Shown: positions 1 through 64,000 of the stretch, in pieces | Layout of the letters: each line of letters begins with the position of its first letter | Position numbering within the stretch: the first letter of the stretch is position 1 | The notes under the pieces: generated by a model | The model's database searches: none | What the model was told of the DNA's origin: nothing | What the model saw: the letters and a program-made list of their open reading frames with translations, nothing else | Assembly (NCBI RefSeq): GCF_021728535.1 | Contig: NZ_JAKKDU010000001.1 | Coordinates: 1-64,000 of the forward strand | DNA length: 64,000 bases | Origin: Wocania arenilitoris | Lineage (GTDB): Bacteria; Bacteroidota; Bacteroidia; Flavobacteriales; Flavobacteriaceae | Reading direction: 5' to 3' | Made by a program: the position numbers and the translations under genes

Positions 1-1
1 A

Positions 2-106
2 AAGAGAAAATTAAAATTAGTCAACAGAATCAAGAAAAATATTGCTAAATTTGAGATTAAACCTGAAGACGTCGGATTTAGTAAAACACTAAATATCAGT
101 ACTTAA
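2..106 (+). CDS. 3' end of an unidentified gene (partial)
   Basis: An open frame runs in from the left edge and stops at TAA (104-106), giving about 34 Lys-rich residues ending VGFSKTLNIST. It is convergent with gltX. The stretch is too short to name. The tail has a faint look of small basic DNA-binding proteins (pattern I-x-P-E-D-V-G-F), but this is only an impression. It could also be a chance open frame, because no start is visible. Confidence 0.35.
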   Translation, partial: KRKLKLVNRIKKNIAKFEIKPEDVGFSKTLNIST

Positions 107-226
107 TATTTGACGTTAGTTGCAAAGATAAGTTTCCGTTTCAATGAAATTTATCGATTGTTAAACGAAGTTATGGTTTTTTTCTGACAAAATCAAGATT
201 TTGGCTTCAAGCAACGATGTAGCAGT

Positions 227-1744
227 TTATAACAAGTTAATCACTTTCTCAACACGCTTAACTGCTTCCGTTTTCCCAATCATAAACATAATATCAAACA
301 CATCTGGACCTTGTAAATCACCAACTAGAGCTAAACGTAATGGCATCATAACTTTTCCAAAACCTATTTCTTTAGAAGTTATCCAGCCTTTAATTTTAGT
401 TTGAAGGTTTTCTACAGTAAAATCTTCAATAGTATTTATAATTGAAGCGACCTCTTCTAAAATGCTCTTTGTATCTTCTTTAAACGCCTTTTTCGATGCT
501 TTTTCATCATAAGAAGTTGGTGTAGTAAAAAAGAAGTGACTCAACGCCCAAAAATCTGAAACAAAAGTGGCGCGTTCTTTTATTAAACCAATAACCATTG
601 AGATGTAATTAGCATCTATTTCGACTAATTCGTTTTGGCTATTTTTAAAAGCTTTAGCTAACTCATCATTACTCTGCTCTTGCATATAATGATGATTAAA
701 CCACTTTATTTTATCGGGGTCAAAACGGGCACCAGATTTGTTTACTTTATTTAAATCGAAAGCAGCAATCAATTCTTCAAGATTAAAAATTTCTTGTTCA
801 GTTCCTGGATTCCAACCTAAAAATGCTAAAAAATTAACCATGGCTTCAGGGAAATAACCATCTTCTTTATAGCCGCTAGAAATATCACCCGTTTTAGGAT
901 CTGTCCACTTTAAAGGAAATACAGGAAAGCCTAATTTATCGCCATCACGTTTACTTAATTTTCCTTTTCCTGTTGGTTTTAAAATAAGCGGTAAATGAGC
1001 AAATTCTGGAGCTTCCCAACCCAATGCTTGGTATAATTGATAGTGCAATGCTAAGCTAGGCAACCATTCTTCACCACGAATAACATGTGAGATTTCCATT
1101 AAATGGTCGTCTACAATATTTGCTAAATGGTAGGTTGGCATACCATCACTTTTAAACAGCACTTTATCATCTAAAATATTGGTGTCAATTTTTATGTCGC
1201 CACGAATCATATCTTTTAAATGCAACGTTTCGTCTTGTGATGATTTAAACCGAATCACATAATTTTCACCAGCATCAAGCTTTGCTTGAGTTTCTTCTGG
1301 AGACAAAATCAAAGAGTTTACTAAACGACCTTTTTCGCGATTATGCCAATTATAAATAAAGGTTTTGCCTTTAGCTTCGTGATCTTTTCTATGAAAATCT
1401 AAAGTTTCAGCAGTATCAAAAGCGTAATATGCGTTGCCTGAAGCAATTAATTTATCTGCGTATTGTTTGTATAAGTGTTTGCGTTCGCTTTGTCTGTAAG
1501 GACCATACTTACCAGCATTCACAGGGCTTTCATCAGTAGGCATGCCACACCAATTTAAAGCATCAATAATATATTGTTCTGCACCTTCAACATAACGGTT
1601 TTGGTCGGTGTCTTCAATTCTTAAAATAAAGGTGCCGTTATGCTTTTTAGCAAATAAATAATTAAATAGCGCTGTACGAACGCCACCAATATGTAAAGGG
1701 CCTGTAGGACTTGGTGCAAAACGCACACGAACGTTTTTAGTCAT
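227..1744 (-). CDS. gltX: Glutamyl-tRNA synthetase
   Basis: Class I aminoacyl-tRNA synthetase that charges tRNA-Glu with glutamate in the cytoplasm. The 505-residue length is normal for GltX. The HIGH signature appears as PLHIGG at residues 16-21 after the typical RFAPSPTG start. The KMSKS equivalent is KLSKR near residue 260, followed by DGDKLGFPVFP, a form common in Bacteroidota. The C-terminal anticodon-binding helices are present. The ATG start lies 17 bp from a TATCTTTG -7 box read on this strand. The gene stands alone, divergent from the DUF4175-like gene. Confidence 0.97.
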   Translation of the reverse strand: MTKNVRVRFAPSPTGPLHIGGVRTALFNYLFAKKHNGTFILRIEDTDQNRYVEGAEQYIIDALNWCGMPTDESPVNAGKYGPYRQSERKHLYKQYADKLIASGNAYYAFDTAETLDFHRKDHEAKGKTFIYNWHNREKGRLVNSLILSPEETQAKLDAGENYVIRFKSSQDETLHLKDMIRGDIKIDTNILDDKVLFKSDGMPTYHLANIVDDHLMEISHVIRGEEWLPSLALHYQLYQALGWEAPEFAHLPLILKPTGKGKLSKRDGDKLGFPVFPLKWTDPKTGDISSGYKEDGYFPEAMVNFLAFLGWNPGTEQEIFNLEELIAAFDLNKVNKSGARFDPDKIKWFNHHYMQEQSNDELAKAFKNSQNELVEIDANYISMVIGLIKERATFVSDFWALSHFFFTTPTSYDEKASKKAFKEDTKSILEEVASIINTIEDFTVENLQTKIKGWITSKEIGFGKVMMPLRLALVGDLQGPDVFDIMFMIGKTEAVKRVEKVINLL

Positions 1745-1761
1745 GTTTTGTAATTTTGTGG

Positions 1762-1769
1762 CAAAGATA
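1762..1769 (-). promoter_or_regulatory. Candidate -7 box for gltX (TATCTTTG)
   Basis: Reading on the minus strand, TATCTTTG matches the Bacteroidota TAnnTTTG -7 consensus, 17 bp upstream of the gltX ATG. No clear TTG -33 element at the usual spacing was found, so this call rests on the -7 box and its position. Confidence 0.5.
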
Positions 1770-1843
1770 CAATTAACACTTAATTATAAACCTTATAAAA
1801 ATAAAATTGTAGTTTAGTAAGTTATAAGCCTTAAATACCATAA

Positions 1844-4800
1844 TTGAACAATTTTAAAAACATACAAACTAAGTTAAAGCAATTTGTTAGTAGGTATTAC
1901 ACCAACGAGCTAATAAAAGGTTCTATTTTGTTTTTTGCAATAGGGTTGCTTTATTTATTGTTTACATTATTTATTGAGCATATTTTGTGGTTAAACCCTT
2001 TAGCAAGAACCATTTTATTTTGGTTGTTTATACTTGTTGAAGTTGTTTTGCTAGCTAAATTTATTGCTTTCCCATTGGCAAAATTGTTTAGGCTTAAAAA
2101 AGGCTTAAACGATATTGATGCCTCAAAAATAATTGGACAACACTTTCCTGAGGTTAGCGATAAATTACTGAACGTGCTTCAGTTGAAACAAGACCAATCG
2201 CAATCTGAATTGTTGTTAGCGAGTATCGAGCAAAAATCGATTGAATTAAAACCTGTTCCTTTTAAATTGGCTGTTAATTTTAAACAGAATATTAGCTATT
2301 TAAAATATGCTGCAATTCCTGTTTTAATCCTTTTAATTAGTTTTTTATCAGGCAAATCAAATTGGTTTACAACCAGTTACGATCGTATAACAAATTATAA
2401 AACAGCTTACGAACCTCCTGCTCCTTTTGAATTTTTTGTGGTTAATAACAACTTGCAAGCTATTGAAAACAAAGACTTTAAACTACAGGTTAAAACAGCT
2501 GGTGATGTTATTCCAGAAAGCGCACAAATTATTTACAACAATGAAACCTATTTTTTAAATCAAAAAGACATTGGTGAGTTTGAGTATGTGTTTTCTCAAC
2601 CAAGATCAGATATAGAATTTCAATTAACCGCAAACAATGTAATATCAAAACCGTATAAAATTAGCGTTATTGAAACACCCTCTTTATTGAGTTTTGAGGT
2701 GGTATTAGACTACCCTAATCATACCAAAAAGAGAAATGATATTTTAAAAAGCACAGGAAACGCTATTGTTCCCGAGGGTACTAATATTACCTGGAAGCTT
2801 AAAACAAAAGCTACAGACGATGTGCATTTATTTGCATACGATACACTGCGTTTTTCTTCAGATAGTGCCAATAGTTTTAAGTTATCTAAACGTCTTTATA
2901 ATAATTTCGACTATAGTTTAAGCACAAGTAACGCCAATCTTAAAAACCACGAAAATTTAGCTTTTAAAATTGATGTGGTTAAAGATGAATATCCTGAACT
3001 AAATTTAAAAACAGAAATAGACAGCGTAGATTTACAAACGCTTTATTTCTATGGTCAGGTAAGCGACGATTACGGCTTTAGCAAGCTAGAAATGGTGTAT
3101 CATCCTGTAAATGAAGTGTCTAAAAAGCGTACTGTAAACATTCCAATTTCAAAAGGTAATATTGACGAATTTATTGCAGCATTCCCAAACAACTTAGACA
3201 TTGAGGCGGGTATTGCTTACGAGTTGTATTTTCAGGTATTTGACAATGATGCGGTTAATAAATATAAGCGTACCAAAAGCAATGTGTTTACGTACAGAAA
3301 ACGGACCCAAGAAGAAGAAGAAAAAAAGAAGCTTGAAGAGCAGAGCGAAACCATAAAAGACTTAAATAAAGCTTTAGAAAAATTTGAAGAACAAGATAAA
3401 AAGCTTGAAGAATTATCTAAAACCCAAAAAGAGAAATTTAATTTAAACTTTAATGATAAAAAGAAATTAGAATCATTTTTAAAGCGTCAGGAACAACAAG
3501 ACGAAATGATGAAAAATTTCAACAAAAAACTACAAGAGAATTTAGAAGATTTTCAAAAGGAAAATAAAAAAGAAGATGCTTTTAAAGAAGATTTAAAAAA
3601 GCGATTAGAAGAAAACGAAGAGCAGCTAAAAAAAGACGAAAAGCTTTTAGAGGAATTAAAAAAGCTTCAAGAAAAAATTAATAAAGAAGATTTAACTCAA
3701 AAATTAGAGGAATTAGCAAAGCAAAACAAGAATAAAAAAAGAAGTTTACAACAACTCATTGAGCTAACTAAACGATTTTATGTTGAAAAGAAGCTTGAAA
3801 AGCTAAAAGAAGATTTAATGAAGTTGGCAATAGATCAAGAAAAATTATCTAACGAAAAAGATCAAAACAATACAAAAGAAAAACAAGACGATTTAAATAA
3901 TAAGTTTCAAGACTTTAAAAAGGACATAGAGCAACTCGAAAAAGACAGTAAGGAATTAAAAAAATCATTTAAAATACCTCGAGATAAATTAGATGAAAAT
4001 GAAGTTGAAAAAGAGCAACAAAATGCCTCTGAGGAATTAGAGAAAAGCAAAGAGGAAAATACTTCAGAAAAACAAGAAAATGAATCAGACAAACCAAAAG
4101 CAGAGACTAAACAAAACGCTAAAAAAAGCCAAAAGAAAGCTGCAAAAAAAATGATGGAAATGAGCGATAAAATGAAAAGCTCAATGGGAGGAGGAGACTC
4201 CAATCAAATGCAAGAAGACGCTGAAATGCTTCGTCAAATACTTGATAATTTAGTTTTATTTTCTTTTGACCAAGAAGCATTGATGAATCAATTTAAAGCC
4301 ATTGAAATCAATCATAATAAGTATGCTTCTTTTTTAAGAAAACAGCATAACTTAAAAGAGCATTTCGAGCATATCGATGATAGCTTGTTTGCTTTGTCCT
4401 TACGTCAACCAAAACTATCTGAAACGGTAAATAAAGAGATTACAGAAGTGTTTTATAATATTGATAAATCACTTAGCCTATTGGCCGAAAATCAATTATA
4501 TCAAGGCGTTTCTAATCAACAATTTGCTATTACTGCAGCTAATAATTTAGCCAATTTTTTAAGCGACGTTTTAGATAATATGCAGGAAAATATGAGTATG
4601 TCTCAAGGTAAAGGCGGACAAGGCGAAATGCAATTACCAGATATTATTATGAGTCAAGAAGAACTTAATAAAATGATGGAAGAAGGCCTAAAAAAAGGCG
4701 AAGGTAAAAAACCTAAAGAGGGAGAAGGAGGTAAAAATGGAGAAAAGGATAAAGAAGGTGATAAGGAAAGTAAAGGAAACAATGGCAAACAAAGTTCTGG

Positions 4801-5242
4801 TGAAGGTGAAGGAGAAAGTGAAGATTTAAATGGTATGCTTTACGAGATTTATCAACAGCAACAAGAATTAAGACAAGCCTTAGAGAAACGTTTAGACAAA
4901 GAAGGAAAAGGAACTAAAGGAAATGGCGATAAGTTGTTGAAAAAAATGGAAGAGATTGAATTGGATTTACTAAACAAAGGTTTTACAAATCAAACGCTTC
5001 AAAAAATGATGGCATTAAAGCATCAATTATTAAAAATGGAGAATGCTACGTTTCAACAAGGAGAAGACAATAAGCGCAAATCAGAAACAAACAAGAATGA
5101 TTTTATAAATAACACAAACCATCAAATTCCTTCTATAAAGCAATATTTTAATACTACAGAAATATTGAACAGACAAACCTTACCTTTGCGTCAAGTTTAT
5201 AGAAAGAAAGTACAAGAGTATTTTAAGAAAACAAATGATTAG
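1844..5242 (+). CDS. Large DUF4175-like membrane coiled-coil protein
   Basis: 1132 residues. Three hydrophobic segments near residues 25-47, 53-75 and 150-168 anchor the N-terminus. A beta-rich, Ig-like region follows (about 185-480). Next comes a very long Glu/Lys/Gln-rich region predicted to be coiled coil (about 485-760). The C-terminal part contains a Gly/Glu/Lys low-complexity stretch near 950-1000. This order matches the DUF4175 family of Bacteroidota, whose function is not established; a structural or envelope role is inference. The start used is TTG at 1844, since no ATG lies near the N-terminus in this frame. The gene overlaps ybeY by 8 bp, so the two are probably co-translated. Confidence 0.8.
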   Translation: MNNFKNIQTKLKQFVSRYYTNELIKGSILFFAIGLLYLLFTLFIEHILWLNPLARTILFWLFILVEVVLLAKFIAFPLAKLFRLKKGLNDIDASKIIGQHFPEVSDKLLNVLQLKQDQSQSELLLASIEQKSIELKPVPFKLAVNFKQNISYLKYAAIPVLILLISFLSGKSNWFTTSYDRITNYKTAYEPPAPFEFFVVNNNLQAIENKDFKLQVKTAGDVIPESAQIIYNNETYFLNQKDIGEFEYVFSQPRSDIEFQLTANNVISKPYKISVIETPSLLSFEVVLDYPNHTKKRNDILKSTGNAIVPEGTNITWKLKTKATDDVHLFAYDTLRFSSDSANSFKLSKRLYNNFDYSLSTSNANLKNHENLAFKIDVVKDEYPELNLKTEIDSVDLQTLYFYGQVSDDYGFSKLEMVYHPVNEVSKKRTVNIPISKGNIDEFIAAFPNNLDIEAGIAYELYFQVFDNDAVNKYKRTKSNVFTYRKRTQEEEEKKKLEEQSETIKDLNKALEKFEEQDKKLEELSKTQKEKFNLNFNDKKKLESFLKRQEQQDEMMKNFNKKLQENLEDFQKENKKEDAFKEDLKKRLEENEEQLKKDEKLLEELKKLQEKINKEDLTQKLEELAKQNKNKKRSLQQLIELTKRFYVEKKLEKLKEDLMKLAIDQEKLSNEKDQNNTKEKQDDLNNKFQDFKKDIEQLEKDSKELKKSFKIPRDKLDENEVEKEQQNASEELEKSKEENTSEKQENESDKPKAETKQNAKKSQKKAAKKMMEMSDKMKSSMGGGDSNQMQEDAEMLRQILDNLVLFSFDQEALMNQFKAIEINHNKYASFLRKQHNLKEHFEHIDDSLFALSLRQPKLSETVNKEITEVFYNIDKSLSLLAENQLYQGVSNQQFAITAANNLANFLSDVLDNMQENMSMSQGKGGQGEMQLPDIIMSQEELNKMMEEGLKKGEGKKPKEGEGGKNGEKDKEGDKESKGNNGKQSSGEGEGESEDLNGMLYEIYQQQQELRQALEKRLDKEGKGTKGNGDKLLKKMEEIELDLLNKGFTNQTLQKMMALKHQLLKMENATFQQGEDNKRKSETNKNDFINNTNHQIPSIKQYFNTTEILNRQTLPLRQVYRKKVQEYFKKTND

Positions 5243-5645
5243 TTTTAATTACGAAACCGATTTTTTATTGGATAATGAAGAAGAAATTTCTTCTTGGGTT
5301 TTAAAAGTTATTTCTTCAGAAGGATTTAAAGTAGAAGAGGTTAACTATGTGTTTTGTAATGATGCTTATTTACACAAATTAAATGTCGAGTTTTTAAATC
5401 ATAACACATTAACTGATATTATTAGCTTTGATTATTCTATAGGAAAAATAATACAAGGTGATATCTTTATTTCTACCGAAAGAGTATTAGAAAACGCTAA
5501 AGATTTTAAGGTTTCTTTCGAAGAAGAATTACATCGCGTTATCATACATGGTATTTTACATTACTGTGGCTATAAAGATAAAACCAAGGATGAAATAAAA
5601 TTGATGCGAAACAAAGAAAATCACTACTTAAAGCAGCTAGGTTAA
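5235..5645 (+). CDS. ybeY: Endoribonuclease YbeY (rRNA maturation factor)
   Basis: Metal-dependent endoribonuclease used in 16S rRNA 3'-end maturation and ribosome quality control. It has 136 residues. The zinc motif HGILHYCGYKD matches the family pattern H-G-x-L-H-x-x-G-Y-x-H, except that the last histidine is Asp here; from memory this Lys-Asp ending is usual in Bacteroidota YbeY. It overlaps the end of the DUF4175-like gene by 8 bp and precedes mnmG, another translation-related gene. Confidence 0.92.
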   Translation: MISFNYETDFLLDNEEEISSWVLKVISSEGFKVEEVNYVFCNDAYLHKLNVEFLNHNTLTDIISFDYSIGKIIQGDIFISTERVLENAKDFKVSFEEELHRVIIHGILHYCGYKDKTKDEIKLMRNKENHYLKQLG

Positions 5646-5662
5646 AATTCAAGAAATCAGTG

Positions 5663-5670
5663 TATATTTG
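5663..5670 (+). promoter_or_regulatory. Candidate -7 box for mnmG (TATATTTG)
   Basis: TATATTTG matches the Bacteroidota TAnnTTTG -7 consensus. It sits 58 bp upstream of the mnmG ATG and about 20 bp before the parS palindrome, so the parS site would fall inside the 5' untranslated region. No convincing -33 TTG was found. Confidence 0.4.
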
Positions 5671-5690
5671 CAAACCAAAATTATCACGTA

Positions 5691-5706
5691 TGTTCCACGT
5701 GGAACA
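5691..5706. other. parS centromere-like site upstream of mnmG
   Basis: TGTTCCACGTGGAACA is a perfect 16-bp palindrome. It equals the parS form known from Pseudomonas and is one base per half-site from the Bacillus consensus TGTTtCACGTGAAACA. ParB (Spo0J) binds parS near the replication origin in most bacteria. A second site lies just after mnmG. Only these two CACGTG cores were noticed in the window. Binding by this organism's ParB is inferred. Confidence 0.85.
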
Positions 5707-5727
5707 CTATGGATAAATTATTAATTT

Positions 5728-7599
5728 ATGTTCAACGAAGTATATGATGTAATAGTGGTTGGAGCAGGTCACGCAGGAAGTGAAGCTGCTGCTGCTGCTG
5801 CTAATATGGGAAGTAAAACCCTATTGGTTACCATGAATTTACAAAACATTGCTCAAATGTCTTGTAATCCTGCTATGGGAGGTATTGCTAAAGGACAAAT
5901 TGTGCGTGAGATTGATGCGCTTGGTGGTTACAGTGGTATAGTTTCAGATACTTCGGCTATACAGTTTAAAATGCTTAACAAATCTAAAGGACCTGCTATG
6001 TGGAGCCCGAGAGTTCAAAGCGACAGGATGCGTTTTGCAGAAGACTGGAGATTGCTTTTAGAAAGCACACCTAATCTAGATTTTTATCAGGAAATGGTTT
6101 CGGGTTTGATTATAGAAAGGAATAAAGTAGTAGGTGTAAAAACATCTTTAGGAATTGAAATAAAAGCAAAATCTGTAGTACTTACTAACGGCACTTTTTT
6201 AAATGGATTAATACATATAGGTGATAAAAACTTTGGAGGAGGAAGAGCAGGTGAAAGAGCTGCAACAGGAATCACAGAACAACTAGTTGCTTTGGGTTTT
6301 GATTCTGGTAGAATGAAAACAGGAACACCTCCAAGAGTTGATGGCAGAAGTTTAGATTATTCTAAAATGATTGAGCAACCTGGAGACAACAATCCTGAGA
6401 AATTCTCTTATTTAGACATTACAAAACCGTTAGAAAACCAGCGATCTTGTCATATGACTTATACAAGTCCTGAGGTTCACGATTTGCTTCGTGAAGGCTT
6501 TGAAAGGTCGCCAATGTTTAATGGCAGGATTAAAAGTTTAGGCCCAAGATATTGCCCATCAATTGAAGATAAGATTAATCGTTTTGCCGACAAAGACAGG
6601 CACCAATTATTTATTGAACCCGAGGGTTGGAATACCTGTGAAGTTTATGTAAATGGGTTTTCGACATCGCTTCCAGAAGATGTTCAATTTAAAGCATTAA
6701 GTTCTGTAGTTGGTTTTGAGAATGTAAAATTCTTTAGACCAGGATACGCTATAGAATATGATTATTTTCCACCAACGCAATTAAAGCACACATTAGAAAC
6801 CAAGTTAGTTGAAGGTTTATATTTTGCAGGTCAGATTAATGGCACTACGGGCTATGAAGAGGCAGCATCACAGGGTTTAATGGCAGGTATAAATGCAAGT
6901 TTAAAAGTTCGAGAAAAAGAATCTTTTACCCTAAAAAGAGATGAGGCTTATATAGGCGTTTTAATAGACGATTTAATTACAAAAGGCACAGAAGAACCTT
7001 ATAGAATGTTCACATCAAGAGCAGAATATAGAACTTTATTACGTCAAGATAATGCAGATTTAAGATTAACGCCTAAGGGGTTTGAATTAGGTTTAGCTTC
7101 AGAAAAGCGTTTAAAAAGGATGGAAGAAAAGCACGAAGCAGCAGAAAAATTTGTAAACTTTTTTGAATCACAAAGTGTAAAACCAGAAGAGATAAATCCT
7201 ATTTTAGAAAACAAAAATTCATCAGCTGTAAAACAATCTGGGAAGTTGTTTAAAGTATTTGCCAGACCAAATATTGAGATGGAAGATATTAGAAAAGTTA
7301 AAAGTGTTGAGGCATATATTCAAGATAATAATTTAGATGGGGAAGTGATTGAGCAGGCCGAAATTCAAGTTAAATACGCTGGCTATATTGCCAAGGAAAA
7401 AAACAATGCAGATAAATTAAGTAGGCTAGAGTATGTGAAAATACCAGAGCACTTTGACTATTCTCAAATTAAATCTATGAGTTTTGAAGCGCGTGAGAAA
7501 TTAAAAAAAATACAACCAACAACAGTGTCTCAAGCCTCAAGAATTAGTGGGGTGTCGCCTAATGATATTTCAGTTTTATTGGTTTATATGGGTCGATAA
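5728..7599 (+). CDS. mnmG: tRNA uridine-5-carboxymethylaminomethyl modification enzyme MnmG
   Basis: FAD-dependent partner of MnmE that installs the cmnm5 group on the wobble uridine of certain tRNAs. It has 623 residues, the usual length. The Rossmann FAD motif GAGHAG is at residues 12-17, and the MnmG signatures CNPAMGGIAKG and GGRAGERA follow. The C-terminal GISP-type end (RISGVSPNDISVLLVYMGR) is intact. In many bacteria mnmG (gidA) lies beside oriC and parAB. Here the gene is bracketed by two parS palindromes, which fits an origin-proximal position, although no dnaA, parA or parB is in the window. Confidence 0.97.
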   Translation: MFNEVYDVIVVGAGHAGSEAAAAAANMGSKTLLVTMNLQNIAQMSCNPAMGGIAKGQIVREIDALGGYSGIVSDTSAIQFKMLNKSKGPAMWSPRVQSDRMRFAEDWRLLLESTPNLDFYQEMVSGLIIERNKVVGVKTSLGIEIKAKSVVLTNGTFLNGLIHIGDKNFGGGRAGERAATGITEQLVALGFDSGRMKTGTPPRVDGRSLDYSKMIEQPGDNNPEKFSYLDITKPLENQRSCHMTYTSPEVHDLLREGFERSPMFNGRIKSLGPRYCPSIEDKINRFADKDRHQLFIEPEGWNTCEVYVNGFSTSLPEDVQFKALSSVVGFENVKFFRPGYAIEYDYFPPTQLKHTLETKLVEGLYFAGQINGTTGYEEAASQGLMAGINASLKVREKESFTLKRDEAYIGVLIDDLITKGTEEPYRMFTSRAEYRTLLRQDNADLRLTPKGFELGLASEKRLKRMEEKHEAAEKFVNFFESQSVKPEEINPILENKNSSAVKQSGKLFKVFARPNIEMEDIRKVKSVEAYIQDNNLDGEVIEQAEIQVKYAGYIAKEKNNADKLSRLEYVKIPEHFDYSQIKSMSFEAREKLKKIQPTTVSQASRISGVSPNDISVLLVYMGR

Positions 7600-7605
7600 T
7601 TGTTT

Positions 7606-7625
7606 GACGTTCCACGTGGAACGTC
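7606..7625. other. parS centromere-like site downstream of mnmG
   Basis: GACGTTCCACGTGGAACGTC is a perfect 20-bp palindrome starting 7 bp after the mnmG stop codon. Its 14-bp core GTTCCACGTGGAAC is identical to that of the site at 5691-5706, but the outer bases differ (ACG/CGT instead of T/A). This makes it a slightly diverged second parS. It could also fold as a hairpin in the mnmG transcript, but the shared core with the upstream copy favours a DNA-binding site. Confidence 0.8.
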
Positions 7626-7649
7626 GTCTTTTAATTTTCTTTTTTTGTT

Positions 7650-7670
7650 ATTCTGAACCTGTTTTAGAAT
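7650..7670. repeat. Dispersed palindrome, CTGAA-x5-TTCAG family
   Basis: ATTCTGAA, loop CCTGT plus one T, then TTTAGAAT: a short hairpin with one mismatch. It is related to copies at 47433-47453 and 61222-61240 (core CTGAAC-x-x-GTTTCAG). It lies between the second parS and the methyltransferase gene. Confidence 0.55.
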
Positions 7671-7679
7671 CTATTTCAA

Positions 7680-8555
7680 ATGGATAAAAAATTTATTTTT
7701 TTAAATGTAAAAGACCACTCCGTTTCAGGAGAGAGGTTTGAATTAATCCCAAATTCAGAATACGATTTTTTAGAAACCACACCCCAACCATCTTTAGATA
7801 AATTACCTGAATATTATATAAGTGAAGACTACATTTCGCATACAGATTCTAAAAGAAATCTATTCGAAAAAGCATATCATTTAGTTAGAAGTATTTCACT
7901 AAAAAAGAAATTAAACTTAATTAATGCATTTGCTTTTCGAGAATCTCAATGTAAAACCTTAGAAGAAAAAACCCTTTTAGATGTTGGATGTGGTACAGGC
8001 GATTTTTTAGAAATTGCAAAAAAGAATAATTGGCAAGTCTCAGGAATTGAGCCAAACAATCAAGCTAGAGAAATTGCTAATAAAAAAACTAATAATTCGG
8101 TTTTTGAAACAGATAAGCTTTTAATATTTGATGCCAATAGTTTTGATGTCATTACGCTTTGGCATGTATTGGAGCATTTACCAAATTTGGAAGATCATGT
8201 TTCCATTTTTAAAAAGCTTTTAAAACCAAATGGAGCTCTAATTATTGCTGTGCCAAATTATAAAAGTTATGATGCAAAATATTATAAACAGTTTTGGGCA
8301 GCTTATGATGTGCCAAGACACCTTTGGCATTTTAATCAAGCATCTATTTCAAAATTAGTTTCAAAACAATCTTTTAAAGTTGAAAAAGTAAAACCTATGT
8401 GGTTTGATTCATTTTATGTGAGCATGCTTTCAGAAAAATATAAATCTGGAAAAATGAATCCTATTAAGGGTATTTGGATTGGTTTGCTTTCAAATATAAA
8501 AGCAATTTATTCAAAAGAAGCTTCATCTTTAATTTACATCATTAAAAACAGTTAA
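7680..8555 (+). CDS. Class I SAM-dependent methyltransferase (Methyltransf_23 type)
   Basis: 291 residues. The SAM-binding glycine motif is LLDVGCGTGDF near residue 103. An acidic residue ends the second strand (SGIEPNN), and the post-motif LWHVLEHLPN is typical of Methyltransf_23 enzymes that act on small molecules or lipids. The N-terminal 80 residues are specific to this group and carry no clear zinc ribbon. The substrate cannot be told from sequence. It follows mnmG after the parS site and a short palindrome. Confidence 0.8.
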   Translation: MDKKFIFLNVKDHSVSGERFELIPNSEYDFLETTPQPSLDKLPEYYISEDYISHTDSKRNLFEKAYHLVRSISLKKKLNLINAFAFRESQCKTLEEKTLLDVGCGTGDFLEIAKKNNWQVSGIEPNNQAREIANKKTNNSVFETDKLLIFDANSFDVITLWHVLEHLPNLEDHVSIFKKLLKPNGALIIAVPNYKSYDAKYYKQFWAAYDVPRHLWHFNQASISKLVSKQSFKVEKVKPMWFDSFYVSMLSEKYKSGKMNPIKGIWIGLLSNIKAIYSKEASSLIYIIKNS

Positions 8556-8753
8556 AAATTCATTTTTTCATAGCTATAGCTTTCTTTAACTTAATAAACG
8601 TGCAAATACCAGTCGAGTTTTTAAAACGGTCTTAAAACGCTTTAAACACATTTGTTTTTAATAGAAATTAATTATTAAAAAACGGATTCGTTATAAGATT
8701 TCTTTATGTGTTAAATTCAAAATAAATCTACTTAAAAATATAACCTACTTTAT

Positions 8754-8761
8754 TACATTTG
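8754..8761 (+). promoter_or_regulatory. Candidate -7 box for the OmpH/Skp-like gene (TACATTTG)
   Basis: TACATTTG matches TAnnTTTG and lies 31 bp upstream of the ATG at 8793. The remaining part of the 237-bp gap 8556-8792 shows no gene and no strong hairpin. The same octamer occurs before pgk. Confidence 0.55.
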
Positions 8762-8792
8762 TGCGGATTAAAAAAACAAAAAAACCAAAACC

Positions 8793-9332
8793 ATGAAAAA
8801 TATAATTTACGTAGTATTAGCTATGATTGTTTTATCGTCTTGTCAAAAACAAGAAAAAATAGGATATGTAAATAACGCAACGCTTATAAATGATTTTAAT
8901 GAAAAGAAAGATCTTGAAGCAAAATTTAAAGTTAGGCAAGAAACATTTACAAAAAAATTCGATAGTATCGACCAAGCGTTTCAAGTTGAAGTTGAAAAAT
9001 TTCAAACAGGTGCTAAAAGAATGTCTCAAACAAAAGCGCAACAAAAATATCAAGAGCTAGGACAGAAGAAACAGATGCTGGATCAACAAAAACAAATTGA
9101 TGCTCAACAATTTCAACAAGCTTATCAAGCAGAAATGGACTCTTTAATTGTTAAAGTAAAAGATTTTGTTGAAGATTACGGACAAAAAAACAATTATACA
9201 TATATTATAGGAACTACTGATGCAGTATCAACAATTATGTATGGCAAAGAAGAAAACGACTTAACACAAACCATTTTAGATGCTTTAAATGATAATAAAG
9301 CGAAAAATAAAGAAGCTGATAAAAAGGATTAA
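8793..9332 (+). CDS. OmpH/Skp-family periplasmic chaperone-like lipoprotein
   Basis: 179 residues. The signal peptide ends in lipobox LSSC with Cys17, so the mature protein is probably lipid-anchored; classical Skp is soluble. The body is Gln/Lys/Glu-rich and predicted to form long paired helices, as in Skp, which chaperones outer-membrane proteins. The start IGYVNNATLINDF matches the usual OmpH N-terminus. It is monocistronic, with its own promoter and a strong terminator. Confidence is high for the family and lower for the exact function. Confidence 0.82.
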   Translation: MKNIIYVVLAMIVLSSCQKQEKIGYVNNATLINDFNEKKDLEAKFKVRQETFTKKFDSIDQAFQVEVEKFQTGAKRMSQTKAQQKYQELGQKKQMLDQQKQIDAQQFQQAYQAEMDSLIVKVKDFVEDYGQKNNYTYIIGTTDAVSTIMYGKEENDLTQTILDALNDNKAKNKEADKKD

Positions 9333-9354
9333 TTAAAAAATAAATAACACGATA

Positions 9355-9388
9355 AAGTTCACTAAATTTAAGTTTAGTGAACTTTTTT
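9355..9388. terminator. Bidirectional intrinsic terminator
   Basis: Perfect 12-bp stem: AAGTTCACTAAA (9355-9366), loop TTTAAG, TTTAGTGAACTT (9373-9384), then a T-run on the plus strand. On the minus strand the left-hand sequence is less T-rich. It separates the convergent OmpH/Skp-like and lipid kinase genes. Confidence 0.88.
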
Positions 9389-9391
9389 GTT

Positions 9392-10315
9392 TTAACAATA
9401 AAGCGAAAAAGCCTTTGGTATAAGTGTTATTTTAATATTTCCAGTACCAATTAGCTCTCCGTCTGCTTGAATAAACGGAAATTCATCTTGATTAATTTCA
9501 ACTTTTATGTGTTTAGATTTAAACGTTTGTATTTTTTTATGATTAGATATTTTTCCATTAAACAATTTACTTACATTTTTTATAACATCTAATTTGCTAA
9601 GATTTTTAGCAATACTAATATCAAAATAACCATCAAAGGGGTTTGGCGAATCTGTAAGCTGCATGCCTCCACCAGAATATTTACAAACACCAACCAAAAC
9701 CATAAGTGTTTTTCCAGAAATGGTTTCTGAATTTGACGACACTTTAGATTCAAAATTCTTAAAGAAAAACAAACTAATTAAAGTTCCATACAAATAGGCT
9801 AAAGCTCCAATATACTTATGTTTATTAACTTTACTTACTACATATCCATCAAAACCAATACCAGCTAAATTATTAAAGTAAACGGGAGTTTTTGTCTGAT
9901 TTAAAAACTCAATTTTACCAATATCTTGATGTGCTATTTTTTTGTTTTTAATAAGTTGAATTGCTGAATCAATATTTTTTGGAATTTTATGTGTTTTTAC
10001 CCAATCGTTTCCAGTACCAATGGGGATTACACCAACATTAATTTTAGATGTAGGAACATTATTTTGAGTCATAATTCCATTAACTATGTTATGTAAAGTA
10101 CCATCACCACCAACTGAAATTATATTTTTAAAATTCTGTTTAATAGCTTGATGAACAAGTTTAATACTATGTTTTGAATAGGTTGTAAGAACATGTTCAA
10201 AAATAAATTCATGCTTCTCTAAAAGGGATTTAATTTTTGGCCAATTTTTCTTGCCGGAACCATTCCCAGAAGTAGGGTTAATAATTACAAACCAAGATTT
10301 GGAAGCAGTATCCAT
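9392..10315 (-). CDS. Diacylglycerol/lipid kinase (DagK/YegS family)
   Basis: 307 residues. The catalytic signature VGGDGTLHNIVNGI is near residue 70, and the N-terminal nucleotide-binding NPTSGNGSG is at residues 13-21. The second motif PIGTGNDW is present. The family phosphorylates diacylglycerol, sphingosine or other lipids on the cytoplasmic face of the membrane; the substrate here is unknown. The ATG overlaps the stop of the upstream delta' gene by 1 bp, so the two form an operon. Confidence 0.88.
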   Translation of the reverse strand: MDTASKSWFVIINPTSGNGSGKKNWPKIKSLLEKHEFIFEHVLTTYSKHSIKLVHQAIKQNFKNIISVGGDGTLHNIVNGIMTQNNVPTSKINVGVIPIGTGNDWVKTHKIPKNIDSAIQLIKNKKIAHQDIGKIEFLNQTKTPVYFNNLAGIGFDGYVVSKVNKHKYIGALAYLYGTLISLFFFKNFESKVSSNSETISGKTLMVLVGVCKYSGGGMQLTDSPNPFDGYFDISIAKNLSKLDVIKNVSKLFNGKISNHKKIQTFKSKHIKVEINQDEFPFIQADGELIGTGNIKITLIPKAFSLYC

Positions 10316-11469
10316 TACTCAGCTTTTTTATGAAGTAAGTGCGTTAATTTAATAGACAAATCCGTTAAAATAATTTTAGAATTCCCATTGCGTTCAATAT
10401 GGTAAATAGCATCTTGCAGTTCGTTGCTAATATCTAAAATATTATTTCCGTGAACAAAAGGCGCAAAGTTTTCAAGCTTAAAGCTTTCGGTTTTAGGCTC
10501 AAGATAAACCAAATCTGAAGCATTATAATTTACTAGTAAAGCTTGACGAAAAAAGTCTAAGCAAAAGTTTAGAAACTGTTTTTGGTTTTCTCGTCCTGTT
10601 TTTGCAATGTCTTCACTCCAAGAAATTAAATCATGAATAGCTGCTTTGTTGCCTTTAGCTTTAAAAGCACTTCTAATCCAGAAAACGAACCAAGTTTCAA
10701 ATTGAATATCTTCAGAATCTTGATATACTAAATCGCAAGCTTTGTTATAATTCCCGTTAGACTGGTGGGCAATTTTTGTAGCCACACCAATATCTATATT
10801 ATACTGTTTTACTAAAGCATTTTTAATAACCTCTTCAGCTAAAGGCGGAAAATGTAATATTTGGCAGCGCGATCGAATGGTATTAATAATCTGTTCCTCA
10901 TCTTCAGCAATCAATAAAAAAATAGTTTTATTTGGTGGTTCTTCAATTAATTTTAAAAGCTTGTTGGCACAGGCAGAATTCATTTTTTCAGCCATCCAAA
11001 TCAGCATCACTTTATAACCACCTTCGTAAGATTTTAGTGTAAGCGATTTTACAATCTCGTGTGCTTCATCAACTCCAATTTGTCCTTGTTTGTTATCAAC
11101 TCCAAGTAATTTGTACCAGTCAAAAAGGTTGCCGTAAGGCTGTTCATTTAAAAGCTGTCGCCATTCTTCCAGATAAAAACTAGAAACGGGTTTGCTTTTT
11201 ACTTTATTGCTCGTAGTTACCGGAAATGCAAAATGTAAATCAGGATGCGAAAAGTTTTTAAATTTCAGGTTACAAACTTCGTTTCCCGTATTATTTTCTC
11301 CGTCAGAATTCGAGCATAAAATATATTGAGCATAAGCCAATGCCATAGGCAAAGTTCCAGAACCCTCATTCCCTACAAATAATTGCGCATGCGGTATTCT
11401 ACCATTATCCACACTTTGTGTAAGGTGTTTTTTTATATGTTCTTGCCCTAATATATCTTCAAAAAGCAT
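10315..11469 (-). CDS. holB: DNA polymerase III delta' subunit
   Basis: 384 residues. N-terminal AAA+ clamp-loader fold starting FEDILGQEHIKKHL, with SRC motif (IRSRCQILHFPPL) near residue 195, typical of gamma/delta' proteins. The P-loop reads GNEGSGT and lacks the Lys of a working Walker A, as expected for delta', which does not hydrolyse ATP. In the replisome it works with delta and gamma/tau to load the beta clamp. It overlaps the downstream lipid kinase by 1 bp. Confidence 0.88.
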   Translation of the reverse strand: MLFEDILGQEHIKKHLTQSVDNGRIPHAQLFVGNEGSGTLPMALAYAQYILCSNSDGENNTGNEVCNLKFKNFSHPDLHFAFPVTTSNKVKSKPVSSFYLEEWRQLLNEQPYGNLFDWYKLLGVDNKQGQIGVDEAHEIVKSLTLKSYEGGYKVMLIWMAEKMNSACANKLLKLIEEPPNKTIFLLIAEDEEQIINTIRSRCQILHFPPLAEEVIKNALVKQYNIDIGVATKIAHQSNGNYNKACDLVYQDSEDIQFETWFVFWIRSAFKAKGNKAAIHDLISWSEDIAKTGRENQKQFLNFCLDFFRQALLVNYNASDLVYLEPKTESFKLENFAPFVHGNNILDISNELQDAIYHIERNGNSKIILTDLSIKLTHLLHKKAE

Positions 11470-11731
11470 AGCGCAAACCTACATAATTTTTATCAGATGC
11501 TAAGTACCTAACTTTTATAGATTTTTATTTGGGCGCCTGCCTGCTGCCAGTCAGGTTACCACAAGGGTCGAGCTTGAGTTTCTTATGAGCGCAGTCGAAG
11601 GGCGATATCTTTTTTTCAAAAAAAGTCAAGATGACTTCTATATGGGGCACATATAAATTGCTAATTAAATATTTCTTTTAAGCTACATCGTTTTCGTTAA
11701 AAAACACATTTTAAATGGTTGTATAATTAGT
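11470..11731. other. Intergenic region with repeat-like palindromic sequence, no gene
   Basis: Divergent gap between holB and pgk (308 bp up to the chosen pgk start). No open frame of note. At 11535-11625 the composition becomes unusually GC-rich, with a CCTGCCTG...CAGTCAGG inverted-repeat stretch and a GAGCGCAGTCGAAGGGCG-type segment. These look like dispersed intergenic repeat units. A T-run and A-run pair at 11611-11628 surrounds a short stem. Confidence 0.5.
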
Positions 11732-11739
11732 TACATTTG
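11732..11739 (+). promoter_or_regulatory. Candidate -7 box for pgk (TACATTTG)
   Basis: TACATTTG is identical to the -7 box before the OmpH/Skp-like gene and lies 38 bp upstream of the pgk ATG at 11778. A TTG at 11719-11721 is too close (10 bp) to be a normal -33 element. Because this box overlaps an upstream GTG, it also argues against starting pgk at 11739. Confidence 0.55.
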
Positions 11740-11777
11740 TGGTTAAATTAACTAAGAAACAAAAACATAGACATATA

Positions 11778-12965
11778 ATGAAAAAGCTAAACGATTTCAA
11801 TTTCGAAAATAAAAAGGCCTTAATCCGTGTAGATTTTAATGTGCCTTTAAATGAAAATTTTGAAGTAACTGATGCCACAAGAATTGTATCTGCAAAACCA
11901 ACTATTATAAAAATTTTAGAAGATGGTGGAAGCTGTATTTTAATGTCGCATTTAGGGCGTCCAAAAGGGTTTCAAGATGAATTTTCATTAAAGCATATCG
12001 CATCTAAAGTTGAAGATATTTTAGGTGTAGAAGTAAAAACTGTTGCAGATTGTATAGGCGATGATGTCGAAGCGGCAGCAGCTAATTTACAACCAGGTGA
12101 AATTTTATTATTAGAAAACCTACGTTTCTATAAAGAGGAAACAGCTGGAGATAAAGATTTTGCTAAAAAACTATCAAAATTAGGAGACATTTACGTTAAT
12201 GACGCCTTTGGCACAGCGCATAGAGCACATGCCTCTACAACCATAGTGGCTCAGTTTTTTGAAGGTAAAAAATGCTTCGGAAACTTATTAGCTCAAGAAA
12301 TTGAAAGTATCAATAAAGTTATGGAAACAGGAGAAAAACCTGTTTTAGCAATACTAGGTGGCGCTAAAGTATCTTCAAAAATCACCATTATCGAAAATAT
12401 TTTAGATAAAGTAGACCATTTAATTATTGGTGGAGGTATGGCATTTACATTTGTAAAAGCACAAGGCGGAAAAATTGGGAATTCAATTTGCGAAGACGAT
12501 AAAATGCCTTTAGCGCTTGAAATATTAGAACAAGCTAAAGCAAAAAATGTGCAAGTGCATATTCCTGTTGACACGGTTGCTGCAGACGATTTTAGTAATA
12601 ATGCTAATACACAAATTTTAGATATTAACGAAATTCCTGATGGTTGGGAAGGTGTTGATGCTGGACCAAAATCTAGAGCCCAATTTCATGATGTGGTAAT
12701 GCAATCAAAAACGATTCTTTGGAACGGGCCATTAGGGGTTTTTGAAATGGAAAGTTTTGCAAACGGAACCATAGAATTAGGAAACTCGATTGCTGAAGCT
12801 ACTAAAAATGGTGCTTTTTCATTAGTTGGTGGTGGCGATTCTGTTGCAGCAGTTAAACAATTTGGTTTTGAAGATAAAGTAAGTTACGTAAGTACAGGTG
12901 GTGGTGCGATGTTAGAAAGCTTAGAAGGAAAAACACTTCCAGGAATTGCCGCTATTTTAGAGTAG
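11778..12965 (+). CDS. pgk: Phosphoglycerate kinase
   Basis: Glycolytic enzyme that transfers phosphate between 1,3-bisphosphoglycerate and ADP. 395 residues from the chosen ATG. The PGK signature [12 protein letters not shown] is at about residues 14-25, and the C-terminal nucleotide-binding [13 protein letters not shown] and [13 protein letters not shown] are intact. An in-frame GTG at 11739 would add 13 residues, but it lies in the promoter -7 box, and [12 protein letters not shown] is the normal family start. Confidence 0.97.
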
Positions 12966-12982
12966 TAGTTTAAAAAAAGACA

Positions 12983-13040
12983 GACACTAACTTCACTAAT
13001 TAGTACGAATGATGAATTTTAGTGATTTGAAATTAGTGTC
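12983..13040. terminator. Imperfect inverted repeat after pgk
   Basis: Left arm GACACTAA (12983-12990) plus TTCACTAA (12992-12999) pairs with TTAGTGA (13019-13025) plus TTAGTGTC (13033-13040). On the plus strand it is followed by A-rich, not T-rich, sequence, so it is not a classical intrinsic terminator for pgk. Flanking A-runs would give a T-run only on the other strand. It may act as an mRNA 3' stabiliser or a site for a protein. Confidence 0.45.
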
Positions 13041-13157
13041 AAAAAAAATAGAGATATTTGATGTGTTTGTTGAGATAATAAAGTGAATTTATTTTCTAAT
13101 TACAGCAAAAAATACGATTTTAGCCATACAATCGTTCAATAATACTGAATAGATTAT

Positions 13158-14711
13158 ATGGCTTTTCGATTTTTTATAATATGCTTTCTTTTTAACCTTA
13201 GTGTTTGTTTTTCACAAACGCAAGACTCTACTTTACTTCAAAAAAAATCTATTAAAGATTCAATAATTGACGGAAATAACCTTGTTATAAAAAAGATTGA
13301 AGCGGAAAAAGATACTACTGCTGTTAAAAAACTTGAAGATTTAGAACTTGCTGCAAAAATAGATGAAAAATGGCTGGAAGAATTATACAGTAATAATCTG
13401 TTTGATACCATTTACAAATCGGTTACAGAGCTTACTTATGAGCCTGTTGATTACCCAGAGCTGCCTACAGATACATTAAAAAAACGGCTAAAAGAGCTAG
13501 ATGCCAAAACACCATTTAATGTAGAATACAATCCTGCATTAGAAAGTGTTATAAAATCATATTTAAAACGACGCAGAAAGCATTTGCAAAAGTTAATGAC
13601 TTTAAGTGAGTTTTACTTTCCTATGTTTGAGCGCGAATTAGACAATCACAACATTCCATTAGAAATAAAATACTTAGCCATTGTAGAATCGGCATTAAAG
13701 CCTAGAGCAAAATCTAGAGTGGGCGCAACAGGATTATGGCAGTTTATGTTCGGAACCGGTAAAGAACATGGTTTAGATGTAAGCAGCTATGTTGATGAGC
13801 GTAGCGATCCTATAAAATCTACCGAAGCAGCCGCAAAATATTTAGCACGACTATATAAGATTTTTGGCGATTGGGATTTAGCTTTAGCGGCTTATAACTC
13901 TGGACCAGGAAATGTTACCAAAGCCATAAGGCGATCTGGCGGCTACCAAAATTATTGGAACATTAGGCATAATTTACCACGCGAAACCGCAGGTTATTTG
14001 CCTGCTTTTTTAGCTAACATGTATATTTTTGAATACGCAGAAGAACTTGGTTTTAAAAAGCTTAAACCACAATTTACACTAATTGAAACCGATACTGTTA
14101 GAGTAAAACACATGATAACACTCGATCAGGTTTCAGAGGTTACAGGAACACCTATTGAAGAACTTCAGTTTTTAAACCCTTCGTATAAATTAGACATTAT
14201 ACCTTATATAGAAAAAGAAAACTATGTATTGCGATTGCCTAGAGATGTTGTTGGGACTTTTGTAAATAACGAAGAAAAAATTTATGCTTTTGTAAAAGAA
14301 GAGTTTGCAAAACGCGAAAAACCATTACCACAATTTTTTAATGCTAACGATAAAATACGCTATCGGGTTAAATCTGGAGATTATCTGGGAAAAATAGCCA
14401 GAAAATATGGTGTAAGAGTTAGCCAATTAAAACAATGGAATGGATTAAGGAGTAATAACCTAAAAATTGGTCAGCGATTAACAGTTTACCCACGAAAACC
14501 CTATATTGCAAGTGCCTCTTCAACCCAAAAAACAACAAAAACGAAGCCCATTTCAGGCAATGTTGTGACCTATATTGTTAAAAACGGAGACTCACTTTGG
14601 AGTATAGCACAAAAATTTTCTGGAGTTTCTGTTCAAAATATTAAAGATTGGAACGGTATTAGTGGTAGTAAATTAAAACCAGGAATGACTCTTAAAATAT
14701 CGAAAGGATAA
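13158..14711 (+). CDS. MltD-like lytic transglycosylase with LysM domains
   Basis: 517 residues. The protein begins with a signal peptide (cleavage likely after the Ser in CFS near residue 19). A GH23 lysozyme-like domain follows at about 145-290, with catalytic Glu in AIVESALKP and the GATGLWQFM and AYNSGPGNV motifs. Two LysM modules near 400-450 and 470-516 bind peptidoglycan. It cleaves glycan strands in the periplasm to 1,6-anhydro products. The following lipoprotein gene starts 25 bp later, so they may share a transcript. Confidence 0.92.
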   Translation: MAFRFFIICFLFNLSVCFSQTQDSTLLQKKSIKDSIIDGNNLVIKKIEAEKDTTAVKKLEDLELAAKIDEKWLEELYSNNLFDTIYKSVTELTYEPVDYPELPTDTLKKRLKELDAKTPFNVEYNPALESVIKSYLKRRRKHLQKLMTLSEFYFPMFERELDNHNIPLEIKYLAIVESALKPRAKSRVGATGLWQFMFGTGKEHGLDVSSYVDERSDPIKSTEAAAKYLARLYKIFGDWDLALAAYNSGPGNVTKAIRRSGGYQNYWNIRHNLPRETAGYLPAFLANMYIFEYAEELGFKKLKPQFTLIETDTVRVKHMITLDQVSEVTGTPIEELQFLNPSYKLDIIPYIEKENYVLRLPRDVVGTFVNNEEKIYAFVKEEFAKREKPLPQFFNANDKIRYRVKSGDYLGKIARKYGVRVSQLKQWNGLRSNNLKIGQRLTVYPRKPYIASASSTQKTTKTKPISGNVVTYIVKNGDSLWSIAQKFSGVSVQNIKDWNGISGSKLKPGMTLKISKG

Positions 14712-14736
14712 GTAGTTCCTAAAAAACCAAAATGTA

Positions 14737-15747
14737 ATGATGCGTAATTTTCTTTTATCAACACTGGCAATTGTGCTATTTGTTTCTTGCGGAGACAAAA
14801 CATCTTCAAACGACAGAATACTTTTCGATTCTTCTGGGAATGTAAATCACATATCTGTTGTAGTTAGCAACGAGTTATGGAATGGTAGCGTTGGAGAATC
14901 TATTAGAAATGTGTTATTAACCCCCATTTATGGTTTGCCACAAGACGAGCCTATGTTTAGTATAAACCAAATACCTACTAAGGTGTTTTCTGATTTTATT
15001 ACAAGAAACAGATCTATTTTAAAGATAGAATTAGGTAAAGAAACAGGGTTTAAAGTTACTCAAAATGTATATGCAAAACCACAAAAAGTAATTGTTGTTT
15101 CAGGAAAAACTAAAGCAGATGTTATTAAGTTAATTAAAGATAATTCTGAAAAAATATTACAAGAATTTAAAAACGAAGAGCTTAGAGAACAACAACGACG
15201 TATAAGCAAATCGCTTTATAACGCCAAAGTTATAGAGGAAAACTTAGGCTTAAATATTAAATTTCAAACAGCTTACAGAATTGTAAAAACAACCGCTAGA
15301 AAAGACGAAAAGTTTTTTTGGATTAAAAAAGACTTTAAAGCAAGCTCAAATGTTTCGGGAGACTTAAATATACTTTTGTACCAAGTTCCATTAAGTGCTA
15401 TTAATAGAGACTCGACTCTTGTTACACAGGTTATTAAAATGAGAGACTCTATTGGCAAAAAATTTATTCATGGCACTATTGAAGGTTCTTATATGGCCAC
15501 AGAAGATGCATACACACCATTTAATTCTGAAACGATTATTGATAATAAACCAGCTTTCGAGACTAAAGGTATTTGGGACCTAAAAGAAGGCACCCTTATG
15601 GCAGGACCATTTATAAATTATGCTATAGAAGATAAAATAAACAACAGATGGGTTATTGCAGAAGGTTTTGTGTTTGCACCATCAATAGAAAAAAGAAATT
15701 ATATGTTCGAGCTGGAGGCCATTATAAAATCTATCAAAATAAAGTAG
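14737..15747 (+). CDS. DUF4837-like lipoprotein
   Basis: 336 residues with a type II signal peptide (lipobox FVSC, Cys18). The body has two repeated alpha/beta stretches with the regular spacing seen in DUF4837 proteins of Bacteroidota, whose function is unknown. I assign the family from memory of the pattern ELWNGSVGESIR and WDLKEGTLMAGPF. It follows the lytic transglycosylase gene, which suggests an envelope role, and ends at a clear terminator. Confidence 0.72.
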   Translation: MMRNFLLSTLAIVLFVSCGDKTSSNDRILFDSSGNVNHISVVVSNELWNGSVGESIRNVLLTPIYGLPQDEPMFSINQIPTKVFSDFITRNRSILKIELGKETGFKVTQNVYAKPQKVIVVSGKTKADVIKLIKDNSEKILQEFKNEELREQQRRISKSLYNAKVIEENLGLNIKFQTAYRIVKTTARKDEKFFWIKKDFKASSNVSGDLNILLYQVPLSAINRDSTLVTQVIKMRDSIGKKFIHGTIEGSYMATEDAYTPFNSETIIDNKPAFETKGIWDLKEGTLMAGPFINYAIEDKINNRWVIAEGFVFAPSIEKRNYMFELEAIIKSIKIK

Positions 15748-15773
15748 CCATACGTTATTCAATAAACAGATAA

Positions 15774-15800
15774 AAAAACCAGCTAATTACGCTGGTTTTT
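15774..15800. terminator. Intrinsic terminator between convergent genes
   Basis: AAAAACCAGC (15774-15783), loop TAATTAC, GCTGGTTTTT (15791-15800): a 10-bp stem with T-run on the plus strand and A/T flank on the minus strand, so it can serve both the DUF4837-like gene and tatA. Confidence 0.88.
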
Positions 15801-15819
15801 ACTTTAAAAAAATAAAGTC

Positions 15820-16005
15820 CTATTCTTTTTTATCTTCTTTATTTCCCTCATCTTCTTTACTGGCGTCTTTAAACTCTTTAATACCGCTACCAAGCCCTCG
15901 CATTAGTTCAGGTATTTTTTTTCCTCCAAACAATAATAAAACAGCAACAACAATCAATGTTATTTGCATTGGACCTATGGCTAATGGTAATAGATATAAA
16001 CTCAT
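15820..16005 (-). CDS. tatA: Twin-arginine translocase subunit TatA/TatE
   Basis: 61 residues from the chosen ATG. One transmembrane helix (about 13-27) is followed by the [20 protein letters not shown] amphipathic helix typical of TatA, then an acidic Lys/Glu tail. TatA oligomers form the passage for folded proteins with RR signal peptides. A TTG 21 bp upstream is in frame but would prepend MFFKFKV, which is unlike the family, so ATG at 16005 is preferred. No tatC is nearby. Confidence 0.9.
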
Positions 16006-16121
16006 AACTTTAAATTTAAAAAACAAAGTTAATAATTAAAGTTTAATAATAGCGTTTAAAAGCTAATTTTAGCGCAAAGAGGGATATCTCTTGCAATAAT
16101 TTTATATATTTTTGTTTTAAG

Positions 16122-16991
16122 ATGAAGGAAGAGAAAAAAGATTCAAAAAAAATAAAGCGAAAACTTCTTGATAAGTATCGCTTAGTTATTTTAAATGAAA
16201 ACACTTTTGAGGAGCGCTTGTCTTTTAAGTTAACACGCTTAAACGTTTTTGTGTTAGCATCAATATCTATTATTATTTTAATAAGCGCAACGTATGCTTT
16301 AATTGCTTTTACATCACTTAGAGAATATATTCCAGGGTATTCTTCTACGGCTTTAAAAAAGAAAGCTATTGAGCTTAATTATAAAACCGACTCGTTACAA
16401 CAGGTTATTTCTATGAACGAGCGGTATTACACATCTATTAAAAAAGTATTACAAGGCGATGTTAGTGCAATAGATTTTAATAAAGATTCTATAATCGAAG
16501 CTGCTAGACTTGAAGATAGCGAAATAGATTTAAACCCGAATGCACTAGACTCTTTGTTACGCGAAAAGGTTGATAAAGAAGATAAATATAGTTTATTTGA
16601 ATCTGCTACATCTAAAACTAATTTTGTGTTATTCCCTCCAGTTAATGGCTCTATTAGTGAGCCCTATAATTTAAAAGAAAAACATTATGCAGTAGATATT
16701 GTTGTTGCTAAAGGCGCTCCGATAAAATCTACAGCAGATGGTATAGTCATTTTTGCTGAATGGACACCAAGTACTGGGCATGTTATAATTATAGAGCATA
16801 GTTATGGTTTAATATCGGTGTACAAACACAACGGTGCTTTAACAAAAACACAAGGCGATTTAGTAAAAGCAGGCGAAGTAATAGCTACTGCAGGAGATTC
16901 TGGAGAACTCTCTACAGGACCTCATTTGCATTTCGAGCTTTGGAACGACGGCTACCCAATAAACCCTACAAATTTTATAGATTTCAAATAA
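16122..16991 (+). CDS. M23 family metallopeptidase (membrane-anchored LytM)
   Basis: 289 residues. One membrane segment (about 42-65) and a short coiled coil (85-110) precede a C-terminal LytM domain. The zinc ligands are visible as HYAVDIV (first His and Asp) and the HLHFELW His-x-His pair. These enzymes cut peptidoglycan crosslinks or act as degenerate activators; here the ligands look intact. It abuts the GH3 gene with no gap (stop 16989-16991, next ATG 16992), so they are co-transcribed. Confidence 0.9.
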   Translation: MKEEKKDSKKIKRKLLDKYRLVILNENTFEERLSFKLTRLNVFVLASISIIILISATYALIAFTSLREYIPGYSSTALKKKAIELNYKTDSLQQVISMNERYYTSIKKVLQGDVSAIDFNKDSIIEAARLEDSEIDLNPNALDSLLREKVDKEDKYSLFESATSKTNFVLFPPVNGSISEPYNLKEKHYAVDIVVAKGAPIKSTADGIVIFAEWTPSTGHVIIIEHSYGLISVYKHNGALTKTQGDLVKAGEVIATAGDSGELSTGPHLHFELWNDGYPINPTNFIDFK

Positions 16992-18485
16992 ATGCTATCA
17001 ATAAAACCAACTATAGCTAAATCTTTAGCAAAACGCACATTTAAGCGAATTAAAAAATGGGCAAATAAACCTATTGAAACACAAGATTTAGTTTTTCAAG
17101 AGTTAATAAGTAAAGCGACCGAAACAATTTTTGGTAAAGACCATGACTTTGTAAGCATAAATAACCATTCAGATTTTGCAAAACGTGTTCCTGTTAGAGA
17201 TTACGAAGCTTTAAAGCCTTATGTAGACAAAGTAGTTGCTGGTGAAGAAAATATACTTTGGCCAGATAAACCGCTATATTTTGCAAAAACTTCGGGTACA
17301 ACATCTGGTTCAAAATACATTCCTATTACAAAAGAAAGTATGCCTACTCATGTTGATGCTGCAAGAAATGCAATTTTAATGTATATAAACGAAACAGGAA
17401 ATGCAAAATTTGTTGATGGAAAAATGATTTTTTTACAAGGAAGCCCAATTTTAAAAGAACAAAACGGGATTCAATTAGGGAGGCTTTCAGGAATTGTTGC
17501 GCATTATGTGCCAAAATATCTTCAAAAAAACAGGATGCCTTCTTTTAAAACAAATTGTATTGAAGATTGGGAAACAAAAGTTGATGCTATTGTTGAGGAA
17601 ACACTAACAGAAAACATGACGGTTATATCTGGTATTCCGTCTTGGGTACAAATGTATTTTGAAAAACTACAACAAAAATCAGGAAAACAGGTTGGAGAGA
17701 TTTTTAAAAACTTTAATCTTTTTATTTTTGGCGGTGTTAATTATGAACCGTATCGTGCTAAATTTGAAAACCTTATCGGTCGTCAAGTAGATAGCATAGA
17801 ATTGTATCCTGCAAGCGAAGGCTTTTTTGCATTTCAAGATAAACAGAACGAAAAAGGAATGTTACTTCAATTAAACTCGGGTATTTTTTATGAGTTTATT
17901 AAAGCTGACGATTTTTTTAACGAAAATGCAAAGCGCATTACCATTGCAGATGTTGAGGTAGGCGTTAATTATGCCATGATAATTTCTACTAATGCAGGGC
18001 TTTGGGCTTATAATATTGGAGATACAGTTGAGTTTACATCAACCAAACCGTACCGCGTAATCGTTTCAGGGAGAATAAAACACTTTATTTCTGCTTTTGG
18101 CGAGCACGTAATTGGTAAAGAAGTAGAGCAAGCTATAAAAGAGGCAACTATAAATACTGAGGTTAGAGTTTCAGAGTTTACAGTTGCTCCTCAAATAAAC
18201 CCTAAAGAAGGTTTGCCATATCATGAGTGGTTTGTAGAGTTTGAAAATGAGCCAGAAAATCTTTCCGCTTTAGCGAAAAAAATAGACGAATCGCTTCAAA
18301 ATCAAAATAGTTATTATTTCGATTTAATAGAAGGTAAAGTGTTGCAACCGCTTAAAATTACTAAAGTAAAAAAAGGCGGGTTTCAAGCATATATGAAGTC
18401 TGTCGGGAAATTAGGAGGGCAAAATAAAATCCCTCGTTTATCCAATGACAGAAAAATTGTCAAGGATTTATCGCAGCTTAATTAA
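16992..18485 (+). CDS. GH3 auxin-responsive promoter family protein
   Basis: 497 residues. Adenylate-forming fold of the GH3 family, with ATP-binding KTSGTTSGSKYIP near residue 98 and the conserved ELYPASEGFFAFQ. Plant GH3 enzymes join amino acids to hormone acids. The bacterial substrates are not established. The gene follows the M23 peptidase with no spacer, a pairing I recall from other Flavobacteriaceae. Confidence 0.88.
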   Translation: MLSIKPTIAKSLAKRTFKRIKKWANKPIETQDLVFQELISKATETIFGKDHDFVSINNHSDFAKRVPVRDYEALKPYVDKVVAGEENILWPDKPLYFAKTSGTTSGSKYIPITKESMPTHVDAARNAILMYINETGNAKFVDGKMIFLQGSPILKEQNGIQLGRLSGIVAHYVPKYLQKNRMPSFKTNCIEDWETKVDAIVEETLTENMTVISGIPSWVQMYFEKLQQKSGKQVGEIFKNFNLFIFGGVNYEPYRAKFENLIGRQVDSIELYPASEGFFAFQDKQNEKGMLLQLNSGIFYEFIKADDFFNENAKRITIADVEVGVNYAMIISTNAGLWAYNIGDTVEFTSTKPYRVIVSGRIKHFISAFGEHVIGKEVEQAIKEATINTEVRVSEFTVAPQINPKEGLPYHEWFVEFENEPENLSALAKKIDESLQNQNSYYFDLIEGKVLQPLKITKVKKGGFQAYMKSVGKLGGQNKIPRLSNDRKIVKDLSQLN

Positions 18486-18497
18486 GGCAAATAATAC

Positions 18498-18505
18498 TAT
18501 CTTTG
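18498..18505 (+). promoter_or_regulatory. Candidate -7 box (TATCTTTG)
   Basis: TATCTTTG matches TAnnTTTG, 17 bp upstream of the ATG at 18523. It gives the next gene its own promoter separate from the M23-GH3 pair. Confidence 0.5.
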
Positions 18506-18522
18506 CATGAATTAAAAAATGT

Positions 18523-20202
18523 ATGAGTAATAAGAAACATCATGAAAGAACGAGAGCTCAAGAAAGCTCGAATGCTATTGAGAGAATGTACATTACTATG
18601 CGCCATTTGTTTAACAGAGGGTTTTATAAACCTATGGGTGTTTCGGGCGAAACATTAAGGCAATCATTGTTGTTATTACGACCAGAAATTTATGGTTCTA
18701 TTGGAGAAGAAAAAGCAGAGTTAGAAGGCTTGCTATATGTAATTGACAGGTTGCCAATTGGCATTGAAGAATGCACTTTTATTAATTTAACAAGTGATGA
18801 AGGCTATGCAAATTCTCATTTTAAACCTATAATTCCACCAAAAAGACGACGTAACTGTTATAGAATAGATGATGAGCAAATGAATATTGAGATAACCAGA
18901 GGGCGCTCAGAAATCTATGACATATTAACACATCTTACGTTTCTTTTTGTAGAATCGCACAAAATAAGTAACCGTGTTTTAATTGATGACATTGGAAACA
19001 CAACAAGAGATTGGGTTAAGCTTGAAAAGGCAGTTTTATCGACAAAAAAACTAACACAACAAGAACGAGAAATAGCTATAACGCACACAGCTAATATTTT
19101 AGGTCGCACTTTTAATGAGTTAACAAGTGTATATTCTAAATTTGCAACAACAAAGCAACCAGAACGTTTGTTACATATAGTATATTGGTTGGGTAAGTTG
19201 GCTATTGAGGAACAAATAAATAATAATAAGCGAACAGTTGCTTTTAGTCCGGTACTTAGAGAACGATTAGGACATCATATACATGGCGAAATTTGGGCAA
19301 ATACTATTAAAGAAATTTTACACAAAAACAATTTATTAGAAAGACCAATACATATTATTAGTGCCAATATGCACAGTGTAATGAATACGCTTTTTGCACC
19401 AAATGCGTTAAAATCTAAAAAAGATATTTTTGAGGTTTATGAAGCTTTAAGCCAAAAAGATAATGAAAACCTTCGAAATAAAGTAACCAAAGAAGCGTTG
19501 CTTAATGGGATGATTTATATTGAAGATACATCGGGCACCAATATAGATGTTCAAATTTTTGATACTGCTAAAATGGATATCTCTAAGATTGATTTTAAAA
19601 CAAACGAATCTTTATCAAAATCAAAAAAGCCAGTGGTGTTAGTAATGGATTATGCTTTTGGTGAGCAAGCCTACGAAACTATTGACGAATTATTAAAACC
19701 CTATAAAGTAAAAGGAGAAAATATTCATTTAAATGTAGACTCCATATCTATAATGGGTAAAGCAGGGATTTTAGAAGGAGGAAAAGGTGATATTATGATT
19801 CCAACCGCCCATATTTTTGAAGGAACAGCAGACAACTATCCGTTTACAAATGAATTAAAAAAAGATGATTTTAAAGATAGTGATATTAACGTTTGCGAAG
19901 GCTCAATGATTACTGTTTTAGGCACATCATTACAAAACAAAGATATTTTAAAATTCTTTTATAATTCAACATGGCGTGTTATAGGTTTAGAAATGGAAGG
20001 CGCGCATTACCAAAAAGCCATTCAAGCGGCATCAAAAGTAAGAAACAGTATAAACCCCAATGTAAAAGTACGTTATGCGTATTACGCTAGTGATAACCCT
20101 TTAGAAACGGGTAGCACTTTAGCATCTGGAGGATTGGGAACAACGGGAGTAAAACCAACTTATTTAATTACAAGAAAAATATTAGAACAACTATTTAATT
20201 AA
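18523..20202 (+). CDS. Conserved protein with phosphorylase-like C-terminus (DUF6909-like)
   Basis: 559 residues, no signal peptide. The N-terminal half is helical and unique. The C-terminal part, about residues 365-555, resembles the nucleoside phosphorylase fold: a motif SIMGKAGIL, a region CEGSMITVLGTS, and GLEMEGAHYQKA, which matches the E-M-E-x-A nucleoside-binding signature of PNP/MTAN enzymes. I recall it as a DUF6909-type family restricted to Bacteroidota, without known function. A nucleoside or sugar-phosphate substrate is inferred only from the fold signature. Confidence 0.65.
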   Translation: MSNKKHHERTRAQESSNAIERMYITMRHLFNRGFYKPMGVSGETLRQSLLLLRPEIYGSIGEEKAELEGLLYVIDRLPIGIEECTFINLTSDEGYANSHFKPIIPPKRRRNCYRIDDEQMNIEITRGRSEIYDILTHLTFLFVESHKISNRVLIDDIGNTTRDWVKLEKAVLSTKKLTQQEREIAITHTANILGRTFNELTSVYSKFATTKQPERLLHIVYWLGKLAIEEQINNNKRTVAFSPVLRERLGHHIHGEIWANTIKEILHKNNLLERPIHIISANMHSVMNTLFAPNALKSKKDIFEVYEALSQKDNENLRNKVTKEALLNGMIYIEDTSGTNIDVQIFDTAKMDISKIDFKTNESLSKSKKPVVLVMDYAFGEQAYETIDELLKPYKVKGENIHLNVDSISIMGKAGILEGGKGDIMIPTAHIFEGTADNYPFTNELKKDDFKDSDINVCEGSMITVLGTSLQNKDILKFFYNSTWRVIGLEMEGAHYQKAIQAASKVRNSINPNVKVRYAYYASDNPLETGSTLASGGLGTTGVKPTYLITRKILEQLFN

Positions 20203-20215
20203 CACCATTATAATT

Positions 20216-21289
20216 ATGAGTAAAGATTTGCCACCACCACAGCAATCAGAAGAAGTCGATTTAGGACAATTATTTAAGCTTATAGGAAATGCTTTTGAAC
20301 GTTTTTTTAAGTTTATAGGTAACATATTAAACAATCTTTTTTTAGCTTTTGTCTGGATGGTTTTTTTCCTAAAAAAGCACTTTATAAAGTTCGTGATTGC
20401 AGGAATAATTGGAATTGCACTAGGCATATTGTTGGAAAAAACATCTGAGCCTGTTTATAAATCTTATATAACAGTTAAACAAAATTATCCAACAGGAGAG
20501 AATTTATATAATTCTATTGCATATTACAATGATTTAGTAAAACAAAGAGATTCGAGTACTTTAAAAGGAGTTCTTGATATTAAAAACTTAAACGTTTCAT
20601 CAATTCTAGAGTTTGAAGTTGAATCAATTGTAAGTGAAAATGATAAATTAAAAAGCTACGATAAATATTTAAAAGAGTTAGATTCAACACTGGCTTCAAC
20701 AATAGATTATAAAATGTATATAAAAAACTCAAAAGATCATACACATAAATATCAGCAAATAACAATCAAATCGAAAGAAAGAGATAATTTTAAGACAGTT
20801 TTTGATAGAATTATAGACAATATTAAAACTAACAAATATTTTAAAAGAGAGCAAACTAAGGATTTAATAGAATTAAAAAACGAAAAACAGGCTATTAATG
20901 AGTCGTTAAATAAATCAGATACGTTGTTATCTGTATATCAAAAAGCCATTGTAAAGTCTGCTGAAAACAATAATGATCTTCAAACAAAAATAACTATTGA
21001 TGGTAAAAATACAGGAAGTACAACCAAAGAGTTTGAGTTGTACAATAAGGTTATAGAATTAAGAGAAAGAGTTGTTAATATAGATAGAGCGATAGCCGAT
21101 AAAGAAGAAATTATTGAAGTGCTTTCAAGCAAACAAGATAGTGGCTCAATTGATAACAGAATAGAAATATTTGGAAAGTCATTAAATTCTAAAGTGTTTT
21201 ATGCAATTGTATTAACCTTAGTTTTATTATTAATTCTTTTAGGGTTAGACTTTATTAAATTTTTAGAACGCTTTAAAGAAAAAATATAA
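20216..21289 (+). CDS. Wzz-like chain-length determinant protein
   Basis: 357 residues. It has a Pro-rich N-terminus, a transmembrane helix (about 60-83), a periplasmic region with coiled coil (215-310) and a second transmembrane helix near 323-345. This two-TM layout with a coiled-coil periplasmic domain is that of Wzz/PCP proteins that set polysaccharide length. It is the first gene of the polysaccharide locus, 4 bp before rfbB. It lacks a tyrosine kinase domain. Confidence 0.7.
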   Translation: MSKDLPPPQQSEEVDLGQLFKLIGNAFERFFKFIGNILNNLFLAFVWMVFFLKKHFIKFVIAGIIGIALGILLEKTSEPVYKSYITVKQNYPTGENLYNSIAYYNDLVKQRDSSTLKGVLDIKNLNVSSILEFEVESIVSENDKLKSYDKYLKELDSTLASTIDYKMYIKNSKDHTHKYQQITIKSKERDNFKTVFDRIIDNIKTNKYFKREQTKDLIELKNEKQAINESLNKSDTLLSVYQKAIVKSAENNNDLQTKITIDGKNTGSTTKEFELYNKVIELRERVVNIDRAIADKEEIIEVLSSKQDSGSIDNRIEIFGKSLNSKVFYAIVLTLVLLLILLGLDFIKFLERFKEKI

Positions 21290-21293
21290 ATAA

Positions 21294-22301
21294 ATGACTA
21301 TTTTAATAACAGGCGGTGCTGGGTTTATTGGGTCTAACTTTATTCCTTGTTATTTAAAAAGCAACCAGCATGTTAAAATAGTAAACATAGATAAACTAAC
21401 TTATGCGGCTAACCTATCAAATTTAGCTGAAGTTGAAAACAATAACCGTTATACATTTATTAAAGGAGACATTTGCAATAGAAGTTTAATGGAAAGATTA
21501 TTTGCTAAATACGACTTTAATGGCGTTATCCATTTTGCAGCAGAGTCGCATGTAGATAATTCTATTAATAGTCCAACAGCTTTTATTAATACAAATGTTG
21601 TAGGAACCTTTAATTTGATAGACGTAGCTAAAAACCATTGGATGGAAGCTCCAAATTCGCCAAAAAAAGAGCATATAAATTCAAGATTCCATCATATTTC
21701 TACTGATGAGGTTTACGGCACTTTAGGTAATCAAGGTTTGTTTACAGAGCAAACACCTTATGCGCCAAACAGTCCATATAGTGCTTCAAAAGCATCATCA
21801 GATTTTATTGTTCGAAGTTATCATCATACATACGGAATGAATGTAGTAACCACAAATTGTTCAAACAATTATGGTCCAAATCAACATGATGAAAAACTTA
21901 TTCCAACGATAATTAGAAAAGCGCTTTCTGGAGAAAATATTCCTATTTATGGTGATGGAAAAAACATTAGAGATTGGTTATATGTTAAAGATCATTGCAT
22001 AGGTATAGACTTGGTTTTTAATAACGGTATTTCTGGAGAAACCTATAACATTGGAGGAAAGAATGAACGCAATAATTTATATATTGCAAATAGAATCTGT
22101 GAAATTTTAGATGATATAAAACCCAAACCCAAATCATATAAAACCCAAATCACTTTTGTTACCGATAGACCAGGACATGATTACAGATACGCCATTGATG
22201 CCACAAAAATTGAAAGAGAACTAGGTTGGCGAGCACAAGAAAATTTTGAAACAGGCATAATAAAAACCATTAATTGGTATATTGAAAAAGATAAAGGTTA
22301 A
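21294..22301 (+). CDS. rfbB: dTDP-glucose 4,6-dehydratase
   Basis: Second step of dTDP-L-rhamnose synthesis. 335 residues of the extended SDR family. NAD motif GGAGFIGSNF is at residues 7-16, catalytic STDEVYGTLG near 138 and YSASKASSD (YxxxK) near 162. The RDWLYVKDHC and GHDYRYAID motifs are conserved. The stop codon lies in the first repeat unit of a four-helix-bundle cassette that separates it from rfbA. Confidence 0.95.
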   Translation: MTILITGGAGFIGSNFIPCYLKSNQHVKIVNIDKLTYAANLSNLAEVENNNRYTFIKGDICNRSLMERLFAKYDFNGVIHFAAESHVDNSINSPTAFINTNVVGTFNLIDVAKNHWMEAPNSPKKEHINSRFHHISTDEVYGTLGNQGLFTEQTPYAPNSPYSASKASSDFIVRSYHHTYGMNVVTTNCSNNYGPNQHDEKLIPTIIRKALSGENIPIYGDGKNIRDWLYVKDHCIGIDLVFNNGISGETYNIGGKNERNNLYIANRICEILDDIKPKPKSYKTQITFVTDRPGHDYRYAIDATKIERELGWRAQENFETGIIKTINWYIEKDKG

Positions 22302-22342
22302 GAAGTTAAAAAGGTTAAGAAGTTAAAAAGGTTAAGAAGTTA
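22296..22342 (+). repeat. Tandem repeat, 17-bp unit, 2.7 copies
   Basis: Units GGTTAAGAAGTTAAAAA start at 22296 and 22313, with a partial copy from 22330. The first copy includes the stop codon of rfbB. The unit contains the half of the inverted repeat that faces the right end of the cassette. Confidence 0.9.
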
Positions 22343-22345
22343 TAG

Positions 22346-22702
22346 ATGTTAAAAGAAATAAAATCGCATAAAGATTTAAAAGTGTGGCAAGAATCAATGT
22401 CGCTGGTTTTAACAATATATAAACTTTCTGAAAAATTTCCTTATCATGAAACGTATGGATTAACATCGCAATTACGAAGAGCTTCTGTTTCCATACCATC
22501 AAATATTGCTGAAGGAGCAGGAAGAAGAGGCGAGAAAGAATTTATAAGGTTTCTGTATATAGCTTTAGGATCTCTTTCAGAAATTGAAACTCAATTAGAA
22601 ATAGCTTACAGATTAAACTATATTGAAGAAATAGAGGAGATAAATAAGAGTATTTATTTTATTAGAAAAATGCTGGCAAATCTTATAAAAAGTTTAAAAT
22701 AA
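22346..22702 (+). CDS. Four-helix-bundle protein (23S rRNA IVS-protein family)
   Basis: 118 residues. Matches the S23/IVP family: start HKDLKVWQESMSLVL, central YGLTSQLRRASVSIPSNIAEG, then GRRGEKEFIRFLYIALGSLSEIETQLEIA. The fold is a small four-helix bundle that forms pentamers; relatives are found inside 23S rRNA intervening sequences and as Avd-like proteins of diversity-generating retroelements. There is no reverse transcriptase here. It is intact and in the same direction as its host operon. Function is unknown. Confidence 0.88.
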   Translation: MLKEIKSHKDLKVWQESMSLVLTIYKLSEKFPYHETYGLTSQLRRASVSIPSNIAEGAGRRGEKEFIRFLYIALGSLSEIETQLEIAYRLNYIEEIEEINKSIYFIRKMLANLIKSLK

Positions 22703-22755
22703 ATGTTGTTCCGTATAACTTCTTATAACCTATTTAACCGTATAACTATAAGTTT

Positions 22756-23616
22756 ATGAAAGGCATTATATTGGCAGGAGGCTCAGGTACACGTTTACAT
22801 CCGCTTACCAAGGTGGTTAGCAAGCAACTTATGCCTATTTATGATAAGCCTATGATTTATTACCCGCTTACCACTTTAATGTCTGCTGGAATACAAGAGG
22901 TTTTAATTATTTCAACCTCAAAAGACACACCAAAATTTAAAGAACTATTAGGTGATGGAAGCGATTATGGTTGTAGTTTTAAGTACGCCATACAAGAGCA
23001 ACCAAATGGTTTAGCTGAAGCTTTTATTATTGGTGAAGAATTTATAGAAAACGATAAAATAGCGCTTATTTTAGGAGATAATATTTTTTACGGATCTGGT
23101 TTAAAAGAAACTTTACAAAACAATATCAATCCAAGCGGAGGTGTTATTTTTGCATACCATGTTAACGACCCTCAGCGCTATGGTGTAGTTGAGTTTAACA
23201 AACAAAACAAAGCTATTTCTATTGAAGAAAAACCTAAAAACCCAAAATCTAACTTTGCTGTTCCAGGTATATATTTTTATGATAATACTGTTGTTCAAAT
23301 AGCTAAAACAATAAAACCTAGTGATCGTGGAGAATTAGAAATTACAGATATTAATAAAGCATATTTAACTAAAGGTACGCTAAACGTTCAAATATTAGAT
23401 AAGGGTACTGCTTGGTTAGATACAGGTACTTTTACATCACTAATGCAGGCTTCTCAATTTGTGCAAGTTATTGAAGAGCGACAAGGACAAAAAATAGGAT
23501 GTATAGAAGAAGTGGCTTATAAAATGGGATACATAGATGCTATTCAATTAAAAAAATTAGCACAACCATTACTTAAAAGCGGTTACGGCGAATACCTTCA
23601 ACAACTAATAGAATAA
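22756..23616 (+). CDS. rfbA: Glucose-1-phosphate thymidylyltransferase
   Basis: First step of dTDP-L-rhamnose synthesis: dTTP plus glucose-1-phosphate to dTDP-glucose. 286 residues. Nucleotide-binding [11 protein letters not shown] is at residues 8-18, followed by [19 protein letters not shown] and [10 protein letters not shown] are conserved. It starts 9 bp after the last repeat of cassette A and ends 1 bp before rfbC. Confidence 0.96.
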
Positions 23617-23617
23617 T

Positions 23618-24166
23618 ATGACAGTTGAAGAGACAAATTTAAAAGATTGTTTTGTAATTATACCAAATGTAATTAAAGACAATAGAGGCTATTTTTTTGA
23701 AAGCTTTAACAAAGCTCAATTTGAAACTAAAACAGGAATAGTTGCCAATTTTATTCAAGATAACCAATCGCAATCCTCAAAAGGTGTTTTAAGAGGATTG
23801 CATTTCCAAGTAGGAACGTTTTCTCAAGCAAAACTAGTAAGAGTAATACAAGGTAAAGTTTTGGACGTTTGTGTTGATTTAAGAAAGAAATCGCCAACAT
23901 TTGGTAAACATTTCTCTTTAATTTTAGATGCTGTTGAGCATAAACAACTTTATATTCCTAAAGGTTTCGCTCATGGTTTTTTGGTGTTAGAAAATGACAC
24001 TATTTTCTCTTATAAATGTGATAATTATTACAATAAACATTCGGAAAGAGGTATTATATATAATGATAAAGCATTAGATATTGATTGGGGTTTTCCAGAG
24101 GAAGACTTAATCCTTTCAGAAAAAGATAAAAGACTACCAACGCTAAGGGCTTATTTAAATGAATAA
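23618..24166 (+). CDS. rfbC: dTDP-4-dehydrorhamnose 3,5-epimerase
   Basis: Third step of dTDP-L-rhamnose synthesis. 182 residues, cupin fold. Catalytic His lies in GVLRGLHFQ, and the IPKGFAHGFLVL and Tyr-containing FSYKCDNYY motifs are present. It overlaps rfbD by 8 bp. Confidence 0.95.
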   Translation: MTVEETNLKDCFVIIPNVIKDNRGYFFESFNKAQFETKTGIVANFIQDNQSQSSKGVLRGLHFQVGTFSQAKLVRVIQGKVLDVCVDLRKKSPTFGKHFSLILDAVEHKQLYIPKGFAHGFLVLENDTIFSYKCDNYYNKHSERGIIYNDKALDIDWGFPEEDLILSEKDKRLPTLRAYLNE

Positions 24167-24938
24167 AAGAGTTTTAGTAACTGGAGCAAATGGTCAATTA
24201 GGAAAAACCATTAATGAGTTGTTCTCTAAAAACGAAGTAAACCTTGAATTCACCTTTGTCACTAAAGCAACACTGGATATTACAAAAGAAGTAGGTTTAA
24301 AACAGTTTTTTAAAAATAACAAATTCGATTATTGTATAAATTGTGCAGCTTACACCAATGTGGAACAAGCTGAAAAAACTCCAGAAATAGCCTATAAAGT
24401 AAACGCAGAAGGTGTAAAATATTTAGCTGAGGCTTGCAAACAAACAGATACTGTGTTAATTCATATTTCAACAGATTATGTTTTTGATGGCGAGAAAAAA
24501 GAACCCTATACAATTAAAGACAAACCAAACCCTATTAACGAATATGGAAAATCGAAACTATTAGGAGAGCAATATATTCAAGACATTTTAAAGGAGTATT
24601 TTATAATAAGAACCTCGTGGTTGTATAGCAATAAATACGGAAATAATTTTTATAAAACCATTCTAGAAAAAGCTAAAGCTAGCGAAGCAATTTTTGTAAC
24701 TGATGAGCAAAAAGGGTCTCCTACAAGCACAGAAAGCTTAGCAGAGTATTTAATAGAGTTAATTATAAATAGGCCTAATCATTATGGAATTAGACATTTT
24801 TCTGATGATAAAATAATGACCTGGTATGAGTTTGCTAACCAAATTTTAAAAGAGCATTCTTATGAGCACATAAAACTTGCCAAGGCAAAGAATTATCGTA
24901 CTTTTGCAATTAGACCTAAAAACAGCATTTTGTTATAA
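24159..24938 (+). CDS. rfbD: dTDP-4-dehydrorhamnose reductase, C-terminally short
   Basis: Last step of dTDP-L-rhamnose synthesis. 259 residues. NAD(P) motif VTGANGQLGKTI is at residues 6-17, HISTDYVFDG near 103-112 and YGKSKLLGE (YxxxK) near 128. The family usually has about 285 residues and continues after RPKNSVL with a further helix (W-K-E-x-L type). Here the frame ends right after IRPKNSILL, with only 14 bp before asnB. So the last 25 or so residues are missing. The active site is intact, so it may still work. Confidence 0.9.
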   Translation: MNKRVLVTGANGQLGKTINELFSKNEVNLEFTFVTKATLDITKEVGLKQFFKNNKFDYCINCAAYTNVEQAEKTPEIAYKVNAEGVKYLAEACKQTDTVLIHISTDYVFDGEKKEPYTIKDKPNPINEYGKSKLLGEQYIQDILKEYFIIRTSWLYSNKYGNNFYKTILEKAKASEAIFVTDEQKGSPTSTESLAEYLIELIINRPNHYGIRHFSDDKIMTWYEFANQILKEHSYEHIKLAKAKNYRTFAIRPKNSILL

Positions 24939-24952
24939 AAATTTAAATTTTA

Positions 24953-26770
24953 ATGTGCGGAATAACAGGAATATATTCAATAAATAACATTTTAAATATT
25001 GAAGAAAGAATTCAGAAAATGAATACTTCAATTAAGCATAGAGGACCAGATGCAGGAGGGATATATAAAGAGGATAATCTCGCAATAGGTCATAGAAGAT
25101 TAAGTATTATTGATACAAGAGATGTGTCTAATCAACCAATGCATTCAAATAGGAACTCTTGGCACATCGTTTTTAATGGAGAGATATATAATTTTGAAGA
25201 AATAAAATCAGAGCTTAAAAATTATAATTTTAAAACAACTTCTGATACAGAAGTGATACTAGCAGCAGTTGAAGAAAGAGGTTTAGATTGGTTTATTAAT
25301 CAAGCTAATGGAATGTTTGCCATTGCAATATATAACTCAGAAACAAAGGACTTATTTTTAGTTAGGGATAGATTAGGAATAAAACCACTTTATTTTTATA
25401 ACAATGGGGAGAATTTAATTTTTTCATCTGAGGTTAAAGCAATACTTTCAAGTGGCTTAGTTGAGGCCGAATTTAACGAAGAAGCGGTGGATGAATATTT
25501 AGCAAATAGATATATACGCGCACCTTATACATTCTTTAAAAATATTTTTCAAGTAAACCCTGGCACCTATTTATCTATAAAAAAGGACTTGACCTCGGTT
25601 GAAAATAGATATTGGGAAATTCCTAAGGTATTTAATATGTCTAAGGAGTATAATGAAGAGAAAATTATTAAGGAGCTAGATGAGGAATTAAACAAAGCAA
25701 TTAAATATAGACTTATCTCAGATGTTCCATTGGGCACCTATTTAAGTGGAGGAGTCGACTCAAGTCTTATTACCGCTATTACCGCTTTAAATAAAAAAGA
25801 AAAAGTAAATACCTATACCATAGGTTTTGAAGAATTAAATGAATTTAAATACTCTGAGATAATTGCTGAAAAATATAGTACCGAGCATCATGAAATTTTA
25901 ATGAAGAAGGAAGATTACATAGCTAATTGGGAACGCCTTATTAATTTTAAAGATGCACCATTGGGAGTGCCAAATGAAATTCCTCTAGCGGTAATGTCAA
26001 GCAAGTTAAAAGAAAAAATTACCGTAGTATTATCAGGTGAAGGCGCCGATGAATTAATGGGCGGATATGGCCGAATTTTTAGAGCACCTTTTGATTATGC
26101 AAATGAATGCACTAACGAATCTTTTTACGATTATTTTATCTCAAAATACGAGTATGTACCAAGATCTATGAGAGATCAATTAATTAATACGCCTAAAAGC
26201 TATAGAGACGAGTTTGATATTGAGATAAAAGCTAATTTCAGCAAAAGCTCTAACGAAGAAAATATATTTAAGTTCTTTCATAAGTATCACGTAAAAGGAT
26301 TATTACAGCGTGTAGACATGACAACTATGCAAACCTCTGTTGAGGCTAGAGTACCTTTCTTAGATCATAACTTGATTGAATTTTCATATAATAATATTCC
26401 TTACGATTTAAAATTGCGTTGGATAAATGATGCTGCTGAAAAGCAAGCAAGGTCAATGAACTCTAACCAATATAGCGAAACCTTAGATACACCAAAATAC
26501 TTACTCAGGAAACTATCTTATAAATACCTCCCTAAAGAAATTATTGAACGTAAAAAAATAGGTTTTCCTGTGCCTTTAACAGAATGGTTTGATAACCTAG
26601 AATCTTTAGCTAAAGAACTTTTACCTAATGCGAACTGGTTAAAAGAAGGAGTCGTTAACGATTTAATTAAAAAAAGTAAAACTAAATCTAGAGCAGGACA
26701 AATTCTCTGGATGTTTATTAATATAGAATTATTTAAAAGAAACTACTTTAACAAACAGTGGAAGTGGTAA
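24953..26770 (+). CDS. asnB: Asparagine synthetase (glutamine-hydrolysing) family amidotransferase
   Basis: 605 residues. Cys2 is the class II glutaminase nucleophile (MCGITGIY). The RHRGPDAGG-type stretch (KHRGPDAGG) and the ATP pyrophosphatase motif YLSGGVDSSL near 265 follow, with EGADELMGGYGR near 362. In a sugar-nucleotide locus such enzymes often amidate uronic acids of the glycan (as proposed for WbpS) instead of making asparagine. The presence of ugd in the same locus fits this, but it is inference. Confidence 0.9.
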   Translation: MCGITGIYSINNILNIEERIQKMNTSIKHRGPDAGGIYKEDNLAIGHRRLSIIDTRDVSNQPMHSNRNSWHIVFNGEIYNFEEIKSELKNYNFKTTSDTEVILAAVEERGLDWFINQANGMFAIAIYNSETKDLFLVRDRLGIKPLYFYNNGENLIFSSEVKAILSSGLVEAEFNEEAVDEYLANRYIRAPYTFFKNIFQVNPGTYLSIKKDLTSVENRYWEIPKVFNMSKEYNEEKIIKELDEELNKAIKYRLISDVPLGTYLSGGVDSSLITAITALNKKEKVNTYTIGFEELNEFKYSEIIAEKYSTEHHEILMKKEDYIANWERLINFKDAPLGVPNEIPLAVMSSKLKEKITVVLSGEGADELMGGYGRIFRAPFDYANECTNESFYDYFISKYEYVPRSMRDQLINTPKSYRDEFDIEIKANFSKSSNEENIFKFFHKYHVKGLLQRVDMTTMQTSVEARVPFLDHNLIEFSYNNIPYDLKLRWINDAAEKQARSMNSNQYSETLDTPKYLLRKLSYKYLPKEIIERKKIGFPVPLTEWFDNLESLAKELLPNANWLKEGVVNDLIKKSKTKSRAGQILWMFINIELFKRNYFNKQWKW

Positions 26771-26785
26771 TAATAAAATAGAATT

Positions 26786-27229
26786 ATGTATAAAAGAGGA
26801 GATGAGAAAACAACGATAGGGTACACATCTGGTGTATATGATTTGTTTCATATTGGTCATTTAAATTTAATTAAAAACGCTAAAGGTCTATGTGATAAAC
26901 TAATTGTAGGAGTAACGTCTGATGAGTTAGTTGCTTATAAAAACAAAAAGGCGGTAATTGGGCATCAAGAGCGCATGGAAATAGTTAGAAACATAAAGCA
27001 TGTTGATGCCGTAGTTCCTCAAAATGACATGGATAAATTTAAAATGTGGGAGCGTCTTAAATTTGATGTGATGTTTGTTGGAGACGATTGGTTTGAGAGT
27101 GAAAAATGGAAAGATTTAGATGAAAAATTTAAAGCAGTAGGTGTAAAAATCATCTACTTCCCTTATACGAAAGGAACATCATCTACCTTAATAAATAAAA
27201 CATTAAAGAACTTAAGAGAAAAAGAGTAA
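26786..27229 (+). CDS. Glycerol-3-phosphate cytidylyltransferase-like protein
   Basis: 147 residues. Cytidylyltransferase fold with HxGH as HIGH near residues 22-25 in SGVYDLFHIGHLNLI, and the second motif YTKGTSSTLI that replaces the R-T-E-G-I-S-T-T of TagD. It would make CDP-glycerol from CTP and glycerol-3-phosphate. The TagB/F-like glycerophosphotransferase two genes later supports this product. Other nucleotidyl substrates remain possible. Confidence 0.75.
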   Translation: MYKRGDEKTTIGYTSGVYDLFHIGHLNLIKNAKGLCDKLIVGVTSDELVAYKNKKAVIGHQERMEIVRNIKHVDAVVPQNDMDKFKMWERLKFDVMFVGDDWFESEKWKDLDEKFKAVGVKIIYFPYTKGTSSTLINKTLKNLREKE

Positions 27230-27279
27230 TTTTTTAACCTCAATCTAGAAGCTTTGAACATAATTAGTTAATTAATTAG

Positions 27280-28524
27280 ATGAAACTTTCTTATTTTAAG
27301 CATGCATTAGTAAAAAATTTTTTAGCGCTTTCTACATTACAAGGAGTTAATCTTATTTTACCATTTGTCACATTGCCTTACTTAACCAGAGTTCTTGGAG
27401 TTTCTAACTATGGAGTTGTGGTAATGGTTTATTCCATAATGCAATTATTATCAGTGGTTTGTGATTACGGCTTTAATTTATCAGCTACAAAAGAAATTTC
27501 ATTATTTAGAAACAATACTTCAAAGATAAATACTATTTTTAGTAGTATTTTGTTAGTAAAAGCTGGACTGTTAATAATATTGCTGTTTATTTTATTAATA
27601 TTGGTGATTTATGTTCCTGTTTTAGCAGCCAATAAGGCTACCTATTTTATGGGTTTTGGCATAGTAATAGGCCAAGCGCTAACACCTACTTGGTTGTTTC
27701 AAGGGATGGAAAAAATGAAATATATAACTATAGTTAATTTGGTGTCAAAGTCATTATTTACCCTTTTAATTTTTGTTTTTATAAAAAATTCTGAAGACTT
27801 TATTTTTGTTCCATTGCTCTATTCTATTGGATTCATTCTTGCAGGTATATTATCATTAATTTTTGCTTATAAAGAATTTGGTGTTTCTTTTTATTTTACA
27901 AAATGGGTTAATATAATTGAACAAATAAAGAATAGCACGCAATACTTCTTTTCTCGAGCATCAGTCGCTTTATACACATCAAGTAATAACTTTATTGTAG
28001 GACTAGTTCTTGGAGAATTTTATGCAGGTATATTTGGGGTCGCAGAAAGGTTATTTACTGCGATGACAGTAATTTATAGTCCATTGTCTGATGCTATTTA
28101 CCCACATATGGTTCAAAAAAAAGATTTAAAACTCTTTAAAAAAGTTTTTTTATCAGCTATAATTTTTAATTTTTTTGTTAGCTTAATCACAATCTTTTTT
28201 TCAAGTGAAATAATTTATTTTGTGTTTGGGGAAGGCTATGAAGAAAGTGCTGTTTTATTAAAATATTTTTGCTTTTTATCGTTAATCATTGTGCCTGCTA
28301 CTTTTATAGGCTATCCGTTACTTGGTGCTTTTGGTTTTGAAAAATATGCAAATTATAGTGTAGTTATTGCGTGCATAATTCACGTAATTATTTTGGTCTT
28401 TATATCTTCTTTCCTTTCAATTTATTTAATGGTATTATTGTTAATTTTCACTCAAATTATTGTTTTAGGAATTAGGTTTATAGGAGTTAGTAAGTTTTTA
28501 AAACAACAACGTTTGTATAAATAA
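27280..28524 (+). CDS. Wzx-type oligosaccharide flippase
   Basis: 414 residues with about 12 predicted transmembrane helices and the N-terminal pattern NFLALSTLQGVNLILPFVTL of the polysaccharide transport (PST) family. It would move lipid-linked repeat units across the inner membrane. It sits between the cytidylyltransferase and TagB-like genes. Confidence 0.85.
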   Translation: MKLSYFKHALVKNFLALSTLQGVNLILPFVTLPYLTRVLGVSNYGVVVMVYSIMQLLSVVCDYGFNLSATKEISLFRNNTSKINTIFSSILLVKAGLLIILLFILLILVIYVPVLAANKATYFMGFGIVIGQALTPTWLFQGMEKMKYITIVNLVSKSLFTLLIFVFIKNSEDFIFVPLLYSIGFILAGILSLIFAYKEFGVSFYFTKWVNIIEQIKNSTQYFFSRASVALYTSSNNFIVGLVLGEFYAGIFGVAERLFTAMTVIYSPLSDAIYPHMVQKKDLKLFKKVFLSAIIFNFFVSLITIFFSSEIIYFVFGEGYEESAVLLKYFCFLSLIIVPATFIGYPLLGAFGFEKYANYSVVIACIIHVIILVFISSFLSIYLMVLLLIFTQIIVLGIRFIGVSKFLKQQRLYK

Positions 28525-28541
28525 AAAATCTAATTGAAGAG

Positions 28542-29747
28542 ATGAGAAGGATTCTAGAGGGGTTAAAAACAATAATAAAAATAGGCATTGGGTTTCCGGT
28601 TTACTATATTTCAATATTCTTCCCAAAGAGAAAAGATTTAGCTGTAATAGGCTCTTCGTTAGGGAGGCATTTTGCAGATAATTCAAAGTATTATTATATA
28701 GACTATTATAGTAAAGAAAGAAATGATTTAAACCTTGTTTGGGTATCAAAAAACAGAAATGTTGTTAAAGAATTAAATTCAAAAGGGCTTCCTGCGGAAT
28801 TTCTATATTCTTATATAGGTATATATATAACTTTAAGAGCATCAAAGGCATATATTTCTCATCAATTGGGTGACATTAATGGAGCATTAATTGGTGGGTC
28901 GAAAATCATTCAATTATGGCACGGAATGCCATTAAGGAAAATTGGATATGGTGGAGACTGGACAGACAAAGGTCTTTCGGGTAAAATTAAGCTTTTTATT
29001 TCCAAATGGCTACCTTATGCATATTATATGAAATGTGATGTTTTAATGGCACCATGTAAAAAGGCAAAGGATAATTATGTAGAACCATTTTCTAAATCAT
29101 TTAGAAATAATAAGATAAAAGATAACATCGTTTTATCACAACAGCCTAGAACGTTTTGCTTTGATGATACATTTAAATTATATAAAAATTTTTTCCCAGA
29201 GGCAGAAATGCTTTTAGAACTTAGAAATACTTATAAAAATATAATTTCATGGTTACCAACTCAAAGGAAACAATTTAATAAAACGATTATAGATATAATT
29301 AAGGACTCGGGTTTAGATTTGGAAAAAATGAATGCCTTTTGCAAAAATAGCAACAGTCTTTTTGTTATAAAAGTTCATTTTTTAGATTTTAATTTATTAA
29401 ATGATATTACACAAGAGTTCAAAAATATTTTAATATATCCATACTCGGATCCGTATCCTTTGCTTAAATTTACAAACGTATTGATAACTGATTATTCAAG
29501 TGTATTTTTTGATTTTCTATTGTTAAATCGACCAATAATATTTATGTGCCATGATTTAGAGGAGTATGCTGATAAAGTTGAGTTTTATTACGATTTTGAA
29601 GGCCTAGATATTGGTACAATATGTAAATCATGGAAAAACACCCTCAAGGTTATGTCAAATATTTTAGAAAACAAGGATGATTTTGTCGAAAAAAGGAAAC
29701 AAAAATTAAAGATGTTTAATTTTGTATTAAATTATGACCCCGTTTAA
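28542..29747 (+). CDS. CDP-glycerol glycerophosphotransferase-like protein (TagB/TagF family)
   Basis: 401 residues. The family motifs QLWHGMPLRK near 128 and ITDYSSVFFDF near 312 are present, with a conserved histidine in each half. TagB/F enzymes add glycerol-phosphate from CDP-glycerol in Gram-positive teichoic acids. In a Gram-negative polysaccharide locus they would add a glycerol-phosphate branch or a main-chain link. It has no membrane helix and has basic stretches suited to peripheral membrane binding. Confidence 0.82.
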   Translation: MRRILEGLKTIIKIGIGFPVYYISIFFPKRKDLAVIGSSLGRHFADNSKYYYIDYYSKERNDLNLVWVSKNRNVVKELNSKGLPAEFLYSYIGIYITLRASKAYISHQLGDINGALIGGSKIIQLWHGMPLRKIGYGGDWTDKGLSGKIKLFISKWLPYAYYMKCDVLMAPCKKAKDNYVEPFSKSFRNNKIKDNIVLSQQPRTFCFDDTFKLYKNFFPEAEMLLELRNTYKNIISWLPTQRKQFNKTIIDIIKDSGLDLEKMNAFCKNSNSLFVIKVHFLDFNLLNDITQEFKNILIYPYSDPYPLLKFTNVLITDYSSVFFDFLLLNRPIIFMCHDLEEYADKVEFYYDFEGLDIGTICKSWKNTLKVMSNILENKDDFVEKRKQKLKMFNFVLNYDPV

Positions 29748-29823
29748 TAAAAGGCATTAATGTATTTTTAAAGAATAATGAGTAAGATATTTAATCGTAT
29801 TTAAGTTCATTCAAAACATAATA

Positions 29824-31083
29824 ATGAAAGTTAAATTTACTACGTTTTTTTGCTTGTTCTTGTTTTTTTTACCTTTCACACAAGCACTTACTATAAATAT
29901 AGGATTCCCTTTAAAAGGTTCAGAATTATTATTAATGATAATGATTTTACTATATATGCTAGTGGGATATGTGTCTAAAGAATATTTATATTTTGTTTTA
30001 AATAGTAAGGCTTTAGTCTTTTTTTTAATATGGGCGCTTTTTTCATTTGTAATAAATAGTTTCTGGCAATATGAGTATCCTTTAAAAAAAATACCTTTTA
30101 GGATAAGTGCTTTTGGAGATAGTTTTTTAAGACTTTGTTATATAATTTTAAACATAATTGCATTTTTTATTAGTTTATTTTTCATTTCAAGGAGCAAAAG
30201 TATTTTAAAATATTGGGTTATAGGGGCTGTTATAGCGGCTTGTTATTCTTGGTATTTATTTATTTTTTCGGCACTAGGGTTCCCTTATATAAAATTATTT
30301 GGTATGGAATCATCTCCTCAAAATTTATTTGGGATAATTAGATGTGGAACATTTAGAGAAGGAAACTTTTTTGGACTTTTTTTAATATTATCTTCAGCAG
30401 TTGCCTTTTTTAATGGAAAAGCAAAAACAGGTTGGTTTTTATTGTTTACAATTATCACAACTATGTCTACGATTTCAATCGTTTGTGGAGGATTTTTTTT
30501 AATTTACATCTATAGAAAAAAATTATTTACAGGAAAGGTTTTAATCATTTACCCTTTAATTTTTATTATAATTTTATTTTCCACTAGAACAGAGTTTTTT
30601 CAATATTATGTAAAAGCAAAAATATTTCAACCTGTTAGCCATCTTACCAATGGAAACTTTTCAAAAGTAGATAGATATTTAACAGGTAGAATTGCTTTTA
30701 AGCAAGGGATTGATAATCCACTGATAGGAGTTGGTCCTTATAATTATGCTCTCCACTATGATTATTATAATGATTATAAAAAAGTAGTGAAGAATCCTTC
30801 TGAATGGTTTGACGACTTTATTATTAGAAAAAATAAAAGAGGTATTACAAATAATGTATATTTAGAAGTATGGTCTGAGTATGGTATCGTTGGCTTTTTC
30901 CTTTTTATAGTTTTTTTAGGAAAAACATTGATACTGGCATTTAAAAACAAAAACGATATTATTACAGGAGGAATTATTGCAATTTTGATTTCATTTAACG
31001 CATTTCCTTCTTTTATAATGCTATTCATTTGGGTGTTTTTGGCTATTCCATATGCAATTAACTATCAAAAAAGAATTATATAA
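29824..31083 (+). CDS. O-antigen polymerase/ligase-like membrane protein (Wzy)
   Basis: 419 residues with about 11 transmembrane helices. A periplasmic loop near 290-335 contains GRIAFKQGIDNPLIGVGP followed by NNVYLEVWSEYGIVG. This pattern is that of the Wzy_C/O-antigen ligase superfamily. It could be the repeat-unit polymerase. Its stop overlaps the start of the next, similar gene (31083). Confidence 0.75.
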   Translation: MKVKFTTFFCLFLFFLPFTQALTINIGFPLKGSELLLMIMILLYMLVGYVSKEYLYFVLNSKALVFFLIWALFSFVINSFWQYEYPLKKIPFRISAFGDSFLRLCYIILNIIAFFISLFFISRSKSILKYWVIGAVIAACYSWYLFIFSALGFPYIKLFGMESSPQNLFGIIRCGTFREGNFFGLFLILSSAVAFFNGKAKTGWFLLFTIITTMSTISIVCGGFFLIYIYRKKLFTGKVLIIYPLIFIIILFSTRTEFFQYYVKAKIFQPVSHLTNGNFSKVDRYLTGRIAFKQGIDNPLIGVGPYNYALHYDYYNDYKKVVKNPSEWFDDFIIRKNKRGITNNVYLEVWSEYGIVGFFLFIVFLGKTLILAFKNKNDIITGGIIAILISFNAFPSFIMLFIWVFLAIPYAINYQKRII

Positions 31084-32321
31084 TGAACTTTAAATTTTTA
31101 AAGGATAAATATATATACATATTAGCGCTTTTGCCTCTTTTGTCCCTGTTTATGGTAAGCTTTGTTATTATAGTTTTTCTTTTAGGATCCTTTTTAAGTT
31201 CAATTTATCATAAAGACAAAAACAATAGAATAACACATATAGGTGTTATTCTATTGTTTTTACTGCCTTTTTTAATGTATTTAATATCTCTTTCATGGAC
31301 AGATAATTTGCAGGTAGGGTTGAAGTATGTTGAAAAAACATTGTCCTTTTGTGTCTTGCCTATAGCAATTTTTATATTAAAGCCTTTTAAAACAACCCTT
31401 CAAATTAGAAATTTCAATAAAATATTTGTAATCGCTTCTGCCTTTTCTGTAGTTATTACAATGATTTATTTGCTTTTTAATACTGATAATATTTTCAATC
31501 AGCAAAACACTTATTTTGCTAATATAAAGCTTAGAGAGGCTATTGAATTAACACCAGTTATTGGAGAGCATGCTATATATTTTTCTTTAATAATGGCAGT
31601 GGCTTTATTATTGCTTTTTTATAATAGATTTCAAAATCGGTGGCTGAATGTCTTTTTATCTTTATTATTCATAACAGGGATTATTATAGCAAGCTCTAAA
31701 GGAGTAATTCTATCTATTTTGTTAGTTGGAATATTATTAGCTTTTCAAGAAATTAAAAACAAAAGAAAAGTTGTTGTAGTTGTGCTATTATCTTTTTTTG
31801 GACTTGGAGTAATTACTTATTTATCTCCAATTAAAGAAAGAGTAAATGAAATTGTAAGCACAAAACATATTTATCCTAAAGGAGATTACTATAATTCATT
31901 TAATTTACGAATGGCTATTTATAACTGTTCTTTTTCGTTAATTAAGGGAACACCAATTATGGGGTATTCGCCTGGTGATATACAACAAGAATTAAATGAA
32001 TGTTATAAAAAATTTAATACTAATGCATTTCATAAAACCAATTACAATACTCACAATCAATACCTTGATTACATTTTGTCATTTGGAGTAATAGGATTGG
32101 TGATAATTTTATTTTCATTTGCATATTTTTTAAGAATTGCTATTATAAATAAAAACAAAGAGTACCTTAATTTTTTAATCTTATTTTATCTAGTGTTTCT
32201 CACAGAAAATATTTTAGTAAGAAATACAGGAATAGTTTTATTTACCACTTTTAATTGTTTATTTGCTTACTCTATTTTATTCAATAAAAAATTAAAACAT
32301 AATTTAAATAGTAAACAATGA
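31083..32321 (+). CDS. O-antigen ligase/polymerase family membrane protein
   Basis: 412 residues with about 10-11 transmembrane helices. The periplasmic loop near 280-335 has THNQYLDYILSFGVIGL, a typical O-antigen ligase feature. Directly preceded by another Wzy-like gene with a 1-bp overlap. One of the two may polymerise and the other ligate or join, but sequence alone does not decide. Confidence 0.75.
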   Translation: MNFKFLKDKYIYILALLPLLSLFMVSFVIIVFLLGSFLSSIYHKDKNNRITHIGVILLFLLPFLMYLISLSWTDNLQVGLKYVEKTLSFCVLPIAIFILKPFKTTLQIRNFNKIFVIASAFSVVITMIYLLFNTDNIFNQQNTYFANIKLREAIELTPVIGEHAIYFSLIMAVALLLLFYNRFQNRWLNVFLSLLFITGIIIASSKGVILSILLVGILLAFQEIKNKRKVVVVVLLSFFGLGVITYLSPIKERVNEIVSTKHIYPKGDYYNSFNLRMAIYNCSFSLIKGTPIMGYSPGDIQQELNECYKKFNTNAFHKTNYNTHNQYLDYILSFGVIGLVIILFSFAYFLRIAIINKNKEYLNFLILFYLVFLTENILVRNTGIVLFTTFNCLFAYSILFNKKLKHNLNSKQ

Positions 32322-33361
32322 TAGTTATTAATGCTAGGTTTTTAACTCAAAGAATGACGGGTGTACAAAGGTACGCTTTCGAAGTGTGTAGCAGATTACC
32401 AAAAAAAATAGGAAATAAGAAACTTATTTTTATTGCTCCTAATGAAACTATAATTAACAAATTAAATAATGATATAGATATTGTTTTTGTAGGTAAGTTT
32501 AAAGGGCAACTATGGGAACAAATAAGTTTGCCCGCTTTTTTAAAGAAAAACAAAAACCCAATGTTAATTAATTTCGTTGGCATAGCTCCAATATTTTATA
32601 AAAATAAAATAATGTTCTTATACGACTTAGCTTTTAAACATCATCCAGAATGGTTTTCTTATTCATTTCAAAAATTATATAACTTTTTAATTCCTGTAAG
32701 TTTAAAGAACTCTAAGAGAATAATTACAGATAGCAATTATGTAAAGCAAGATATTGTTAAAACTTATAAAATACCTAATAGTAAAATTAATGTTATTTAC
32801 GCAGCGCCATCAAATAAATTTATTAATAAAAATTTAAAACGAGAAAAATTTATTTTAACGGTTTCATCTATTGATCCTCGAAAAAATTTAGAGCGAGTTA
32901 TTAAAGCATTTAATAAAATAGAATCTGAGTATAAACTTGTAATTGTAGGTAAAAAAAGCAAAACATTTTCTAATGTTGAATTAAATGAAAAAATTATTAA
33001 CGATAATATTATCTTTACGGGATATTTGACTGATGACGAATTGATTGATATTTATAATAAAGCAGAATTATTTATATATGCTTCTTTATTTGAAGGTTTT
33101 GGAATTCCTCCGCTAGAAGCTCAAGCTTGTGGCTGTGCATGTATTATATCTAACGTTACTTCTCTACCAGAAGTTTATGAAGACTCTGTCGAGTATTTTG
33201 ATCCAAGATCAACAGATAGTATAAAGATTAAAATGGAAGAAATGATAAATAATAAGGATAAAATGATGAAACTTAGAAATCTTGGTGTTATAAATTTAAA
33301 ACGTTATAATTGGGGGGATTCAACAAGTAAATTAAAATCTATAATTGAAGAGTTAATATGA
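32318..33361 (+). CDS. Glycosyltransferase family 4
   Basis: 347 residues. GT-B fold with donor-site ExxxxxxxE motif in FEGFGIPPLEAQACG near 263, and the N-terminal TGVQRYAFEV acceptor-side pattern. It overlaps its neighbours by 4 bp on each side, so the cluster is translationally coupled. In GDP-rhamnose loci such enzymes are often mannosyl- or rhamnosyltransferases; the donor here is not proven. Confidence 0.85.
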   Translation: MIVINARFLTQRMTGVQRYAFEVCSRLPKKIGNKKLIFIAPNETIINKLNNDIDIVFVGKFKGQLWEQISLPAFLKKNKNPMLINFVGIAPIFYKNKIMFLYDLAFKHHPEWFSYSFQKLYNFLIPVSLKNSKRIITDSNYVKQDIVKTYKIPNSKINVIYAAPSNKFINKNLKREKFILTVSSIDPRKNLERVIKAFNKIESEYKLVIVGKKSKTFSNVELNEKIINDNIIFTGYLTDDELIDIYNKAELFIYASLFEGFGIPPLEAQACGCACIISNVTSLPEVYEDSVEYFDPRSTDSIKIKMEEMINNKDKMMKLRNLGVINLKRYNWGDSTSKLKSIIEELI

Positions 33362-34506
33362 AAAAAGCCTTAATCCATGATTGGTATACAGTATATGGTG
33401 GAGCAGAAAGATGTGTTGAAAGTTTTAATAATATTTGGGATGATTTTGACCATTTTTCTTTAATTGATAATTTATCACAAAAACATAGGGATATCATTTT
33501 AAAAGGGAAGCCTACAAAAAACACTTTTATACAGAAACTTCCTTTTGGAAAAACAAAGTATAGAAGTTACTTACCTCTTTTTCCTCTTGCTATTGAAGAG
33601 TTAGATTTAACAGGTTATGACTTAGTTATTTCTTCATCATCTTCTGTTGCAAAAGGTGTTTTAACTAGACCTAATCAATTACATATATCTTATGTTTATT
33701 CACCAGTAAGATACGCATGGGATTTATATTCACAATATATTAAAGAAGCAAAGCTAGATAAAGGAATAAAAGGTTTTTTTGCTAGATATTTTTTGTTTAA
33801 ATTAAGATTATGGGATTATTCAACAGCAAACAGGCCAGATTATTATATAGCAATTTCTAACTATGTGGCTAAAAGAATAAAAAAAATCTATAATAAAGAA
33901 TCCATTGTAATTTATCCACCTGTTGATACGGACTCATTTACGTTAACTACAAATACAAGTGATTATTATATTACTTGCTCAAGAATGGTTCCTTATAAAA
34001 AAATTGATTTAATAGTTGAAGCTTTTTCAAAGACTAATAAAAAGTTAATTGTTGTTGGAGATGGTCCAGATTATAAAAAAATAAAAAAACTAGCAGCTTC
34101 AAATGTCGACCTTAAAGGATATGTTGAAAAAGAAGAGATGCAAAAGTTGATAAAACAAGCAAGAGCCTTTATCTTTGCTGCCGAAGAAGATTTTGGGATT
34201 GCCCCAATTGAAGCTCAAGCCTGTGGAGTTCCTGTTATTGCTTATGGAAAAGGAGGTGCCCTTGAAACTATAAACGGAACATTTCCAAGTGAAAACATGA
34301 TTTCTGAAACAGAAACAGGGATATTTTTTGATAATCAAAATGTACATTCCCTTATAGAAGCTCTAAGTTATTTTGAAAAAAATGAGTCATTATTTAATAA
34401 AGAAATTATTAGAAAAAATGCAGAACAATTTAGCATTAAAAGATTTGAAAATGAATTCAAAGAAACAGTAGAAAGATTATATAATAATTGGAAAGAAAAA
34501 GAATAA
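33358..34506 (+). CDS. Glycosyltransferase family 4 (WbaZ-like)
   Basis: 382 residues. GT-B fold; begins [19 protein letters not shown] and contains [16 protein letters not shown] and [29 protein letters not shown]. These are features of WbaZ/mannosyltransferase-type GT4 enzymes. It directly precedes gmd-rmd, which favours a GDP-sugar donor (GDP-mannose or GDP-D-rhamnose). Donor and acceptor are inferred. Confidence 0.85.
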
Positions 34507-34507
34507 A

Positions 34508-35542
34508 ATGAAAAAAGCTATAATAACAGGTATAACAGGTCAAGATGCAGCATATTTAGCTGAACTTTTACTTGATAAAGGGTATAAAGTTTATGGAACC
34601 TATAGAAGAACAAGTTCGACTAACTTTTGGAGAATAGAAGAGTTAGCTGTAGACCAACACCCAAATTTAACCTTATTGGAATATGACTTAATTGATTTAT
34701 CTAGCGCATATAGAATTATTTCAGAAATTGAACCCGATGAAATATATAACTTAGCAGCACAAAGTTTTGTAGGCGTGTCGTTTACACAGCCAATTGCCAC
34801 CGCGCAAATTACTGGAATTGGAGCTATGAACTTACTTGAAGCTATAAGATCAATTAATCCTAAGATAAAATTTTATCAAGCCTCAACATCTGAAATGTTT
34901 GGGAAAGTACATGCAATTCCACAAAATGAAGACACTCCATTTCATCCAAGAAGTCCATACGGCGTAGCTAAAGTATTTGCACATTGGGCGACACTAAATT
35001 ATCAAGAATCATATGGATTATTCGCTACAAGTGGAATTTTATTTAACCATGAATCTCCGTTAAGAGGAAAGGAATTTGTAACTAGAAAAATTACAGATGC
35101 TGTTGCCAAAATTCACTTAGGAAAACAAGATTTGTTGGAACTAGGTAACATGGATGCTAAAAGAGATTGGGGTTACGCTAAAGAATATGTTGATGGAATG
35201 TACAGGATGTTACAAATTGATGAACCAGGAACTTTTGTTTTAGCAACAAACCAAACACAAACAGTTAGAGATTTTGTATCATTGGCCTTTAATGCTATTG
35301 ATGTTAACCTTGAATGGAAAGGAAAAGAAGAAAATGAAATTGGAATAGACGCAAATACAGGTAAAACACTAATTAAAGTAAACCCAAAGTTTTACAGACC
35401 TGCTGAGGTAGACTTGTTAATTGGAGATGCTTCTAAAGCTAATGACAAGCTTGAATGGAAACCTAAAACAACACTTAAAGAATTATGTGATATGATGGTT
35501 AAAAAGGATATCGAAAGAAATGAAAATGGAAGCACTTTCTAA
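34508..35542 (+). CDS. gmd: GDP-mannose 4,6-dehydratase
   Basis: 344 residues of the extended SDR family. NADP motif [14 protein letters not shown] is at residues 8-21, [15 protein letters not shown] near 78-92 and [11 protein letters not shown] (YxxxK) near 154. The [16 protein letters not shown] motif is diagnostic. The product is GDP-4-keto-6-deoxymannose, the branch point to GDP-D-rhamnose or GDP-L-fucose. It overlaps the next gene by 23 bp. Confidence 0.95.
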
Positions 35543-36422
35543 AAAAAAAGTATTTATAACAGGCATTAATGGTTTTACAGGAGTTCATCTAGAAAAACAT
35601 CTTTTACAGAAAGGTTTTGAAGTTTTTGGAACCACTTTAAACAAGTCAGACAATCCAAAACATTTTCCTTGTGATATTCTAAAAGAAGAAGATTTTCATA
35701 GTATTCTAAATACTATTAAACCAGAGTATGTGGTTCATTTAGCGGCCATTTCTTTTGTTGCATCAAAAGACAAACAAAACATATATAATGTTAATATATT
35801 TGGCACATTAAATTTGCTTGAAGCTTTAAATAAATTAGATTACATTCCAAATAAAATTCTAATTGCTAGTAGTGCCGCTGTTTACGGAAATATTGAAGGT
35901 GAATTAGACGAATCCATGTGTCCTCAACCAGTTAATCATTATGGCAACAGTAAATTGGTTATGGAAAATATGATAAAATCATATTTTGAAAAACAAAATA
36001 TAATAATTACTAGACCATTTAATTATACTGGGATTGGACAAGAACCTCATTTTTTAGTACCAAAAATAGTATCACATTTTAAAGAAAATAAATCAGATAT
36101 TTCGTTAGGAAATATAGATGTTTACCGAGAGTTTAATGATGTTGACTATGTTATAGAATGCTATGAAAAACTTTTAATCTCTAATTTAAAATCAGACATT
36201 ATTAATGTATGCAGTGGTAAAGCACTTAATATTAAGTATATTATCAATTCAATGGAGAATTTAGCAAACTATAAAATAGATGTTACTGTAAATCCAGATT
36301 TTATTAGAAAAAATGAAATTAAAACCCTTATTGGTTCAAATAAAAAGTTGATTTCGGTAATTGGAGATTTTTCGAGTAATTATAAAATAGAAGGCACATT
36401 AAAAAAAATGTATAAACATTAA
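35520..36422 (+). CDS. rmd: GDP-6-deoxy-D-lyxo-4-hexulose reductase (Rmd-like)
   Basis: 300 residues. SDR fold; NAD motif [16 protein letters not shown] is at residues 14-29, SSAAVYGN near 120 and YGNSK (YxxxK) near 141. The phrase [20 protein letters not shown] and the [15 protein letters not shown] stretch match Rmd enzymes that make GDP-D-rhamnose from the Gmd product. GDP-fucose synthase is the alternative, but those proteins have a different C-terminus. A second ATG at 35526 is equally good. Confidence 0.8.
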
Positions 36423-36440
36423 AACTTTTATTCGATTAAG

Positions 36441-37841
36441 ATGAAAATAAAAAACATTTGCTGCATTGGCGCTGGCTACGTAGGCGGTCCAACCATGGCG
36501 GTAATAGCTAAGCAATGCCCAAATATAAAAGTTACTATAGTAGATATTAATGAAGAAAGAATTGCTGCATGGAATTCTAAAAACCTTGATAATCTTCCCA
36601 TATTCGAACCAGGGTTGGCAGAAATAATAGAAGAAACAAGAGGAAAGAACTTGTTCTTTTCAACTGAAGTAAACAAAGCCATTGATGAAGCTGAAATGAT
36701 TTTTATTTCAGTAAACACCCCAACAAAAACCTATGGAAAAGGGAAAGGCATGGCGGCCGATTTAAAATATATCGAACTATGCGCGCGTCAAATTGCTAAA
36801 GTGGCAAAACAAGATAAAATAGTTGTTGAAAAATCAACTTTGCCAGTAAGAACGGCATCTGCTATAAAAAGTATTTTAGACAATGTTGGTAATGGCGTAA
36901 ATTTTCAAATTTTATCAAACCCAGAATTTTTAGCTGAGGGAACAGCTATACAGGATTTATTAAGCCCAGACAGAGTGCTAATCGGTGGTGATACTTCGAC
37001 CAAGGAAGGAGAAATTGCCATACAAGCTTTAATAGAGATATATTCTAATTGGGTTCCTAAAGAACGCATATTAACAACCAATGTTTGGTCATCGGAACTT
37101 TCAAAACTTACAGCCAATGCCTTTTTAGCTCAACGTGTATCTTCTATAAACGCTATGTCTGAAATATGTGAAAAAACAGGAGCAGATATAAGAGAAGTTT
37201 CGAAGGCTATAGGAATGGATTCTAGAATCGGTTCTAAATTTTTAAATGCTTCTGTTGGTTTTGGCGGGTCTTGCTTTCAAAAAGACATATTAAATCTTGT
37301 TTATATTGCTAAAAGCTATGGTTTAAATGAAGTGGCTGATTATTGGGAGCAGGTAATTATTATGAACGATTACCAAAAAAACCGTTTTTCAGATAATATT
37401 GTTAGCACTTTGTATAACACCGTTTCTGGCAAAAAAATAACATTTTTAGGTTGGGCATTTAAAAAAGATACTAATGATACTCGGGAGTCTGCTGCTATAA
37501 AGGTTGCAGATAATTTATTAAATGAACAAGCCAAAATAGCGGTTTACGATCCTAAAGTTGTAGAAGAAAGAATTTTTGCTGATTTAGATGACTTAAAAAC
37601 ACGGCCATTAGAAGAAAATAAAAGCTTACTCACTGTAGAAAGTGACCCTTATCTAGCTTGTAAAAACTCACATGCTATAGCTATTTTAACCGAATGGGAT
37701 GAGTTTAAAAACTATAATTGGGAAAAGATTTATAGCAATATGCAAAAACCAGCTTTTATTTTTGACGGAAGAGGCATTTTAAACAAAAAAGAATTAGAAG
37801 ACATAGGATTTACATTTTACAAAATTGGTAGCGGGAAGTAA
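36441..37841 (+). CDS. ugd: UDP-glucose 6-dehydrogenase
   Basis: 466 residues. Makes UDP-glucuronate in two NAD-dependent oxidations. NAD motif [14 protein letters not shown] is at residues 10-23, catalytic Cys in [15 protein letters not shown] near 275, and the C-terminal domain [18 protein letters not shown] is intact. The sequence is of the eukaryote-like UGDH class. UDP-GlcA then feeds the uxs product at 39102. Confidence 0.95.
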
Positions 37842-37872
37842 ATTTTAAGAGAGGATTAATTATGTTTTATAA

Positions 37873-37919
37873 AAAAAACGCACAATTTCGGAATTCAATT
37901 CCGAAATTGTGCGTTTTTT
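37873..37919. terminator. Perfect 23-bp-arm hairpin with T6 tail after ugd
   Basis: Arms 37873-37895 and 37897-37919 are exact reverse complements with a single-nucleotide loop (C at 37896). The core is CGCACAATTTCGGAATT. A-run and T-run ends pair with each other. It is 31 bp after the ugd stop and only 14 bp before the ATPase ATG. It works on paper as a terminator for ugd, but its length and perfection are beyond what termination needs. It may also be a target or boundary of the inserted ATPase gene. Confidence 0.85.
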
Positions 37920-37922
37920 AAG

Positions 37923-37930
37923 TACCTTTG
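37923..37930 (+). promoter_or_regulatory. Candidate -7 box (TACCTTTG) directly before the ATPase start
   Basis: TACCTTTG matches TAnnTTTG and starts 3 bp after the hairpin T-run; the ATG at 37934 follows the box by 3 bp. Transcription would begin at or just past the start codon, so the mRNA would be leaderless or the start lies downstream. The nearest TTG is too close (13 bp) for a standard -33 element. Confidence 0.4.
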
Positions 37931-37933
37931 TAT

Positions 37934-39091
37934 ATGGTTTTAAGAGAAGCGCATAAAGAACTTTTAAATTTATCTAAGCAATATAAGGCGATAGCTGTTG
38001 TTGGCCCTCGACAGTCAGGGAAAACAACATTGGTAAAATTAGTGTTTCCAGATAAACCTTATGTAAGTTTAGAAAATCTAGACACAAGAGGTTTTGCTTT
38101 AGAAGATCCAAAAGCGTTTTTGGAACAATATTCAAAAGGTGCTATACTGGATGAGGTTCAACGAACACCAAAGTTGTTTTCATATTTACAACAAATTTTA
38201 GATGAAAGCAATGAAACAGCACAGTTTATACTAACAGGCTCCAATAACTTTTTATTGCAACAAAGCATCACACAAAGTCTTGCAGGCAGACTGGGTTATT
38301 TAAACTTATTACCTTTTTCGTTATCTGAAATAAAAGATATAGCCCCAAGAACCATTCACGAAAAACTTTTTAAAGGATTTTATCCACCATTGTACGACAA
38401 ACCTTTTGAAACCCAAAAATGGTTTTTAAATTACATTAAAACATATATAGAAAGGGACGTAAGGCAATTAAAAGGAATTGAAAATTTAGTTGTGTTTGAA
38501 AGATTTATAAAACTATGTGCTGGCAGAATAGGTCAATTACTAAATAAAAATGCTTTAGGAATTGAAGTAGGCGTAGATAGTAAGACCATTGAATCTTGGA
38601 TAGGGGTTCTAGAAGCCAGCTTTATTTTATTTAGATTACAACCCCATCATAATAATTTTAATAAGCGTGTTGTAAAAATGCCTAAGCTTTATTTTTACGA
38701 TGTAGGGTTAGCGAGTGCCTTATTAGGAGTTCAGGATGCTAATCAATTAAATTTGCATCCATTTAAAGGAAATTTGTTTGAGAACATGGTTATAGTTGAA
38801 CTTTTAAAACAAAGATTAAATAAAGGAAAAGCAAATAACTTGTATTTTTGGAGGAATAGTAAAGGAAATGAAATTGATATAGTAATAGATAATTTTGATG
38901 AATTAATACCTGTTGAAATAAAATCTGGAAAGACCATTACAAGTGATTATTTTAAAGGGTTAAAGTATTGGAATAATTTAACAGGGTATGAAGGAGGGAA
39001 AATCATTTATGGAGGCGAAGATTATCAAAAAAGAAGCCATAATTTTGAAGTAATTCCTTTAGATTTGATTAATAAAAAAATTAAAGATTAA
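37934..39091 (+). CDS. AAA_14/DUF4143 ATP-binding protein
   Basis: 385 residues from ATG 37934. A TTG 6 bp upstream is in frame, but it lies in the promoter box. Walker A GPRQSGKT is at residues 24-31, Walker B AILDEVQ near 71, and the sensor ILTGSNNFLL near 100. The C-terminal DUF4143 domain, which has a nuclease-like (PD-(D/E)xK-type) pattern NEIDIVI...PVEIKSGK, follows. The family is common as accessory genes in bacteria and archaea with unknown role. It interrupts the sugar-nucleotide genes ugd and uxs and has no metabolic link to them. Confidence 0.88.
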   Translation: MVLREAHKELLNLSKQYKAIAVVGPRQSGKTTLVKLVFPDKPYVSLENLDTRGFALEDPKAFLEQYSKGAILDEVQRTPKLFSYLQQILDESNETAQFILTGSNNFLLQQSITQSLAGRLGYLNLLPFSLSEIKDIAPRTIHEKLFKGFYPPLYDKPFETQKWFLNYIKTYIERDVRQLKGIENLVVFERFIKLCAGRIGQLLNKNALGIEVGVDSKTIESWIGVLEASFILFRLQPHHNNFNKRVVKMPKLYFYDVGLASALLGVQDANQLNLHPFKGNLFENMVIVELLKQRLNKGKANNLYFWRNSKGNEIDIVIDNFDELIPVEIKSGKTITSDYFKGLKYWNNLTGYEGGKIIYGGEDYQKRSHNFEVIPLDLINKKIKD

Positions 39092-39101
39092 AATATAAGT
39101 A

Positions 39102-40088
39102 TTGAAAAAAGTTTTAATAACAGGAGCAGCTGGGTTTTTAGGCTCACACTTATGTGATAGATTTATTCATGAGGGCTATAAAGTTATTGGAATGGATAAC
39201 TTTATTACAGGTGATAAAAAAAACCTACATTATTTAGAATCTAATCCAAATTTCGAATTTATAGAACATGATGTTACTGAATTTATAAAAATCGAAGGTA
39301 GGTTAGATTTTATTCTCCATTTTGCATCACCAGCAAGCCCAATCGATTATTTAAAAATCCCTATTCAAACTTTAAAAGTAGGCGCTTTAGGCACTCATAA
39401 TTTGTTAGGATTAGCAAAAGCCAAAAAAGCACGAATACTTATAGCATCAACATCTGAAGTTTACGGAGACCCATTAGTGCATCCACAAACCGAAGATTAC
39501 TATGGTAATGTAAATGCTATTGGTCCTCGTGGGGTTTATGATGAAGCAAAACGTTTCCAAGAATCCATAACCATGGCATACCATAGGTTTCATGGGCTTG
39601 AAACGCGTATAGTTCGAATATTTAACACCTATGGCCCACGAATGCGTTTAAACGACGGAAGAGTAATTCCTGCATTTATGGGACAAGCTTTAAGAGGAGA
39701 AGATTTAACTATTTTTGGAGACGGAATGCAAACACGATCGTTTTGTTATGTAGATGATCAAGTAGAAGGCATATACAGATTATTACTAAGTGATTATTCA
39801 TACCCTGTAAACATAGGTAACCCAAACGAGATAACAATTAAAGATTTTGCTGAGGAAATAATTAAGTTAACAGGAACAAAACAAAAAGTAATTTATAAAG
39901 ATTTGCCAGTAGATGATCCCATGCAACGCAAACCAGATATTACTTTAGCAAAAAAGTTATTTAATTGGGAGCCTAAAGTTGGTAGAGAAGAAGGCATGAA
40001 AAAAACCTTTGAGTATTTTAAAGCATTATCAAAAGAAGAACTGTATAAAAGTGAGCATAAAGATTTTTCTAGTTATATTAACAAATAA
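39102..40088 (+). CDS. uxs: UDP-glucuronate decarboxylase (UDP-xylose synthase)
   Basis: 328 residues. NAD motif [14 protein letters not shown] is at residues 7-20, STSEVYGDP near 120 and YDEAKR (YxxxK) near 149. [11 protein letters not shown] and [13 protein letters not shown] are diagnostic for UXS. It converts UDP-GlcA from Ugd to UDP-xylose. The start is TTG at 39102, 10 bp after the ATPase stop, with no ATG nearby. Its last base is the first base of the next ATG. Confidence 0.93.
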
Positions 40089-41443
40089 TGATGCATTATA
40101 ATAAAAGCAGATATTCAAGTTTTATGAAACCATTATTTGGTTTAGTAGATTTAAGCATAATAGTTGCTGTTGTTTTTTTGTTTCAGCTAAACCTCGCCAA
40201 TGTTTACCTTTTTGTTGGCTATCTATCATTGCTTTGGATAATAATTTCTTTTAAAAACAATTTTTACGAAGTCCAAAGGCATACTAGAATAATTCAAATT
40301 ATACCACTTTTAATTAGGCAAATACTTTTTTTCGCTTTAATAATGTATACTTATATAGGTCTTTTCAAGCAACCTAACATAAGCAGATTAGGATTAGCAA
40401 ATTACTTAATAGCAGTTTTTGTGCTAATCTCAGTTGTTAAAATTTTAACTTTTATTTTACTTAAAAGATACAGGTCAGTTTTACGAGGTAATACAAGAAA
40501 TGTTATTGTTATTGGTAAAAATGAAAAAACCAGACAACTAATACAAATTTTTAATAATAGGCTTGATTTTGGTTATAAGTTTATAAAACAGTTTGACACT
40601 AATAAAGATGAATTTTCTTTAAAAGAGTGTTTTAATTATATTATTGACAATAACATTGACGAAATATATTTTTCTATAGCTGAGTTATCTAATCAGCAAA
40701 TTAATAGATTGATTGATTTTGCAGACAACAACTTAAGAGAACTAAAGTTTATTCCAGATAATAAAGATATTTTTACTAAAAAACTTAAGTACGAGTATTA
40801 TGATTATATCCCAATTTTATCTTTACGCGCTATTCCACTTCAGGAATCCTTAAATAAATTTGTAAAGAGATTATTTGACATTATATTTTCTTCTTTTATT
40901 ATTGTTTTTGTGCTATCCTGGTTAACACCAATTTTAGCCATTTTAATAAAACTAGAATCCAAGGGCCCTGTGTTTTTTAAACAATCAAGAAATGGTTTTA
41001 ATTATGAGGAGTTTGACTGTTACAAGTTTAGATCAATGACCCCAAATAAAAATGCCCACTTACATCAAGCAACTAGAGGAGATCAGCGAATCACTAAAAT
41101 AGGGCAGTTTATTCGAAAAACTAGTATAGACGAATTACCACAGTTTTTTAATGTGTTATTTGGCGATATGTCCGTTGTTGGGCCTAGACCTCATATGGTT
41201 AGCCATACAAACATGTTTGCACAAAAAGTAGACAAATTTATGGTGCGTCATTTCGTTAAACCAGGAATTACTGGATTAGCACAAATAAGTGGGTTTAGAG
41301 GCGAAATAGAAGTTGATAAAGATATTATAAACAGAGTAAAATACGATATCTTTTATATTGAAAACTGGTCGTTGCTATTAGATTTAAAAATTACTTTACA
41401 AACTTTTTTGAATGCACTAAAAGGCGAAGAAAAAGCATACTAA
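40088..41443 (+). CDS. Undecaprenyl-phosphate sugar phosphotransferase (WcaJ-like)
   Basis: 451 residues. Four to five N-terminal membrane helices (about 13-130), a Rossmann-like middle domain and a C-terminal bacterial sugar transferase domain beginning at KRLFDIIFS near 257. The catalytic stretch FRSMTPN, the TSIDELPQFFNVL motif and the C-terminal PGITGLAQISGFRGE are typical. It loads the first sugar-1-phosphate onto undecaprenyl phosphate. A second ATG follows at once (40091). Confidence 0.92.
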   Translation: MMHYNKSRYSSFMKPLFGLVDLSIIVAVVFLFQLNLANVYLFVGYLSLLWIIISFKNNFYEVQRHTRIIQIIPLLIRQILFFALIMYTYIGLFKQPNISRLGLANYLIAVFVLISVVKILTFILLKRYRSVLRGNTRNVIVIGKNEKTRQLIQIFNNRLDFGYKFIKQFDTNKDEFSLKECFNYIIDNNIDEIYFSIAELSNQQINRLIDFADNNLRELKFIPDNKDIFTKKLKYEYYDYIPILSLRAIPLQESLNKFVKRLFDIIFSSFIIVFVLSWLTPILAILIKLESKGPVFFKQSRNGFNYEEFDCYKFRSMTPNKNAHLHQATRGDQRITKIGQFIRKTSIDELPQFFNVLFGDMSVVGPRPHMVSHTNMFAQKVDKFMVRHFVKPGITGLAQISGFRGEIEVDKDIINRVKYDIFYIENWSLLLDLKITLQTFLNALKGEEKAY

Positions 41444-42186
41444 TGCAACACGAATTGGTAAGTATAATCACTCCAATGTACAACTCTTCAAAGTACATTT
41501 TAGAAACGCTTAATAGTGTTTTCAATCAAACGCACCAACATTTTGAAATTATATTAATTGATGATGCTTCAACAGATAACACGTTGCAATGTTTACCAAA
41601 AGACAATCGAATTAAAATTATAAGGCTTAATAAAAATTCAGGCTCTGCAGTTGCCCGTAACGAAGGTATTAAATTAGCCAAAGGCAAATACTTAACCTTT
41701 TTAGATGCAGATGATTTGTGGTTCCCAAATTTTATTGAAAAAAGTATTCAAACCATAAAAACTTCTAAAATCAATTTTGTTTTTGCATCGTACAAGCGTC
41801 TGGACGAAAATTTAAACCCTTTGTTAAAGGATTTTATTGTGCCTTTAAAAGTTACCTATAGCGATATATTAAAAACAAATTCTATCAGCTGTTTAACAGC
41901 TTTTATAAATATTGAAGTCTTGGGTAAAAAGTATATGCCCTTAGTAAGAAAACGTCAAGATATGGGCTTATGGTTGCAATATTTAAAGGAAATAAAGTTT
42001 GCTTACGGAATTAAAGAACCATTAGCTATTTATAGAATTAGAAAAAACTCATTATCGCGGAATAAATGGAAGCTTATTAAATCGCAATGGGATTTTTATA
42101 GAAAGGTTGAGAATTTAAACATAATCCAATCTATTTATTATTTTATTGCTTGGGTATTTTACGGTATTTTAAAGTACAAGAATTAA
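41443..42186 (+). CDS. Glycosyltransferase family 2
   Basis: 247 residues. GT-A fold with SIITPMYNSSKYI at residues 6-18, DDASTDNTL near 39 and DxD as LDADDLW near 86. Probably adds one sugar of the repeat unit. It overlaps the sugar transferase by 1 bp and ends the plus-strand run of the locus, 8 bp before the convergent CapK-like gene. Confidence 0.9.
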   Translation: MQHELVSIITPMYNSSKYILETLNSVFNQTHQHFEIILIDDASTDNTLQCLPKDNRIKIIRLNKNSGSAVARNEGIKLAKGKYLTFLDADDLWFPNFIEKSIQTIKTSKINFVFASYKRLDENLNPLLKDFIVPLKVTYSDILKTNSISCLTAFINIEVLGKKYMPLVRKRQDMGLWLQYLKEIKFAYGIKEPLAIYRIRKNSLSRNKWKLIKSQWDFYRKVENLNIIQSIYYFIAWVFYGILKYKN

Positions 42187-42194
42187 TTCTAGAA

Positions 42195-43568
42195 TTATAA
42201 ATTTTGATTTATTTTGGATGAAAATTGTTTCAATTTACCTCTATTAGAACGGTCTATAGTGTCTTGTCTTTCAAAAATAATAGTTAACCCTTTTTCTAAA
42301 TACATTTCCATTTCTGCTTTAACAATGTCTTTTTTGGCTTCAGAAATATTTTTAGTGCTTGTGTAAATAATTTTAAAAGTGTCTAATTGCTGTTGCTCAA
42401 TAATAAACTCTTTTACATTTCCATCATCTTCAATAATGCTTTTTGTAACATAATAAAAGGTTAATCCAGAGGCTTTTTTTCCGCTTGGCAAAATGGCAAC
42501 ATCATTAGTTCTACCTGTCAACTTTTTAAGTGTTAGTTTTTTATTTGAACCATCTTTTGATAACGCTCCAATATCTCCAATATCGTATCTAATAAACGGG
42601 TTAGCCTTATTGTATAGTGATGTTATTACAATACGCCCTTTTTCTCCCAGAGGCAAAACATTATTTTTACTATCTAGTATTTCAACAAACAAATCATCTG
42701 TGTTTAAAAGCCATTCGTTTTTTGTGTTTTCAAAAGCTATTATACCTAATTCTGCAGCGCCATATTCATTAACAATAGGAATACCCAATTGGGTTTCTAG
42801 AAGTTTTTTATCATCTTCAAAAAGCATTTCAGAGGTTGTAATACATACTTTTAAAGTTGGACAAATAGATTTTAAAAAAATGTGTTCTTTTTTAAGAAAT
42901 TTAGCAAACAGGACAATAGGACTTGTATAACCATTTATATAATCAAAAGGTGTTTCTCTAAATTTTTCAACATTTTTAAAAAGTTGCGCATCACTCAAAT
43001 CAAAAACCGAAAATCGAAAACGATTACTTAAAGCATCTTTTAAACGCTCTTTGTAATAACCTTTTTTATGTAACGGAATACCATAAAAACGAGCTTGCTT
43101 AGATGTATTGAGGTTTATATTAAACCAACCGTATCTATCTTCAACAATAGCCCAAGTTAGGGCATGACAAAATTTATCCTTGGCAAAAATAAAAGGTGTT
43201 CCTGAAGAGCCAGAAGTTTTATGAATGTGAATGGTTTTTTTTGAAAACCCTTCAGAAAGCCTATTTTTTAAAGGTTGTTGTAAATCCTGTTTTGTTATTA
43301 CAGGAACACTATTCCAATCTAAAGGATTAGTGTTTTTTGCAAACACTTTGTAAAAAGGGTTATGTTTTAAATGATATAAAACAATATCTTGTTTTCTAGT
43401 TTCTTGATAAGATTTAAAGTCATCATCATTTTTATTTTGAATAAATTCCAGTTGCGTTTTAGCTTCTTTAAGAGGGAAGCCTTTTAGTTTTAACGTAAGA
43501 TCGAATAATTTCAAAAGAAAAGATAATTTTTGTAAAGTAAATAAAAAATATTCGTGTTTTAGTAGCAT
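42195..43568 (-). CDS. PaaK/CapK-like adenylate-forming protein
   Basis: 457 residues. Adenylate-forming fold with phosphate-binding HKTSGSSGTPFIF near 116, NEYGAAELGI near 265 and RYDIGDIG near 325. This matches the phenylacetate-CoA ligase-like CapK family found in capsule loci, where it may activate an acyl group for glycan decoration. Its reverse orientation at the end of the cluster fits an edge gene. It is divergent from purD with a 36-bp gap. Confidence 0.85.
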   Translation of the reverse strand: MLLKHEYFLFTLQKLSFLLKLFDLTLKLKGFPLKEAKTQLEFIQNKNDDDFKSYQETRKQDIVLYHLKHNPFYKVFAKNTNPLDWNSVPVITKQDLQQPLKNRLSEGFSKKTIHIHKTSGSSGTPFIFAKDKFCHALTWAIVEDRYGWFNINLNTSKQARFYGIPLHKKGYYKERLKDALSNRFRFSVFDLSDAQLFKNVEKFRETPFDYINGYTSPIVLFAKFLKKEHIFLKSICPTLKVCITTSEMLFEDDKKLLETQLGIPIVNEYGAAELGIIAFENTKNEWLLNTDDLFVEILDSKNNVLPLGEKGRIVITSLYNKANPFIRYDIGDIGALSKDGSNKKLTLKKLTGRTNDVAILPSGKKASGLTFYYVTKSIIEDDGNVKEFIIEQQQLDTFKIIYTSTKNISEAKKDIVKAEMEMYLEKGLTIIFERQDTIDRSNRGKLKQFSSKINQNL

Positions 43569-43574
43569 TAGTTT

Positions 43575-43582
43575 TATTTTTG
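43575..43582 (+). promoter_or_regulatory. Candidate -7 box for purD (TATTTTTG)
   Basis: TATTTTTG matches TAnnTTTG and lies 22 bp before the purD ATG, in the short divergent gap with the CapK-like gene. The -33 region would lie within the N-terminal codons of that gene. Confidence 0.4.
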
Positions 43583-43604
43583 TCTTCTGAAAAAATACAC
43601 CACA

Positions 43605-44876
43605 ATGAATATTTTAGTATTGGGTTCTGGAGGAAGAGAACACACTTTTGCTTGGAAAATTGCTCAAAGTCCTTTATGTAAAAATTTATATGTAGCTCCA
43701 GGCAACTCTGGAACAGCAGAAATAGCAACTAATGTAAACATTGGTGTAACCGATTTTGAAGCTATTAAAACCTTAGCTTTAGAAAAAAGTATTGATATGG
43801 TTGTTGTAGGGCCAGAAGACCCTTTGGTTAAAGGCGTGCACGATTTCTTTTTAAATGATAACAGTTTAAAGCATATCTCTGTTATTGGTCCACAACAAAA
43901 AGCAGCCGAATTGGAAGGCAGTAAAGAGTTTGCCAAAGAGTTTATGTTTCGTCATAATATTCCAACTGCAGCTTACCAAAGTTTCACAAAACAATCTGTT
44001 GAGAAAGGCTATACATTTTTAGAAACACTAAATCCGCCTTATGTTTTAAAAGCAGATGGTTTAGCAGCAGGAAAAGGCGTGGTTATTTTAAATGATTTGA
44101 ATGAAGCTAAAGCCGAATTAAAAAGCATGTTGGTTGATGCTAAGTTTGGAGAAGCAAGTACAAAAGTGGTTATTGAAGAGTTTTTAGATGGCATAGAATT
44201 AAGCTGTTTTGTACTAACTGATGGCAAAAACTATAAAATTTTGCCAACAGCCAAAGATTATAAACGTATTGGAGAAGGCGACACAGGTTTAAATACTGGC
44301 GGAATGGGAGCTGTATCTCCAGTACCATTTGCAACCGATGAATTTCTCAATAAAATTGAAGAGCGCATTGTAAAACCAACGATAAACGGTTTTAAAAAAG
44401 ATAATTTGCCTTATGTTGGTTTTGTGTTTATTGGTCTTATTAAAGTAGGAAACGACCCAAAAGTTATTGAATACAATGTTAGAATGGGCGATCCTGAAAC
44501 CGAGGTGGTTTTACCACGTTTAAAGAATGATTTTGTGGAAATTTTACAAGCCATGGCTAACCAGACTCTAGATAAAATTAATATAGAAATTGATGAACGT
44601 GCAGCTACAACCATTATGCTGGTATCTGGCGGTTATCCTGAAGCTTACGAAAAAGGAAAAGAAATTTCTGGTGTTGAACATATTGAACATTCAATACCAT
44701 TTCATGCGGGCGCACAAATACAAGATAATAAAATAGTAACGTCTGGCGGTCGTGTAATGGCTATAACATCATACGGTGATACTTATAAAGAAGCCATAAA
44801 AAAATCTTACCAAAGTATAGAAAAACTACATTTTGATAAGATGAATTATCGTAAAGATATTGGTTTCGATTTATAG
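43605..44876 (+). CDS. purD: Phosphoribosylamine-glycine ligase
   Basis: Purine synthesis: ATP-dependent ligation of glycine to phosphoribosylamine. 423 residues, ATP-grasp fold. GSGGREHTFAWK is at residues 7-18, LKADGLAAGKGV near 147, and the N-terminal GPEDPLVKG is conserved. The 3' end overlaps the convergent small membrane gene by 6 bp. Confidence 0.96.
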   Translation: MNILVLGSGGREHTFAWKIAQSPLCKNLYVAPGNSGTAEIATNVNIGVTDFEAIKTLALEKSIDMVVVGPEDPLVKGVHDFFLNDNSLKHISVIGPQQKAAELEGSKEFAKEFMFRHNIPTAAYQSFTKQSVEKGYTFLETLNPPYVLKADGLAAGKGVVILNDLNEAKAELKSMLVDAKFGEASTKVVIEEFLDGIELSCFVLTDGKNYKILPTAKDYKRIGEGDTGLNTGGMGAVSPVPFATDEFLNKIEERIVKPTINGFKKDNLPYVGFVFIGLIKVGNDPKVIEYNVRMGDPETEVVLPRLKNDFVEILQAMANQTLDKINIEIDERAATTIMLVSGGYPEAYEKGKEISGVEHIEHSIPFHAGAQIQDNKIVTSGGRVMAITSYGDTYKEAIKKSYQSIEKLHFDKMNYRKDIGFDL

Positions 44877-45098
44877 AAATGAATGCGAAGATATACTTTT
44901 ATCTTCTTCATTGTTTTTATCAAAAATTCTAAGTTGATTCATCCAATAAAGCATAGCAACAAAACCGATAATTAGAAAAAGCCAAGAAATTACATTTGCT
45001 GCAAACCAGTTATCTAACTCTAATACTCTTAAAGCATCAAAAGGAGCAAAAAGCACATCAACAAATAAATCTTGTATAGCGTAAAAGAAATCTTTCAT
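44871..45098 (-). CDS. Small conserved membrane protein (DUF6341-like)
   Basis: 75 residues with one clear transmembrane helix (about 35-55) preceded by a conserved amphipathic segment (KDFFYAIQDLFVDVLFAPFD) and an acidic tail. From memory it matches DUF6341, a family next to purD/upp genes in Flavobacteria. Function unknown. It is divergent from the DUF6427-like gene with a 70-bp gap. Confidence 0.75.
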   Translation of the reverse strand: MKDFFYAIQDLFVDVLFAPFDALRVLELDNWFAANVISWLFLIIGFVAMLYWMNQLRIFDKNNEEDKSISSHSFL

Positions 45099-45168
45099 GG
45101 TAATTATATTATTTTCTAACCGAATTTATAGTTAGTATATTTACGTAGCAAAAATACAAAAACAGTTA

Positions 45169-46092
45169 ATGATAACAAGCATTTTTAATAAATCTAAGCC
45201 AATAAATTTCACTATTGTATTTTTTATTACGCTTTTAGCTTTTATTACGCTTAATGTAAAATATGTTAAAGCACCAATTACAGGGTCATTTTTTTTAACT
45301 CAAAGCTTTTTATTCTTTGTTTGCTTCTTCTCTATTTTGGTACTAAGCTTTATTGTAGGCAAAAACAGTTTAACACAAAGAAGTAATTATGAGATTGTAT
45401 TATATAGCCTATTTTTATTAGCCCTTCCTCAAACATTAAGCAATCCCGATATTATTTATGCTAACTTTTTTGTGTTGCTTGGATATAGACGAATAATAAG
45501 TTTACGTTCTCAAACAAACGTTAAAAAAAAATTATTTGATGCTGCTTTTTGGCTTGCCATTGCAGCACTATTTTACTTTTGGTCTATATTATTTTTTGTG
45601 CTTATTATTGTAACCTTAGTTTTATATACAGATAATAATATTAGGCATTGGCTTATTCCGTTTTCTGGTTTATTAACTGTTTTTTTAATTACAATTAGTA
45701 TTTCTATAATTTGCTACGATAGTTATTTTGAAATTTTTAATAGCCTACCAGAAGTAAGTTACAATTTTAGTAATTACAATTCCTTGCAATATGTAGTTAT
45801 AATAACCATGCTGTTTTCTTTTGGCTCTTGGGCCTCAATTTTCTATATAAAAAATATAAAACAAAAAAAGAAAGCCTTCAGGCCATCTTACTACGTGGTT
45901 TTATTTGCTGTAATTCTTGGGTTTTTAATTATTGTATTTGCACCAAATAAAAATGGTAGTGAGTTTTTATTTTTATTTTCACCTTTAGCTATTATAATGG
46001 CTAATTACATTGAAATAGTTCAAGAAAAGTGGTTTAAAGAATTGTTTCTTTTGGTAATAATTATAGTGCCGTTTGTAATTTTACTGTTGTAA
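45169..46092 (+). CDS. Polytopic membrane protein (DUF6427-like)
   Basis: 307 residues with about 9 transmembrane helices and few charged residues. No catalytic motif recognised. The location between the DUF6341-like gene and upp, with a 12-bp convergent overlap with upp, is a context I recall for DUF6427 in Flavobacteriaceae. Function unknown. Confidence 0.75.
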   Translation: MITSIFNKSKPINFTIVFFITLLAFITLNVKYVKAPITGSFFLTQSFLFFVCFFSILVLSFIVGKNSLTQRSNYEIVLYSLFLLALPQTLSNPDIIYANFFVLLGYRRIISLRSQTNVKKKLFDAAFWLAIAALFYFWSILFFVLIIVTLVLYTDNNIRHWLIPFSGLLTVFLITISISIICYDSYFEIFNSLPEVSYNFSNYNSLQYVVIITMLFSFGSWASIFYIKNIKQKKKAFRPSYYVVLFAVILGFLIIVFAPNKNGSEFLFLFSPLAIIMANYIEIVQEKWFKELFLLVIIIVPFVILLL

Positions 46093-46740
46093 TTTTCTAC
46101 CATAAGCCAAATCTCCAGCATCTCCAATGCCTGGAATAATATAGCTTTTATCGTTTAAAACTTTATCAATACTAGCAATCCATAAGTGCGTATTTTTATT
46201 AAATGCATCACTTACATAATCAATACCTTTTTGAGCGCCAATTACACTAACTAAATGTACTTCTTTAGGTGCTCCAAAAGGCTTTAAAGCTTCAAAAGTA
46301 GCCACCATAGATTGACCCGTTGCCAACATAGGGTCGGCAAGAATTAAGGTTTTGTTTTCTAAATCTGGGCAAGCTAAATATTCTACAACAATCTCAAAAC
46401 TTTCAGGATTTTCTTTATGATGTCCGTAAGCCGATATAAAAGCATTTTCAGCCCTATCAAAATAATTAAGCAAACCATTTTGTAAAGGCACACCAGCTCT
46501 TAAAATAGAACATAAAACAATATCATTTTCTAACAAATCCATAGTACAATTTGCCAGTGGTGTTTTAATAGTTGCCGTTTTGTAATTTAATGATTTACTC
46601 ATTTCGTAGCCCAAAACCTCGCCAATGCGCTCAATATTTCGCCTAAAACGCATGCTGTCTTTTTGAATATTAGCATCTCTTATTTCAGAAATAAAGGTAT
46701 TTAATACAGAGTTTTGTTGAGATAAATTATGAATGTACAT
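46081..46740 (-). CDS. upp: Uracil phosphoribosyltransferase
   Basis: 219 residues. Salvages uracil to UMP with PRPP. The PRPP-binding motif is LADPMLATGQSMVATFEAL near 134, and the uracil-binding YIIPGIGDAGDLAYG near the C-terminus. RAGVPL is conserved. It is convergent with the DUF6427-like gene and overlaps it by 12 bp. Confidence 0.95.
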   Translation of the reverse strand: MYIHNLSQQNSVLNTFISEIRDANIQKDSMRFRRNIERIGEVLGYEMSKSLNYKTATIKTPLANCTMDLLENDIVLCSILRAGVPLQNGLLNYFDRAENAFISAYGHHKENPESFEIVVEYLACPDLENKTLILADPMLATGQSMVATFEALKPFGAPKEVHLVSVIGAQKGIDYVSDAFNKNTHLWIASIDKVLNDKSYIIPGIGDAGDLAYGRKLQQ

Positions 46741-46814
46741 CTTAGGTTTTTGTTATTGTGAAATAGTAAAGTTAATTATTTAGAAGTATATTTACACTTT
46801 AAAATAAATACGAC

Positions 46815-47423
46815 ATGTTTACAACTAAAGCCAATACAATTTTTCGAGACGTTATAGAAAAATACCATGTAATTAATACAGTTGACCAACCTTTTGAAAA
46901 TCCGTATAACAAAAGTTCTCATTTAATAGAACATCTTTTGTATAGAAAATGTTGGATTGACACAGTGCAATGGCATTACGAAGATATTATTCGCGACCCA
47001 CAAATCGACCCTGTTGCTGCATTAACTTTAAAACGACAAATTGATGCATCAAACCAAGACAGAACCGATATGGTTGAGTATATTGATAGTTATTTTCTGG
47101 AAAAATATAAAAACGTTACTGTAAAAAACGAGGCTACTATAAATACCGAAAGTCCAGCTTGGGGAATTGATAGATTATCTATTTTGGCTTTAAAAGTATA
47201 CCATATGAATGAGGAAGCTACTCGTAATGACGCTTCTGCGGAACACAAAGCAGCATGCCAAACAAAATTAGATGTTTTATTAGAGCAACGTGTTGACTTA
47301 TCTACAGCTATCGATACACTTTTAAGCGATATTGAAAACGGTGATAAATACATGAAGGTTTACAAGCAAATGAAGATGTATAATGACGATGAGCTAAATC
47401 CTGTTTTAAGAAGTCAGAAATAA
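46815..47423 (+). CDS. DUF4254-like protein
   Basis: 202 residues, soluble and mostly helical. The start and the WHYEDIIRDPQIDP stretch match DUF4254, which in Bacteroidota precedes a GT9 glycosyltransferase gene as it does here. Function not established. The pairing with a heptosyltransferase-type gene suggests an LPS-related role, by inference. Confidence 0.78.
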   Translation: MFTTKANTIFRDVIEKYHVINTVDQPFENPYNKSSHLIEHLLYRKCWIDTVQWHYEDIIRDPQIDPVAALTLKRQIDASNQDRTDMVEYIDSYFLEKYKNVTVKNEATINTESPAWGIDRLSILALKVYHMNEEATRNDASAEHKAACQTKLDVLLEQRVDLSTAIDTLLSDIENGDKYMKVYKQMKMYNDDELNPVLRSQK

Positions 47424-47432
47424 GACTTTGTC

Positions 47433-47453
47433 ATCCTGAACTCGTTTCAGGAT
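47433..47453. repeat. Dispersed palindrome, CTGAA-x5-TTCAG family
   Basis: ATCCTGAA, loop CTCGT, TTCAGGAT: perfect 8-bp stem in the gap before the GT9 gene, only 18 bp from its ATG. The following GTTGAGATG at the start codon pairs loosely with the CTCATCAAC after the palindrome. Relatives at 7650-7670 and 61222-61240. Confidence 0.75.
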
Positions 47454-47471
47454 CTCATCAACTTTGTTGAG

Positions 47472-48494
47472 ATGCCAAAAGAGCCAAAACACATCCTAGT
47501 CATTCGCCTCTCAGCCATGGGTGATGTTGCTATGACTGTTCCAGTTTTAAGAGCTTTAACACATCAATATCCTAAAGTAAAAATAACTGTTTTAACCAGA
47601 GCTTTTTTTAAGCCTTTTTTTAGAGGTTTGAAAAATGTATCGGTATTTGAAGCTGATGTTAAAGGCAAACACAAAGGCATTTATGGGTTGTATAAATTAG
47701 CAAGCCAACTTAATAAGGAAAATCATTTTGATGCTATTGCAGATTTACACAGTGTTTTAAGAAGCAAGATTCTAAAAAAGTTTATAAGATGTAAACGCTT
47801 TGTTTCCATTGATAAAGGCAGAAAAGAAAAACGACTTTTAACCTCAGGGAAACTATTCAAACAATTAAAAACCACCCACCAACGCTACGCCGATGTTTTT
47901 GAAACACTAGGGTTTCCTTTAAATTTATTAACTCCCGTTTTTCCTAAAAAAGCGCTTTTAACTCCTAAGCTTCAAATTATTTTAGGCGAAGATTCTAAAA
48001 AAAGAATTGGTATTGCGCCTTTTGCAGCTCACGAAGGTAAAATGTACCCTTTAGATTTGATGAAGCAAGTTATTAAAGTGCTTTCAAAAGATTACAAAGT
48101 GGTTTTATTTGGTGGCGGAAAACACGAAATAGCATTATTAAATGAGTTAGAAAATGAATTTAAAAACACCGTTAATATTGCTGGAAAATTAACACTTGAT
48201 GAAGAAATGGACATCATTTCAAATTTAGATGCTATGCTGTCTATGGATTCTGGGAATGCCCATATTGCTGCCATGTTAGGTGTAAAAGTAATTACTATTT
48301 GGGGTGTAACCCATCCGTATGCTGGTTTTGCTCCATTCAATCAACCTGAAGATTATGCTTTACTTGCTGATAGAAATAAATATCCTAAAATACCAACATC
48401 AGTTTACGGAAACAAATATCCAGAATACTACAAAGAAGCTTCACGAAGTATTACACCTGAAACGATAGTTAAAAAAATTGTGTCTATTATCTAA
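47472..48494 (+). CDS. Glycosyltransferase family 9 (heptosyltransferase type)
   Basis: 340 residues. GT-B fold of family 9 with ILVIRLSAMGDVAMTVPVL at residues 8-26, and SMDSGNAHIAAMLGVKVITIWGVTHPYAG near 255. Such enzymes add heptose or a related sugar to lipid A-core. The start codon lies just after a dispersed palindrome. Confidence 0.88.
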   Translation: MPKEPKHILVIRLSAMGDVAMTVPVLRALTHQYPKVKITVLTRAFFKPFFRGLKNVSVFEADVKGKHKGIYGLYKLASQLNKENHFDAIADLHSVLRSKILKKFIRCKRFVSIDKGRKEKRLLTSGKLFKQLKTTHQRYADVFETLGFPLNLLTPVFPKKALLTPKLQIILGEDSKKRIGIAPFAAHEGKMYPLDLMKQVIKVLSKDYKVVLFGGGKHEIALLNELENEFKNTVNIAGKLTLDEEMDIISNLDAMLSMDSGNAHIAAMLGVKVITIWGVTHPYAGFAPFNQPEDYALLADRNKYPKIPTSVYGNKYPEYYKEASRSITPETIVKKIVSII

Positions 48495-48504
48495 AAATGT
48501 TTTA

Positions 48505-48581
48505 TCATTCCTGCGAAGGCAGCAATCCATTTTACAACAATAAAGGGTCAATTAATAAGATTCCTGCTTTCTCAGGAATGA
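48505..48581. terminator. Long inverted repeat between convergent genes
   Basis: TCATTCCTGCGAAGGCAGCAATC (48505-48527) pairs with 48559-48581 as its reverse complement with three mismatches; each arm is itself a small hairpin of the ATTCCTGC type. A similar unit lies at 63856-63875. It separates the GT9 gene from the ferredoxin reductase gene. It may serve as a bidirectional terminator or be a repeat insertion. Confidence 0.7.
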
Positions 48582-48585
48582 CAGT

Positions 48586-49644
48586 TTAAACATCATTATA
48601 ATCAACAGTTAAAGTTGACGATGTTGGATGTGCTTGACAGGTTAAAATTAAACCTTCAGCAACTTCATTTTCTGTTAAAATATTATTTTGTCTCATCGTC
48701 GCTTCGCCTTCTGTAATGCGTGCAATACAACTACTACAAATACCACCTTGACAAGAATAGGGTGCATCTAAATCTTCATCTAAAGCAGCCTCAAGTACGG
48801 TTTGTTTAGCAGACATTTCAAAGGTGGTTGTTTCATCATCTACAACAACAGTTATTTTTGTTTTGCCACTTGTTGTAGTAACATCTTCATCTATTTCAGC
48901 AGGTTTTGCAGCTTTAAAAAGCTCAAAGTGAATGCGAGTTTCATCAATATCATGTTCGGTTAAAACATCTTTAACGGTATGAATCATGGCTTCGGGTCCG
49001 CAAAGGTAAAAGGCATCAACATCAATATGTTTGTGCTTATTTTTCATAATATAATTAACCGTGCTTTTTTCAATTCTACCAAAAATAGCATCATCTTCAT
49101 CAGCTTGACTAAACACAAATTGAATAGAAAATCGATCTTTATAAGCATGTTGAAGCTCTAAAAGCTCATTTAAAAACATGGTGTCTTTAGTTGTTTTGTT
49201 ACCAAAAACTAAAATTACTTTACTATATACCTCTTCTTCTAAAGCACATTTTATAATACTTAAAACAGGTGTAATGCCACTGCCAGCAGCAAATGCGGCA
49301 ATGTTTTTAGTTTTAGAATCATTAGGCTCAAAAACAAAGCGCCCTTTTGGTGGAGCGACTTCTAAAGTATCACCAGCTTGTAACGTATTGTTGGCATACG
49401 ATGAAAATGTACCATCTTCAACCTCTTTTACGGCTACTTTTACTTCGCCACTTTTAGGCGAAGAACAAAGCGAGTAATCTCGACGCACCTCATTTCCATC
49501 AATTTCGGTTTTTAAAGTAATATATTGTCCTGCTTTAAATATAAAAGTGTTTTTTAAGTTTTCAGGGATATTAAAACTAATACTTATGGCTTTATTAGTT
49601 TCTCTTTTTATTGCTTTTATACTGAGTTTATGAAATGATGACAT
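48586..49644 (-). CDS. PaaE-like NAD(P)H ferredoxin reductase with C-terminal 2Fe-2S domain
   Basis: 352 residues from ATG 49644 (an in-frame TTG 18 bp upstream is less likely). FAD-binding RDYSLCSS near 55, NAD(P)-binding AAGSGITPVLS near 119, and a plant-type ferredoxin domain with Cys spacing C-x4-C-x2-C (SCQGGICSSC) near 305 and a last Cys in LTCQAHP. It passes electrons from NAD(P)H to an oxygenase or similar partner. No partner gene is adjacent. Confidence 0.88.
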   Translation of the reverse strand: MSSFHKLSIKAIKRETNKAISISFNIPENLKNTFIFKAGQYITLKTEIDGNEVRRDYSLCSSPKSGEVKVAVKEVEDGTFSSYANNTLQAGDTLEVAPPKGRFVFEPNDSKTKNIAAFAAGSGITPVLSIIKCALEEEVYSKVILVFGNKTTKDTMFLNELLELQHAYKDRFSIQFVFSQADEDDAIFGRIEKSTVNYIMKNKHKHIDVDAFYLCGPEAMIHTVKDVLTEHDIDETRIHFELFKAAKPAEIDEDVTTTSGKTKITVVVDDETTTFEMSAKQTVLEAALDEDLDAPYSCQGGICSSCIARITEGEATMRQNNILTENEVAEGLILTCQAHPTSSTLTVDYNDV

Positions 49645-49766
49645 ATATAAGATTTTTAGCAAAAATAGTGAAGTTGGTTTTTAAATTTTAACTTTATTTG
49701 TAACAATTGCAGTAAAACGTTTACTAACTGATTGAACTAAATTTAAAAATAAAACTAACCAAAACT

Positions 49767-51243
49767 ATGATTAAGCATTTTATAAATTTAGAATGGAAGG
49801 CGTTTTTTAGATCGGCTAGCTTAGGCAAAAGCATTGCTATTAAAATATTTATGGGCTTTATGGCTCTATATTTTATGGTTATGTTTCTTATCATGGGGTT
49901 TTTTATGGATAAAATTTTAAAAGAGATTTATCCAGATTTAGATGCATTAGTTGCTTTTAATGGGCTTTTATTTTTTTGGATAATAGGCTTTACTTATTAG
50001 GTTCTTTTTTCAAAAACTACCAGTAATGAGTGTTAAGCCACTACTAACACTCCCAATAAAACGCAAATCTGTAGTTAATTTTGTTTTAAGAAAATCAGCT
50101 CTATCATTCATAAATTTTTTACCACTATTCGCCATTATTCCTTTTGGAATTAAATTAATTGCAAACGATTATAAAGCATCAACAGTTTTGGTTTGGATGT
50201 TTGTTATTGTACTCATTACATTAATCAACAATTTTTTAAATTTTATTATTGAAAGCTTATCTGCTAAAACAGAGCTTTCCTTTTTGCCAATTATTGTTTT
50301 TGTAGGTTCTCTTTTTGCATTAAATCATTTTAATATTTTAAATATAGCTAAGTTGCTTTCAAATGGGGTAACGGCAATTACTAAAAACCCAATTTTAGTA
50401 ATCATTCCAATTTTAACCTTAATTGGGTTGTATGTATATAATTTTAAAATTTTAAGACAAAAACTGTTCTTAGATAACGGGTTAAAAACAAAGGTAAAAG
50501 AGGTAAACGCTTCAAATCTTGAATGGACTAAAAACTTTGGCGATATAGCCCCTTTTCTGCAATTAGATTTAAAACTAATTTGGAGAAACAAACGTACTAA
50601 ATCGTCAGCTTTTTTAGTCTTAATTGGTTTGTTATATGGTTTGTTTTTTTATCCGCAACCAACGTATCAAAACATGCCTTGGTTTTTTATGTTTATTGGT
50701 GTGTTTTCAACAGGAATCTTCTTAATCAATTTCGGGCAGTTTATACCAGCTTGGGATAGTGGTTATTACAAACTCCTTATGAGTCAAAATATTAAGTACG
50801 AGCAATATTTAAAATCTAAGTTTACTTTAATGGCAGTAAGTGTAGTTATTTTATTTGTATTAGGAATCCCGTACGTGTATTTTGGGTGGAAAATTTTACT
50901 AGCACATTTTGCCGCTACTATTTATAATATAGGCGTTAACACACATGTAATTTTATATGGAGGGGCTTTTAACCGAAAAAAAATAGATTTAAGCCAAAAA
51001 GCAGCCTTTAATTACCAAGGTACGGGCGCAGTACAATGGTTAATTGGTATTCCACTTTTATTACTACCCATGGGTTTATTTGCGTTATTTTATTTTTTAA
51101 TAGGATTCGAAATTGCCTGTTTAATCTTAGCAATAATGGGAGTAATTGGCATTGTTTTTCATCAAAAATTAATGAATACAATTACACAAAAATACATAGA
51201 ATCAAAACATAAAATGATTAGTGCCTTCGATCAAAATAACTAA
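49767..51243 (+). pseudogene. DUF5687-like ABC transporter permease, frameshifted
   Basis: Two open frames together give a full-length permease of about 490 residues. The first ends at TAG 49998-50000 after FFWIIGFTY. The second is open from 49987 and reads ALLIRFFFQKLPVMSVKPLL, which continues the family pattern. The indel therefore lies within 49987-49997 (net +1 or -2). The rest has the expected membrane helices. It is either a damaged gene or a sequence error. The partner ATPase gene follows. Confidence 0.78.
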
Positions 51244-51251
51244 AAGAATAT

Positions 51252-51956
51252 ATTATAACATCAAACCTTTCAAAAAAATATAACAATAATACAGTTTTAA
51301 ATATTGAAAACTTAGATATTCCTAAAGGACAAAGTTTTGGTTTAGTAGGTAATAACGGCGCAGGAAAAACAACTTACTTTAGCTTATTGCTTGATTTAAT
51401 ACAACCAACAACAGGCTATATTAAAAGCAATAACATAAAAGTAAGTGAAAGCGAAGATTGGAAACCATTTACCTCTGCTTTTATAGACGAAAGCTTTTTA
51501 ATAGGCTATTTAACAGCCGAAGAATACTTCTATTTTATTGGCGAATTACGCGGACAAAACAAAGCTGATGTTGATAAATTAGTCAGTCAGTTTGAAGATT
51601 TTTTTCATGGGGAAATTCTAGACCAAAAAAAATATTTGCGCGATTTAAGTAAAGGAAACCAGAAAAAAGCAGGTATTGTTGCAGCACTAATTGGCAATCC
51701 TGAAGTTATTATTTTAGATGAACCCTTTGCAAATCTAGATCCAACGACTCAAATTCGACTGAAAGGCATTGTTAAAAATTTAGCCGAAAAACAAGGCGTA
51801 ACTGTTTTAATTTCCAGTCACGATTTAATGCATGTAACCGATGTTTGTGAGCGTATTGTAGTACTTGAAAAAGGTGAAATAGTTAAAGATTTAGCGACAA
51901 GTGAAGCCACTTTAAAAGAACTTGAAGCACATTTTTCTGAAACGCAGGTAGTTTAA
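51252..51956 (+). CDS. ABC transporter ATPase without a standard start codon
   Basis: The open frame is continuous from 51240, and the family N-terminus begins at ATT 51252 (reading IITSNLSKKY). There is no ATG, GTG or TTG before Walker A. Walker A GNNGAGKTT is near residue 38, the signature LSKGNQKK near 138, and Walker B VIILDEPFANLD near 156. Total length 234 residues. The first standard start (TTG 51387) would delete Walker A. Either ATT is used, possibly coupled to the upstream stop at 51241-51243, or the gene is dead. Its partner permease is frameshifted. Confidence 0.72.
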   Translation: MITSNLSKKYNNNTVLNIENLDIPKGQSFGLVGNNGAGKTTYFSLLLDLIQPTTGYIKSNNIKVSESEDWKPFTSAFIDESFLIGYLTAEEYFYFIGELRGQNKADVDKLVSQFEDFFHGEILDQKKYLRDLSKGNQKKAGIVAALIGNPEVIILDEPFANLDPTTQIRLKGIVKNLAEKQGVTVLISSHDLMHVTDVCERIVVLEKGEIVKDLATSEATLKELEAHFSETQVV

Positions 51957-52196
51957 AAGCCAATTGATTTTACAGTTAAATCCAAAAAGATGCTTATTTT
52001 TACGGTTGTATATAATAATAGCTGTACTTTTCAGTTATTTATTAGACTAAAAAAACCAGCATTGAAATGAGCACAAATAAATTTATTTTTTTGTTTGACT
52101 TCATAAAAAATATAATTTTTTGTGAGAAAGCGAAGCGGTTGATTTGCGTAGGAAATTTTTATTTTATTCCATTTAAAAATAAAAATTTTTAAGTAA

Positions 52197-54758
52197 ATGA
52201 AAGTACCAATTAAAGCCATACTACTTATAGTTTTTTATATTGTTATGGTAACAGGTTGTTCTAGAAAAAAAGACAATTTTGTTAGTCGAAATTATCATGC
52301 CGTTACTGCCGAATTCAATGCGCTTTATAATGGCTACTTAGCCTTAGAACAAGGAAGAAACAGCTTAAACGAAAGCTACAATGATGATTATTGGGAAATT
52401 CTTCCCATCGAGCGCATGCAAATACAAGAAGACATTGTGTTGCCTGGGCAATCTAAAAACGAAAACTTTAATAGAGCCGAGGAAAAAGCGGTAAAAGCCA
52501 TTCAAAAGCATAGTATAAATATTGAAGGCAGAGAAAAAAACCCACAAATAGACGAGGCATATTTGCTTTTAGGTAAAGCACGTTATTTCGATCAGCGATT
52601 CGTTCCAGCTCTAGCTGCATTTAATAATATTCTTAATAAATACCCTACTAGCGATAAAATAAATCAAGTAAAAATTTGGCGCGAGAAAGCAAATATCCGT
52701 TTAGAAAACAACGAAATTGCCATAAAAAAACTAAAACGTTTATTGGATGAGGAAGAGTTAGAAGATCAGGATTTAGCAGACGCCACATCTATTTTAGCTC
52801 AAGCCTATTTAAACACTAAATCTGTAGATAGTGCCATTACACAATTAGAAATTGCTGCAAACGCCACAAAAAATAACGACGAGCGGGGGCGTTACCGATT
52901 TATACAAGGGCAACTTTACAATACATTAGGCTACAAAGACAGCGCGAATATTGCTTTCGATAAAGTTATTGAACTCAACAGAAAAACACCTCGAATTTAC
53001 ATGATTAGTGCTCATATTGAAAAAATTAAAAATTTCGATTATGAAACTGGAGATAAATATGCGCTTTTAGAACATCTTACAGAACTTGAAGAAAACAGAG
53101 AAAACAGACCATATTTAGATAAAATTTATCATCAAATTGGGGAACACTATTTAAAGAATCAATCAGATTCTTTAGCAGTAACTTACTACAATAAATCGCT
53201 GCGAACCAACTCTCAAGACAAATTGCTAGTAGCAAAAAATTATGAGACTTTGGGCGACATGAATTTCGATAAATCGATGTATGAAGTCGCAGGTAATTAT
53301 TACGATAGCACCATGGCAAGTTTGGTATTAAACTCTAAGCCATATCGTGTTATTAAAAGGAAAAGAGATAATTTAGAAGATGTTATTTATTATGAAAATA
53401 TAGCCCGTGTAAATGATAGTATTTTGCAATTAGTAAATTTTTCTGAAACAGAAAGGCTGGAATATTTTGAGTCTTTTGTTGAAGCCCTAAAAATTAAGGA
53501 TGAAGAAGAAAAAGCTAAAGCAGAAGCAGCAGAACGTAATGCAGCAGGATTAGCAACTATAGACAATAAAATTGGTAATCAATCACAAAATAATGCTGCT
53601 CCAAACCAAGCGGCACTGTTTTATTTTTACAACCCAACTACAGTGGCGTATGGTAAAAACGAATTTATTAAAATTTGGGGTAATAGAACTTTAGAAGATA
53701 ACTGGCGATGGGCTAACAAAACAACATCTAGTGCAGGAAATAATGCATCAGATATAAATATTGTAGATACAGCATCAGACGAAGAGCGTTTAGACCCTCA
53801 ATTTTATATCTCAAAAATCCCAACCGAAGAAAAGGCAATTGATAGTATTTCAAAAGAACGCAATTTTGCGTACTATCAATTAGGACTCATTTATAAAGAG
53901 AAATTTAAAGAATACAACTTATCAAAAAACAAGTTTCAAAATTTATTAAGTAGTAATCCTGAAGAACGCCTCATATTACTTTCAAAATATAATTTATATA
54001 AGATTTATCAATTACTGGGAGAAAACGATGAAGCTTTAATTGCTAAAAACGAGATTGTTACCAACTATCCAGATTCGCGTTATGCTACAATTTTAAACAA
54101 TCCAGATTTAGCAAATCTAAAAGATGAAAATAGCCCTGAAAATATTTACGAAGCCATATATACGCAACACGAAAATCAACAATACGCAGAGGTAATCTCT
54201 AAATGCGAAAACTATATTAATGTATTTGATGGCGACCCCATTGTTTCTAAATTCGAACTTTTAAAAGCTACCGCCACAGGTAGATTGTTTGGTTACGAAG
54301 CTTATAAAAAAGCTATAAATTATGTGGCCATAACCTTTGCAAATACAGAGGAAGGTAAACAAGCCCAAAAAATTGAAGAGGAGCTTTTACCAAAAATATC
54401 GGCTACAGATTTTATTGAAGAAACCGAAGATGTTTCAACAAATTTTAAAGTGATATACAAATTTGAAAATACCGAGTTAGAGAACATAGAAATGTTTCAA
54501 AAAACATTAGATTCTGTTTTAAAAAACATTAAATATTACAATTTAAAAACATCGGTCGATGTTTATAACCCAAATACAACATTCGTTATAATACATGGTT
54601 TAAAAAATGCTCAAGTTGCTAAAACTTTCGATCAATTATTAACTAAAGAAGATAAACAAAAAATAACAAAACCTTATTTTGCAATATCATCTGCAAATTA
54701 TCAAATCGTTCAGATTCATAAAAATCTAGATACGTATTTAAGTCTAAGTAATAAATAA
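52197..54758 (+). CDS. sprE: Type IX secretion/gliding lipoprotein SprE (PorW)
   Basis: 853 residues. The signal peptide has its lipobox at Cys21 (VTGC). The N-terminal region contains NYHAVTAEFNALYNGY and LPIERMQIQEDIVLPGQS, which I recognise from SprE of Flavobacterium johnsoniae. TPR-like repeats fill about 115-390 and 560-720. SprE/PorW is needed for type IX secretion and gliding; it links the PorKN ring to other machinery at the outer membrane. The 240-bp upstream gap holds no visible gene. Confidence 0.85.
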   Translation: MKVPIKAILLIVFYIVMVTGCSRKKDNFVSRNYHAVTAEFNALYNGYLALEQGRNSLNESYNDDYWEILPIERMQIQEDIVLPGQSKNENFNRAEEKAVKAIQKHSINIEGREKNPQIDEAYLLLGKARYFDQRFVPALAAFNNILNKYPTSDKINQVKIWREKANIRLENNEIAIKKLKRLLDEEELEDQDLADATSILAQAYLNTKSVDSAITQLEIAANATKNNDERGRYRFIQGQLYNTLGYKDSANIAFDKVIELNRKTPRIYMISAHIEKIKNFDYETGDKYALLEHLTELEENRENRPYLDKIYHQIGEHYLKNQSDSLAVTYYNKSLRTNSQDKLLVAKNYETLGDMNFDKSMYEVAGNYYDSTMASLVLNSKPYRVIKRKRDNLEDVIYYENIARVNDSILQLVNFSETERLEYFESFVEALKIKDEEEKAKAEAAERNAAGLATIDNKIGNQSQNNAAPNQAALFYFYNPTTVAYGKNEFIKIWGNRTLEDNWRWANKTTSSAGNNASDINIVDTASDEERLDPQFYISKIPTEEKAIDSISKERNFAYYQLGLIYKEKFKEYNLSKNKFQNLLSSNPEERLILLSKYNLYKIYQLLGENDEALIAKNEIVTNYPDSRYATILNNPDLANLKDENSPENIYEAIYTQHENQQYAEVISKCENYINVFDGDPIVSKFELLKATATGRLFGYEAYKKAINYVAITFANTEEGKQAQKIEEELLPKISATDFIEETEDVSTNFKVIYKFENTELENIEMFQKTLDSVLKNIKYYNLKTSVDVYNPNTTFVIIHGLKNAQVAKTFDQLLTKEDKQKITKPYFAISSANYQIVQIHKNLDTYLSLSNK

Positions 54759-54772
54759 AAATTAATAACATT

Positions 54773-55192
54773 ATGTTCTCTGATAATAAAAAAGACAAAC
54801 AAAAGACAGAAGGAACATCGAGTCAAAACATTATATCTAAAGGCACTAAAATAGTAGGTGACTTTAATAGCGAAGGCGATTTTAGAATTGATGGGATTAT
54901 AGAAGGAAACATTAAAACCACAGGAAAAGTAGTAGTAGGAAAAGCTGGTTTTATTAAAGGAACTTTACAGGGCACCGATGCTTATTTTGAAGGTAAGTTT
55001 TCAGGAAAACTATCACTATCTGGTACGCTTACATTAAAAACGGCGGCACATATTGAAGGCGAAGTAGTAGTTGGAAAGCTAGCTGTAGAACCTGGTGCAA
55101 CTTTTAATGTAGCCTGTGTTATGAAAGGTACCGTAAAAGAAATGAATAAAGGTGGGCAACAAAGACAATCAGAAACCGAAAAAACAGCTTAA
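54773..55192 (+). CDS. Bactofilin-like polymer-forming protein
   Basis: 139 residues. The DUF583 beta-helix core with repeated GxI/V-x-G pattern (FRIDGIIEGNIKTTGKVVVG) spans about 30-120, and both ends are polar and flexible. Bactofilins self-assemble into filaments that scaffold cell-wall or polysaccharide machinery. The 3' end overlaps atpZ by 41 bp. Confidence 0.88.
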   Translation: MFSDNKKDKQKTEGTSSQNIISKGTKIVGDFNSEGDFRIDGIIEGNIKTTGKVVVGKAGFIKGTLQGTDAYFEGKFSGKLSLSGTLTLKTAAHIEGEVVVGKLAVEPGATFNVACVMKGTVKEMNKGGQQRQSETEKTA

Positions 55193-55382
55193 AAACGCTG
55201 TTGTTCTTATGGGAATAGGCATGCAAATGGGTGTTACTATTTACCTATTTGTTTTGTTGGGTAAATGGTTAGATACAAATTATAATGACGGCGAAAAGTT
55301 GTATCTAATTATAATGACACTTTTAGGAGTTGCTATATCTCTTTATGCTGTTTTAAAGCAAATCAATCGAATTAAATATTAA
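55152..55382 (+). CDS. atpZ: AtpZ/AtpI-like ATP synthase assembly protein
   Basis: 76 residues with two transmembrane helices (about 16-38 and 47-67) and the GIGMQMGVTIYLFVLLGKWLD pattern of the AtpZ/ATPase_gene1 family. Such proteins help c-ring assembly or ion uptake for the synthase. The start is GTG at 55152 inside the bactofilin gene. An ATG at 55209 would cut into the first helix, so GTG is preferred. It shares one base with the next start. Confidence 0.8.
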   Translation: MGNKDNQKPKKQLKNAVVLMGIGMQMGVTIYLFVLLGKWLDTNYNDGEKLYLIIMTLLGVAISLYAVLKQINRIKY

Positions 55383-55768
55383 TGAGAAACCCCTTTTTTC
55401 GTTTTTCAATTAAAGCAATTATTCTTTTATGCGTTGTTTTCTGCGTTCATATTTTAATTTTAAATATATCCAATTTATCAGTATTTGAAAACAGAATAGT
55501 GCTTTCTTATTGCATTAATCTAGTTTTAGTAATTATAGTTTTTGGATTACTTTACTTATTAAAAGAAAAATATAAAGCACAACTAGGATTTCTGTTTTTA
55601 ATTGGAAGTTTCTTAAAATTTGCTGTTTTTTTTATTGTTTTTTATCCTTTTTACAAGCAGGATGATGTAATTACAAAACTTGAATTTGCAGCTTTTTTTG
55701 TGCCATATGTAGTTGGCTTAATTTTAGAGACTTTTAGCTTGAGTAAATGGCTAAATAAATTAGACTAA
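55382..55768 (+). CDS. Small membrane protein before atpB (DUF6168-like)
   Basis: 128 residues with four transmembrane helices. It occupies the place of atpI-like genes between atpZ and atpB in Flavobacteria. I recall the DUF6168 family there, but no function is proven. It is coupled to atpZ by TAATG. Confidence 0.7.
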   Translation: MRNPFFRFSIKAIILLCVVFCVHILILNISNLSVFENRIVLSYCINLVLVIIVFGLLYLLKEKYKAQLGFLFLIGSFLKFAVFFIVFYPFYKQDDVITKLEFAAFFVPYVVGLILETFSLSKWLNKLD

Positions 55769-55821
55769 ATTTATTATAATTCACATAAAATAATTCATAT
55801 AAAATAAAACCAAAAATAGTT

Positions 55822-55850
55822 TTGGTTTTTGAGATAAAAACATACCTTTG
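55822..55850 (+). promoter_or_regulatory. atpB operon promoter, TTG-N18-TACCTTTG
   Basis: The -33 TTG is at 55822-55824 and the -7 TACCTTTG at 55843-55850, separated by 18 bp, in the expected range for Bacteroidota. The ATG of atpB is 34 bp downstream of the -7 box. This is the best promoter match in the window. Confidence 0.78.
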
Positions 55851-55884
55851 CACCGATTTTTAAGCCACTATTATTTAAAGTGAT

Positions 55885-56967
55885 ATGCGAAGAAAAATAT
55901 CTTTAAAGCCAATTACATTATTACTATTTATAGTAACTTTTGTTACTTACAGTCAAGAAGAGCACGGACATGCAGATTCTGGTAGTGATAAAAAGTCTGA
56001 AGTAAAAGCATACATCCAACATCACCTGAAGGATTCATACGATTTTAATCTATTTTCTTGGACTACCGATTCTGGTGAAGAAAAACACTTTGGGTTTTCT
56101 TTACCTGTAATTCTTTGGGATGGAGGTTTAAAAGTATTCTCTTCATCTAAATTTCATCATGGAGAAACTGTTGCAGAAGTTGATGGTAATTACTATAAAA
56201 ATTATCATGGTAAAATTTATAAGACTGATGCAGAAGGAACTATTAACTACGATGCAGAGCATCATGCTACAAACGAAAAACCACTAGACTTTTCAATTAC
56301 TAAGAACGTCACTATGATTATGATGGTTTTTGCTATTATGTTCTTTATGTTTAGTCGTATGGCAAAATCATACAAGAAAAATAATGGTATGCCAAAAGGG
56401 ATGGGTCGTTTTTTAGAGCCTATTGTTCTTTATGTTAGAGATGAAATTGCAAAACCTAATATTGGAGAAAAGTATTATAAGAGATATATGAGTTATTTAT
56501 TAACCGTATTTTTCTTTGTTTGGATTGTTAACTTATTTGGCTTAACACCAATAGGCATGAATGTAACCAATAATATAGCTGTTACATTATGTTTGGCATT
56601 AATAACGTATATAATCACAACATTTTCAGGTAATAAAAATTACTGGAAACATATTTTCTGGATGCCAGGTGTACCGGTTCCTATGAAAATAATATTAGCG
56701 CCAATTGAATTGTTAGGAACTATCATTAAACCATTTGCATTAATGATTCGTTTGTATGCTAACATTACAGCAGGTCACGTAGTATTAATGAGTATTATAG
56801 GAATGGTATTCTTATTCCAAAATTGGTTAGGAAGCGGTTTATCATTTATGTTAGCGTTTGTTTTAGCTATTTTAGAATTGTTAGTAGCAGCATTACAAGC
56901 GTATATATTTACTGTGCTTTCGGCGCTATATTTTGGTATGGCTGTTGAAGAGCATGATCATCACTAA
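55885..56967 (+). CDS. atpB: ATP synthase F0 subunit a
   Basis: 360 residues. A signal-like N-terminus (residues 1-24) leads into a His-rich periplasmic stretch of about 110 residues, as in other Bacteroidota. Five to six transmembrane helices follow. The proton-channel motif is IKPFALMIRLYANITAGHVV with the essential Arg near 290, and the C-terminal helix ends EEHDHH. It forms the stator half-channels next to the c-ring. Confidence 0.94.
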   Translation: MRRKISLKPITLLLFIVTFVTYSQEEHGHADSGSDKKSEVKAYIQHHLKDSYDFNLFSWTTDSGEEKHFGFSLPVILWDGGLKVFSSSKFHHGETVAEVDGNYYKNYHGKIYKTDAEGTINYDAEHHATNEKPLDFSITKNVTMIMMVFAIMFFMFSRMAKSYKKNNGMPKGMGRFLEPIVLYVRDEIAKPNIGEKYYKRYMSYLLTVFFFVWIVNLFGLTPIGMNVTNNIAVTLCLALITYIITTFSGNKNYWKHIFWMPGVPVPMKIILAPIELLGTIIKPFALMIRLYANITAGHVVLMSIIGMVFLFQNWLGSGLSFMLAFVLAILELLVAALQAYIFTVLSALYFGMAVEEHDHH

Positions 56968-56995
56968 AGAAGTGATTTTAAAATTGAATGTTTAA

Positions 56996-57208
<213 letters not shown>

Positions 57209-57220
57209 AACAAACAAAGA

Positions 57221-57249
57221 AACAGCTATAACGGTTGGTTATAGCTGTT
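57221..57249 (+). terminator. Hairpin between atpE and atpF
   Basis: AACAGCTATAAC (57221-57232), loop GGTTG, GTTATAGCTGTT (57238-57249), followed by CTTTTTAG. The 12-bp stem is perfect. In the middle of an operon it could act as a partial terminator or protect the atpBE mRNA, giving more subunit c. Confidence 0.75.
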
Positions 57250-57289
57250 CTTTTTAGTTAAACAGAAATTGTTTTAGAATTATAGTATT

Positions 57290-57790
57290 ATGGAAAAATT
57301 ATTTGAAGACTTTTCATTAGGATTATTTGTTTGGCAAGCAGTATTGTTTATTGCACTAATTCTTTTATTAAGAAAGTTCGCTTGGAAACCAATTTTAGAT
57401 TCAGTTAATGATAGAGAAGAAGGTATTAAAAACGCATTAGATTCTGCTGAAAAAGCAAAATTAGAAATGGAAAACCTTCAAGCAGATAACCAAAAGTTAA
57501 TTAAGGAAGCAAGAGCAGAACGCGAAGCTATGCTTAAAGAGGCTCGTGAAATCAAAAATAAAATGATCGAAGACGCTAAAGATGAAGCTAAAGAAACTGC
57601 TAATAAGTTAATTGCTCAAGCGCAAGAATCTATAGAAACAGAAAAGAAAGCAGCAATTTCAGAGTTAAAGTCGCAAGTGGCTAACTTATCAATTGATATT
57701 GCAGAAAAAGTGGTTCGTGAAGAATTATCTAATAAAGACAAACAAGTAAAATTGGTTGAATCTATGTTAGGTGAAGCAACTTTAAACTAG
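57290..57790 (+). CDS. atpF: ATP synthase F0 subunit b
   Basis: 166 residues. One N-terminal membrane helix (about 9-28) and a long charged helix that dimerises to form the peripheral stalk (FAWKPILDSVNDREEGI is family-typical). It precedes atpH by 6 bp. Confidence 0.95.
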   Translation: MEKLFEDFSLGLFVWQAVLFIALILLLRKFAWKPILDSVNDREEGIKNALDSAEKAKLEMENLQADNQKLIKEARAEREAMLKEAREIKNKMIEDAKDEAKETANKLIAQAQESIETEKKAAISELKSQVANLSIDIAEKVVREELSNKDKQVKLVESMLGEATLN

Positions 57791-57796
57791 GGTTAG

Positions 57797-58333
57797 ATGG
57801 CAGGAACTAGAGCAGCAATACGTTATGCAAAAGCAGTACTAAGTTTAGCAAGTCAGCAAAAAGCAGCAGAAGCTGTAAGCAAAGACATGAAGCTAATTGC
57901 TACTACTATAGATGAAAATGAAGAATTAAGTCAGGTGCTTAAAAGCGCAATTGTTAAGTCGGATGAGAAAAAAGCAGCCTTAACTCAAATTTTCCCAAAA
58001 ATAAACACAATAAGTTCTGAGTTGTTCAACCTATTAATGTCTAACAAAAGAATTGACATTTTAGGAGATGTTGCAACTAAGTACAATCAGTTATTTGATG
58101 TATTAAACGGAAAACAAATAGCACAAGTAACAACGGCTATTCCGATGACTGATGATTTAGAATTAAAAGTGCTTGCAAAAATAAAAGAACTTACAAGTAA
58201 AGCAGTAGAATTAGAAAACATTGTCGATGAAAGTATTTTAGGCGGTTTCATCTTACGTGTTGGAGACAAACAATACAATGCTAGTATAGCAAACAAATTA
58301 AATAAGTTAAAAAGAGAATTTACTTTAAATTAA
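57797..58333 (+). CDS. atpH: ATP synthase F1 subunit delta
   Basis: 178 residues. N-terminal six-helix bundle begins RAAIRYAKAVLSLA, and the C-terminal ESILGGFILRVGDKQYNASI matches the OSCP/delta signature. It joins the stator stalk to the top of F1. Six bp separate it from atpA. Confidence 0.95.
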   Translation: MAGTRAAIRYAKAVLSLASQQKAAEAVSKDMKLIATTIDENEELSQVLKSAIVKSDEKKAALTQIFPKINTISSELFNLLMSNKRIDILGDVATKYNQLFDVLNGKQIAQVTTAIPMTDDLELKVLAKIKELTSKAVELENIVDESILGGFILRVGDKQYNASIANKLNKLKREFTLN

Positions 58334-58339
58334 AATAAA

Positions 58340-59917
58340 ATGGCAGAAGTAAAACCAGCTGAAATTTCAGCAATCTTAAAACAACAACTTTCGGGTTTTG
58401 AAGCATCGGCTTCATTAGATGAGGTAGGAACAGTATTAACAGTAGGTGATGGTATTGTACGTGCTTACGGATTGTCTAATGCACAATACGGGGAGTTAGT
58501 AGAATTTGATGGTGGTCTTGAAGGTATTGTACTTAACCTTGAAGAGGATAACGTAGGTATTGTATTATTAGGACACTCTAAAGCAGTAGCTGAAGGTTCT
58601 ACAGTAAAGCGTACAGGTCGTATCGCATCTATAAATGTAGGAGAAGGTATTGTTGGACGTGTTGTTGATACATTAGGAAACCCTATAGATGGTAAAGGAC
58701 CAATTACTGGAGAAACTTACCAAATGCCATTAGAGCGTAAAGCTCCTGGAGTAATTTATCGTGAACCAGTTACTGAGCCATTACAAACAGGTATTAAGTC
58801 TATAGACGCCATGATTCCTGTAGGGCGTGGGCAACGTGAGTTAGTAATTGGTGATAGACAAACAGGAAAAACTACCGTTTGTATCGATACGATTTTAAAT
58901 CAAAAAGAATTTTACGATGCAGGCGAGCCTGTATATTGTATATATGTTGCAGTAGGTCAAAAAGCATCTACCGTAGCAAACATTGCTAAAGTATTAGAAG
59001 AAAGAGGCGCATTAGCTTATACAACTATTGTAGCAGCAAATGCATCAGACCCTGCACCAATGCAGGTATACGCTCCAATGGCAGGTGCTGCAATTGGTGA
59101 GTATTTTAGAGATACTGGTCGTCCAGCATTAATCATTTACGATGATTTATCTAAACAAGCAGTAGCTTACCGTGAGGTGTCTTTATTATTACGTCGTCCA
59201 CCAGGACGTGAGGCGTACCCAGGCGATGTATTTTACTTACACTCTAGATTATTAGAGCGTTCTGCAAAAGTTATTAATGATGATGATATTGCTAAGAACA
59301 TGAACGATTTACCAGATAGCTTGAAGCCTATGGTAAAAGGTGGAGGTTCTTTAACAGCTTTACCAATTATTGAAACACAAGCAGGTGATGTTTCTGCATA
59401 TATTCCAACTAACGTAATTTCTATTACAGATGGACAAATTTTCTTAGACGGAGATTTATTTAACTCTGGTGTTCGTCCAGCAATTAACGTAGGTATTTCG
59501 GTATCTCGTGTTGGTGGTAACGCACAGATTAAATCTATGAAAAAGGTGGCAGGTACTTTAAAATTAGATCAAGCGCAATTCCGTGAATTAGAAGCATTTG
59601 CTAAGTTTGGATCTGATTTAGATGCCGTTACTTTAAATGTAATTGAAAAAGGAAAACGTAACGTTGAAATCTTAAAGCAAGCACAAAACGATCCGTTTAC
59701 AGTTGAAGATCAAATAGCCATTATTTATGCGGGATCTAAAAACTTATTAAGAGACGTTCCTGTTGAAAAAATAAAAGAATTTGAAAGAGATTTCATAGAA
59801 TTCTTAAATGCTAAACACAGAAATATTTTAGATACATTAAAAGCAGGTAAGTTAACTGATGAGGTTATAGATACATTAACAGCTGTAGCAAAAGATTTAT
59901 CAGGAAAATATAACTAA
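58340..59917 (+). CDS. atpA: ATP synthase F1 subunit alpha
   Basis: 525 residues. Walker [10 protein letters not shown] is near residue 171, [13 protein letters not shown] near 269, and the ATPase alpha/beta signature [13 protein letters not shown] near 384. Non-catalytic nucleotide sites and the C-terminal helical bundle are intact. The following gene atpG is separated by a 432-bp gap, filled by cassette B. Confidence 0.98.
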
Positions 59918-59930
59918 AGTTCAGAGTGAT

Positions 59931-60344
59931 AAGTTATGAGTTCAGAGTAATTCACTCATAACAGAATACTTTTTTATAAGTACGATGTCATTAAATAACA
60001 GTCCTATTAGAGTAAAGAGTTTTCAATTTGCTTGTGATATTGTTCATTTTACTGACAAATTAAAAGAAAATAAAGATTTTGAATTAGCATCTCAATTAAT
60101 AAAAAGCGGAACAAGTATTGGAGCCAATACTAGAGAAGCTTAAAGAGGAGTTAGCACAAAGGATTTTAAAAATAAGTTTGGTATAGCACTTAAAGAAGCT
60201 GATGAAACCAAATATTGGTTAGAAATTTTAGAAGCGACTGGAAGAGAAATACCAAAAGACATGATGAATAAATGTGAGGAGTTAATAAGGATATTGGTTG
60301 CGATAATCAAGAACTCATAACTCAGCATTCATAACTCATAACTT
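59931..60344. mobile_element. Four-helix-bundle cassette B, between atpA and atpG
   Basis: AAGTTATGAGTT (59931-59942) and AACTCATAACTT (60333-60344) are a perfect 12-bp inverted pair around a broken four-helix-bundle ORF. The left end also has AGTTCAGAGT twice (59918-59927, 59939-59948), beginning right after the atpA stop. The right end repeats AACTCATAACT (60312-60322, 60333-60343), and the ORF stop lies in the first of these. The atpG ATG is 5 bp after the element. The repeat core AAGTTAT also occurs in cassette A. No transposase is present. Confidence 0.72.
59985..60320 (+). pseudogene. Four-helix-bundle protein gene with in-frame stop
   Basis: The frame from ATG 59985 encodes 52 residues (SPIRVKSFQFACDIVHFTDK, then SGTSIGANTREA) and meets TAA at 60141-60143. 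The same frame then continues RGVSTKDFKNKFGIALKEAD and KYWLEILEATG to TAA 60318-60320, so only one codon is wrong. Relatives have Gln or a small residue there, so CAA to TAA is the simple explanation. It is in the same family as the gene at 22346 but distant in sequence. Restart at internal ATGs is unlikely. Confidence 0.85.
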
Positions 60345-60349
60345 GAAAA

Positions 60350-61210
60350 ATGGCAAACTTAAAAGAAATACGTAACAGAATATCATCAGTATCATCAACG
60401 ATGCAGATTACCAGTGCCATGAAAATGGTGTCTGCCGCAAAGTTAAAGAAAGCTCAAGATGCTATTACCGCAATGCGTCCTTATGCAGATAAGTTAACCG
60501 AGCTTTTACAAAGCCTAAGTGCGACTTTAGATGCAGATTCTGGAAGTAAATATTCTACACAACGCGAAGTTAACAATGTATTAATTGTTACTATTACCTC
60601 TAACAGAGGTTTATGTGGCGCTTTTAATTCTAACATTATTAAGCAAACACAAAACTTAATAAATAATGTGTATGCTGATAAAAAAGTTTCTGTTGTTGCG
60701 ATAGGAAAAAAGGCAAATGATGCGTTTTCAAAGCAAAATATTGTAATCGCTAATAAAAGTGAAGTCTTCGATGATTTAACTTTTGATAATGTTGCAGAAA
60801 TTGCAGAAATGCTAATGGAGAAATTTGTTGCAGGTGAGTTTGATAAAATTGAAATTGTGTACAACAAGTTCAAAAACGCAGCGACTCAAATTGTTATGAC
60901 TGAACAATTTCTACCAATCGTGCCTGTTGAAGGCGAAGCCATTAATAATGCCGATTATATTTTTGAGCCATCAAAAATTGAAATCGTAGAACAGTTAATT
61001 CCTAAGTCATTAAAAACACAATTGTTTAAAGGGATAAGAGATTCTTTTGCAAGTGAACATGGTGCACGTATGACAGCAATGCATAAAGCAACAGATAACG
61101 CTACAGAATTAAGAGACCAGCTTAAGTTAACGTATAACAAAGCACGTCAAGCCGCAATTACTAATGAAATATTAGAAATTGTAGGTGGAGCAGAAGCATT
61201 GAACAATTAA
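60350..61210 (+). CDS. atpG: ATP synthase F1 subunit gamma
   Basis: 286 residues. N- and C-terminal helices form the rotor shaft: starts LKEIRNRISSVSSTMQITSAMKM and ends RQAAITNEILEIVGGAEAL. It is the last gene of this operon; atpD and atpC are not in the window, as in other Flavobacteria where they lie elsewhere. Its distance from atpA is due to cassette B. Confidence 0.96.
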   Translation: MANLKEIRNRISSVSSTMQITSAMKMVSAAKLKKAQDAITAMRPYADKLTELLQSLSATLDADSGSKYSTQREVNNVLIVTITSNRGLCGAFNSNIIKQTQNLINNVYADKKVSVVAIGKKANDAFSKQNIVIANKSEVFDDLTFDNVAEIAEMLMEKFVAGEFDKIEIVYNKFKNAATQIVMTEQFLPIVPVEGEAINNADYIFEPSKIEIVEQLIPKSLKTQLFKGIRDSFASEHGARMTAMHKATDNATELRDQLKLTYNKARQAAITNEILEIVGGAEALNN

Positions 61211-61221
61211 TATCTTTGTTT

Positions 61222-61240
61222 TACTGAACCTGTTTCAGTA
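61222..61240. repeat. Dispersed palindrome, CTGAA-x5-TTCAG family
   Basis: TACTGAA, loop CCTGT, TTCAGTA: perfect 7-bp stem 11 bp after the atpG stop, just ahead of the terminator. Relatives at 7650-7670 and 47433-47453. Confidence 0.7.
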
Positions 61241-61256
61241 TCACATAACATATAAG

Positions 61257-61279
61257 CCTCACAATAGTGAGGTTTTTTT
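61257..61279 (+). terminator. Intrinsic terminator of the atp operon
   Basis: CCTCAC (61257-61262), loop AATA, GTGAGG (61267-61272), then seven T. Classical short stem and U-tract at the end of atpG. Confidence 0.92.
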
Positions 61280-61331
61280 GTGGCATCCATTTTGTAAATA
61301 GTATTTTTATAATATTTTAAATTTTATCTAA

Positions 61332-61802
61332 ATGAAACCTTTAAAAAACATATCTTTTATCCTTTTATTATTAGTAATTATGTCTAGTTTTTTACATTGT
61401 TCAAGCACTAAAAAGCTTCAAAGCGAAATACCTTTTGAAATAGGAGACGTATATTATCAGGATTGGGTTACTGGAGAAAAAGGAGGAGGCTCGGGTGTTA
61501 ACTTATTTATTCCAATAATTTTAAACCCTAATAATATCATATTAGACAGTATTTATTTTAGAGGTGAACAATCTAAACTAGAAATGACTAATAAAACTCT
61601 TTACGTAGGTCGTTTTCAAGACGATTCAAACGAAAAAGAAGATATTATTATGAGTAATGAACCTTTTGCTGAATATGGCAATAAAGTGCCAGAATTCCCC
61701 AAAAAAATACCGTTTAAATTGAAAGCCAATGCGTGCGTTATTAGCTATAAACAAGGGATTAAAATTAAATATTTTAAAATTGAAGGGTTAACTAAAAAGT
61801 AG
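61332..61802 (+). CDS. Hypothetical lipoprotein
   Basis: 156 residues with a type II signal peptide (lipobox FLHC, Cys23). The mature part is beta-rich with conserved-looking EIGDVYYQDWVTGEKGGGSG. No domain recognised. It stands alone between the atp terminator and the flippase gene. Confidence 0.75.
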   Translation: MKPLKNISFILLLLVIMSSFLHCSSTKKLQSEIPFEIGDVYYQDWVTGEKGGGSGVNLFIPIILNPNNIILDSIYFRGEQSKLEMTNKTLYVGRFQDDSNEKEDIIMSNEPFAEYGNKVPEFPKKIPFKLKANACVISYKQGIKIKYFKIEGLTKK

Positions 61803-61893
61803 AATTATAATACCCAAGATCTTCACCTAAAAATCAATAGCCTTTTATTATAGCGTCTATTTATTTTTTTAGAAAAATAGAGCCATGTTAAAT

Positions 61894-61940
61894 CCGTTTT
61901 AAACGGTTTGGTTAGCGTTAGCTAAAAACGTATTTTTAGC
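61894..61940. promoter_or_regulatory. Two small palindromes upstream of the second flippase gene
   Basis: CCGTTT-T-AAACGG (61894-61906) and GCTAAAAA, loop CGTA, TTTTTAGC (61921-61940). The second ends 17 bp before the TTG start. They may be a transcription-factor site and an attenuator-like hairpin, or a terminator of the lipoprotein gene. Confidence 0.4.
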
Positions 61941-61957
61941 CTATAAATAACCAATCG

Positions 61958-63418
61958 TTGAGCGGACTCAAATCACTTTTTAAACAAACATTTATTTACG
62001 GTTTAGCTACTGTGCTTCCAAGAATGTTAAGTTTTTTATTGGTGCGTTTACATACCGATGAAAGTGTACTAAAATCGGTTGCAGATTATGGTGATGTTTC
62101 CTTAATATTTTCATATTTCGTTTTATTCAATGTGGTTTTAGCCTATGGTATGGAAACGGCATTCTTTAGGTTTTTTAATAAAGAAGGGGATAAATCAAAG
62201 GTTATTGGCACGTCTTCTATTTCATTAATAATAACCTCAGTACTTTTCTTTATTATCGCAATCGCTTTTCAAAACCAGATTGCAAATGCCATTGATATTA
62301 AAGCAGAATATATTCATTTAGTTATCTGGATTTTACTATTGGATGCCTTGGTAATCATTCCATTTGCTTGGTTACGTGCCAATGCAAAACCAATAAAGTA
62401 TGCAGTTATCAAAACTTTAAATGTAGTTATAAACCTAGGCTTAAATCTGTTTTTATTATTATGGCTAAAAGATTTAGCTTCAGAATCTTCTTTGTTTGAA
62501 TCTATTTACAAACCTAATTACGAAATCAACTATATATTTATTGCCAATTTAGTGGCAAGTGGGGTAACGCTGTTATTAATGCTTCCATTTTATTTTAAGA
62601 TAAAGTACACTTTCAATTCTACACTTTGGAAACAAATGATGCGTTACGCTTTTCCTGTTTTAATTGCAGGTGTGGCATTTTCTGTAAACGAGACGTTTGA
62701 TAGGATTTTATTGGACAAACTGTTACCAGAAAACATAGCTAAAACAGAAATAGGAATGTATTCAGCTTGCTACAAACTAGCGTTATTTATGACGCTTTTC
62801 GCAACAGCTTACCGTTTAGGGATAGAACCCTTCTTTTTTAGTCATGCTAAAACAGAAAATCCACAGAAAAATTATGCTAAAATTTTAGAGTACTTTGTGA
62901 TTTTTGGTTCGGTAATTTTATTAATTGTAGTTGTTTTTGCAGATGTTTTAAAAGTTATTTTTATTGGCGATGAGGCTTATTGGCAAGCCATGTGGATTGT
63001 GCCAATTATTTTACTGGCAAATTTTTGTTTGGGTATTTATCATAACTTATCGGTGTGGTATAAAATAACCGATAGAACAAAATTTGGAGCTTACATATCT
63101 GTTTTTGGAGCCATTTTAACGCTAGTCTTAAACTTTTGGCTTATTCCAGTCATGAGCTATAAAGGGTCTGCAATTGCTACATTAACCGCTTATGCATGTA
63201 TGATGTTCGCGTCGTTTTATTTTGGAAGAAAATATTATCCAATTCCTTACAATCTTAAGAAAATCGGATTATATTTAGTGCTTTCCATTAGTCTATCAAG
63301 TTTGTCATTTTATCAATTTAGAGAAAATTATAGTATTGGAATAGCGTTGTTAATTGTATTTTTGACAATCGTATATATCTCAGAAAAAAATCAAATTAAA
63401 CAATTATTAAAGCGTTAA
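61958..63418 (+). CDS. Oligosaccharide flippase-like membrane protein
   Basis: 486 residues, 13-14 predicted transmembrane helices, of the MVF/MATE-like PST group. N-terminus [20 protein letters not shown] is typical for a flavobacterial group of Wzx-like proteins outside polysaccharide clusters. The start is TTG at 61958, with no ATG near. It ends 2 bp before dut, so the two are an operon. Cargo unknown. Confidence 0.85.
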
Positions 63419-63420
63419 AA

Positions 63421-63855
63421 ATGCAAATTAAAATAATAAATAAATCCACTCACGATTTACCACATTATGAAACCATAGCATCGGCAGGAATGGATTTACG
63501 TGCAAACATATCAGAATCAAGAGTTTTAAAGCCGTTAGAACGCAGTATCGTGGGCACAGGCTTATTTATAGAATTGCCAATAGGTTACGAAGCACAAGTA
63601 CGCCCACGTAGTGGATTAGCAGCAAAAAAAGGCCTTACCGTTTTAAATGCTCCAGGAACAATTGATGCCGATTATAGAGGCGAAATAGGAGTGATTCTAG
63701 CTAATTTATCAAACGAAGATTTTATTGTTAACAACGGCGAGCGTATTGCACAATTAGTAATTGCAAAACACGAACGCGCAGAATGGATTGCTGTAGAAGA
63801 ACTTTCTAGTACAGAAAGAGGTTCTGGTGGGTTTGGAAGCACAGGTGTAAAATAA
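63421..63855 (+). CDS. dut: Deoxyuridine 5'-triphosphate nucleotidohydrolase
   Basis: 144 residues, trimeric dUTPase. The five motifs are present: [43 protein letters not shown] and the C-terminal [11 protein letters not shown]. It removes dUTP to prevent uracil in DNA and supplies dUMP. Confidence 0.97.
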
Positions 63856-63875
63856 ATTCCTGCGAAGGCAGGAAT
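63856..63875. repeat. Dispersed palindrome, ATTCCTGC family
   Basis: ATTCCTGC, loop GAAG, GCAGGAAT: perfect 8-bp stem starting right after the dut stop. It matches each arm of the inverted repeat at 48505-48581. Confidence 0.8.
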
Positions 63876-63891
63876 CTCTTAGTCGATAAGA

Positions 63892-64000
63892 ATGAAATGT
63901 TGGCACGTCTATGTAATAACAAATAAACCAAACGGTGTTTTATATGTTGGAAAGAGTAAAAGAACATAAATTAAAAGTTTGCCCTAAGTCATTTACAGCA
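63892..64000 (+). pseudogene. Broken GIY-YIG endonuclease-like gene, cut by window edge
   Basis: ATG 63892 reads KCWHVYVITNKPNGVLYVGKS, the start of a GIY-YIG protein, then stops at TAA after RT. A second frame right after reads ERVKEHKLKVCPKSFTA, which continues the family pattern (R-R-x-x-E-H-K). A short deletion between GKS and the ERV part, removing the conserved N-D-L segment, explains both. The 3' part is beyond the window. Confidence 0.65.

Follow-up and report, generated by a model that had tools for sequence, protein, structure and literature searches.

The window analysed here, a stretch of 64,000 nucleotides from Wocania arenilitoris, carries intact atpA (ATP synthase alpha; 58340..59917, + strand) and atpG (ATP synthase gamma; 60350..61210, + strand) genes, both recognised from the ORF list and from relatives, by tblastn in the case of atpA. 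The end of atpA at 59917 and the start of atpG at 60350 leave a gap of 432 nt. A left arm of heptad repeats of AGTTCAG/AGTTATG type (59918..59957, + strand), identified from the sequence, a repeat scan, lag-7 periodicity and pairing, directly abuts the atpA stop codon. It is followed by a broken ORF of the S23/IVP family of four helix bundles (59985..60320, + strand), the frame of which begins with ATG at 59985 and is halted by an in-frame TAA (60141..60143, + strand), as seen in the ORF list and by comparison with other gap copies. The frame's own stop codon (60318-60320) falls within the right arm (60311..60344, + strand), composed of heptad repeats of AACTCAT/AACTCAG type which are complementary to the left arm, as revealed by repeat scan, pairing and periodicity. 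The repeat scan detected a perfect 12-nt inverted repeat (59931-59942/60333-60344) overlapped by longer, imperfect arms (59918-59943/60311-60336), and the arm-arm pairing of the window copy amounted to -25.2 kcal/mol with about 20.2 expected arm-arm pairs. The preliminary description of a 432-bp gap between two intact genes, with one TAA at 60141 breaking the ORF and with perfect ends, was thus accurate, and its reading of an insertion-type element proved right. The longest frames in the gap were the IVP ORF in its two pieces plus an antisense frame of 62 aa, and none of them is a transposase such as an insertion sequence or transposon would carry. No Rfam match was obtained in 59800-60450, and a known structured RNA was rejected. 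The ends were also rejected as a genome-wide dispersed repeat, the 12-mer AACTCATAACTC being present at 27 places with at most one mismatch as compared to 22 for its reversed control.

Both sides of the TAA matched PF05635 (Pfam 23S_rRNA_IVP), the first piece with E 1.2e-8 (35.6 bits) and the second with E 4.2e-7 (30.6 bits, which alone is under the cut-off of 33.8), and the frame read through the stop scored 75.4 bits, above that cut-off, as a member of the family does. An intact relative scored 96.4 bits against TIGR02436 (cut-off 24). The protein model of an intact atp-gap relative (L102) had a pLDDT of 94.4 and was a four-helix bundle, nearest in structure to the chains of 2RLD and 2GSC (TM-score 0.86). 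Profile and fold are thereby shared with the S23 family, the window copy being a broken member. The L102 model resembled, at a greater distance, Avd of diversity-generating retroelements (PDB 4DWL; TM 0.69, Foldseek probability 0.96, with a weak E of 0.76), a resemblance to PF05635 already published according to the excerpted text of PMC10053308. The modelled fold is similar, but the window's genome has no RVT_1 match for the reverse transcriptase of such a retroelement, and a reverse-transcriptase partner was rejected on this ground.

We searched atpG in 397 Flavobacteriaceae genomes, of which 387 had a match, and compared the atpA-atpG gaps at the best 90 matches, the window included. The junction had been described as normally tight, which did not hold, as the 90 gaps measured 15 to 568 nt with a median near 72 and most were folded. 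Among the 82 gaps of at least 25 nt without a full IVP frame (the seven IVP gaps and one 15-nt gap being excluded), fold z was below -2 in 64 (mean -3.68) and above -1 in nine. The control of 13 co-directional gaps of the window gave a mean z of -1.50 with five below -2, and is small and mixed, two of its gaps adjoining the second IVP ORF. The non-IVP gaps among the 90 were mostly hairpins with sequences unrelated to one another. An IVP ORF was present in seven of the 90 (L012, which is the window, L016, L039, L057, L064, L065 and L092), frameshifted in L057, and the gaps of L096 and L046 resemble IVP remnants. An intact ORF in the gap of all relatives, which the preliminary description had named as evidence against its reading, was seen in part, with the ORF at 6 of the 89 other gaps; the three congeners examined had gaps of 136, 136 and 56 nt, all without the ORF. 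The content of the gap can switch wholly within one genus, the ORF being present in G040 and absent in G262, and likewise present in G112 and absent in G309.

A 7-nt periodicity with z > 2 was found in 22 of the 81 gaps that are at least 30 nt long and lack a full IVP frame, one of these 22 being the remnant L096, and therefore arms-only forms in a similar style exist. We read 20 further gaps, six from distant Flavobacteriaceae and 14 from other families, of which 17 were bounded (L225, of 221 nt, doubtfully). Several of these were heptad hairpins by eye (L213, L220, L221, L223, L224), and four of the 17 bounded gaps were just 7-24 nt long (L217, L218, L219, L226). As nine of the 82 gaps had z > -1 and these four distant gaps are so short, the stem is dispensable. 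A different palindrome, of TCATTCCTGCG type, fills the gap of L013, L014, L017, L021 and L030 among others, and an inverted pair of this type is also present at 48505-48581 of the window. Another palindrome, GTTCCACGTGGAAC, has two spacer copies in the window (5692-5705 and 7609-7622), which we take to resemble ParB-binding parS sites.

A scan of 84,980 species genomes with an alignment of five gap ORFs turned up 115 relatives, and the best 80 were taken further. All 80 lie in the same atpA-atpG gap, in bearers that include Gelidibacter, Flagellimonas, Kordia, Maribacter, Aquimarina, Dokdonia, Leeuwenhoekiella and Aequorivita. With three of these being gaps already among the 90, 84 different gap copies are known, 355-568 nt long, and the frame is open over at least 100 aa in 71 of them and broken in 13, the window's included. 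The arms of the gap copies are heptad-like, with a lag-7 identity of 0.54 on the left and 0.63 on the right as compared to 0.28 and 0.32 after shuffling, while the identity inside the ORF equals background. Paired with 60-mers from the interior of the same element, which serve as background, the left arm reached a mean of -15.2 over the 84 copies, and 75 of the 84 copies showed at least eight expected arm-arm pairs, that is, a terminal stem as in intervening sequences (IVSs).

The gap ORFs fall into two types, and the arms follow them, as judged simply by counting the words AGTT/AATT and AACT/AATT. Among the 68 copies of the first type, the left arm was G-type in 64 and the right arm C-type in 55, with nine ties and four of T-type. 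The second type has AT-rich arms, the right being T-type in 15/15 and the left A-type in 13 with two ties. Matched arms paired at -31.1 in the first type and at -25.0 in the second, but first-type left arms with second-type right arms reached -24.0, and second-type left arms with first-type right arms only -14.6, which is the internal level. Since pairing across types is weaker than matched pairing, the two arms vary in concert from one ORF type to the other. Arms specific to the single copy were not found within the atp-gap copies, where the own right arm had a median rank of 30 of 84; such specificity showed up only when ORF types or junctions were compared. Weaker pairing in broken copies was looked for and rejected, as broken (-31.0, n=13) and intact (-29.9, n=71) copies paired alike (p 0.79). 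The suggestion that the ends or their pairing still matter is in keeping with the like pairing of the 13 broken and 71 intact copies and with arms that co-differ between ORF types.

The element is not confined to the atp operon. PF05635 is present in 299 of the 397 Flavobacteriaceae genomes, and the window's own genome has 11 IVP matches that make up 10 copies, two adjoining pieces being at one place. We examined 39 copies outside the atp gap, namely nine from the own genome and the 30 best-scoring PF05635 loci among those listed for Flavobacteriaceae, which are not a random draw. All 39 lie in sense between co-directional frames, with neighbours called mechanically as ORFs of 70 aa or more, of which the one upstream of L206 appears to be spurious. 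Co-directional spacers account for 4247 of the 6551 spacer nt in the window, which puts the chance at about 0.32 per copy. From the encoded protein ends, we take the junctions to include groES|groEL, rfbB|rfbA, trpG|trpD, fadB|fadA and sdhA|sdhB as well as positions before argH, hemE and hisA. Most of these copies have arms of their own kind, and own arms paired at -37.3 as compared to -27.2 (sd 7.0) for swapped arms. The own partner arm was the best of 39 in 14 copies and among the top three in 24, and the own right arm ranked 14th or worse in six (L004, L009, L183, L187, L189, L206). Lag-7 identity was 0.39 and 0.43 against 0.31 and 0.32 after shuffling.

The second element in the window (22302..22755, + strand), with an open IVP ORF and TAAGAAGTTA-type arms, lies between presumed rfbB-like and rfbA-like genes. 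The rfbB|rfbA gap is of 3 nt in the congener G001 as against 454 nt here; of 21 loci, 16 were read in this comparison, L242 had no upstream ORF, L234 and L239 gave no clear reading, and most of the remaining loci have a different upstream gene. The left arm of this element consists of a 17-nt tandem repeat, which covers the final codons and stop codon of the upstream (rfbB-like) gene; the C-terminus of this gene is unlike its counterpart in congener G001, where the gap is of 3 nt. A two-frame IVP element (L007) lies between groES and groEL in the own genome, and of the three congeners two have 21 and 22 nt at the corresponding gap and one has 103 nt. With this copy at hand, an insertion within an essential operon, which the preliminary description had called unusual, is not unusual even in the same genome. 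Elsewhere, three IVP matches of equal score stand in tandem at a spacing of 398 nt (G269, contig C1, 563406-564516), as if the element had multiplied head to tail, and a tandem run of AACTCAG heptads that lies apart from the IVP matches listed (G000, contig C23, 214629-214654) is possibly an arms-only relic.

In a tree of 109 IVPs, which omits the own copies L007 (two pieces) and L008 (the window copy) as well as repeats of identical proteins, the 71 gap proteins formed one group against 38 others, with one change as compared to a shuffled mean of 31.6 and a branch support of 75. In a 44-row tree the six atp-gap representatives formed a clade with support of 100/99. Several rows of both trees have long branches and their placement is unsure. 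Ten labelled junction groups required 10 changes on the 44-row tree (minimum 9, shuffled 23.4). Supported single groups were atpA|G, argH, rluD and sdhA|B only; ctaA was a single group without support, and fadB|A, trpG|D, hemE, MINLFN and tilS needed two changes each. Binding to one junction is therefore not demonstrated for all groups.

The closest known likeness of this architecture is with the IVSs of 23S rRNA that carry an S23p ORF, as in Coxiella, Leptospira and others. As given in the accessible parts of PMC4990558, the Coxiella IVS has 428 nt, a 28-bp terminal stem with the S23p ORF in its loop and tandem heptamers before the ATG, and is excised by RNase III; the same parts give the function of the S23 family as not known. 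The atp-gap copies (355-568 nt) are alike in size and, as far as that text goes, in having a long terminal stem whose loop carries an S23/IVP ORF, tandem heptamers ahead of the start codon and a sense orientation relative to the transcript of the host. The 23S rRNA IVSs lie inside rRNA, whereas the window element sits between two protein genes of an operon and not in a 23S rRNA gene; the arms here vary by copy and junction, and cleavage here is putative. The Coxiella ORF is called expendable by its authors in the accessible text (PMC4990558), whereas the atp-gap ORF is under purifying selection in relatives. Intergenic TAACTGA heptamer repeats of Beggiatoaceae, cyanobacteria and some Bacteroidetes, to go by the excerpt of PMC4679880, are similar in being seven-base direct repeats close before start codons. 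They are, however, one fixed heptamer in that excerpt, whereas the heptads here change from junction to junction, have a second arm to pair with and in many cases lie on either side of an IVP ORF.

We consider it fairly probable that the gap holds an old, decaying IVS-like intercistronic element which acts at the RNA level, in the direction of the operon. At the level of sequence, this reading is carried by the anatomy, the protein family, the residence of one ORF group at one junction and the co-differing arms, and likewise by purifying selection in relatives, the recent decay of the ORF in this copy and the in-sense architecture at other junctions. Action on the transcript is suggested by the sense orientation, the paired arms and the ORF in the loop, as in 23S rRNA IVSs. 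The two heptad-repeat arms would form a stem whose loop codes for the S23/IVP four-helix-bundle protein. Folded in this way, the operon transcript would be cut, the likeliest enzyme being RNase III as for the IVSs of 23S rRNA, or the stem would at least insulate the atpA mRNA from the atpG mRNA. An RNase III gene was found in the window's genome. The IVP protein may bind such stems or their RNA and so favour the persistence of the element. When the ORF dies the stem could stay, and the gap of most ORF-less relatives has another hairpin. Points against this reading are the like pairing of own and foreign right arms within the atp-gap copies, the low rank of the own right arm in six of the 39 other copies, the gaps that fold weakly or have just 7-24 nt, the small and mixed fold control, and an inheritance that was not purely vertical. 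RNase III excision, an effect on atpA:atpG expression and RNA binding by the protein are inferences.

The age of the element can be judged from its relatives. The dN/dS of gap ORFs had a median of 0.083 over 29 disjoint pairs. Over 72-110 codons per comparison with the 18 copies listed as closest, the window ORF gave dN of 0.03-0.10 and dS of 0.69-1.3, which is in the range of the atpA dS of 0.5-2.4 to the same 18 loci. Since all of the best 80 relatives share one gap and silent divergence is operon-like, the comparison indicates that the element is an old resident of the atpA-atpG junction. Among 1208 atpA-distant pairs, fourfold sites were too close in two for the IVP and in one for the atpG control, and as too-similar pairs were not in excess, a horizontal transfer of the ORF in recent times was rejected.

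Of the alternatives, that of an ordinary atp-operon gene of the host, encoding a small RNA-binding regulator, inherited mainly vertically and flanked by attenuator hairpins, survives best, and we regard it as unlikely. Purifying selection, one ORF group at one site and operon-like silent divergence all agree with it. So does the tree comparison (66 of 69 loci), in which the ORF tree and the atpA+atpG tree had 14 of 63 splits in common (shuffled mean 0.17, largest 2); the Mantel r between ORF and operon was 0.25, the largest of 1000 permutations being 0.18. However, such a gene would be missing in most relatives, with seven of the 90 gaps holding the ORF and two more looking like remnants, and it would have paralogues with a like architecture at other junctions. 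On the tree of the 90 atpA, with the two remnants counted, IVP presence took nine changes for nine bearers (shuffled 8.8). Five of 14 well-supported IVP splits clash with well-supported operon splits, and correlation with atpA at fourfold sites was lower for the IVP (r 0.36) than for the atpG sample (r 0.49). In view of the scattered presence, the conflicting splits and this weaker tracking of atpA, inheritance was not purely vertical. The two ORF types moreover alternate within Kordia, Aequorivita, Aquimarina and Leeuwenhoekiella. We compared the flanks (first 100 nt on each side) in six within-genus or near pairs, one of which, from Aquimarina, had its atpA side out of register. Kordia 2-867 and K. 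algicida were 91% and 97% identical in the flanks up to the junction and 60% in the ORFs, which speaks against an ordinary host gene; the remaining pairs give a less clear picture, their identity next to atpA being 71-84% (Aequorivita 80% and 90%, Leeuwenhoekiella 71% and 94%). The element was probably lost many times across relatives, and many losses with some ancient replacement fit the data best. Repeated site-specific gain at the junction may also have contributed.

The stop codon at 60141 looks recent, since dN/dS of the window ORF to its three closest copies is 0.02-0.04; it is either young or an error. That the TAA stems from faulty assembly or reads, with the ORF still alive, is compatible with the IVS-like reading but appears rather improbable. 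It is a single nonsense codon in a frame that is otherwise strongly conserved (dN of about 0.03 with the nearest copies listed), which is what an error would look like, but broken copies such as L057 are not rare, being 13 of the 84 different copies with the window's counted.

Still less credible is an element acting at the DNA level, the arms of which would serve as ends for a single-strand transposase (Y1/IS200, REPIN-like) supplied in trans. The genome does have 14 Y1_Tnp matches, and palindromic ends together with arms-only forms recall the logic of REPINs or MITEs. REPINs and RAYTs (PMC3116915) are likewise short palindromic intergenic elements. The IVP copies, unlike these, have no common end sequence and were sense-only in the copies examined, and sense orientation in 39/39 copies is unexpected of DNA transposition. 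Arms that vary from copy to copy are a further point against it. Of the 14 Y1 matches, the five copies that were read have end hairpins unlike the arms, and a search of 400 nt on either side of these five for eight short motifs gave a lone match, to the heptamer AACTCAT, once. On these five, the Y1/IS200 copies were rejected as the source of the ends. Among the IS200-like Y1 copies of the own genome, L274 has the same sequence as L275 and as L276 in the 23 nt that precede the match start and in the 365 nt that begin there.

A recent transposon-like insertion into a normally tight junction, as the preliminary description had proposed, is the least probable of all, for although the three congeners without the ORF, its scattered presence on the host tree and the short congener gaps at rfbB|rfbA (3 nt) and groES|groEL (21 and 22 nt) would suit it, the exact site is common to all of the best 80 of 115 relatives, silent divergence is operon-like with about as few too-close pairs as in atpG, the gap of relatives is not tight, and no target duplication flanking the element was recognisable in the repeat scan of the window copy.

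With the IVS-like reading of the atp gap, the copies at other junctions raise the possibility, which we put forward tentatively and as doubtful, of a wider family of RNA-level elements at operon junctions. Its members would be bound to their junction, have matched heptad arms and an S23/IVP protein, lie in sense and be excised from or cut the polycistronic mRNA, thereby splitting or tuning expression. IVSs, the S23 family, heptamer repeats and IVP genes in cas loci are already known, the last from the available text of PMC3936711; no description of IVP elements at operon junctions was found in the open-access literature searched. S23/IVP proteins have no known function and have been discussed mostly as ORFs of rRNA intervening sequences. 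The IVS-like architecture in mRNA operons of Flavobacteriaceae makes their function testable in cultivable bacteria, and the atpA|atpG junction offers natural intact, broken, arms-only and empty alleles. If the wider family is real, the 23S rRNA IVSs would be the ribosomal branch of a larger family of mRNA intervening sequences, one that would spread with neither a transposase nor a reverse transcriptase of its own.
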